Source of the DNA: a virus
Direction: 5' to 3' (one strand)
Length of the DNA: 32,509 bases
IMG/VR virus record: IMGVR_UViG_3300025874_002134
Location: 1 to 32,509 of that record
The notes under the pieces are model-generated. The model was not told the DNA's origin. It did no database searches and saw only the letters and a list, made by a program, of their open reading frames with translations. Positions 1-32,509 of the stretch are shown in pieces. Numbering within the stretch: position 1 is the first letter of the stretch; every line of letters starts with the position of its first letter. The position numbers and the translations under genes are program-made.

Positions 1-334
1 TTTTAGAAGCCATAAAAGCACCTAGAGTATCTGGTATCTCCATATCAAATGTTTCCATAGTTGATTTAATTTCAGCATGAAAATCTCCAAAAAACATACT
101 TGCTTCTTTAATAGCACCTTCTTCTAACGCATCAATAGCTTTTTGTAAATGGTTATTTTCTCTATGGTAATTAACATCTTCAAAATCATCAGACATTTTT
201 CTTAAAATTTCAATATCAGTATCAACCCCTGTTTCTAATCCTGCTTTTAACATTCCTTCATAATCAAAATCTCTGGTGTAACCTGATCCGATTCTGTATT
301 GTTCAAAAATGTCTGTTAAATTGTATTTACTCAT
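1..334 (-). CDS. Hypothetical phage protein, 3' end cut by window edge
   Basis: An open frame runs from an ATG at 334 to the left edge of the window without a stop, giving 111 visible residues. The protein starts MSKYNLTDIFEQ and is acidic and probably helical, with no cysteine cluster, signal peptide or catalytic motif that I recognise. The ATG lies 3 bases after the stop of the gene at 338-622, so the two are probably co-transcribed. Its position next to small virion-like genes would fit a structural or assembly protein, but that is only inference from place. Confidence 0.75.
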   Translation of the reverse strand, partial: MSKYNLTDIFEQYRIGSGYTRDFDYEGMLKAGLETGVDTDIEILRKMSDDFEDVNYHRENNHLQKAIDALEEGAIKEASMFFGDFHAEIKSTMETFDMEIPDTLGAFMASK

Positions 335-337
335 AAT

Positions 338-622
338 TTATTTTTTTACTTTTGGTTTTCTACCTCTTCGTTTTTTTCCTTTTGCAGCATCTATTACATC
401 ACCTGCTTGATTAACAACTTCTTTAGTTGCTTTTTTAACATCTTTAAGTTCAGTTTTAACTGCTTTAGCTCTACGCTTAGTTTCTTCAATTGTATCTTCA
501 ATTTCATCAGGAATATAATCTCCATCTCTGTCATTGATTTTACCTCTTTTGTAAAAACCAAAATAATAAATGGCTGCTCCTATTACTACTAATAATACTA
601 CAAGACCTATAATTTTTAACAT
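338..622 (-). CDS. Small membrane-anchored protein with acidic loop and basic tail
   Basis: The protein has 94 residues and three visible parts. Residues 4-22 form a hydrophobic helix (LKIIGLVVLLVVIGAAIYYF), likely an N-terminal membrane anchor. Residues about 31-42 hold an acidic loop, DRDGDYIPDEIED, similar to thrombospondin type 3 or dockerin-like calcium loops. A long charged helix follows, ending in a basic tail, KKRRGRKPKVKK, that resembles an AT-hook. No family was recognised. The arrangement suggests an inner-membrane protein with a cytoplasmic nucleic-acid- or polyanion-binding tail, which is inference. The start ATG lies about 25 bases downstream of a possible promoter-like element near 647-660. 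Confidence 0.8.
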   Translation of the reverse strand: MLKIIGLVVLLVVIGAAIYYFGFYKRGKINDRDGDYIPDEIEDTIEETKRRAKAVKTELKDVKKATKEVVNQAGDVIDAAKGKKRRGRKPKVKK

Positions 623-646
623 ACTAAATATATTGATTAATATTTT

Positions 647-660
647 GTTATAAATATGTA
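647..660 (-). promoter_or_regulatory. Possible second-class promoter element
   Basis: The minus strand reads TACATATTTATAAC, about 25 bases before the ATG at 622. Similar strings precede the genes at 3199 (TATATATTTATAAT, 3230-3243) and 28133 (TACATATGTATAAT, 28216-28229). The genome is so AT-rich that three matches are weak evidence. A late-promoter role, by analogy with the T4 TATAAATA box, is a guess. Confidence 0.3.
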
Positions 661-664
661 AACC

Positions 665-1078
665 CTAGGCTAAATCATATTTTTGTTTGTATTTATCAAT
701 AGCTGAATTACCAACACCTATTTCTAACCACTCAGCAATATCAGGTATACCCGGTATTTTTTTAGCTGATATAACATAATCAATATTTTTATTAATTACT
801 TTCATTTTAGTTTTAGCATTTGAACGATTAGATGTTTTAAATACTATTACTGTAGACATACCTTTAGTATATATACGTTGATCAATTTTAGGTTTTACTT
901 GTTTAAAACCCTTAGCTTCCAAGTGTTCTGTTTTATAGGGTCCATTTTCAGATTTACTTCTATCATAGTGCCAAACTGATTTACTACCTAGTTCAGGTTT
1001 GGTTGGTACCTCAAGAAATTCTTGAGTGTATTTTTGCCATGGAATTGCTTCTTGTTCTTTTGGTCTACCTCTACTCAT
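665..1078 (-). CDS. Hypothetical protein
   Basis: A 137-residue protein, basic (many K and R), without cysteines, membrane segments or a motif that I recognise. It starts MSRGRPKEQE, and the first 30 residues look disordered. The central part alternates beta-like stretches such as MSTVIVFKTS. The ATG at 1078 overlaps the last base of the upstream HNH gene stop (TAATG), so the pair is probably translationally coupled. Its function is unknown. Confidence 0.7.
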   Translation of the reverse strand: MSRGRPKEQEAIPWQKYTQEFLEVPTKPELGSKSVWHYDRSKSENGPYKTEHLEAKGFKQVKPKIDQRIYTKGMSTVIVFKTSNRSNAKTKMKVINKNIDYVISAKKIPGIPDIAEWLEIGVGNSAIDKYKQKYDLA

Positions 1079-1461
1079 TATTTTCTATATTTTTTAGCCA
1101 CATAATCACCTTCTTCATGAGATTTAACTATGTGGCAATGTTTGCAATTTAATTGATAATTATTTGGATGTTCACCTTCAATTGAGTGTTTTATATCTGA
1201 ATTAATATGGTCAACATCCATCATTGATGATTGTCCTTTAGTGTGCAAATTAGGATAGGCAATTACTGGGTCAAATCCACAACTTTCACATTGATGTTCA
1301 CCTATAGTCCATTTTTCTACTTTATACATTAAATGGGGACGATCTAATCTAGATGCAGCTCCACAAATTTGTTTATATTGTATGTGAGTTGGACAATAGA
1401 CATATTTTTGGGATTTATTGTAATATTCTGTCTCGTTATTACACCAAGTAACTTTACACAT
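1078..1461 (-). CDS. HNH endonuclease-like protein
   Basis: A 127-residue protein with an N-terminal pair of cysteines (CKVTWC) and a C-terminal HNH/zinc module. CESCG (residues about 58-62) is followed by DVDHINSD (about 82-89), then NNYQLNCKHCH (about 100-110). The two CxxC pairs fit a structural zinc, and the DH, N and H residues fit the beta-beta-alpha-metal nuclease core. It is probably a DNA nicking or cleaving enzyme, either a free-standing homing endonuclease or a packaging or recombination accessory. The gene overlaps both neighbours by one base. HNH class is fairly sure; biological role is open. Confidence 0.8.
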   Translation of the reverse strand: MCKVTWCNNETEYYNKSQKYVYCPTHIQYKQICGAASRLDRPHLMYKVEKWTIGEHQCESCGFDPVIAYPNLHTKGQSSMMDVDHINSDIKHSIEGEHPNNYQLNCKHCHIVKSHEEGDYVAKKYRK

Positions 1462-1679
1462 TATAATCCGGCTCTTTGTGCAAATTGCTTCCCCTTCGTA
1501 TTCATACGTCCATCTAATTCTTTATACTTAGTAGTAACTAATTCGTCTCTTAATTGTTCGAATTTACAATCATCAACAATCCAACCTCTAGATTTAATTT
1601 CTTTTAATCCAGCGGATATTGTTTGAACTCTAAATTGATTGTTTCTTTTCTTTGTTGTATTTTTAATTTGATAGAACAT
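1461..1679 (-). CDS. Small hypothetical protein
   Basis: A 72-residue basic protein with no recognised family. The open frame extends to 1721, but I prefer the ATG at 1679. It is preceded by AAATAAAGGTTAT, the same leader string found before the gene at 2206, and the longer frame would begin inside the likely 5' untranslated leader. The promoter-like TTCGTATATT lies at 1731-1740, giving a leader of about 50 bases. A beta-alpha pattern and the phrase KSRGWIVDDCKFEQL are visible, but no function can be given. Confidence 0.65.
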   Translation of the reverse strand: MFYQIKNTTKKRNNQFRVQTISAGLKEIKSRGWIVDDCKFEQLRDELVTTKYKELDGRMNTKGKQFAQRAGL

Positions 1680-1730
1680 ATAACCTTTATTTTTAATTAT
1701 TAATAGAGCTTCGTGCCCCACTTATGTGTA

Positions 1731-1740
1731 AATATACGAA
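1731..1740 (-). promoter_or_regulatory. TTCGTATATT promoter-like motif
   Basis: An exact copy of TTCGTATATT on the minus strand, in the 50-base gap downstream of the SWIM gene and about 50 bases before the ATG at 1679. It is one of seven copies, all on the transcribed strand just before gene starts. Confidence 0.6.
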
Positions 1741-1771
1741 CTCTTCTCACGGTATCCAAATTTCCCGAGCA

Positions 1772-2206
1772 TTACTTTTCTATGCTTTTAATGTGTTTAC
1801 AGCGTCTATCTTTTGCTCTCCATGCACCCATACAATTACAAGTATACTTGCGTATACCATCGACAGATACATGTTCTTTCGTGGTATAAATCTTGTTATT
1901 ACTGGATGATGTGAATTTATGTTCAAATACCTCAGCACGTTTAACTTTAGGTTTAATCCACTTTATATCACTTAATTCAGTTTCAGGTAGTACTTCTTGC
2001 CAAGATGGAAGCATATATTTTTTACCACCTATATTAGCTAAACTTGGAGGATTAATTGCGTGTGTATGTTTATATTTAAATACTTTCACAGCAATAAAAT
2101 TACCAAAACCTTTTGGATTAACTCCAAATGCTTTACCCTTAGGCCAAGATATTACCCTTGTTCTAATGTTACCATGTTTGTTGTAATTTGAAAATTCATA
2201 TAGCAT
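1772..2206 (-). CDS. SWIM zinc-finger domain protein
   Basis: A 144-residue protein ending in a SWIM-type zinc motif: YTCNCMGAW followed by RRCKHIKSIEK, that is CxC-x(n)-CxH at residues about 124-139. SWIM fingers bind DNA or proteins and occur in MuDR-like transposases, helicases and many phage proteins. The rest is beta-rich and basic. The frame is open to 2266, but the ATG at 2206 is preferred. The string AAATAAAGGTT precedes it directly, and the promoter-like TTCGTATATT at 2226-2235 would otherwise be inside the coding region. It is probably a nucleic-acid-binding protein; its partner is unknown. Confidence 0.75.
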   Translation of the reverse strand: MLYEFSNYNKHGNIRTRVISWPKGKAFGVNPKGFGNFIAVKVFKYKHTHAINPPSLANIGGKKYMLPSWQEVLPETELSDIKWIKPKVKRAEVFEHKFTSSSNNKIYTTKEHVSVDGIRKYTCNCMGAWRAKDRRCKHIKSIEK

Positions 2207-2225
2207 AACCTTTATTTTATACGTG

Positions 2226-2235
2226 AATATACGAA
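2226..2235 (-). promoter_or_regulatory. TTCGTATATT promoter-like motif
   Basis: An exact copy of the motif, 19 bases upstream of the ATG at 2206 and 7 bases after a perfect 9-bp hairpin. It makes a compact terminator-promoter unit between the likely virion gene and the SWIM gene. Confidence 0.6.
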
Positions 2236-2242
2236 CAAATAG

Positions 2243-2263
2243 TGGGAAAGCCAAGCTTTCCCA
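2243..2263 (-). terminator. Hairpin terminator after the Thr/Gly-rich virion gene
   Basis: A perfect 9-bp inverted repeat (TGGGAAAGC / GCTTTCCCA) with a 3-base loop lies 24 bases after the stop at 2288. Read on the minus strand it is followed by CTATTTGTT, a weak T tract. It could be a Rho-independent terminator or a 3'-end stabilising hairpin. Confidence 0.6.
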
Positions 2264-2287
2264 CATTTATCTTTATGTAATTTATCA

Positions 2288-3199
2288 TTAACTTGGTGAA
2301 CCTGTTTTAGTTGAAGTTGATGTAAAATCTAATGCTGGAGTTCCTTGTCTACTTGCAATATTATTTAATTGTGTATTAAACGTACCATCTCCAGTTGTTA
2401 TTGTTCCACCATTTAAAGCAATTGCAGATCCTGCTGCAAAACTAACTGTATCTGCTAAAAGTACACTAGCTACTACTGTAACAGAACCTCCTGTTGATGA
2501 ACCTCCTAAAGAACCAGCTGCAAATGTAATTACTTCATTTGGAATAAAATCACCTCCTAATCCTGTTACATTAACTTCAATAATATTACCACCAACAACC
2601 TCTACTGACATTACAATGTTTACTCCATTACCTGATGTTGTATAATTAGTATTTGCTGTAAATGTATAAGTACCATTTGTAGGTGTTCCTGGTTGTACTA
2701 CAGTACCCCCAGCTGATACTAAGTCAACTCCTACTGGTACAACGTTAGCTGAGAATTTTTGATCAGTTACTACCTCAGTTGGTGAAATATATGTAAATGT
2801 TAATTCATCTGTACTTGAACCTGCACTAAAACTATAAACTCGAGTAGATGCTGTTCCTCCCCCAAGTTGATCATTTGCTACTGTAACTGTTGGAGTACCT
2901 GTGACTAATACAGGTTTTGCAAATTTACATTTTAATGTTTGTGTATTACCTGTATTTGTTTGAAATACTGGTAAAGCATCAAATGCTGCGGATATTACTC
3001 CGTTTAAACTTGTTCCACCAGTTTGAGCGTTTTGTGTAAGAATAGCTTGTTGTTGTTGTAAAAAATCCATGTATTGATTTTCAAACAATAGTTTTTCTTT
3101 CCTATATTTTTGAGTTGCTTCTTGAAGGGAAAGATTTTTATTTTCTTTTTTGTTTTTCCAAATTGCCCAATTACCAGGATCGTTTGCTGTGTATATCAT
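2288..3199 (-). CDS. Thr/Gly/Ser-rich beta protein, probable virion component
   Basis: A 303-residue protein in two parts. Residues 1-60 are charged and helical, ending in a Gln-rich stretch (FLQQQQAIL). From about residue 60 it is almost purely beta-forming and rich in T, G, S, V and N, with loosely repeated phrases such as VITFAAGSLGG and TVSFAAGSAIALNGG. There is no signal peptide, cysteine is nearly absent, and no catalytic motif is seen. This composition is typical of phage fibre, decoration or Ig-like head proteins, so a virion surface role is likely but not proven. It appears to be its own transcription unit, with a possible promoter element at 3230-3243, the leader AAATAAAGACT before the ATG, and a hairpin after the stop. 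Confidence 0.75.
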   Translation of the reverse strand: MIYTANDPGNWAIWKNKKENKNLSLQEATQKYRKEKLLFENQYMDFLQQQQAILTQNAQTGGTSLNGVISAAFDALPVFQTNTGNTQTLKCKFAKPVLVTGTPTVTVANDQLGGGTASTRVYSFSAGSSTDELTFTYISPTEVVTDQKFSANVVPVGVDLVSAGGTVVQPGTPTNGTYTFTANTNYTTSGNGVNIVMSVEVVGGNIIEVNVTGLGGDFIPNEVITFAAGSLGGSSTGGSVTVVASVLLADTVSFAAGSAIALNGGTITTGDGTFNTQLNNIASRQGTPALDFTSTSTKTGSPS

Positions 3200-3229
3200 T
3201 AGTCTTTATTTTACTAGGATTAGTTGTTT

Positions 3230-3243
3230 ATTATAAATATATA
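3230..3243 (-). promoter_or_regulatory. Possible second-class promoter element
   Basis: The minus strand reads TATATATTTATAAT, 30 bases before the ATG at 3199. It resembles the element before the gene at 622. Low complexity makes this call weak. Confidence 0.3.
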
Positions 3244-3271
3244 AAAATTATTGTTTTAATGTTTTTTTATG

Positions 3272-3430
3272 TTAATTTAATAATTTATCTTGGGTATTGA
3301 TTTTTTGTAGATCAAGTGATAAGGCATAACATAAATTTTTTAATTGACCTGCTTTATGGATTGCTATAAAATCGTCATCGGTTAAATTGTTAAATAAGGA
3401 TATAGCACTTAAATCCATAATATTATCCAT
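3272..3430 (-). CDS. Small hypothetical protein (52 aa)
   Basis: Found by hand translation. The 52-residue frame runs from an ATG at 3430 to a TAA at 3272 and fills the gap between two good genes. The protein is probably helical (for example LTDDDFIAIHKAGQLKNL) and carries one cysteine. The start at 3430 overlaps the stop of the 3D-domain gene by 8 bases. An alternative ATG at 3418 would start 4 bases after that stop. The function is unknown. Confidence 0.55.
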   Translation of the reverse strand: MDNIMDLSAISLFNNLTDDDFIAIHKAGQLKNLCYALSLDLQKINTQDKLLN

Positions 3431-3776
3431 TCCCTTTTCTTTTTGAATTAAGGGTTATAATTACTCCTTTCCATTTACCTAATACTATTTCATTATCTAC
3501 TAAGAAATCTATCTTATTAGTAAATCTTTTATTCATCCTATCTTCAACAACCCATATACCATTCATCTTACCAGCGTTTTCAATACATACTTCTACTCCA
3601 AAGGTAAACCCGTATTGTTCTAAATCTCTAGATACAGCAATCCATTTATGCTTACCTGGGTTATTAGCATCAATATGTTTATTAGAAGCAGTAATTAAGG
3701 GAGTTGAATCCGTTTGGGAAGGTACTGCATTATAAACAGTAGCCATTACAATGTGTAAAGCGATTAATAATTTCAT
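3423..3776 (-). CDS. 3D-domain (double-psi beta-barrel) probable cell-wall hydrolase
   Basis: A 117-residue protein matching the 3D domain seen in MltA-type lytic transglycosylases and related wall enzymes. ATVYNAVPSQTDSTPLITA (about residues 12-30), WIAVSRDLEQYGF and GIWVVEDRMNKRFTNKIDFL (about 73-92) place the conserved aspartates in QTD, VEDRM and KID. The first 17 residues (MKLLIALHIVMATVYNA) could be a short signal peptide, or translation may start at Met-11. A role in peptidoglycan cleavage at infection or lysis is likely from family knowledge. It overlaps the upstream gene by 4 bases. Confidence 0.7.
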   Translation of the reverse strand: MKLLIALHIVMATVYNAVPSQTDSTPLITASNKHIDANNPGKHKWIAVSRDLEQYGFTFGVEVCIENAGKMNGIWVVEDRMNKRFTNKIDFLVDNEIVLGKWKGVIITLNSKRKGNG

Positions 3777-4096
3777 ATTTTATTTATATTTAATTTAAGA
3801 TAATCTATTGCTTTAATAATTTTAGAACAACGTTCATAATCCTCATATTCTTCCATTGTAGTAAGATTTTGTTCTAACGTTTCAATCATATCAGGACGCT
3901 CAATCATAATATCATAAAATGTATCTGTATCTCTAGTATGGATAGATACTACAGGAATATCTTTTATTTTTGTATGTAAATTATCTAATGCTGTATCTAC
4001 AATTAAGTCATTTAGTTCTTTTCTACCATAGGTAAAGATATCTTGGATTTGATCTTCACTTTCAAATTCCCATTTATGCTCAAATTCCATTTCCAT
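3773..4096 (-). CDS. Hypothetical acidic protein
   Basis: A 107-residue acidic, helical protein (MEMEFEHKWEFESEDQ at the N-terminus and an MEEYEDYERCSKII helix near the C-terminus). It has no recognised motif. It overlaps the 3D-domain gene by 4 bases (ATGA) and starts 2 bases after the stop of the small lysine-rich gene, so it belongs to the same operon. Confidence 0.7.
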   Translation of the reverse strand: MEMEFEHKWEFESEDQIQDIFTYGRKELNDLIVDTALDNLHTKIKDIPVVSIHTRDTDTFYDIMIERPDMIETLEQNLTTMEEYEDYERCSKIIKAIDYLKLNINKI

Positions 4097-4098
4097 AA

Positions 4099-4272
4099 TT
4101 AAAAGTTTTTTAAGAAATCACCCTTGATTTTCTTATCATGTAATTTACGAAACTTTTCATCGTTAGCCAAGGTTTTTGTTGCAAGTTTTTCTAAATGTTT
4201 TTCTTTTTGCTTATCATAATCCTTAGTAATTTTATGATATTTTTTATTTAATAGTTTTATTTTTTTAGCCAT
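4099..4272 (-). CDS. Small lysine-rich protein (57 aa)
   Basis: Found by hand translation. An ATG at 4272 opens a 57-residue frame ending in a TAA at 4099. The protein is very basic, with about one third lysine (MAKKIKLLNKKYHKITKDYD at the N-terminus), and looks like a single long helix. Its fit between neighbours (2 bases from the next start) supports it as a real gene. It may bind nucleic acid, but it has no recognised family. Confidence 0.6.
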   Translation of the reverse strand: MAKKIKLLNKKYHKITKDYDKQKEKHLEKLATKTLANDEKFRKLHDKKIKGDFLKNF

Positions 4273-4332
4273 AGTATTAAGAAGGACACCAGGGTTTGAC
4301 CCAATATTCCCAAATTATTTGTTTTATTTTTT

Positions 4333-4974
4333 TCATATTCTACTTATGTATTGATTAGGGTCATCTTCATCAACACCATCTAAACCTAGTTCTTTGAGTC
4401 TATCTAAGTGGTATTGATCTACTTCCCATTCTACTTTTTCGCTAGTACCAAAATGTTCTTGTTTAGATTCAATTTGTTTTACATCTTTATCATTAAAAAT
4501 ATCTCCCACAGTTAAAAAATAATGATTATAACATAATAACTGAACATTATCTAAACTATAATTATTACTATTATTGTCTTGGAAATGAAGTAAAAGAGGC
4601 ATTTTATAATCTAATACTCGTCTCTCTTTAAAAGAACATACGGTACATTCCTCTGATAAATATCCCTGTTCTATAAGAGCATATTTTAGTTTATCAGGAT
4701 TAAATGAAGATGCTGCTATCCTACCTTCAATTATTTCTAACATATGGGGCATTTTTTTAGGTCCCCTTAAAAATTTAGGAATACCTTTACCACTTTGGTT
4801 TTTGTGTTGGTAAAATAAACTATCATATCCTGGTTCTGTAGCATCGTAATTTTTAGCATATCTTTTATAGTGTTGATATGATACATGAAGATAACGAGCC
4901 GCGCTCATATTAGACTTAGTCTTAGCCATAGCGGCCAATATCATGTCTTTAGATAAAGGTTTTGCCTTAGGCAT
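4333..4974 (-). CDS. HNH endonuclease-like protein with N-terminal HTH-like region
   Basis: A 213-residue protein. The N-terminal part (KSNMSAARYLHVSYQHYKRY, about 16-35) looks like a helix-turn-helix for DNA recognition. The middle carries an HNH-like module: EECTVCSFKERR (about 108-119), LLLHFQDNNSNN, then LDNVQLLCYNHYF (about 141-153). Compared with a standard HNH, the second zinc pair is CxxH rather than CxxC and the usual DH is replaced by LH, so the site is divergent. The C-terminus is acidic. It could be a homing-type nuclease or a non-catalytic DNA-binding derivative. It overlaps the zinc-ribbon gene by one base. Confidence 0.65.
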   Translation of the reverse strand: MPKAKPLSKDMILAAMAKTKSNMSAARYLHVSYQHYKRYAKNYDATEPGYDSLFYQHKNQSGKGIPKFLRGPKKMPHMLEIIEGRIAASSFNPDKLKYALIEQGYLSEECTVCSFKERRVLDYKMPLLLHFQDNNSNNYSLDNVQLLCYNHYFLTVGDIFNDKDVKQIESKQEHFGTSEKVEWEVDQYHLDRLKELGLDGVDEDDPNQYISRI

Positions 4975-5255
4975 TAATTTAATTTAAAGGTTACTGTACC
5001 ACCACTACTACCTCTTTCTTTAGCAGTAGTATTAACAAAAGATTCATATTGATCTTCTTCCATTATTATTGTCTCAGTCCAAGTATGATCACCTGAACCC
5101 TTTGTTATTGGTATGCCACGTTTAGTGCTAACACTAGAACAGTTAACACATACTTTATAACCATATTGAGTTAGCCTTAATTCAGGCATATCTTCTTTAC
5201 ATTTAATACAGGGAATCATTTTCATTTTTAGGGGTATTTTAACATTCTGTCGCAT
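4974..5255 (-). CDS. Zinc-ribbon small protein
   Basis: A 93-residue protein with two CxxC knuckles (CIKC and CVNC, 16 residues apart, residues about 16-39). This fits a single-zinc ribbon of the kind found in phage transcription or DNA-binding factors. The rest is polar with a beta-like C-terminus (GGTVTFKLN). The spacing also recalls DksA/TraR zinc fingers, but the upstream coiled coil of those proteins is missing. The ATG at 5255 follows the leader AAAAGGTTATATATTT. The target is unknown. Confidence 0.65.
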   Translation of the reverse strand: MRQNVKIPLKMKMIPCIKCKEDMPELRLTQYGYKVCVNCSSVSTKRGIPITKGSGDHTWTETIIMEEDQYESFVNTTAKERGSSGGTVTFKLN

Positions 5256-5302
5256 AAATATATAACCTTTTAAAAATTAGGTTAGAATACATAAATACTA
5301 TA

Positions 5303-6448
5303 CTAGTTAACCAAGTATTCTCGCATATTAATTATATCAATTTTTAAATTACCTAATTCAAACTCACCAATTTGACCACTATCTTGGATTATAGCAGCTA
5401 ATTGGTTTAATAAAATATAATCTTGTTGATTAAAATTTGTAGCATCTATACTTACTAAAATATTATTTTGTTTTTCATTATCATAAGGTTTTATTCTATC
5501 AAATAAATCAGTAATTGTTCTTTTTGATTCTTTTTCTATATAATTTTTATAATCACAATCAACATATAAAGTATCAAACCAAGGCTCTAACATTTCAATA
5601 AATTGTTCATTACAATTTTTAATTATTAAACCTTTATCATATTTAGGGTGTATAATAGGGTATTGATAAGAATCATTTTGGATCCATTCACCCCATTTTC
5701 TTAAAAATTCCCTTCTACATCTACCCATCGTTTCCTTATAGTCAGAATTTTCAACCCCAACTCCTCCATTCCATCTATGACCTCTACAAGTCATATGATA
5801 ACATAAAGAATCTCTAGATTGGATCATTTCATACCCAGCTTGAATCCATCTATTAAATATATCTGAATCTTCATAACCATAGGGAGTAAATCGTTGATCA
5901 TGACCTCCTATACTCAAATGATCTTCTTTATATAACATCCAAGGTGCAAATATACCTTTTGTAGTTACATCTTTATCTTTTTTAGTAGTATCTATAACAA
6001 AATTTTCAAATGCTTCCCAAGTAAAATCATCATGGTCCACACCAAAATTTTGAGTATGTTTTTCTAACCCCGCAGGGTGAATTGGTGGTTCAATTCTAGT
6101 AGCACATACAACACTTAGAGGTTTAAGATGTTTTAACATATTTTCAAAATACCCTGGTCCTATAATCATATCTGAATGTAGTATAGATACAATTGGGGTT
6201 TTGGCTCTTCTCATTCCTTCATCATACCAATAGGTATGTCCTTTTCTTTCTTTACCTATAATAATAGTTAGATTTTTATCATCTAAACTATTTAACCACA
6301 CATCAGTACCATCTTCAGATGCATCATCTATAATAATCATAGGTACATTAGGAGCATATTTTTTTATGCTTTGATATGTATTTTTTAAATGTTCTAATGT
6401 GTTGTAACTAGGAATTATTACAGTATGCTGTTGATTTCTTTTTTCCAT
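5303..6448 (-). CDS. Glycosyltransferase family 2 (GT-A)
   Basis: A 381-residue protein with a classical GT-A core in residues 1-230. HTVIIPSYN (8-16) and IIIDDASEDGT form the nucleotide-binding half. VSILHSDM supplies the DxD-like metal site, and YGYEDSDIFNRW (about 194-205) supplies the ED acceptor-side motif. The C-terminal 130 residues are not recognised and end in a beta-alpha segment (NNILVSIDATNF). It is expected to transfer a sugar from a nucleotide donor to a glycan in the cytoplasm. It is the last gene of the carbohydrate block and overlaps the previous one by 31 bases. Confidence 0.85.
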   Translation of the reverse strand: MEKRNQQHTVIIPSYNTLEHLKNTYQSIKKYAPNVPMIIIDDASEDGTDVWLNSLDDKNLTIIIGKERKGHTYWYDEGMRRAKTPIVSILHSDMIIGPGYFENMLKHLKPLSVVCATRIEPPIHPAGLEKHTQNFGVDHDDFTWEAFENFVIDTTKKDKDVTTKGIFAPWMLYKEDHLSIGGHDQRFTPYGYEDSDIFNRWIQAGYEMIQSRDSLCYHMTCRGHRWNGGVGVENSDYKETMGRCRREFLRKWGEWIQNDSYQYPIIHPKYDKGLIIKNCNEQFIEMLEPWFDTLYVDCDYKNYIEKESKRTITDLFDRIKPYDNEKQNNILVSIDATNFNQQDYILLNQLAAIIQDSGQIGEFELGNLKIDIINMREYLVN

Positions 6449-7398
6449 ATATTTAAATCGTAATGTTTTCTATATAATTCTTTACATTGTTTGCTACACT
6501 TATTGTAAAATTCTTTATCATTCTTTAACCTATTAGCCAATATACGAGCTTTTTCTACATCATCCACAGATACTGCTAATTCAGGATGACATAACCTTTG
6601 TGTATCGACATCTTTATTTCCTATACATGGGATTCCAAAATAAGCACAGTTTAAACTAAAAGTACCAGCTGCTACAGTAGGCATTAAATGTACTGCGTAT
6701 TTGAACGTAGATAATGTACTCATCCAATTATCCCATGATAACCTATTAAGGTGATTTAAATCGGGTATATTTCCCTCTAATTTACGTTTAGCATGAGATT
6801 CTTGAGCCCATTTTTCACATTCAAATTCACTAGCAACTATATAACTTTGAAACCCACCATACCATCTTGCAAAATTACCACCTATAATTACTTTATCCTC
6901 CTTAGTAGGCTTAATATCTTTAATTAAATTTTCAATTAATAATGTTTTGATTACTTTAACTTCAGTATTTGGAAATAAACCCTTATAGAATTTAGAATCA
7001 ATTTTATTATGAGAAAATATAGTGTCACATTTGGATAAAATATTATAAAAATTAAATTGGTCTATAATATTATAATCATTAAACCACCAATTAGGACCTT
7101 CTTGTATATAATGTACTTTTTTATTATAAGTTTTTAACTTATCAATAAAGTCAGAGGCATATAAATTAGATACTGGGTTTAGGATGTTTGATATTTCACT
7201 TCCTTCTGCACTTAAATTTAATTTACCCTTAGGTAAAATTAAAAATACATGATCATAATCTCTTATATTATTGTATAAACTTAAATTTTTATGCTCTGCA
7301 TCTAAAGCATTCATCCAAGCAAATTCAGTACGCATGTTTGTGTGAGTAGAAGAGATTTTACCTTCAAAACCCATTTCTGAAAGAAATATTATTTTCAT
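6418..7398 (-). CDS. Probable GT-B type glycosyltransferase
   Basis: A 326-residue protein with two Rossmann-like halves. The C-terminal half carries the phrase AAGTFSLNCAYFGIPCIGNK (about 239-258), a good match to the donor-sugar loop of GT-B enzymes, then DVEKARILANRLKND. The N-terminal half starts MKIIFLSEMGF. The usual E-x7-E motif is not obvious, so the exact family is unclear. It lies between a GDP-mannose dehydratase and a GT2 gene, which supports a role in glycan assembly. Confidence 0.7.
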   Translation of the reverse strand: MKIIFLSEMGFEGKISSTHTNMRTEFAWMNALDAEHKNLSLYNNIRDYDHVFLILPKGKLNLSAEGSEISNILNPVSNLYASDFIDKLKTYNKKVHYIQEGPNWWFNDYNIIDQFNFYNILSKCDTIFSHNKIDSKFYKGLFPNTEVKVIKTLLIENLIKDIKPTKEDKVIIGGNFARWYGGFQSYIVASEFECEKWAQESHAKRKLEGNIPDLNHLNRLSWDNWMSTLSTFKYAVHLMPTVAAGTFSLNCAYFGIPCIGNKDVDTQRLCHPELAVSVDDVEKARILANRLKNDKEFYNKCSKQCKELYRKHYDLNIWKKEINSIL

Positions 7399-8370
7399 TT
7401 ATTTATATATTTTAACCCAATGTTCAATCATTTCATCCATCATACTTTCAAAAGTATATTCTGGGACCCATCCTAATTTTCTAATTTTTGTTGAATCTCC
7501 TTTTAAATAAGGTAATTCTTCAGGCCGTAAAAACTTTGGATTTTGGGTAACATAGTCTTTATAATTTAAGTCTAATTTACTAAATACATAATCACACATT
7601 TCTCTCACTGAATGAGTAACTCCAGTTGATACCACCCAATCACTTGGTTCTGGTTGTTGGTTAATTAAATGCATTGCTCTTATATAATCTTTTGAATGAC
7701 CCCAATCCCTGTAAGCATCCATATTACCTAATTCAAGTGTATCTTGTAATCCTAATTTAATTCTAACAGCAGCTTTTACTACTTTATTAGTTACAAAATT
7801 AGAACCCCTACGAGGTGACTCATGGTTAAATAATATACCACTAGAAGCATGTAATTTATAAGCATTACGATAATTTCTTACAATATTATAGCCAAATACT
7901 TTAGCACAACCATAAGGTGATACTGGGTTCATTCTAGTTGTTTCTCTTTGGAAACCATCTTCATCTACTGCACTACCAAACATTTCTGATGATGATGCTT
8001 GGTAAAATTTAGTATTAGGGCAATTATTACGTACAGCTTCTAATATATTTACAACACCTACAGAATTAGTTTGAACTGTAAATTGGGGTATTTCGTAACT
8101 AATTCTAACGTGAGATTGTGCTGCTAAGTTATATACTTCATCAGGTTTAACTTCCCTTAGAATACGTTCAATACCTGATGTGTCATTTAAATCACCGTAG
8201 CTTACGTGTAAATTTTTATTATTTCGTATTGGGTCTAATCTTGATTGTTGGTGTTCAGGTGTAGAATTTCTTCTAATTATCCCATATACTTCATATCCTA
8301 AATCTAATAAGTATTCAGCTAAATAAGACCCATCTTGTCCTCCTATTCCTGTAATAAATGCTTTTTTCAT
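7399..8370 (-). CDS. gmd: GDP-mannose 4,6-dehydratase
   Basis: A 323-residue extended short-chain dehydrogenase. The NAD(P)-binding motif ITGIGGQDGSYLAEYLL is at residues 6-22, the catalytic SSSEMFG near 125-131, and the YxxxK pair in YGCAKVFGYN near 153. DWGHSKDYI and ESPRRGSNFV are characteristic of GMD. It converts GDP-mannose to GDP-4-keto-6-deoxymannose, the branch point to fucose, rhamnose or perosamine. The upstream DegT aminotransferase overlaps it by 4 bases (ATGA), which suggests a perosamine-like amino-sugar branch. A GDP-heptose 4,6-dehydratase of the Campylobacter type is an alternative, because heptose-type enzymes lie in the same block. Confidence 0.92.
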   Translation of the reverse strand: MKKAFITGIGGQDGSYLAEYLLDLGYEVYGIIRRNSTPEHQQSRLDPIRNNKNLHVSYGDLNDTSGIERILREVKPDEVYNLAAQSHVRISYEIPQFTVQTNSVGVVNILEAVRNNCPNTKFYQASSSEMFGSAVDEDGFQRETTRMNPVSPYGCAKVFGYNIVRNYRNAYKLHASSGILFNHESPRRGSNFVTNKVVKAAVRIKLGLQDTLELGNMDAYRDWGHSKDYIRAMHLINQQPEPSDWVVSTGVTHSVREMCDYVFSKLDLNYKDYVTQNPKFLRPEELPYLKGDSTKIRKLGWVPEYTFESMMDEMIEHWVKIYK

Positions 8371-8963
8371 AAATTGTTTTTAAATATATCCATTTTAGTT
8401 AAATCAGGCCAATCTGTTATGACCCATTGTTTTGGTTTTGTTTTTAAAGCGCTGTCTAATTTTGATAATCCTTTAATTGCTGTTTCTGGAGTCATGTAAT
8501 AATGATATCCTACAGTATTTATATTTTGGTCTCTCCAAGGCACATTAGGAGTTCTACCATCATAAGTCATCTTTCTTAACTGTTCTGCTGCTTCTTTATT
8601 ATCCGTTAATATAATACCCCCTCTACCAAGAGACAAATGTTTTTGGAATTGAAACGAAATACTCATAAAAGTGTTAGGAATGTAACTATTTTCCTTCCAT
8701 AATACAGCAGCGTCAATTATATTATCTGTTAAATAGTAATAATCAACCCAATCTTCGTCTTTCCATTTTAATTCTATTCCTAATTTCTGAGATAGGAAAG
8801 GTATTGATAAATAAGTTCGTTTTGGAACTGTTATATTTTTAGCTTTAGTATATCTCAAACATAATTCAACCCCATGAGTACAACAGTCAGTTGCAATTGC
8901 ATAGGGCGCATTATAAAATTTTGCTAATCTTTTTTCTAATAATTTAACTTTTTCAAATCCCAT
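8367..8963 (-). CDS. Short DegT/DnrJ/EryC1-type PLP aminotransferase
   Basis: A 198-residue protein, about half the normal 370-390 residues of this family. It keeps the PLP-domain landmarks: YAIATDCCTHGVEL (cofactor phosphate region), DAAVLW, and SFQFQKHLSLGRGGII (about 102-117), where the lysine is expected to form the Schiff base. The small C-terminal domain that usually shapes the sugar pocket is missing, and the protein ends in a short unrelated tail. It is either a compact variant or a degraded gene. The intact frame and coupling to gmd favour a functional compact enzyme, possibly a sugar 4-aminotransferase. Confidence 0.75.
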   Translation of the reverse strand: MGFEKVKLLEKRLAKFYNAPYAIATDCCTHGVELCLRYTKAKNITVPKRTYLSIPFLSQKLGIELKWKDEDWVDYYYLTDNIIDAAVLWKENSYIPNTFMSISFQFQKHLSLGRGGIILTDNKEAAEQLRKMTYDGRTPNVPWRDQNINTVGYHYYMTPETAIKGLSKLDSALKTKPKQWVITDWPDLTKMDIFKNNL

Positions 8964-8965
8964 AA

Positions 8966-9400
8966 CTATTCAATTATAAATTTTTTCATTGCTACTCCAC
9001 TTAATTTAAAATTATTCTTAGAATAAAAATTAATTAAATTTTCATTACAAAGTAGTGTTACTCTATAACATTTTTTAATTTTTGCAATATTGATTAATTC
9101 ATTAATAAGACTTACCCCAACATTTTTACCCCTTATATTCTTATCAACTATAATATCTTCAATATGTCCTGCTACTTCACCTCTAATTTTATTTTCTATT
9201 ACTATACTTCCATAAGCTATTATTTTATTTTTATAAATTCCTACAATGGCATTTGAAGAAGTATTTGAAATAAAATTATCCCAACATTCACTTTTATTTC
9301 TTAAAGAATAATCAATTTTAGTTAGTTGTTGTAAAAGAAAAAATACTTCATCTATATCAGTAGGTTGGATTAACCTAAAAGTTAAATCTTTATTTTTCAT
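8966..9400 (-). CDS. GNAT family N-acetyltransferase
   Basis: A 144-residue protein with the GNAT core: AGHIEDIIVDKNIRGKNVG (about 76-94, motif A with the acetyl-CoA phosphate loop R-G-K-N-V-G), then CYRVTLLCNENLINFYSKNNF (motif B). This most resembles the GNA1 (glucosamine-6-phosphate N-acetyltransferase) branch. It stands next to the aminotransferase and gmd and could acetylate an amino sugar. It starts within the last bases of the glycosyltransferase upstream (11-base overlap). Confidence 0.82.
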   Translation of the reverse strand: MKNKDLTFRLIQPTDIDEVFFLLQQLTKIDYSLRNKSECWDNFISNTSSNAIVGIYKNKIIAYGSIVIENKIRGEVAGHIEDIIVDKNIRGKNVGVSLINELINIAKIKKCYRVTLLCNENLINFYSKNNFKLSGVAMKKFIIE

Positions 9401-10331
9401 AAAATTTACTATGATATTTTTTTATAATATGTATAGGATCTATTTTTTTATAATCAGGATCAATTAAGGGTAAAATTTTATTCCATTCATGGTAGACTGT
9501 ATTTTGGTTCCATAGCTTTCTTTTTCCTTTATTTAACATTAAGTTATAATCTTTCTCACTTAATTTATTAATTTTATCAATTGCCTCTTCTATACTATTA
9601 AAAATTATAATTTCATCTTCATTAAAATATGTTTCTAATTCTGGAGCTGGTTCTGTAAGTAAAATAGCTTGAGATGGAATTTCAATAACTCTACCTTTTA
9701 ATTCTTTTCTTGTTTCTATAGCATTATTACTAAAACATAAAGAATATTTAGACTTGGCTACACTCTGTTTTATTTTATCATGAGTTAAAAATTCTTCTAA
9801 ATGAATGTCTTTTCCTAACTCTCTAAAACGATTTAATTTAGTTTTTCTACCACCATGTAAACCCCCATAATGTTGAATGTCATAAATTTTATTTTGGGTA
9901 GGGGTACACATAGTATTAGGATTAAAACCCCATTTCATTTTTAAAAATCCTTCTTCAGGAAGTCCATCTCTTAAATACCATTCTTTTTCTCCTTCATAGT
10001 TAATTATTCCATCTACATAAGGTATCCAATGTTTTAAATTTGAATCATGGAATCTATGTGCATCACTTGATAATAAGAATACTTTACATAATTCTCTTAA
10101 TTTATCAAATTCATTATGTACTCCAATAAGATAATTTACATGAATAAAATAATCAGCTTTAAATTCTTTAACTTGATTATATAAATCATCAAAATTATAA
10201 TTACTATAATCATAATATAAAACTTCATAACCTAATCTATCTAATATTCCATACCAATAAATTATAGCTGAGCTATAATCTTGGGGATTATTTTCATGAG
10301 CATGTTTTAAGCTAATTACTACTTTCTTCAT
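9390..10331 (-). CDS. Glycosyltransferase, CgeB-like (GT-B)
   Basis: A 313-residue protein. The C-terminal half carries ELKGRVIEIPSQAILLTEP (about 208-226), followed by YFNEDEIIIFNSIEEAIDKI, the signature of the CgeB/Glyco_trans_1_2 group of GT-B enzymes. The N-terminal half is Rossmann-like (MKKVVISLKHAHENN) and contains YFIHVNYLIGVHNEFDKL. It probably transfers a sugar in the cytoplasm; donor and acceptor are unknown. It overlaps the cupin gene by 20 bases. Confidence 0.78.
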   Translation of the reverse strand: MKKVVISLKHAHENNPQDYSSAIIYWYGILDRLGYEVLYYDYSNYNFDDLYNQVKEFKADYFIHVNYLIGVHNEFDKLRELCKVFLLSSDAHRFHDSNLKHWIPYVDGIINYEGEKEWYLRDGLPEEGFLKMKWGFNPNTMCTPTQNKIYDIQHYGGLHGGRKTKLNRFRELGKDIHLEEFLTHDKIKQSVAKSKYSLCFSNNAIETRKELKGRVIEIPSQAILLTEPAPELETYFNEDEIIIFNSIEEAIDKINKLSEKDYNLMLNKGKRKLWNQNTVYHEWNKILPLIDPDYKKIDPIHIIKKYHSKFYEK

Positions 10332-10740
10332 CTAAAAATGTTTTATCTAAAAGCTGACCTTCATAAGGGCCTGTTTTATATTCATATACTAAAGTATTAT
10401 CTTCTAATATTTCATAAGTATGTCCTCCTTCTAAAGTAAAAGAAGCATCCCCAGGTTCTAAAATAGGTTTAACTAAAATAGTATTATCTAAATCATAAAA
10501 TATACATTGAACTTTACCTTGGATTACCACCCAACTTTCTTGAGCTATAACATCTCTAATTCTATTTTTCCAAATATGTCTATGGGGTCTAAATGTTTTA
10601 CCTTTCTCCATATTAAGATGAGAACATTGAATAAAATGTTCTTCTGATATAATATCTTTTCTACCAGGTTTTAGGTCTTCTTTTCTTACTACAACATGTA
10701 ATAATTTATTAGGGTCTTTTTTTGAATAATATTTATCCAT
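10312..10740 (-). CDS. Cupin-fold sugar-cluster protein
   Basis: A 142-residue single-domain cupin. The first metal-type motif is HLNMEKGKTFRPHRHIW (about 42-58), with PHRH as the histidine pair. The second half has LEPGDASFTLEGGHTYEI, with another histidine. Such proteins sit in many O-antigen and capsule clusters, where they act as isomerases or epimerases, or have unproven roles. It lies between a nucleotidyltransferase and a glycosyltransferase, with short overlaps on both sides. A keto-sugar isomerase is plausible but cannot be shown from sequence alone. Confidence 0.7.
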   Translation of the reverse strand: MDKYYSKKDPNKLLHVVVRKEDLKPGRKDIISEEHFIQCSHLNMEKGKTFRPHRHIWKNRIRDVIAQESWVVIQGKVQCIFYDLDNTILVKPILEPGDASFTLEGGHTYEILEDNTLVYEYKTGPYEGQLLDKTFLDEESSN

Positions 10741-11140
10741 TTTTTATATTTTTAGCAATTAAATTTTTAAACTTAGTTGTACTCCACCCATGATCTCTAT
10801 TTAAATAATGAATTGGTATTTTTAAATTATCACCTGTAAATGGTTTGTCAATATAATCATTACCTAAAAATCGAATATTAAATTCACCCATTTTAAGTAA
10901 ATCATATAATTGTTCTTCGTAAGTATATCTAACCACATCATCCACATACCTGATACTTAATAATAATTCTTTACGTTCATCTGTTGATAGTATAGGTTTT
11001 AATTTTTCGGGCCTTTCAATTGAAGGGTCAGTATGGAGTAATACAATAAGACAATCACATTGGCCTTTTGCTTCTTTTAACATTTGAACATATCCTGGAT
11101 GGTATACATCAAAATTACCTGCTATAACTCCTTTTTTCAT
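10733..11140 (-). CDS. Small sugar/glycerol-phosphate nucleotidyltransferase (TagD/HldE-C fold)
   Basis: A 135-residue member of the HxGH nucleotidyltransferase superfamily. GNFDVYHPGYVQML (8-21) is the nucleotide site, and HGWSTTKFKNLI near the C-terminus is the STTK-like motif. The canonical HxGH appears as HPGY, so the second histidine is replaced by tyrosine, which could lower or alter activity. Relatives are glycerol-3-phosphate cytidylyltransferase and the C-terminal domain of HldE (heptose-1-phosphate adenylyltransferase). Its junction with a GmhA-like isomerase (TAATG) favours a heptose-1-phosphate substrate, by inference. Confidence 0.8.
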   Translation of the reverse strand: MKKGVIAGNFDVYHPGYVQMLKEAKGQCDCLIVLLHTDPSIERPEKLKPILSTDERKELLLSIRYVDDVVRYTYEEQLYDLLKMGEFNIRFLGNDYIDKPFTGDNLKIPIHYLNRDHGWSTTKFKNLIAKNIKNG

Positions 11141-11637
11141 TAATTGTCTACTATTGAATGTAATAATATTTCATGTGCTAACTCTACAACTCCATAAGAA
11201 TTATAATTAACATGGTATTTAAAATCAGCATTCATTTGGTTTAATTTATTATTTGGATTAAATCCAGATAATGCAGCATATTTTATATTATTTTCTTCAC
11301 ACCATTTAGCTGCATTTACTATATTCATTGAATTTCCTGATGATGAAATTAATATTACTAAATTATCTTTATCAGCATAATCAGATAAAAATTGTTTATA
11401 AGCTTCATCTCTTCCATAATCATTAATATAAGCAGTTAACATTGGAGCATCCGAGAAAGAAAGTGATTTTTTATTTAAAAATTTGGTATAATCAATACTA
11501 ATATGAGATGCTATAGCATTACTTCCCCCATTACCTATAATAATAATTTTATTATGAGTTTTTACCCATTCCTTTAAAATAGGACTTTTATACTTTATAT
11601 GTTTTTCAATTTCAGTTTGTAAACTATTTAAGTTCAT
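11140..11637 (-). CDS. gmhA: Phosphoheptose isomerase-like SIS protein
   Basis: A 165-residue SIS-domain protein, slightly shorter than typical GmhA (about 190). IIIIGNGGSNAIASHISIDY (31-50) is the phosphosugar loop and LVILISSSGNSMNIV (about 93-107) the second one. ELAHEILLHSIVD at the end matches the GmhA terminal helix. GmhA converts sedoheptulose-7-phosphate to glycero-manno-heptose-7-phosphate. With the kinase at 13624 and the nucleotidyltransferase at 10733, it suggests a partial NDP-heptose pathway. Other SIS sugar isomerases remain possible. Confidence 0.8.
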   Translation of the reverse strand: MNLNSLQTEIEKHIKYKSPILKEWVKTHNKIIIIGNGGSNAIASHISIDYTKFLNKKSLSFSDAPMLTAYINDYGRDEAYKQFLSDYADKDNLVILISSSGNSMNIVNAAKWCEENNIKYAALSGFNPNNKLNQMNADFKYHVNYNSYGVVELAHEILLHSIVDN

Positions 11638-12769
11638 CTAATATCTCTTTTAAATTCTCAATAACATATTCTTGTTCTTTTCTAGTTATTTCAGCATAAA
11701 ATCCTAACCACATACCATTGTTATGGTATTTCATAGTTTGGGGTAGATCTACCGTATCATTATAAGCTGGTTCTACATGAATTGCTTGAATGTCCCACTT
11801 ACAACCTATATTTCTTTTTCTTAATAAATCTACAACTTGATCTCTATTATATTTTTCATCTAGAATTAAGTGAAAATTTTGCCAATTATATCTAGTACAA
11901 TAATTAGGGATAATATTTCCTATTGAAACACCATGATTTTGTAAATGTTCTTTAATTAAATAATTATAATATTCACCTGCTTTATTTCTTAATTCTACCT
12001 CTTCATCAAAAAATCTAATTTGTGATATACCTAAGGCACAAGGAATATCTGCCATTTTAAAATTATTTCCTATAAAATCAAATTGTTCCTTAAGTAAAAA
12101 TTTAGCTTTATCTCTAGCTAAAGGTGAAATATTAGTACCAAAGGCTCTATAAGATCTTAACCATTCTGCTGTGTCTTTATCTCTTACAATAATCATACCC
12201 CCTTCACCTGTTGTTAAACATTTTCTAGCTTGGAATGAATACGTTACTATATTATCAGTATTTCCTATTTTCTTACCCTTATATTCACTACCTAAAGCGC
12301 ATGCTGAGTCTTCTATGATGGGAATATCTAGTTCTTTAAAAGCATCTAAGTCACAAGGAATACCCATTTGATGTACTAAGATAATAGCTTTTGTATTTGG
12401 GGTAATTCTAGATTTTATATCCTCTATATAAGGAACACCATATTCATTTACATCACACCAAACTGGGGTACCACCTGCATTGTTAACTGCAAACCCACTT
12501 GCAACCCAACTCCAAGAAGGGACTATAACTTCATCAGTCGGTTTTAATCTTTTTCCTTTATTAATAGCTAATAACCCCATTTCAATTGCCACAGTTCCAT
12601 TTGATACTGCTATATAATGCCCTTCAGGATCATCGTTATAAGTTTGTATGGAATCTTCAAATTCTTTTATACGAGGACCACCACTAATCCATCTTGATTC
12701 TAATACTTCTTTAATTTTTTCTAATGCTTCTTCTTCTTTGAGATAAGGCTTTCCTAATGGTATTTTCAT
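11624..12769 (-). CDS. DegT/DnrJ/EryC1/StrS aminotransferase, full length
   Basis: A 381-residue PLP-dependent sugar aminotransferase of normal length. Landmarks in order are KIPLGKPYL, SRWISGGPRIKEFE (about 28-41), YIAVSNGTVAIEMGL, DEVIVPSWSWVASGFAV (80-96), IPIIEDSACALGSEYKG with the PLP-ring aspartate, and SFQARKCLTTGEGGMI with the Schiff-base lysine. It makes an amino sugar from a nucleotide-linked keto sugar using glutamate. The Gfo/Idh/MocA gene just upstream would supply a 3-keto sugar, and acyltransferases lie nearby, as in the WlbA-WlbC-WlbB type pathway. The donor sugar cannot be fixed from sequence. Confidence 0.9.
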   Translation of the reverse strand: MKIPLGKPYLKEEEALEKIKEVLESRWISGGPRIKEFEDSIQTYNDDPEGHYIAVSNGTVAIEMGLLAINKGKRLKPTDEVIVPSWSWVASGFAVNNAGGTPVWCDVNEYGVPYIEDIKSRITPNTKAIILVHQMGIPCDLDAFKELDIPIIEDSACALGSEYKGKKIGNTDNIVTYSFQARKCLTTGEGGMIIVRDKDTAEWLRSYRAFGTNISPLARDKAKFLLKEQFDFIGNNFKMADIPCALGISQIRFFDEEVELRNKAGEYYNYLIKEHLQNHGVSIGNIIPNYCTRYNWQNFHLILDEKYNRDQVVDLLRKRNIGCKWDIQAIHVEPAYNDTVDLPQTMKYHNNGMWLGFYAEITRKEQEYVIENLKEILDELK

Positions 12770-12784
12770 AAATTTATTTTATTT

Positions 12785-13636
12785 TTAGTTATTTATAGTA
12801 TTCATTAATGACCAAATATCTAAAATATTTACATTTGGTTTATACCCCAATATAAAAAACTTTAGTTCAAGATCCAAATTTGACTCGGGAGATGTTTTAA
12901 TTTTTTCACAAGTACCTTCAATAACTTCGTTATTAATGTAATGAGTGTTATCATAATACAAGTCATCATTTTCCCATATAAAACTTCCTTTATCTCCTTT
13001 TATAATAATTTTTCTTTCTTTTATGGGGTAATTCCAAGAAGAATAAAAAGAACCAGATATTTTACCTCTTAATTCTAAATGTAAAGAACTATATTTTATT
13101 GGATCCTTAAAATCTTTATTCCAATATTTATTATATACTTTACACTCACCAAATAAATCTTTATAAATATATAGGTCATGAATCATATAATCTTCTAAAA
13201 CAGAAACATCAGATCTAACTTTAGGACCCATTGATGCTCTAATACTTTTCCAATATTGAGGTTTTCCTATCTTATTTAAATTATTTTTAATATATTGATA
13301 TTCATCTGAGTAAAGAAAAATAAATCCAGGAAAGGCATCTTTTATTTTATGAGCATCATCAACATTAACACCACAGGGTTTTTCAACTAGAATATTTTCT
13401 TGTGGGATATTTAATTGATTTATTATTTTACTATGTAACTTAGCATTTACTGCTAGGATAACATGAGTATATTCAATATCTACATCATTTATATCATTAA
13501 ATAATGGTGTATTAACGTCTATAACAGGTGATGGGTCAACAACACCCACTAATGTATATTTTGAATTTTTTATTGTTTTATACCAATTCTTACCCCAATA
13601 TCCACAACCTACAAGTAATATTTTTATATCTTCCAT
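12785..13636 (-). CDS. Gfo/Idh/MocA family oxidoreductase
   Basis: A 283-residue protein, somewhat shorter than the usual 320-380. The N-terminal Rossmann motif is LLVGCGYWGKNW (7-18). VEKPCGVN (about 84-91) carries the conserved EKP lysine. The later half has VLEDYMIHDLYIYKDLF, matching the catalytic D-x-x-x-H region. These enzymes oxidise or reduce sugars with NAD(P), for example forming 3-keto-UDP-sugars in WlbA/WbpB. Its place before a DegT aminotransferase supports amino-sugar synthesis. It overlaps the GHMP kinase gene by 13 bases. Confidence 0.85.
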   Translation of the reverse strand: MEDIKILLVGCGYWGKNWYKTIKNSKYTLVGVVDPSPVIDVNTPLFNDINDVDIEYTHVILAVNAKLHSKIINQLNIPQENILVEKPCGVNVDDAHKIKDAFPGFIFLYSDEYQYIKNNLNKIGKPQYWKSIRASMGPKVRSDVSVLEDYMIHDLYIYKDLFGECKVYNKYWNKDFKDPIKYSSLHLELRGKISGSFYSSWNYPIKERKIIIKGDKGSFIWENDDLYYDNTHYINNEVIEGTCEKIKTSPESNLDLELKFFILGYKPNVNILDIWSLMNTINN

Positions 13637-14526
13637 GTTTGTACTCCTTTATTATCTATACTAATTAATTTACCTTCTTTAATATTATCCTTACTAAAAA
13701 CAAGAAAATATCCACCTCCACCTGCTCCACATAATTTAATACCCTTAATGTTGTAAGTTGAAAGTAATTTTTTTTCTAGTTTAAAAATTTCATCATTCAT
13801 TATTAAATTAGAAGTTAATTTTTTTCTATTCCAAGCTTTATTAAATATTTCAAAAAATTGTTTTTCATTATTAATATTATCATGAAATTCATCAACTAAC
13901 TGTAGTAAAGGAAAAGATTTAGAAATGTCTAAAGAAGATAAAATCTTAGTAGAAGATCTAGAAATACCAGTTGGAATTAAATAAATTTTGTAATTATTTA
14001 AAACTTTTGATGATATATTTTTTTGTAAAACATAATCAGGATAAAAAATTAATTGCTTTAGCCCCCCTAAAGCACAACCATAAGTATCTTGATAACCAGT
14101 TAATTGGTTAAATTTACGTTCTAGTTGTATGGCTAGTTTTGCTATATCGGCTTGAGAATAATTTATATTTTTAAATTTACAAGCAGCAGATATAGCGGAT
14201 ATTAAATAAGATGATGATGAAGCTAAACCTGACCCACTAGAAGGAATATCACAATTAAAAGTCATAGCTATAGGAGGTAAATTAAAATATTTAATTACTT
14301 CTCTAGCAATATCATTTTCAATTTTATCTGGGGAGTTTACTCTTTCACTTTTACTATAATTAACAATCCAATTATCTGAACTTATATTTTTATTAATTGT
14401 AATATAAGTGTATAAATTGGTGGGGAATGAAATTACAGAACCTATACCATGTTTATCTATAAATTCTTGGAGATCTGTTGATCCCCCTACTAACGAAACT
14501 CTTAAGGGACATTTACTTACTATCAT
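13624..14526 (-). CDS. hddA: GHMP kinase, D-glycero-D-manno-heptose-7-phosphate kinase-like
   Basis: A 300-residue GHMP kinase with all three motifs: KCPLRVSLVGGSTDLQEF (5-22), CDIPSSGSGLASSSSYLI (about 91-108, the phosphate loop) and KLCGAGGGGYFLVF (about 266-279). The N-terminal APLRxSxxGGGTD-like motif is typical of heptose-7-phosphate 1-kinase (HddA) and fucokinase-type enzymes. The neighbouring GmhA-like and nucleotidyltransferase genes favour HddA. Sugar specificity is an inference; the kinase class is certain. Confidence 0.85.
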   Translation of the reverse strand: MIVSKCPLRVSLVGGSTDLQEFIDKHGIGSVISFPTNLYTYITINKNISSDNWIVNYSKSERVNSPDKIENDIAREVIKYFNLPPIAMTFNCDIPSSGSGLASSSSYLISAISAACKFKNINYSQADIAKLAIQLERKFNQLTGYQDTYGCALGGLKQLIFYPDYVLQKNISSKVLNNYKIYLIPTGISRSSTKILSSLDISKSFPLLQLVDEFHDNINNEKQFFEIFNKAWNRKKLTSNLIMNDEIFKLEKKLLSTYNIKGIKLCGAGGGGYFLVFSKDNIKEGKLISIDNKGVQTWKI

Positions 14527-14983
14527 TGTGTTTAGAATAATTTAATAATTTCATTGGAGAACCTACAGCTGTTCTATTATCAGGTATATCTTTATTAACT
14601 AAAGTTAATGCTCCTATAATAACATTATTTCCTATTGTTACTCCTGGTAGAATAATAGAATTTGTACCAATTTGAACATTATTTCCAATTTTTACAGGAG
14701 CTCTATCTATATGATTACCATTAATGGGATCTTTAACTAGATTTTGTTGTCTATATTTTGAAGAGTCATGAGTTAAAACATGTACCCCAGATGAAATGGT
14801 TACATTATCTCCAATTTTTAATCCTCCAGATCCATCAATTAAGCAAAAATACCCAACCCAAACATCTTCACCCAAAATAATATGTTCTTTCCCCCTAACA
14901 ATACTAAAATCATTCCAAGGACCTACTTCATTCTGTAGTTTATCCCATTTTGGTAATCCAGTCATATGTTTTTTTAATCCCAT
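14513..14983 (-). CDS. Hexapeptide-repeat (left-handed beta-helix) acyltransferase
   Basis: A 156-residue protein built of hexapeptide repeats: IILGEDVWVGYFCLIDGS, LKIGDNVTISSGVHVLTHDS (the H of THDS is the usual catalytic histidine region), VKIGNNVQIGTNSIILPG, and VTIGNNVIIGALTLVNKD, ending DNRTAVGSPMKLL. This is the fold of maltose/galactoside O-acetyltransferases and sugar N-acyltransferases. It probably works as a trimer with acetyl-CoA. The ATG at 14983 overlaps the epimerase gene by 44 bases; Met-7 at 14965 is an alternative start. Confidence 0.85.
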   Translation of the reverse strand: MGLKKHMTGLPKWDKLQNEVGPWNDFSIVRGKEHIILGEDVWVGYFCLIDGSGGLKIGDNVTISSGVHVLTHDSSKYRQQNLVKDPINGNHIDRAPVKIGNNVQIGTNSIILPGVTIGNNVIIGALTLVNKDIPDNRTAVGSPMKLLNYSKHNDSK

Positions 14984-15872
14984 TTGTTAAATTAATATTA
15001 TCATTCCACCCCAATTGTTTTAATTTGGAGGTATCACCAACTCTTTTATTTTCAATATCAGTTCTATTCTCAGGAACTATATCAATGTTTAATTTGGTAT
15101 TAGTTACATTTTCAATAGTATTAATTAAATCAGTTAATGTTACTCCGTTTTGTGTTGACACATTAAATACTTCTTTATTAGAATTAAATGTAGTTAAAAT
15201 AATAGCATCAATTACATCATCTATATAAACTAAATCTAATATTTTTTCATCAGGATTCCCAAATACTTTGATATCTTTTATTCCATTTTTAATATTACTT
15301 AACCAATTAAATATTACTTCAGTATATGCTCCTTCACAATCCATCCCAACACCATAAACACTAAAAAATCTATTAATAGTATAATTAAACCCTAACATAT
15401 TATCATAGCTTCTAATTAAGTTTTCAGTATAATATTTCCCAGCTCCATATATTGTATGAGGAGTACATGGGTCTTCTTCTTGTATAGGTTGACGTTTTGG
15501 TTTATTATAAACACTAGCTGTACTAGAAAAGAATAATTTTATATTATTTTTAGCGCAGTAATCAACAACATTAAACCCACCAGATGCAATATAGTTATGT
15601 CCTTCTTTATTATTATGAGCACACCTATTAATTCTGGTAGCTGCTAAATGAAAAAAATGGGTAACATTTTTAATAGTACTAAAATCAAAAGTTGAAACAT
15701 CTCCATATAAAAATTTTATTTTAGGATTATCCTTTATATTTCTTAAACTTTCGGTTCTAACTAAATTATCTATAAGATAAACATTATCAAATCCTTCTTT
15801 TAATAATCTAGTTGATAAATGACCACCAACAAAACCTGCTCCACCACTTATGATTGCATTTTTTCTTTCCAT
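14940..15872 (-). CDS. NAD-dependent sugar epimerase/dehydratase (extended SDR)
   Basis: A 310-residue extended SDR. ISGGAGFVGGHLSTRLL (8-24) is the NAD-binding loop, FFHLAATRINR follows strand 4, and SSTASVYN supplies the catalytic serine region. YGAGKYYTENLIR (about 142-154) holds the YxxxK catalytic pair. INRFFSVYGVGM and LVYIDDVIDAI are typical of UDP-sugar epimerases and dehydratases. The substrate is not determined; UDP-GlcNAc/UDP-Glc 4-epimerase or a dehydratase are the likely choices. It overlaps genes on both sides (25 and 44 bases). Confidence 0.88.
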   Translation of the reverse strand: MERKNAIISGGAGFVGGHLSTRLLKEGFDNVYLIDNLVRTESLRNIKDNPKIKFLYGDVSTFDFSTIKNVTHFFHLAATRINRCAHNNKEGHNYIASGGFNVVDYCAKNNIKLFFSSTASVYNKPKRQPIQEEDPCTPHTIYGAGKYYTENLIRSYDNMLGFNYTINRFFSVYGVGMDCEGAYTEVIFNWLSNIKNGIKDIKVFGNPDEKILDLVYIDDVIDAIILTTFNSNKEVFNVSTQNGVTLTDLINTIENVTNTKLNIDIVPENRTDIENKRVGDTSKLKQLGWNDNINLTNGIKKTYDWITKMG

Positions 15873-16615
15873 AACTTTTTATATTTTTCTAATATTGTTT
15901 TATTAAAATCCTCAAAACCTCCTAAATTACTAGTTGAATAATCAGAAACTCTGTATAGCCAATTAGGTACAGAATCATAATAACCTTTATACTCATTTAA
16001 TAATATTCGTGCCCAATATTCCATATCAGCAGCTCCTTTAAACTTTTTTAAATTTGGTTCACCGATTAATGTGTGTAATTCTTTTCTATAAACTGTACCT
16101 GGGGCAAGTAAAGCATTATTAGCTCTAGTAATCTCATTATTAATAACACCAAACCATTCTTTAAATCTATTTAATGGTTGGGAATAGTCAGGTTTGAACT
16201 CAACTGGGATCATAGGACCTTGTTGGTTTAATATTTCATCTGTCCTAATGCCATTTGCACTATAAAACATAATATCAGGATTCTTTAAATGCTGTATAGC
16301 TTTTTTATAAAAATCTGATGTAAATACGTCATCCTGTCCTGTATTATGGATTATATCTCCTTTAACTAAAGGTAAGGCTCCAACCCAACCCCCACTACAA
16401 ATACCCATTCCAAAATTAAAACTACTATAGTGGTATATTACTTTTTCGTTTATTAAATTTTTAATATCTTCAAAAATTTCTTTATCTCCCTTATCATTAA
16501 ATAAAATATACTGGTAATCTATACCTGCATCTTCTAAGGCATGGATGTTATATCTAACAGATTCATTAACATATGGGTTTGTTTTATATAAATTGTGTAT
16601 TATTGTAATTTTCAT
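15848..16615 (-). CDS. Glycosyltransferase family 2-like (GT-A)
   Basis: A 255-residue GT-A-like protein. The N-terminal MKITIIHNLYKTNPYVNESV resembles GT2 openings, GDIIHNTGQDDVFTSDFYK (about 90-108) places a DxD-like GQDD metal site, and FKGAADMEYWARIL (about 193-206) is the acceptor-side region. It lacks a transmembrane segment and should be cytosolic. It sits between a HAD-acyltransferase fusion and an epimerase, with a 4-base ATGA overlap to the former. Donor and acceptor are unknown. Confidence 0.75.
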   Translation of the reverse strand: MKITIIHNLYKTNPYVNESVRYNIHALEDAGIDYQYILFNDKGDKEIFEDIKNLINEKVIYHYSSFNFGMGICSGGWVGALPLVKGDIIHNTGQDDVFTSDFYKKAIQHLKNPDIMFYSANGIRTDEILNQQGPMIPVEFKPDYSQPLNRFKEWFGVINNEITRANNALLAPGTVYRKELHTLIGEPNLKKFKGAADMEYWARILLNEYKGYYDSVPNWLYRVSDYSTSNLGGFEDFNKTILEKYKKLWKEKMQS

Positions 16616-17367
16616 TGTGCTGGGTTTCCTTTTACTGTTGTGTTATCAGGTATATCTTTTGTTACTACTGATCCTGCTCCTATTATTACATTATTTCCTA
16701 TATTTACTGGTAAAATTGTAGCATTAGATCCAATTCTAACATTATTTCCTATTTTTGTTTTACGTTCTACCCAATTTGATTTTTCTTCAGTAAATTTATC
16801 ATTTACAAACATTACACCATGAGCTATAAAACAATTATCACCAATTTCTACACTTGAACATACAAAGGAATGTGACGAAATCCTAGTATTTTCGCCAATA
16901 ATGCTGCGTTCTTGTATTTCAACAAATGGACCTATAAATACATTATCTTTAATAACACAACCATATAAATTTACAGGTTGTATTATTTTAACATTTTTAC
17001 CCAAGATAACATTTGGCATATCATTAGGAAATATTTCTTCTATTCTTTTAGCTTTATCATCAATAACCATATCAAAACTTCCTTTATCTTTTCCAATTAT
17101 TAAATCATGAAATTTACATCCCCAAGTATTTAATTGTTTTAAAGTATGTTCTTTATAATCAATATTTGAAGATGATCCTCTTGCTGTCCAGTAAACTATT
17201 TTCCATCCTTCATCATATAATCTATTAATTTTAGAAATATTTTTAGGATTAGGTTGGGATAAGTTATATTTTCTTACGTCATCATAAAAACATATAGTTT
17301 CATCAATATCAACATAAGCTGTTTTTTGTTTATCTGAATATAATTTTGCTGTTTTAAATTTTTGCAT
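16612..17367 (-). CDS. Fusion: HAD phosphatase domain + hexapeptide acyltransferase
   Basis: A 251-residue two-domain protein. Residues 16-110 are a HAD hydrolase of the capsule-cluster type: YVDIDETICFYDD (motif I, D-x-D-x-T), YWTARGSSS (motif II), and DKGSFDMVIDDKAKRI (motif III/IV). Residues about 118-251 are a left-handed beta-helix: VILGKNVKI, CVIKDNVFIGPFVEI, SVEIGDNCFIAHGVMF, TKIGNNVRIGSNATILP, VNIGNNVIIGAGSVVTKD and DNTTVKGNPAQ, similar to WbpD/WlbB N-acetyltransferases. The catalytic residues of both halves look intact. It may pair dephosphorylation and acetylation of one sugar intermediate; that link is inference. Confidence 0.85.
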   Translation of the reverse strand: MQKFKTAKLYSDKQKTAYVDIDETICFYDDVRKYNLSQPNPKNISKINRLYDEGWKIVYWTARGSSSNIDYKEHTLKQLNTWGCKFHDLIIGKDKGSFDMVIDDKAKRIEEIFPNDMPNVILGKNVKIIQPVNLYGCVIKDNVFIGPFVEIQERSIIGENTRISSHSFVCSSVEIGDNCFIAHGVMFVNDKFTEEKSNWVERKTKIGNNVRIGSNATILPVNIGNNVIIGAGSVVTKDIPDNTTVKGNPAQ

Positions 17368-17655
17368 TTACCAAATGTTAATTTTACCTCTTAATATATC
17401 CCAAAACATCATCCAATCTGCTAATTTAGCCTTAAGTGGATCATGGAAAGCAGCAGGTTCATTCTTTTCAAAAAGATAATGTCCAGTCCAAGCAAAAGGG
17501 TAAATAATAAAGGGTATAATTGGTATTAAGTATAATATTCTATATCTTAGTATTAATATAGTAAAAATGATAGTAATACACTGACCTATAAAATGTAGTC
17601 TAATACAATTAATATTCTTATGTAATTTTAAATATTTTTTATAATAATCCTTCAT
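17368..17655 (-). CDS. DUF962 / Mpo1-like membrane protein
   Basis: A 95-residue protein matching the DUF962 (yeast Mpo1, YGL010w) family along its full length. YLKLHKNINCIRLHFIGQ (8-25) holds the conserved H-x(n)-N-x(n)-H motif and AWTGHYLFEKNEPAAFHDPL (about 54-73) the second histidine set. DWMMFWDILRGK ends the protein. Two hydrophobic helices (about 22-38 and 41-55) predict membrane insertion. Mpo1 is an iron-dependent dioxygenase in fatty-acid alpha-oxidation; bacterial members are mostly uncharacterised. Its role in a phage carbohydrate block is unknown, perhaps lipid or membrane modification. Confidence 0.82.
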   Translation of the reverse strand: MKDYYKKYLKLHKNINCIRLHFIGQCITIIFTILILRYRILYLIPIIPFIIYPFAWTGHYLFEKNEPAAFHDPLKAKLADWMMFWDILRGKINIW

Positions 17656-18271
17656 AATAATTATTTTGTTTTTCTTGTCGTTTAATATCTTTTGGGTGAT
17701 ATAAAGCTAATTCTTCCTGAGAGGGTAAAGGAGAGTATTGTAAAAAGCCTTCTAGTTTTTCATGTACTTTATTTACCCATTTAATCTCTGGTATATTTTT
17801 CCAAATACGCCATTGATAATCTGGCCAATTTACATAACCTTTTTCATTTATATTCCATCCCCATTTTTGAATATGTTCTTCTGTTAACCCATCTACAGTA
17901 TTAACTCTAGGAACTAAATAAACTTCATTATCTGGGTTAGATTTTAATATAGCTGGGAGGTTTTCTATTAAACTATTATGTGGATATTCATCTGCATCTA
18001 TTTGGAATATATAATCACCATTGCATAATTTAGTTAATAAATTCTTCCAATCAGCAAAGTGTCCTTTAAAATTATCTTCAACCAACTTAATATAATCTTC
18101 AGAACTTAGTTCATGAAGGTAGCTTAGTAATTCAGATGTAGGTTTATTTTTACTTAGATCAACTAATACTACAATTTCATCCTGTTGTCTTTTATTATTT
18201 AACAATAATGAGAGGAGTTTCTGTATTTCAAGAAACTCATCACATACTGTTATTGCATAACTTATTTTCAT
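17639..18271 (-). CDS. Glycosyltransferase family 2 (GT-A)
   Basis: A 210-residue compact GT2 protein. MKISYAITVCDEFLEIQKLL is the nucleotide-binding start, and GDYIFQIDADEYPHNSLIENL (about 90-110) gives the DxD metal site as DAD. VNWPDYQWRIWKN and VHEKLEGF match the WaaE/KdtX-like GT2 subgroup that extends lipopolysaccharide cores. The gene is preceded by an exact TTCGTATATT at 18296-18305, so it may begin a new transcript that reads through the sugar block. It overlaps the DUF962 gene by 17 bases. Confidence 0.85.
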   Translation of the reverse strand: MKISYAITVCDEFLEIQKLLSLLLNNKRQQDEIVVLVDLSKNKPTSELLSYLHELSSEDYIKLVEDNFKGHFADWKNLLTKLCNGDYIFQIDADEYPHNSLIENLPAILKSNPDNEVYLVPRVNTVDGLTEEHIQKWGWNINEKGYVNWPDYQWRIWKNIPEIKWVNKVHEKLEGFLQYSPLPSQEELALYHPKDIKRQEKQNNYYEGLL

Positions 18272-18277
18272 ATTGTT

Positions 18278-18721
18278 TTATTCTGGTAATACCCCAATAT
18301 ACGAAAGAGCATCTAGGTAATCACGTTCTTTGAATGATTTTATTGTAGACATATCCATTTTATGTGTTTGTCCTTCTACTTTAGCCTCATCTTCCCCCTC
18401 TAAAGGTATAGCTTTTACAGCCGACCAACTCCATTCTTCTGCATTAGCCCCAGCAGCAAATACCATACCTTTATCTTGAAGGTTAATTGTATTTGGAATC
18501 CAAATTAATTTTGTTTCAGGATCTTCCCAAGATATGTCTTTATATATTTCTGGTAAAGTGCTAATTTGTTCAATATAAAATTCTGAGTCTTTTTTCATTA
18601 GGGTATTAGTCCAAAACCCACAAGATAAACTAAGAAAATTAGTTATATCTTTATTTATTTCCGTTTTATAACAAAGATCTCCTCCTGATTTAGGGCAGTC
18701 TATAATAGTATCTGAGTTCAT
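18278..18721 (-). CDS. Hypothetical protein
   Basis: A 147-residue acidic protein with three cysteines near the N-terminus (CPKSGGDLC, then LSCGFW). A partial metal site is possible but not convincing. The middle part, ETKLIWIPNTINLQDKGMVF and EEWSWSAVKAIPL, is beta-like. No family was recognised. It is placed between a glycosyltransferase and a GT-A gene with tiny gaps. The promoter-like motif lies inside its last codons. Confidence 0.65.
   Translation of the reverse strand: MNSDTIIDCPKSGGDLCYKTEINKDITNFLSLSCGFWTNTLMKKDSEFYIEQISTLPEIYKDISWEDPETKLIWIPNTINLQDKGMVFAAGANAEEWSWSAVKAIPLEGEDEAKVEGQTHKMDMSTIKSFKERDYLDALSYIGVLPE
18296..18305 (-). promoter_or_regulatory. TTCGTATATT promoter-like motif inside a coding end
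   Basis: An exact copy on the minus strand within the last codons of the gene at 18278-18721, 24 bases before the ATG at 18271. It could start an internal transcript for the distal sugar genes. Confidence 0.5.
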
Positions 18722-18726
18722 TTATT

Positions 18727-20016
18727 TTATTTTTGAAGTTTAGGTAATTTTAATTTTGGCAATTCTAATTTAACTTGTTTAGGGAATTCAGGGATATTTT
18801 TATCTAAAACCTTTTCTATTAATTCCTTCATTTTTTCCCAACTAAAATTAGTTTTAGCATAGTGTCTTTGCTTTTTAGATCTTTGTAGATACTGTTTATA
18901 ACTCTTATAAACTTCTTTTAAAGCACTAATACCTTGTTTTTGGTTTACTTGAAACCATTGAGATTCTTGTATTAACCAATTATTAGCTGCTGATGGGTGG
19001 ACATTCTCTAATTTCCCAGATAATAATACATTATATTCAGAATGTAAAAAATCAATATGACCACTCCACCCAGATGCTATAATTGGTTTACCAGTTAAAC
19101 TAAACTCTAATAAAGGACGACCAAATCCTTCCCCCTTAGTAAAACTCACCATTGCTTTAACTTTAGAATGATTATATAGTTCATTTATTTCAGAATCATC
19201 AAATTCTCCATTTAGTAAATAAATATTTGGTAATTTAGCATCTCCATAATTATCCCTTAAAACTTTAATTTTATCTAAAATGGAATCTCTACTAATATAA
19301 GAAGCAACCCCAGCTGATGCCTTTAATATTAGAGCGGGTTTTTTACCTACTTTATGTCTAAATGCATCATAAAAAGATTTAACTAATACCCCAACATTTT
19401 TTCTATCATGACCTAAATCACCTTGCATCCAATGACCAACAAATAAATAGCAAAATTCTTCTTTAATATCTTTTAGATCAATAGTTTTAATTTCTGATTG
19501 TTTGATAGGTTTATAGGTTGATAAATTTGCTCCTTCAAATATAACTTCAATAGGTTTTTCTAATTTTACAACCCCAACAACCTGACCTGTTCTTTGATCC
19601 TTTTTTTCGTAAGTCATTTTTTCAAAGGTATCCTTAGCAAATTTAGAAGAAACCCAATTCATATCCATTCTATTTAACCCTTCAACCCATTCAGGCTTAC
19701 AAGCAGTAGATTCAATTCCTGCAGTTATACCAATATTATACCTCCCAACAGCCTGAAATTCATTTGGTATAGTAATTTGAGCCCAAATTTCAGGTTGGGT
19801 TTTTTGCCAATCTTGTGGAGCTATGTGATTTAATAAGAATGACCATTCAGGGTGGTCTTTACAAAAACCCCATGAAGTTTCTCCCCATTTTTGGGGTAAA
19901 AGTTGGACTTCATATTTATTTAATTCTATTATTGCTTTGATTTTATCTCTAGAATGAGCTCCATATCCGGAGTAGGAATCAAAGGGTGCTGATATTACAA
20001 ATCTTGGTTTACTCAT
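18727..20016 (-). CDS. GT-B glycosyltransferase (GT4-like)
   Basis: A 429-residue protein. The N-terminal half has FVISAPFDSYSGYGAHSRDK (5-24), a glycine-rich acceptor-side loop. The C-terminal half has VSFTKGEGFGRPLLEFSLTG (about 288-307), with the E-x7-E-like donor-binding segment, followed by KPIIASGWSGHIDFL. This is a retaining GT-B enzyme of the GT4 type. A basic C-terminal tail rich in K, L and P follows. It is paired with another GT-B gene with a one-base overlap. The sugar is unknown. Confidence 0.85.
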   Translation of the reverse strand: MSKPRFVISAPFDSYSGYGAHSRDKIKAIIELNKYEVQLLPQKWGETSWGFCKDHPEWSFLLNHIAPQDWQKTQPEIWAQITIPNEFQAVGRYNIGITAGIESTACKPEWVEGLNRMDMNWVSSKFAKDTFEKMTYEKKDQRTGQVVGVVKLEKPIEVIFEGANLSTYKPIKQSEIKTIDLKDIKEEFCYLFVGHWMQGDLGHDRKNVGVLVKSFYDAFRHKVGKKPALILKASAGVASYISRDSILDKIKVLRDNYGDAKLPNIYLLNGEFDDSEINELYNHSKVKAMVSFTKGEGFGRPLLEFSLTGKPIIASGWSGHIDFLHSEYNVLLSGKLENVHPSAANNWLIQESQWFQVNQKQGISALKEVYKSYKQYLQRSKKQRHYAKTNFSWEKMKELIEKVLDKNIPEFPKQVKLELPKLKLPKLQK

Positions 20017-21458
20017 TAGTATATAATTTTATGGTTTAAAAATTTACCTTTATAATCGTTAGTATTAATTACTTCATATTTTTCTCTTGGTTCCCAAGTA
20101 TCAAATAATGTATCTAAGGCATCAATAACTTTTTCTGCTTGGTGTTTAGAATTAAATCCAGCTTCTTCACTTAAAGCCCATTCTCTTCCTTTTAACCCCC
20201 TTCGTTTTAGTTCTTTTCTACCTAAGTTGTAACATTCTTTTATTCTTTCCATAGCATCTTCCCATCTACATCTATCATCAAAAATATAAGGTGTAGGTGG
20301 AGAACCTTGGATTGATCTGCTAGTTGGGTAAACTGGAAATGCCCATTCACCATGTTCTTTATAAGTTCCTCTATGGTTAGAAGGTACATCAGCACTTGGT
20401 GTAAACCATTCTCCATTTTCATCTACAAATCTCATTTGGTCTTGCATACCTCCAGTAACATTAGCTATAATGGGTGTACCAGCTAACATTGCTTCTGTAT
20501 TTGCTAATCCCCAACCCTCATTAGAAGTAAGTAAAATATGGGCATCCGCTATATTATATAACCAATTTAACTGTTGTTCTGATAGTCTTTGGTCTATAAA
20601 AATTACATTATTTTTATATTCTTCTTCTAAAAGATATTCTTTTACTTTAAGTAAATCAGTTCCAGCATCTGTTATTTTTTCTGTTTTTAAAACCATATAA
20701 CATTCTTTAGCTTCGTCTTTTGGTAAAGAATCTAAAAATGCTCTAAATGCTAACATAGCATCAGGAATTTGTTTTCTTCTAATATTCCTAGAGTTGAAAA
20801 ATAAAGTAAATTTAGGCTTTTTATTCCCAAATAGAGATATTTTAAAATTATTATAATCTAAATCATTATCATCTGTAATAGGGAAGAAATTAGTAATATC
20901 TTTTCCATGAGGTATATATCTAAATATTTTATTACCTTCATGACCTTTTAATACTAATTTATTGATATTAACAGTTTGTTTAGATATACCCATTAATAAA
21001 TCACATGCCTCGTAATATGGTCTATTATACATTGGAGCAGGGTAATCATCCCAAATATTTAAGTAAGAAATTGGAATATTTTTTCTAATCTCTTGTTCCA
21101 TATTCCAAATATGCATAAAATATCTTGGGTCTGTAAATAAAAATAAAGCATCTGGTTTTTCTAATTCTATTATTTGCCGTATCGCCTGTGTACTCCCATA
21201 ACCATCAGTAGGGTATAAAATAACAGAAGAATCTTCTAATCCAGATAACTTATTAGTACTATCAGATAAATCTAATCTTTTATTTTTTTCCGGGTGATTA
21301 ATTGACCCAGCAATTTGGACCCAATTAAAATGTTGGGCTGTATGTATTACAATTTCTTTTGCTACTGTAGCTACACCAGAATGTACTCTAATATCATCAC
21401 ATATTAAAAGTATTTTTTTTCTTTTATCCTTAGGGATATACTTAAAGTCTTTATTCAT
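20016..21458 (-). CDS. GT-B glycosyltransferase (GT4-like)
   Basis: A 480-residue GT-B protein. KKILLICDDIRVHSGVATVA (13-32) is the N-terminal glycine loop, TLFFNSRNIRRKQIPDAMLA (about 219-238) carries the conserved R and K that bind donor phosphates, and LTSNEGWGLANTEAMLAGTP (about 313-332) is the E-x7-E region. It is first in the carbohydrate block and overlaps the small ribbon-helix-helix-like gene by 8 bases. It is probably cytosolic and acts on a glycan or virion protein; the acceptor cannot be predicted. Confidence 0.87.
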   Translation of the reverse strand: MNKDFKYIPKDKRKKILLICDDIRVHSGVATVAKEIVIHTAQHFNWVQIAGSINHPEKNKRLDLSDSTNKLSGLEDSSVILYPTDGYGSTQAIRQIIELEKPDALFLFTDPRYFMHIWNMEQEIRKNIPISYLNIWDDYPAPMYNRPYYEACDLLMGISKQTVNINKLVLKGHEGNKIFRYIPHGKDITNFFPITDDNDLDYNNFKISLFGNKKPKFTLFFNSRNIRRKQIPDAMLAFRAFLDSLPKDEAKECYMVLKTEKITDAGTDLLKVKEYLLEEEYKNNVIFIDQRLSEQQLNWLYNIADAHILLTSNEGWGLANTEAMLAGTPIIANVTGGMQDQMRFVDENGEWFTPSADVPSNHRGTYKEHGEWAFPVYPTSRSIQGSPPTPYIFDDRCRWEDAMERIKECYNLGRKELKRRGLKGREWALSEEAGFNSKHQAEKVIDALDTLFDTWEPREKYEVINTNDYKGKFLNHKIIY

Positions 21459-21651
21459 TTTCCTTTATTTCGAGATTAATTTGATTAGTAATTTGTTTAC
21501 GAAAATCTTCATCTGTAAGATACAAAAATAGACTGCGGTCTGCAAGTTTTTGGAATGAAAATTTACGTTTTACACATTCAATTTTAAAATTCTCGAATAA
21601 ATCGCTTTTGACTTTAACACTAGTTAGTGTCATTGATTTTTTATTGGTCAT
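21451..21651 (-). CDS. Small ribbon-helix-helix-like (Arc/MetJ fold) protein
   Basis: A 66-residue protein starting with a beta-strand-like TLTSVKVKSDLFENFKIEC (8-26), then a helix and FSFQKLADRSLFLYLTDEDF (about 31-50). This strand-helix-helix pattern fits a ribbon-helix-helix DNA-binding dimer, which often autoregulates. It is first in the unit that leads into the glycosyltransferases and has a leader with AAATAAAGACT before its ATG. It may regulate the sugar block, by inference from position only. Confidence 0.6.
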   Translation of the reverse strand: MTNKKSMTLTSVKVKSDLFENFKIECVKRKFSFQKLADRSLFLYLTDEDFRKQITNQINLEIKENE

Positions 21652-21678
21652 AGTCTTTATTTATTAAAACATTATTTA

Positions 21679-21692
21679 TATATACGTATGTG
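21679..21692 (-). promoter_or_regulatory. Possible promoter element before the sugar block
   Basis: The minus strand reads CACATACGTATATA followed by TAAATAATG, 27 bases before the ATG at 21651. It contains CGTATAT like the main motif, and overlaps a T4-late-like TATAAATA. It is a plausible start of the RHH-glycosyltransferase transcript. Confidence 0.4.
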
Positions 21693-21696
21693 GAAT

Positions 21697-22698
21697 CTAT
21701 GAAAAATGTTCACCTGCTCCACATAATTCTTTATCTTTACTATAAGGGCAAAAATTACAATTCCATTTAGATGGTGATTTGTGATAATCTGCTTCTTTTA
21801 TCTTTCCACTTGAGTTAAAACATTCATTAATAAAATCATTAATAGCATTTTTTGCTCTTGATAATTTAATTTTACCACTTGGTGGAACAAACTGTTGTAC
21901 TCTATAAGCCTGATATGGTGACATAAGTTTTTCATCATCAGGATCTAATACTTTTCTTTTAAGAATAAAAAATTCAATTTCAATCTTATCTAAAGGTATT
22001 CCATATTGTTCTGAAAAGTATTGTTTGTATAATAATAATTGGAATTGTTTATTTTCATCTTTTTTAGCATAATCATTCCAACCACTAGTACTTGTCTTTA
22101 TGTCAATTATTTTAAATGTCTCCGTTGCTTCATGATATGTAACAACATCAAGGTACCCCATGTATAATATGTTATTTAACATTTTATTTGGTGCGACTAC
22201 AATAGGTATTTCACAACCTACTAAATATGTACCTTTTTTACTAAAATATCTGCTACGTTTTTTCTTAAACCATTCTAAAATTGCAACCCCGTCTTCAAAA
22301 AATTCTCTCATTTCAGTTGCATCCGAAAAATGTTCTGAATTGTTTGATTTGTATTGTTTTTGATACTCACCTATATATTTTTCTTGGAAATATTCTTGTA
22401 TATTTATTTCTCTATCTGCCGCTGCAAAAGATTTTTCATATGCTACATCCAAATAGTGTTGCATCGCTTCATGGACAGCTGTTCCAAATACAGTATGGAT
22501 AGAAGATGTAAACCGTTTGATTTTATCTTTATACTGTAGTTTCCAACGATGAGGGCATCCTCTAAATATAGACATCTGAGAATATGAAATATTCTTTTGA
22601 TATGCATAATTAACAGGTGAGGGAGGATTATTCCTTATTTCCTTTACTATTTTAGGTAATTTTTTCGCCAAACTATTTTTTCCATTTATTTCTACCAA
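21697..22698 (-). CDS. PD-(D/E)XK nuclease, Cas4/RecB-like with probable Fe-S cluster
   Basis: A 333-residue nuclease. ISYSQMSIFRGCPHRWKLQY (38-57) is the usual N-terminal RecB-family motif with one cysteine, FGTAVHEAMQHYLD gives the active-site histidine, and YLDVVT and FKIIDIKTSTSGW (about 193-205) supply the D and D-x-K catalytic residues. KWNCNFCPYSKDKELCGAGE at the end has three cysteines. One plus three cysteines match the 4Fe-4S arrangement of Cas4 and AddB. It probably acts in DNA end processing. No ATG fits the start: the frame opens with TTG at 22698 (26-base overlap) or TTG at 22671, one base after the upstream stop. Confidence 0.85.
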   Translation of the reverse strand: MVEINGKNSLAKKLPKIVKEIRNNPPSPVNYAYQKNISYSQMSIFRGCPHRWKLQYKDKIKRFTSSIHTVFGTAVHEAMQHYLDVAYEKSFAAADREINIQEYFQEKYIGEYQKQYKSNNSEHFSDATEMREFFEDGVAILEWFKKKRSRYFSKKGTYLVGCEIPIVVAPNKMLNNILYMGYLDVVTYHEATETFKIIDIKTSTSGWNDYAKKDENKQFQLLLYKQYFSEQYGIPLDKIEIEFFILKRKVLDPDDEKLMSPYQAYRVQQFVPPSGKIKLSRAKNAINDFINECFNSSGKIKEADYHKSPSKWNCNFCPYSKDKELCGAGEHFS

Positions 22699-23149
22699 CC
22701 AGTAAACCTATTATCCCATAATTAGCTATATCTATAAAAGTATCTTGCATACCTTCACCTTCAACAAATGATCTACCATTAATTAATAGGTTTTTTAAAC
22801 GTGATATTTTATCAGTTAACCTAATACACAACCCAGTTAGTGAAAATTGTTTATCATCGCTATTATTAACGATATCTCCACCTAAAGCAATGTTATTTAA
22901 TCCATAATCCATATGTTTAGCTGCAAACATTTCATACATTTCTTTTTGAATTTGTTTAAATTCTTTAGATAATTCAGGGTATTCTTTTTCAAATACCTTA
23001 ATTGTTAATTTTTCTGAAATGCCTGATTTGGCATTCATAATTTCTCTATCGCTCATAACTTTTTCTAATTCCTTTTTTATTTCTGCTTTAGCATCAATAC
23101 CAAAATGGGTTGGGTTTTCTTGAAAATATTTTGATATTGAACTACCCAT
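22673..23149 (-). CDS. DUF1599 (Nmad1-like) protein
   Basis: A 158-residue helical protein. KHMDYGLNNIALGGDIVNN (about 88-106), then LTGLCIRLTDKISRLKNLL (about 114-132) and DTFIDIANYGIIGLLVGRNKW (135-155) match DUF1599, also called nucleotide modification associated domain 1. The DIANY and E-rich helices recall all-alpha NTP pyrophosphatases. Family members are common in T4-like phages and are thought to act on nucleotides. It lies in the replication block, overlapping neighbours by 8 and 26 bases. Confidence 0.82.
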   Translation of the reverse strand: MGSSISKYFQENPTHFGIDAKAEIKKELEKVMSDREIMNAKSGISEKLTIKVFEKEYPELSKEFKQIQKEMYEMFAAKHMDYGLNNIALGGDIVNNSDDKQFSLTGLCIRLTDKISRLKNLLINGRSFVEGEGMQDTFIDIANYGIIGLLVGRNKWKK

Positions 23150-23378
23150 TAATTTGTGATTTTGATTTAAACTTACTGTAATATGTGTTTAGGCAAGTAA
23201 TTCTGTCATCAGCATCAACTAACATTAAAAGCGCTTCCTCAGCATTTTTATAAAAGTCTCCTGTTGAATGGTCACCAATACCAACTCCTTTATTGCCTAA
23301 TAAATCTAATGATAATAATGCTTTAGCTTTATCTGCTTCTGCAGAAGTCATAAACATAGTGTATAATTCTTTTGTCAT
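23142..23378 (-). CDS. Small hypothetical protein
   Basis: A 78-residue protein with no recognised family. The N-terminus is helical, the middle GNKGVGIGDHSTGDFYKNAE is glycine-rich, and AEEALLMLVDADDRI is another helix. It overlaps gp62 by 4 bases (ATGA) and the DUF1599 gene by 8. A one-mismatch copy of the promoter-like motif (23424-23433) lies inside the gp62 gene about 45 bases upstream. Confidence 0.65.
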   Translation of the reverse strand: MTKELYTMFMTSAEADKAKALLSLDLLGNKGVGIGDHSTGDFYKNAEEALLMLVDADDRITCLNTYYSKFKSKSQING

Positions 23379-23788
23379 TTTAATAGGGGTTTTATTTCTT
23401 TTTTATTTAATCCTCTATTCGATAATATACGATTTATTTCTACGGGAGCCAACATATTTATATATTCTTTTGATTCTTTATTGGAACATTCAAAATAATT
23501 TTTAATATGGTCTACTAAATCTTTATTTGGTTGTTTTACCTTAGATTTAATATATTTACTCCATTTATTATTTTTAGGAATAAACTCTTTATAAATAGAA
23601 TATATCATTCTTTTTTCTTGTGGTGGAAAATCTTGTACATAATTAACCACTTCAATATAGTCAGGGTTCATAGATATAAACCTATGAACCATATAACTAT
23701 TCCAAACCTCCCAATCTTTATCTGTAAAAGATTCAACTGGGGGTTTGGTGGTATTAATTGCTTTTAACCAATCAAAAATAGAATTCAT
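23375..23788 (-). CDS. 62: Clamp-loader small subunit (T4 gp62-like)
   Basis: A 137-residue protein resembling the small, divergent T4-like clamp-loader subunit. It opens NSIFDWLKAINTTKPPVES (2-20), contains WNSYMVHRFISMNPDYIEVV (about 29-48) and IYSIYKEFIPKNNKWSKYIK (about 62-81), and ends in helices. T4 gp62 joins gp44 to open and place the gp45 sliding clamp. Its position after the gp44 gene, with one small gene between, follows T4 logic. The family is weakly conserved, so the call leans on both motifs and context. Confidence 0.82.
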   Translation of the reverse strand: MNSIFDWLKAINTTKPPVESFTDKDWEVWNSYMVHRFISMNPDYIEVVNYVQDFPPQEKRMIYSIYKEFIPKNNKWSKYIKSKVKQPNKDLVDHIKNYFECSNKESKEYINMLAPVEINRILSNRGLNKKEIKPLLK

Positions 23789-24030
23789 TAAAGGATATGA
23801 TCTTTATATTCTTCTCTTAATTCTTTCGGAATTGATGATTCTAGTATTTTTTTACTTGTTGCATCATAAAATACAGGAATAGGTAAAAGTGCATCTTCAT
23901 CTGTACCCATTACAAATTTAGATACTGTTCTTAATAATACTCCTTGGGTAAATAAAACACCCCCATCAAAATTTTCGATAGATGTTGTGTTTTTTAAATC
24001 AATTGGTGGTTGTTGGACTTGCTGTTGCAT
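23788..24030 (-). CDS. Small hypothetical protein between clamp-loader genes
   Basis: An 80-residue acidic protein with a Gln-rich start (MQQQVQQPP), a beta-rich middle (GGVLFTQGVLLRTVSKFVM) and a charged helical end. No family was recognised. It starts 2 bases after the gp44 stop and overlaps gp62 by one base, so it is made with the clamp loader. It could be a replication accessory; nothing further can be shown. Confidence 0.65.
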   Translation of the reverse strand: MQQQVQQPPIDLKNTTSIENFDGGVLFTQGVLLRTVSKFVMGTDEDALLPIPVFYDATSKKILESSIPKELREEYKDHIL

Positions 24031-24032
24031 AA

Positions 24033-24962
24033 TTATTTGTTATTTATTAAATTTTGAATTAACGACATTGTATTTATTTCCTTGTCGATACGGAAATTTG
24101 CTTTGTATTGGTGTTCATTTATTAAAATAGCTACTGTGCCTTCTTTATTTAGAAGATATTCAGATGCTCTTTCATATAATGCTTTAAATAACTCATCAAA
24201 GTCATCTATATTAGCATCTGCTATAATTTGACGTATACCATTATAACAATCTATTTTATTATGTTTAGATCCCTCTGATAAGGCATTAATTACTTTATCT
24301 ATATAATTAGACGATACTAGTATTGATTTATCTAGTTTTAATGTATTATCTAACGTAGATAACTGTATAGTATTGATACATTTACGTAAATCAGGATAAT
24401 ACTGGTTAACTAAAGGTACTAAATCATTTATATTATGTTTAATTGATTCTTGTTGTAAGATCCAATTTAAATGTTTAGCAACATCTTTTTTAGTTGGAGG
24501 TATAATTTTAAGTACTTGACATCTTGATTGTAGAGGATCAATAATACGCTCTACAAAATTACAAGTCATTATAAACCTAGTAGTACGCGAAAACGTTTCA
24601 ATGATATTACGGAGTGAAGCTTGTGCTTGGATAGTAAGAAAATCAGCCTCATCCAAAATGACAACCTTAAGTGGTTTAAACGAAGCCACACTTGCAAATC
24701 CTTGTACCTTATCTCTAATAGTCTCAATCCCTCTTTCATCTGAGGCATTAATATAAAGATGGTCACAATCAAGGTTTTTAACGATGATTTTTGCAAGGGT
24801 TGTTTTACCTGTTCCTGCTGGTCCATAAAATATTAAATTTTGAATATCATTTTGTTCTAAATATTTTGATATAGATTTTTTGATAGTCTCGTTTCCAACA
24901 TAGTTCTCTAACTTACTTGGTCGGTATTTTTCTACTAATAAACTATTGTCCAAACTCGCCAT
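24033..24962 (-). CDS. 44: Clamp-loader large subunit, AAA+ ATPase (T4 gp44)
   Basis: A 309-residue AAA+ protein. LVEKYRPSKLENYVGNE (9-25) is the standard RFC box, FYGPAGTGKTTLAK (about 45-58) is Walker A, VVILDEADFL (about 99-108) is Walker B, and QSRCQVL (about 144-150) is the SRC arginine-finger motif. The C-terminal helical part forms the ring collar. Four copies with one gp62 load the sliding clamp using ATP. The start overlaps the previous gene by 20 bases. Assignment is clear. Confidence 0.95.
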   Translation of the reverse strand: MASLDNSLLVEKYRPSKLENYVGNETIKKSISKYLEQNDIQNLIFYGPAGTGKTTLAKIIVKNLDCDHLYINASDERGIETIRDKVQGFASVASFKPLKVVILDEADFLTIQAQASLRNIIETFSRTTRFIMTCNFVERIIDPLQSRCQVLKIIPPTKKDVAKHLNWILQQESIKHNINDLVPLVNQYYPDLRKCINTIQLSTLDNTLKLDKSILVSSNYIDKVINALSEGSKHNKIDCYNGIRQIIADANIDDFDELFKALYERASEYLLNKEGTVAILINEHQYKANFRIDKEINTMSLIQNLINNK

Positions 24963-25212
24963 ATATTGAATATTTCTTTTCTGGTTCTGGTATTACTTCT
25001 GTTTCTGTTGAATCAATTGCGTATAAACTACTTTTTAATGGTTCTAATCTGTAATGGCCTTTAAATCCCGTTTTAACCATATAGGCTTCTAAAGTATCAG
25101 TTAATGTTTTATGTGTGGGACCATCTGGTTCATTTGCAACTAATCTCCATTTATCGCCCGGAGGAACTCTCCGAGCGATTAGGATATTTTTTTCTTCAAT
25201 CTTTGTAGCCAT
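24943..25212 (-). CDS. Small hypothetical protein
   Basis: An 89-residue protein. MATKIEEKNILIARRVPPGD at the start is followed by KWRLVANEPDGPTHKTLTDT and a basic middle. The C-terminus is acidic (STETEVIPEPEKKYSIYG). No family was recognised. The promoter-like TTCGTATATT (25213-25222) ends exactly where the ATG begins. Either the transcript starts upstream, or this gene is leaderless, or the start lies downstream. It overlaps gp44 by 20 bases and is probably its operon leader. Confidence 0.65.
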   Translation of the reverse strand: MATKIEEKNILIARRVPPGDKWRLVANEPDGPTHKTLTDTLEAYMVKTGFKGHYRLEPLKSSLYAIDSTETEVIPEPEKKYSIYGEFGQ

Positions 25213-25222
25213 AATATACGAA
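25213..25222 (-). promoter_or_regulatory. TTCGTATATT promoter-like motif abutting an ATG
   Basis: An exact copy lies immediately before the ATG at 25212 (TTCGTATATT|ATG). If the motif is the promoter core, the mRNA would be leaderless or start inside this gene, and would continue into gp44 and gp62. Confidence 0.5.
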
Positions 25223-25223
25223 A

Positions 25224-25391
25224 TTATTTTGACTCAGCCACAGATGCCTTTTTATAATCTGTAATTACTCTTTTAATAGCTTGTGCTGCTTTTCTAGCTC
25301 GTCCTTGACTTGCTTTTGTAGTTCCTACGTGTTCTGCTGCTAAGGTATTAAAGTTTTCTTCAATTACCTCAAAAATTTCTTGTTTTGTCAT
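25224..25391 (-). CDS. Histone H1-like small basic protein (55 aa)
   Basis: Found by hand translation: ATG at 25391, TAA at 25224. The 55-residue protein has an acidic N-terminal helix (FEVIEENFNTLAAEH), then TTKASQGRARKAAQAIKRV and DYKKASVAESK. This pattern (short acidic helix, then A/K/R-rich helix with RARKA) fits the histone H1/Hc1-like proteins common in Bacteroidota and in chlamydiae. These proteins bind DNA and compact the nucleoid. In the phage it could organise viral or host DNA. It lies 31 bases after GroEL and is likely read from the same message. Confidence 0.65.
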   Translation of the reverse strand: MTKQEIFEVIEENFNTLAAEHVGTTKASQGRARKAAQAIKRVITDYKKASVAESK

Positions 25392-25422
25392 TCTCTTTTT
25401 TATTTATTTATTAATTATTAAT

Positions 25423-27045
25423 TTACATTCCCATACCCATCATTGGATCCATTTGTGGTTGTTGTTTATCATCACTAGGTTCATCAACTACGGTACATTC
25501 TGTTAGTAATACTGTTCCTGCAACTGAAGCTGCATTTTGTAAAGCTGTTCTAGCTACTTTTGTTGGGTCAATAATACCAGCTTCTTTCATATCAACAGTA
25601 TTATCTGTTTTAATATCAAATCCTAACCAACCATCATTACTTGAATTAACTATCCCATCAGCTATAATTTGTCCTTTAACTGCATCATAACCCGCATTAA
25701 CTAAAATTTGGTTAAATGGTTTGGTACATGCTTGTTTTACGATAGCTGCCCCAGTAGAATTAACTTCTATACCTGATGAAGCATATAATAATGCTGTTCC
25801 ACCTCCAGGTACTATACCTTCTTCAATAGCAGCTTTTGTTGCATGTAATGCATCATCAACTCTATCTTTCTTCTCTCTCATTTCAGTTTCAGTATTTCCA
25901 CCTACATGAATGATTGCTACTCCTCCTGTGAATTTCGCGAGCCTTTCTTGAAGTTTTTCGATTTCGAACGGCGTTGTTGCTTTATTGATTTGTTGCTGTA
26001 ATTCTTCAATACGTGCTTCAATTTGTTCAATTCCTCCTTTTCCATCTACTATTGTTGTTTCTTCTTTTCCTATTGTTGCTGTTCTAGCTTCTCCAAACCA
26101 TTCCCAAGAAAATTTGTCAAGCTTCATTCCTTTTTGTTTATCAAATACCATTCCACCAGTAGTAACAGCAATATCTTCTAATACTAATTTACGTCTATCA
26201 CCAAAATCTGGGGCTTTTACAGCACATACTTTCATTGTACCTCTCATTTTATTAACAATAAGAGTTGCTAGCGCCTCATTATCAATATCTTCAGCAATAA
26301 TCAACAATGATTTTGCTTGTGCTGATACTGCTTCTAAAATAGGTAATAATTCTTTTACATGAGTAATTTTTTGATCTGCAATAAGAATTAGAGGGTTATC
26401 TAACGTAGCAGTCATATTATTATTATTAGTAACAAAATATGGTGATTTATAACCTCTATCAAACTGTAACCCTTCAACAGTCTCTAAGTATGTTTCACCT
26501 GTACGTGATTCTTCAATATGAACAACACCTTCTAATCCTACTTTTTCTATTGCGGTTGCAATTAATTTCCCAGTTTCAGGATCATTATTAGCAGAAATTG
26601 TCGCGATTTGTTCTAATTGTTCTTCACCTGAAATATCCTCTGATATATTATTTCTAAGATTATCAACTATTTTTGCTACAGTTGAGTCAATATCTCTTTT
26701 AATCTGTACTGCATTTTCATTATTATTTAATGCATTTAATCCAGCTTTTACCATTTCACGTGCTAATAAAGTAGATGTTGTTGTACCATCACCTGCTTTT
26801 TCAGCCGTTTTAATAGCAGCTTGTTTTACTAACTGTACACCTAATTCTTGATTAGGATCTGGTAGTGTAATTGATTTAGCTACTGTAACTCCATCTTTGG
26901 TTGATTGTGGTACTCCTTGAGGATTAGAAATTACTACATTTCTACCATTAGGACCTAATGTTGACACCACAGCATCTGCTAAAATATCTATTCCTTTTAC
27001 TAAATTTTCTCGGGCTGTTGAGCCTAGTGTAACTTGTTTACTCAT
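25423..27045 (-). CDS. groEL: Chaperonin GroEL (60 kDa), full length
   Basis: A 540-residue group I chaperonin, close to the usual 545. Equatorial ATP-site motifs are intact: STLGPNGRNVVI (28-39), TKDGVTVAKSI (about 49-59) and GDGTTTSTLLAREMV (about 85-99). The late VDDALHATKAAIEEGIVPGG holds the catalytic aspartate, and the tail is a short MMGMGM in place of the long GGM repeat. The apical domain (about 190-375) is present. It should assemble with the adjacent GroES to fold phage proteins. Phage-encoded GroEL is known in some marine and jumbo phages but rare in T4-like genomes. It overlaps GroES by 8 bases. Confidence 0.97.
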   Translation of the reverse strand: MSKQVTLGSTARENLVKGIDILADAVVSTLGPNGRNVVISNPQGVPQSTKDGVTVAKSITLPDPNQELGVQLVKQAAIKTAEKAGDGTTTSTLLAREMVKAGLNALNNNENAVQIKRDIDSTVAKIVDNLRNNISEDISGEEQLEQIATISANNDPETGKLIATAIEKVGLEGVVHIEESRTGETYLETVEGLQFDRGYKSPYFVTNNNNMTATLDNPLILIADQKITHVKELLPILEAVSAQAKSLLIIAEDIDNEALATLIVNKMRGTMKVCAVKAPDFGDRRKLVLEDIAVTTGGMVFDKQKGMKLDKFSWEWFGEARTATIGKEETTIVDGKGGIEQIEARIEELQQQINKATTPFEIEKLQERLAKFTGGVAIIHVGGNTETEMREKKDRVDDALHATKAAIEEGIVPGGGTALLYASSGIEVNSTGAAIVKQACTKPFNQILVNAGYDAVKGQIIADGIVNSSNDGWLGFDIKTDNTVDMKEAGIIDPTKVARTALQNAASVAGTVLLTECTVVDEPSDDKQQPQMDPMMGMGM

Positions 27046-27349
27046 CGTCTTTTTTTTCTTTTTTATTAATTTTTGCTAAAATTTGATTTTCAGGTCCAAC
27101 ATAGTATTCTTCCCCATTATAAGGTAATTTAGTAAATCCTTGGGTTGGTAAAATCACTTTTTCTCCAACTTTTAAAGTTGTAGAGATAAAATCCCCAGTT
27201 AAAGTTGATTGTCCAGGCCCTACTGAAATTACAATACCAGTTTCATTTTTTTCTTTCCCTAAGTCAGGGACAATAATGTTACCAACAGTAGTTTCTTCTG
27301 ATTCTATTGGTTTTACAATAACAGCGTTAAATAGCGCTTCTAATTCCAT
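27038..27349 (-). CDS. groES: Co-chaperonin GroES
   Basis: A 103-residue GroES-like protein. NAVIVKPIESEETTVGNIIV (8-27) includes the mobile loop that docks onto GroEL. The usual GG-I of this loop reads GN-I here, a change that may tune partner choice. PDLGKEKNETGIVISVGPGQ and KVGEKVILPTQGFTKLPYNGEEYYV are the beta-barrel body. A charged tail, KKEKKDDE, extends beyond the normal end. It probably forms the cap for the GroEL encoded just downstream. Confidence 0.9.
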   Translation of the reverse strand: MELEALFNAVIVKPIESEETTVGNIIVPDLGKEKNETGIVISVGPGQSTLTGDFISTTLKVGEKVILPTQGFTKLPYNGEEYYVGPENQILAKINKKEKKDDE

Positions 27350-27644
27350 TTGTATAATTTTTAATGTTAGTACTTATTTTTATATAATTGTTAATATATT
27401 CTTCTAAACTATCAAAATTTTCTATATCCGCCTTTAGAGTAGCTATTTTTTGTAATGCATGTTCAAATTTGGCATAGTAATATAATGATTTTTCATAGGT
27501 TTTTGCTTTACCCTTAGCCCTAAAATGAGAGGCATCAGATGTTACATTTTGTTTTACAGTATAACTGTATTCATCCTTAGTAATAAAGAATGGTTCTAGC
27601 AAAGGGTCGGTAATAGTCTGGATAGACTTTCTTTTTGTTGTCAT
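27327..27644 (-). CDS. Hypothetical protein before groES
   Basis: A 105-residue basic protein: LEPFFITKDEYSYTVKQNVT (16-35), SHFRAKGKAKTYEKSLYYYA (about 39-58), then an all-helical end with SLEEYINNYIKI. No family was recognised. The exact TTCGTATATT at 27667-27676 lies 22 bases before the ATG, so this gene appears to lead the groES-groEL transcript. It overlaps groES by 23 bases. Confidence 0.7.
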   Translation of the reverse strand: MTTKRKSIQTITDPLLEPFFITKDEYSYTVKQNVTSDASHFRAKGKAKTYEKSLYYYAKFEHALQKIATLKADIENFDSLEEYINNYIKISTNIKNYTNGIRSAI

Positions 27645-27666
27645 ATAACTTATTTATTTAGACGTT

Positions 27667-27676
27667 AATATACGAA
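27667..27676 (-). promoter_or_regulatory. TTCGTATATT promoter-like motif of the chaperonin unit
   Basis: An exact copy on the minus strand between the Hsp20 stop and the ATG at 27644, followed by a leader with TAAATAAATAAGTTAT. It would drive the small gene, groES, groEL and perhaps the H1-like gene. Confidence 0.6.
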
Positions 27677-27713
27677 TAATATTGCGCTAGGACACGCTTT
27701 TTTTGTAAAACTT

Positions 27714-28133
27714 TTATTTTATTTTAATTGTTTTTGCTTTTTTAGATTCCGCAATTGGAATAAATAGATGAAGCAAACCATCTTTCATTTCTGCCTCTAA
27801 TTTCTCAAGTTCGAATTTAGCTGCTACTTTGTAACCTAAGTTAAAAGACCGTTTAGCTAATCCTTTATAGATGTAGCCACTATAATCAAAATCTTCTTCA
27901 TTAGGTTTATCATAGATAATTTTTAAAAGATCTCCATCTATTTCTAGTTGAATGTCTTTTTTAGTTAGACCAGTACAGGCAACTTCAAAATGAAGTCCGT
28001 CTTCGTCATAAAAAATATCTAGTGGGTGAGGTTGTTTGTTTTCAAACGTTGTTGGTTGGAAAACGCCGTCTGCCTTGAATAGGTTACGGAATAGTAAGTC
28101 GAACGGTGTACGTTCATTGAATAATGTACTCAT
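27714..28133 (-). CDS. Small heat-shock protein Hsp20 (alpha-crystallin family)
   Basis: A 139-residue Hsp20. The N-terminus is TPFDLLFRNLFKADG (9-23). The alpha-crystallin domain starts near HPLDIFYDEDGLHFEVACTG (36-55) and includes LTKKDIQLEIDGDLLKI and KRSFNLGYKV. The signature A-x-x-x-n-G-L-L appears as AEMKDGLLHLFIP (about 114-126). The C-terminal tail ESKKAKTIKIK holds an I-x-I. Hsp20 genes are typical of marine T4-like phages, where a role in virion assembly or stress is assumed. The long 5' leader carries a UUCG hairpin. Confidence 0.93.
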   Translation of the reverse strand: MSTLFNERTPFDLLFRNLFKADGVFQPTTFENKQPHPLDIFYDEDGLHFEVACTGLTKKDIQLEIDGDLLKIIYDKPNEEDFDYSGYIYKGLAKRSFNLGYKVAAKFELEKLEAEMKDGLLHLFIPIAESKKAKTIKIK

Positions 28134-28148
28134 ATCATTTAGTTTTGT

Positions 28149-28163
28149 GAGGCCGAAGCTCTC
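28149..28163 (-). promoter_or_regulatory. UUCG-tetraloop hairpin in the hsp20 leader
   Basis: On the minus strand GAGAGC-TTCG-GCCTC folds into a 5-bp stem with a bulged A, closed by the very stable C(UUCG)G loop, 16 bases before the hsp20 ATG. It has no T run after it, so a role in translation or mRNA stability is likelier than termination. Confidence 0.5.
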
Positions 28164-28215
28164 GATTAATTTAATTTAAACATAACAACGCGCCCTAGCT
28201 GCAATTTTATGTTCT

Positions 28216-28229
28216 ATTATACATATGTA
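28216..28229 (-). promoter_or_regulatory. Possible promoter element for hsp20
   Basis: The minus strand reads TACATATGTATAAT just after the clamp stop codon, about 83 bases before the hsp20 ATG. It resembles the strings upstream of 622 and 3199. The long leader between contains the UUCG hairpin. Weak call. Confidence 0.3.
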
Positions 28230-28230
28230 G

Positions 28231-28953
28231 TTATTCATTTCTAGCGATAAAATATTCACTTTCTGTTTCTGATGTTATAAAGTTAGCTTTTAACATACCT
28301 ACTTCTGATATTTTTAGTGTGCCACTTTCCATATCTTTATTGGCATTTAGTATATCTTTAAATATATCTGAATCAAATGGGATTTGAATATCTCCTTTAG
28401 TAATATTACCCCTGAGTTGGTAAGTAATTTTATTAGAAAAACCTGTATTGTCACCAAATATAATCTCACAAACATTTACCCCATCAAAATCTGTTGTTGT
28501 AGTTATTAACATATTATTTACATCAGCTAAAGCACTTTTTGCTTTAATTAAATGGGTAATATCTTCATTAGTTAAATCAATTTGTATTTCAAATTCTTCA
28601 GGGTCTTCATAATAAGTATTTTTACCTAGAATTAAAATATCAGCTAATGAATAAGTTAAGTCAAAATTTAAATCTGCAATATGCATTTTAGTGTAAACAG
28701 CTTTAATCTTTTCAAGAGTTATATTTAATTCACCATTGGTAATAGAAATTAATTTGCTAAGTTTATGTGTATCAAACACACCTAATTCAGCATCTTCCAA
28801 GTTAAAATTATTATGTATTACTTTACATACTCTACCATTATCACCTGCGTAGACTGTAAGTTGGTTGTCTTTAATTCTCCATTTTACTTGATTATTTAAT
28901 CCATTTAAATAATATTTTGAAATAACTGAAGTAAGTGTGTTTTTATTTATCAT
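28231..28953 (-). CDS. 45: DNA polymerase sliding clamp (T4 gp45-like)
   Basis: A 240-residue protein, close to T4 gp45 (228). It shows the beta-alpha-beta pattern of sliding clamps: VKWRIKDNQLTVYAGDNGRV, FDTHKLSKLISITNGELNIT and ISEVGMLKANFITSETESEYF near the end. It should form a trimeric ring that tethers the polymerase to DNA and, in T4, also activates late transcription. It lies directly after the C-terminal polymerase gene, with its own promoter-like motif. Sequence divergence is high, so part of the call rests on context. Confidence 0.88.
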   Translation of the reverse strand: MINKNTLTSVISKYYLNGLNNQVKWRIKDNQLTVYAGDNGRVCKVIHNNFNLEDAELGVFDTHKLSKLISITNGELNITLEKIKAVYTKMHIADLNFDLTYSLADILILGKNTYYEDPEEFEIQIDLTNEDITHLIKAKSALADVNNMLITTTTDFDGVNVCEIIFGDNTGFSNKITYQLRGNITKGDIQIPFDSDIFKDILNANKDMESGTLKISEVGMLKANFITSETESEYFIARNE

Positions 28954-28959
28954 AACTGT

Positions 28960-28969
28960 AATATACGAA
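28960..28969 (-). promoter_or_regulatory. TTCGTATATT promoter-like motif of the clamp gene
   Basis: An exact copy on the minus strand in the 23-base gap between the polymerase C-terminal gene and the clamp ATG at 28953, only 6 bases before the start codon. The message would have a leader of a few bases. Confidence 0.55.
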
Positions 28970-28976
28970 TTTTATT

Positions 28977-29912
28977 TTATATCTCAAAGGATGCTAACGC
29001 ATTTGTGTAAGGGTTTAAATCTAATGACCATTGTAAATCACTAAAAAATCCCTCTAATTTATTTAATAATATTGAATCAAATACTTTTTGTCTATCAGCA
29101 TACCTATTTAAAAAATCTTGTATTTTTTCTGGTATATCATAATCAAAAAAAGCTAATGCTTCTATTTTATATGGGTTGTCTTTAACATAAATCCATTTAA
29201 CTTTATCTGCTTGAGTAATTAAATTATGTTTTTTATCTAACTGCCATAGTTTTAATAAATCATTATAACGAATAGCTGCTCTTACTGGTGCTGGGGCTCC
29301 TTTAAGTATTTCTGTAAACATTTCCCCTGCTCTAGCTTTAGTACCAGAATATTTTTCTAATTTTTTTACGGCTGTTGGATTACCTAATTTGGCTAAGGGA
29401 ATTTCTCCACCTAATATTTGTTTTTTAAATACTTTAATTTGATCAATTATATTTGCTTTTTCACCACCTTTAAGTACTTGTTTTAAAATATCATTAAAAA
29501 ATTCTCCTAAAATGGGTGGAAAATTTGCTTTCATAAACTCCAAACCTTTAATATCTAAGGTTTCTTTAGAAATACCCTCCTGCTTTGTAATCCACTGGGC
29601 ATATCTTCTTGTTGCTCTAAAATAAGCTGATCTGATTACACATTCAGTTTTCATTTCAAGTCTATGTTCAGGAACATTAAAACAATCTTTAGCTAAATTG
29701 TCATAATGTTCTGTAATAATATCTTGGTATTTAAGTGCTACTCTTTCTAAAATATCATCCTTTTTTTCATCAGTAAATTCTTCAAAATTGGGATATAAAT
29801 GAAGTAGTATAGGTTCTGCATTAAAATAATTAGAGTCTGTATCAACATAAGCACAATAATTTTCATCATCCGCATCACATATCCACCAAGGTGTTTCTTC
29901 TAAATGTTTCAT
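28977..29912 (-). CDS. 43: DNA polymerase family B, C-terminal part (motif C and thumb)
   Basis: A 311-residue protein that supplies what the polymerase gene at 30523 lacks. CAYVDTDSNYF (20-30) is palm motif C with both catalytic aspartates, RRYAQW (102-107) is the KKRY-like motif, and LDIKGLEFMKANFPPILGEF (119-138) leads into the thumb. The end, ALASFEI, may be the clamp-binding tail, as in T4 gp43. I start it at the ATG at 29912, one base after the upstream stop; an earlier ATG at 29930 adds six residues. It must join the N-terminal part to give an active enzyme. Confidence 0.9.
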   Translation of the reverse strand: MKHLEETPWWICDADDENYCAYVDTDSNYFNAEPILLHLYPNFEEFTDEKKDDILERVALKYQDIITEHYDNLAKDCFNVPEHRLEMKTECVIRSAYFRATRRYAQWITKQEGISKETLDIKGLEFMKANFPPILGEFFNDILKQVLKGGEKANIIDQIKVFKKQILGGEIPLAKLGNPTAVKKLEKYSGTKARAGEMFTEILKGAPAPVRAAIRYNDLLKLWQLDKKHNLITQADKVKWIYVKDNPYKIEALAFFDYDIPEKIQDFLNRYADRQKVFDSILLNKLEGFFSDLQWSLDLNPYTNALASFEI

Positions 29913-29913
29913 A

Positions 29914-30177
29914 TTAAAATGTTCTTTCACCGGGTAATGGTGGTACAGTTACTGGTTTATTTCCATTTGAATCTAAATCATTTCTTTCGATTAGTTCTAC
30001 TTTGTATTTTATCCCTGCTACTTTAAAAGTTCCACCCTGTTTAAGCATTTTTCTAAAGAAATTTTCTTGAATCTCGCTCCATTCTTCGCTTCTCGCTATT
30101 AATTCTTCTTTAGGAATAGTTTCCCCATTTACTGTAATTATTTGGTTACTTCTAATTGATTGTTTTTTTAATGCCAT
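29914..30177 (-). CDS. Small unknown protein between the polymerase halves
   Basis: An 87-residue protein from the ATG at 30177 (the frame opens earlier, at 30228, inside the cupin gene). SNQIITVNGETIPKEELIAR and EEWSEIQENFFRKMLKQGGT are visible, followed by a beta segment, FKVAGIKYKVELIER, and a proline-rich end, TVPPLPGERTF. No family was recognised. Its start is one base after the cupin stop, and its stop is one base before the C-terminal polymerase ATG, so it is tightly coupled to both. It could assist joining of the polymerase halves, which is speculation. Confidence 0.7.
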   Translation of the reverse strand: MALKKQSIRSNQIITVNGETIPKEELIARSEEWSEIQENFFRKMLKQGGTFKVAGIKYKVELIERNDLDSNGNKPVTVPPLPGERTF

Positions 30178-30178
30178 A

Positions 30179-30526
30179 TTATTCTCTTTTATAATCATCT
30201 TCGATTCTGACAATATCGTCTTCTCCAAAGTATGTTCCTGTTTGTACTTCTATAAACTGAACTAATTCATTAGTTTCATTCCAAGCTCTATGTTTATCTC
30301 CTAAACCAATTTTTATTGATTGTCCAGGCCCTCTAAATAACTTTTCATCATCTAAAATAATTGTTAAATTACCCTTAACCACAGTCCAAGTTTCTTTTCT
30401 TTTATGGTGGTATTGATATGATAATCTTTGACCAGGTGCTACTGTTATTCTTTTTACTTTACATTCAGGAGAATCTAATAATACTTCATACATTCCCCAA
30501 GGTCTGCTTTCTACTTTGTATTTCAT
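30179..30526 (-). CDS. Cupin, type II phosphomannose isomerase-like
   Basis: A 115-residue single cupin very like the C-terminal isomerase domain of bifunctional ManC/AlgA: RPWGMYEVLLDS (8-19), VKRITVAPGQRLSYQYHHKR (24-43, with the HH metal pair), KETWTVVKGNLTIIL, and the end phrase FIEVQTGTYFGEDDIVRIED. It would convert fructose-6-phosphate and mannose-6-phosphate, feeding GDP-mannose for the phage gmd branch. The ATG overlaps the polymerase stop as ATGA. It is placed between the two halves of DNA polymerase, far from the sugar block. Confidence 0.88.
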   Translation of the reverse strand: MKYKVESRPWGMYEVLLDSPECKVKRITVAPGQRLSYQYHHKRKETWTVVKGNLTIILDDEKLFRGPGQSIKIGLGDKHRAWNETNELVQFIEVQTGTYFGEDDIVRIEDDYKRE

Positions 30527-32265
30527 ATATCTAATTTTATTTTATTTCTCATAACCTTATTCATGTGACGATTTGCACATAAAGCTGATTCTTGAATAAT
30601 TCTATGTCCTGATAGGGTAATTGCTTCACTTAAAATTGATTGATTCATTCCATATCTAAATGAAGGTAATGCTGTAGCTCCATATAAACTATTAAGTAAA
30701 ATTTTCATTGTATATTGCATTAAGTAATTATATTCACCTGCTTCTTTATCTCCAGATTTATATGCTTTTTTCATACGTCCTTTATATAAAACACGTTCTT
30801 CAAACCATTTTTTTAATATAGTAGATAATACTGCTTCTTTATCTGTTCTAAACATCGAACCATTAGCTGCTACAGCTAGCTCATTTTGTTTGATCATTTC
30901 AACTAATCTACCAGCATTAACATAAGTTTGTTTTCGTTTTGAATTCTCTACTAGTAATTCTTCTTCAGGATCCCGTTCTTTTAAATCGTTAAGACCCAAT
31001 CTATTATTACGGTCATCTGCATCTATAATACGACCCACGAATGTTTCTTTACCTATGTTTATTGACATAATTATAGATGGATACAGTGATGTTAAATCCT
31101 CGTCAAACATATATTTGTATAATCCTGCTTTAGGGCAAAATAGATACCCACCAGCATAACCATCTTTCTTTTGGGGGTTAGGTTCTTTTGGGGGTGGTAT
31201 TATATTTTGTGATAATAAATAAGCTGAAATTGCTCCATCTTGAGTAACACTGTTAGAATAAACTTCACTATAGTTATGTTTACCTTTATGTGATAAGTTT
31301 TTAGTTAAAGCAATGTATTGTAGTTTTTCATCTAATTTTTGGAGTATTTCAACATCAACAAAATTATACTTGATAAATTTATGTATGTCAGTTTCAAATA
31401 ATTGGTCTAGATTTCCCTCATACTCAATCTTATTCATACCAACATATTTCTCCCCAATAGCATCTAATTTCCAACTTGGTTCATCTTTCCAACTATACTT
31501 TTTATGTAAACGAATGTAATCAAGTGACTCAACTCCTACAATATCAACATATTGATTTCGTTTATAAAAGAATTTAGAAAACTTTTTAGATTCTACTTTA
31601 CCTAAGGGAGATAAATGATCAGCAAATTCTTTACCTACTGTATTACACATTCTATAGTATAAATAAGGTATATCAAAATAATCTGAGTTATAACCAATTA
31701 GTATGTCAGGGTCTATATCTCTAATTTTTTCAATAAATTTAGCTAATAATTCATTTTCAGTTTGACAAGGTATAATTTCCTTATTTTTAGCCTTAGTATG
31801 ATTTAGTTGACCTTTTTTATCAAGAATTAAGATGTGCCAAGTATCAGGTGTTTTATCCCACCAAGCTATAGAAGTAATAGGCATTGGGGCACTTTCAATA
31901 TAGTCTTCAGTTAATGCACCTCCAATTTCACACTCAATATCAAAAAATACTTCCCTATGTCCTGTAGAAGGTACATCATTAATCCCATATCTTTCAACTA
32001 AGAATTTTTGATGAAGCTTCATGTCATGGAAGTGAAGATTTGGAGTATTCTTATTACTGTAATTGGGGTTCTTTGAAAAATACCAATTATTAGTATGTTT
32101 TAAATATTCCCCATTTAATCCAATATTAGTATGTTCTTCTTCCTTACATTCTTGGTATGCTATATTTTCATAAGGAATAACCTGATGGCCTTTATCTTCT
32201 TCCCATAAATGCATTTCCCAGACATTATGGCCTAATTTTTTACCTTGATAACATTTTTTATACAT
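30523..32265 (-). CDS. 43: DNA polymerase family B, N-terminal part (exonuclease, palm motifs A and B)
   Basis: A 580-residue protein containing roughly two thirds of a T4-like gp43. Exonuclease motifs are FFDIEC (107-112), GYNSDYFDIPYL (191-202) and YNFVDVEIL (300-308). Polymerase motif A is DEDLTSLYPSIIM (388-400), and motif B is KILLNSLYG (521-529). The reading frame then ends at KLDI (580) by an ordinary TGA. Motif C is absent and is found in the separate gene at 28977. Proofreading and nucleotide-binding residues look intact, so this is a working half rather than a pseudogene. Confidence 0.93.
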   Translation of the reverse strand: MYKKCYQGKKLGHNVWEMHLWEEDKGHQVIPYENIAYQECKEEEHTNIGLNGEYLKHTNNWYFSKNPNYSNKNTPNLHFHDMKLHQKFLVERYGINDVPSTGHREVFFDIECEIGGALTEDYIESAPMPITSIAWWDKTPDTWHILILDKKGQLNHTKAKNKEIIPCQTENELLAKFIEKIRDIDPDILIGYNSDYFDIPYLYYRMCNTVGKEFADHLSPLGKVESKKFSKFFYKRNQYVDIVGVESLDYIRLHKKYSWKDEPSWKLDAIGEKYVGMNKIEYEGNLDQLFETDIHKFIKYNFVDVEILQKLDEKLQYIALTKNLSHKGKHNYSEVYSNSVTQDGAISAYLLSQNIIPPPKEPNPQKKDGYAGGYLFCPKAGLYKYMFDEDLTSLYPSIIMSINIGKETFVGRIIDADDRNNRLGLNDLKERDPEEELLVENSKRKQTYVNAGRLVEMIKQNELAVAANGSMFRTDKEAVLSTILKKWFEERVLYKGRMKKAYKSGDKEAGEYNYLMQYTMKILLNSLYGATALPSFRYGMNQSILSEAITLSGHRIIQESALCANRHMNKVMRNKIKLDI

Positions 32266-32286
32266 TATATAACTTTTATTTACCTA

Positions 32287-32296
32287 AATATACAAA
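32287..32296 (-). promoter_or_regulatory. TTTGTATATT, variant of the promoter-like motif
   Basis: A one-base variant (TTTGTATATT) on the minus strand, 21 bases before the polymerase ATG at 32265, directly joined to a hairpin. The leader GGTAAATAAAAGTTAT follows. Confidence 0.5.
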
Positions 32297-32314
32297 GGCT
32301 CCCTACGGGAGCCT
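32296..32314 (-). terminator. Hairpin terminator before the polymerase unit
   Basis: A perfect 8-bp stem (AGGCTCCC / GGGAGCCT) with loop GTA. It lies 7 bases after the stop of the gene at 32322 and is followed on the minus strand by TTGTATATTT. On the plus strand a run of six T's follows instead, so it could also stop antisense transcripts. Confidence 0.65.
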
Positions 32315-32321
32315 AAGTTTT

Positions 32322-32509
32322 TTATAAGTATTCTTTCTTTAATTCTTCTTGTGTAAAGAATTGTTTTAAATCTGGTCTATAGTAATTAATTGATTTCATT
32401 ACTTTACGATCACGTGTTCTATATACTACAAATCGGTTTTCGATCTGTTCAAAGTGACATGGCTCATCTTGTTCTTTAGAGCGGAGGGTGACAGTTTCCA
32501 TGGCTTCCT
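32322..32509 (-). CDS. Small hypothetical protein, possibly cut by the window edge
   Basis: Found by hand translation. The frame is open from the right edge and contains an ATG at 32501 giving 59 residues to a TAA at 32322. The protein has FEQIENRFVVYRTRDRKV and INYYRPDLKQFF, with one cysteine. No family was recognised. Because the frame stays open to the edge (E-A before the ATG), the true start may lie outside the window. A hairpin follows its stop. Confidence 0.6.
   Translation of the reverse strand, partial: EAMETVTLRSKEQDEPCHFEQIENRFVVYRTRDRKVMKSINYYRPDLKQFFTQEELKKEYL

Follow-up and report, generated by a model that had tools for sequence, protein, structure and literature searches.

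The gene at positions 17368-17655 of the window, a stretch of 32,509 bases from a virus record, is real and under selection; its product is a membrane protein of the short Mpo1-like form, and the clade formed by this protein and its relatives is found mainly in phages. Many uncultivated tailed phages carry such a protein, usually within a block of sugar-building genes. Auxiliary sugar genes are familiar in phages; for a conserved and widespread phage protein whose homology predicts oxidation of membrane lipids, we found no description in the open-access library searched, in which papers on DUF962, Mpo1 and YGL010W/COG4539 were judged largely by title. The same library yielded no paper that combines phages, 2-hydroxy fatty acids and auxiliary metabolic genes. 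In the portions accessible to us, PMC10653896 lists DUF962 in an Acinetobacter expression table without bearing on phages, and PMC13332142 has no bearing on phages either. With 95 residues, the minimal phage form offers a handle on the function of short DUF962 proteins across bacteria.

The window gene and its gene block

The open reading frame lies on the minus strand and starts with ATG. Its 95-aa product belongs to Pfam family PF06127 (Mpo1-like, formerly DUF962; E 5e-26, 91.1 bits, cut-off 24), as the initial annotation had proposed. The match runs from residue 2 to residue 92 of the protein and covers positions 5-95 of the 95-position profile, and no other family matched. Search of NCBIfam profiles returned neither match nor name for this protein.

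The start of the gene overlaps an upstream glycosyltransferase gene by 17 bases and its stop abuts the downstream gene with zero gap. Genes of the block are listed below.

17368..17655, minus strand: Mpo1-like (PF06127) short-form membrane protein, 95 aa; conserved H12, H21, H59, E63, K64, N65, P67, A68, D80 (Pfam, AF2, alignment)
17639..18271, minus strand: family-2 glycosyltransferase (PF00535, E 1.1e-9)
16612..17367, minus strand: HAD-like phosphatase N-terminus fused to hexapeptide (sugar acetyltransferase-like) C-terminus, 251 aa (profile matches)
15848..16615, minus strand: weak family-2 glycosyltransferase match (below cut-off)
14940..15872, minus strand: NAD-dependent sugar epimerase/dehydratase (SDR; best NCBIfam match galE, then ADP-heptose epimerase, both below cut-off)
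14513..14983, minus strand: hexapeptide acyltransferase (profile match)
13624..14526, minus strand: GHMP kinase (best NCBIfam match HddA heptose-7-phosphate kinase, 91 bits, cut-off 600)
12785..13636, minus strand: GFO/IDH/MocA oxidoreductase
11624..12769, minus strand: DegT/DnrJ sugar aminotransferase
11140..11637, minus strand: SIS-domain isomerase (best NCBIfam match GmhA, 58 bits, cut-off 209)
10733..11140, minus strand: cytidylyltransferase-like, between glycerol-3-P cytidylyltransferase and HldE domain II (below cut-offs)
7399..8370, minus strand: GDP-mannose 4,6-dehydratase-like SDR (384 bits, cut-off 415)
18727..20016, minus strand: group-1 glycosyltransferase-like (just below Pfam cut-off)

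The window has a GC content of 29%, and matches to phage DNA polymerase and exonuclease in it make its phage setting sound. Nearest relatives of individual proteins do not point to a single host: GroEL is 60% identical to GroEL of Flavobacterium phage immuto, the polymerase is nearest to that of Microcystis phage Mel-JY01 (34%), and the clamp loader matches an uncultured phage (43%), Mel-JY01 (39%) and Pelagibacter phage HTVC008M (38%).

The AF2 model of the Mpo1-like protein (pLDDT 94.6) consists of helices 2-11, 15-37, 41-50, 52-63 and 73-88, which we read as one probable membrane hairpin with flanking helices. H21 falls close to where helix 15-37 begins and H59 close to where helix 52-63 ends; if these helices pair as a hairpin, such positions would bring both histidines to the same membrane face. 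Judged from the helix ends, the model is compatible with histidines clustered as a metal site. Fold search against PDB gave a single match (E 8.0) and that against VIA none, and sequence search of PDB found no solved relative.

Relatives in viruses and cells

Scanning IMG/VR with the single sequence detected 54 distinct loci. When alignment A1 was used instead, 189 of 264 stretches were confirmed, and the best 80 of these 189 were taken, 52 of them new. At least 106 viral loci and the window were thereby collected and reduced to 90 dereplicated loci (less than 95% identity of the Mpo1-like protein). Locus L061, binned in a MAG, is a phage contig, since its neighbours match viral gene clusters at 37-84%; together with the 90 loci it makes up 91 viral rows. 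Excluded from tree and residue counts were L128, L130 and L153 (same genes as L056, L062 and L058), L147 (a different short type, scoring 23 bits), L149 (which has lost its start) and L074 (without an ORF hit).

H12, H21 and H59 are each present in 91/91 viral rows. N65, P67 and D80 are likewise found in 91/91, E63 in 90/91 and K64 in 83/91. The initial annotation held that all histidine motifs of the family are present; this is correct for these three invariant ones, but not for H71, whose position is occupied by histidine in just 6/91 viral rows. Nor are the three histidines lost in cellular short rows (H12 in 27/28, H21 and H59 in 28/28). Conservation exceeds what is expected by chance, as 27 columns are invariant in a 23-row alignment and median dN/dS (Nei-Gojobori) is 0.096 over the 32 pairs with dS <1.5, the other 35 of 67 compared pairs being saturated or without dS.

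These data bear on the reading that the protein is non-catalytic, either an anchor of a glycosyltransferase complex or a superinfection-exclusion protein. It is indeed small and helical, and its gene overlaps a glycosyltransferase gene. An anchor, however, would not need histidines and an EKNxPA segment that are nearly invariant in viral and cellular sequences, and purifying selection is strong; we therefore consider a non-catalytic role very improbable.

Is the gene also present in isolated phages? Using tblastn against INPHARED (50,697 records), two matches were retrieved, both named "Acinetobacter phage MD-2021a". One of them (L127, CAKLQF020000007.1) was rejected as an isolate phage because CRISPR type I-F and ordinary chromosomal genes lie alongside; it is probably a misfiled bacterial chromosome contig. 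The second record was rejected on its shared name and like match. Among genuine isolate phages in INPHARED no match was thus found, and the window protein likewise had no match in PHROGs and 0 matches in the BFVD fold search. Since the gene is frequent in environmental contigs and absent from these collections, phage annotation libraries miss it. As to plasmids, 12 of 72,556 records match, and the five matches listed are all annotated as DUF962 and located on large bacterial replicons.

To estimate relationship between viral and cellular forms, a phylogenetic tree was constructed (119 rows, 95 columns, supported by SH-aLRT only, with 55 of 116 inner branches open). All 91 viral rows fall into one clade together with five chromosomal rows, three from SAR92/Porticoccaceae and two from Neomarinimicrobiota (SH-aLRT 99, branch length 1.62). 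The remaining 23 cellular rows lie outside this phage-dominated clade. As the scan patterns were built from viral sequences, viral members located elsewhere in PF06127 would be missed. In the GTDB scan, 19 of 62 stretches were confirmed.

L056-L060, the chromosomal members of the phage-type clade in MAGs of Neomarinimicrobiota and SAR92/Porticoccaceae, may stem from phage-to-host transfer or from the reverse. PF06127 occurs in 2/100 genomes of the phylum of G001, the genome carrying L056, and this rarity suggests that the L056 copy may come from a phage. Leaving aside the phage contig L061, the loci of the GTDB scan share no sugar neighbours with viral loci, save two weak matches (31% and 25%). 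The ten searched neighbours of L056 and L058-L060 are an ion channel, a Y-family polymerase, a short-chain dehydrogenase, a subtilase, Bax1-I, an amidase, an amidohydrolase, a PD40 protein, a DUF885 protein and a molybdopterin oxidoreductase.

Bacterial short-form DUF962 proteins (Bacteroidota, Bdellovibrionota, Pseudomonadota) resemble the phage form in length and in H12, H21, H59, E63, K64, N65 and P67. In contrast, they are separated from it by the long branch described above and do not share its sugar neighbours. The phage clade is further marked by the sequence YPFAW, where cellular short-form rows mostly have YG.AW, and by invariant T28, P53, A76 and K77, which are absent from most cellular rows.

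The family consists of two size classes. Matches are present in 56 of 149 Bacteroidia genomes, many of which have two; one class aligns over about 95 residues, mostly with more than 100 bits, and the other over about 150 residues with about 60-78 bits. Long forms contain H-x-N-x6-H and GH-x2-E-x-[KR]-x-P in 11/11 cases (10 distinct, two rows being one gene). The wide spacing of histidine motifs typical of their architecture is not found in the phage protein: H21 and H59 are 37-47 residues apart in short forms versus 92-102 in long forms, so that 50-60 residues present in the latter are missing in between. Yeast Mpo1 (YGL010W), with about 174 aa, appears to be of the long type. It presumably has a similar N-terminal histidine pair and a GH..FEK..PA-like motif. 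The link to the yeast enzyme drawn in the initial annotation thus stands as far as the Pfam family is concerned, whereas the phage protein, with 95 aa and no middle segment, is of the short class and its yeast relative appears long. Mpo1, an Fe(II)-dependent 2-hydroxy fatty acid dioxygenase, gives PF06127 its name; it is named an Fe(II)-dependent dioxygenase in PMC9624242, and titles in the reference list of PMC10864336 also deal with it. Because of the two size classes, we keep membership in PF06127 apart from the designation "2-hydroxy fatty acid dioxygenase". We know of no assay on any short-form DUF962 protein.

The Mpo1 name might mislead, if short forms kept fold and metal ligands but differed in the reaction catalysed, with a lipid-linked sugar or some other membrane lipid as an example of the substrate. 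Long and short classes, often both in one Bacteroidia genome, suggest division of labour; the residues peculiar to the phage clade and its linkage to kinase and sugar genes (see below) point the same way. On the contrary, the candidate catalytic histidines are common to the long form and no result points to a different substrate. We regard such a change of reaction as rather improbable.

Gene neighbourhood and proposed function

Genes of sugar clusters are located within 6 kb of the Mpo1-like gene in 83/90 loci, and six or more of them in 39/90. The sugar-block setting noticed in the window is therefore right, and it recurs well beyond it. Immediate neighbours lie on the same strand in 168/180 cases, and the gap to the upstream gene is -30 to +20 bases in 75/84. 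By reading, two of the seven loci without sugar clusters contain glycosyltransferase-like genes (L010) or a piece of kinase (L098). Five of 90 loci are outside sugar blocks (L004, L013, L016, L030, L126); in L013 the gene flanks a DnaB-like helicase gene, as determined by search, and L016 has the same gene cluster at this place. Cluster labels derive from one Pfam-searched representative each, with GT4a, GT, Hexa and GHMP labelled from reading the sequence and GT4b and GT11 matching Pfam below cut-off.

Direct adjacency was evaluated by 5000 simulations per gene, with either any gap or only sugar-touching gaps as null, and with loci treated as independent though they are not. The sugar set was here wider than in the 6-kb count, with DUF4254-like, HAD, cupin, rSAM and GT11 added. 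An HldE-like PfkB kinase occurs in 34/90 loci and is adjacent in 23 of these 34, when 5.0 (any gap) or 7.9 (sugar-touching) are expected; no simulation reached 23. SDR genes are adjacent in 44/68 loci (expected 18.3 and 30.0) and DUF4254-like genes in 15/28 (4.2 and 6.5). DegT adjacency (15/55; expected 10.0 and 16.6) is not enriched under the stricter null, and under it no enrichment was seen for RmlC (4/20), CTP_transf (2/13), HAD (2/23), E1b (0/17) and rSAM (1/22) either. PhyH, present in 10/90 loci, is adjacent in five of the 10 (expected 1.6 and 3.1), which is not significant under the sugar-touching null, as 0.13 of simulations reached this count. The five PhyH-adjacent loci are close together in the tree.

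Adjacency of the kinase corresponds to 15 state changes on the tree, and genes on the other side differ among loci. It is thus probably not one inherited arrangement, with the reservation that the tree is weak; for its poor resolution, 15 changes are likely too many.

The sugar block might just be a site for exchangeable accessory genes, in which a lipid-modifying oxygenase travels as cargo without joint action with glycan genes. Five loci outside sugar blocks, neighbours that vary widely among loci, and chromosomal relatives without shared sugar neighbours speak for this possibility. Excess adjacency to the kinase, SDR and DUF4254-like genes, but not to DegT, RmlC or rSAM, and the tight same-strand spacing speak against it, and we consider cargo somewhat unlikely.

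Which sugar might be made? Against rfaE_dom_I (cut-off 345) the HldE-like kinase reaches 134 bits, and against rfaE_dom_II (cut-off 181.5) CTP_transf reaches 130 bits. In the window, the SIS and GHMP genes have GmhA and HddA as nearest matches, both far below equivalog cut-off, and no HldE-like kinase lies beside the Mpo1-like gene. For these reasons a heptose-type pathway near phage Mpo1-like genes is the best reading of the sequences and not an established one. In PMC7029224, LPS-related genes of pelagimyophages, including rfaE and glycosyltransferases, are read as modifying the O-chain against coinfection. The gene sets described here are alike in combining rfaE-like and glycosyltransferase genes in phage genomes. 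The terms "fatty acid" and "DUF962" were not found in that paper, and a lipid step would extend its O-chain-modification reading.

The usual location in sugar blocks and homology to the yeast lipid oxidiser suggest that envelope lipids are remodelled along with sugars. As a tentative reading, we propose that the phage protein, as an Fe(II) membrane oxygenase, modifies host lipids at their 2-hydroxy acyl chains while the envelope is being remodelled, alongside the sugar enzymes. Embedded in the host inner membrane as a hairpin of helices, it would coordinate Fe(II) through H12, H21 and H59, perhaps joined by E63 or D80, at one face of the membrane. Using O2, it would remove the carboxyl carbon from 2-hydroxy acyl chains (alpha-oxidation) and so alter the acyl make-up of a host envelope lipid. 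Co-production with phage enzymes for heptose-type and other activated sugars could change surface lipid and glycan in one programme, for example against superinfection. What we observe is membership of the family, the invariant residues, the modelled helices, purifying selection, the setting of the gene and the recurrent kinase neighbour; iron, oxygen, substrate and a role in envelope remodelling we infer.

The oxygenase reading is favoured by the PF06127 match, the histidine pattern common to long forms, the low dN/dS, the tight sugar setting and kinase adjacency. Against it count the 50-60 missing residues, lack of an NCBIfam name and of a solved relative, the five non-sugar loci and the chromosomal forms without sugar neighbours. 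The last two also weaken the link to lipid or membrane-attached glycans suggested in the initial annotation, which was drawn from gene position; its sugar setting holds.

A more specific version of the oxygenase reading, which we consider improbable, is that the phage-dominated short Mpo1 clade trims 2-hydroxy acyl chains of LPS or other envelope lipids while the glycan is rebuilt by phage enzymes for heptose and deoxy-sugars encoded next to it. PhyH could, in one lineage, supply the 2-hydroxy group, which would amount to a two-step phage alpha-oxidation.

Other genes of the phage loci

Several further genes were observed near Mpo1-like genes. A PhyH-type oxygenase is encoded directly beside in L088 (6285-7154), L090 (1737-2615), L091, L098 and L108. 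The DUF4254-like neighbour, found in 28/90 loci (e.g. L050:4843-5250 and L034:4871-5278), is a protein of 136 aa with a sub-threshold match to DUF4254 and no match in PHROGs.

Among the 90 loci, 20 encode an E1-like protein of about 203 aa and 17 a transketolase-pyrimidine-like protein of about 179 aa, which make up a split pair of short TPP-enzyme genes (examples are L044:8955-9563 and L109:3022-3558). To judge by these lengths, the pair may form a minimal TPP enzyme of two subunits that serves sugar building.

In the window itself, an HAD-like phosphatase domain and a hexapeptide acyltransferase domain are joined in the single 251-aa protein encoded at 16612-17367. Genes for phage GroEL (540 aa), GroES (103 aa) and Hsp20 (139 aa) are clustered at 25423-28133.
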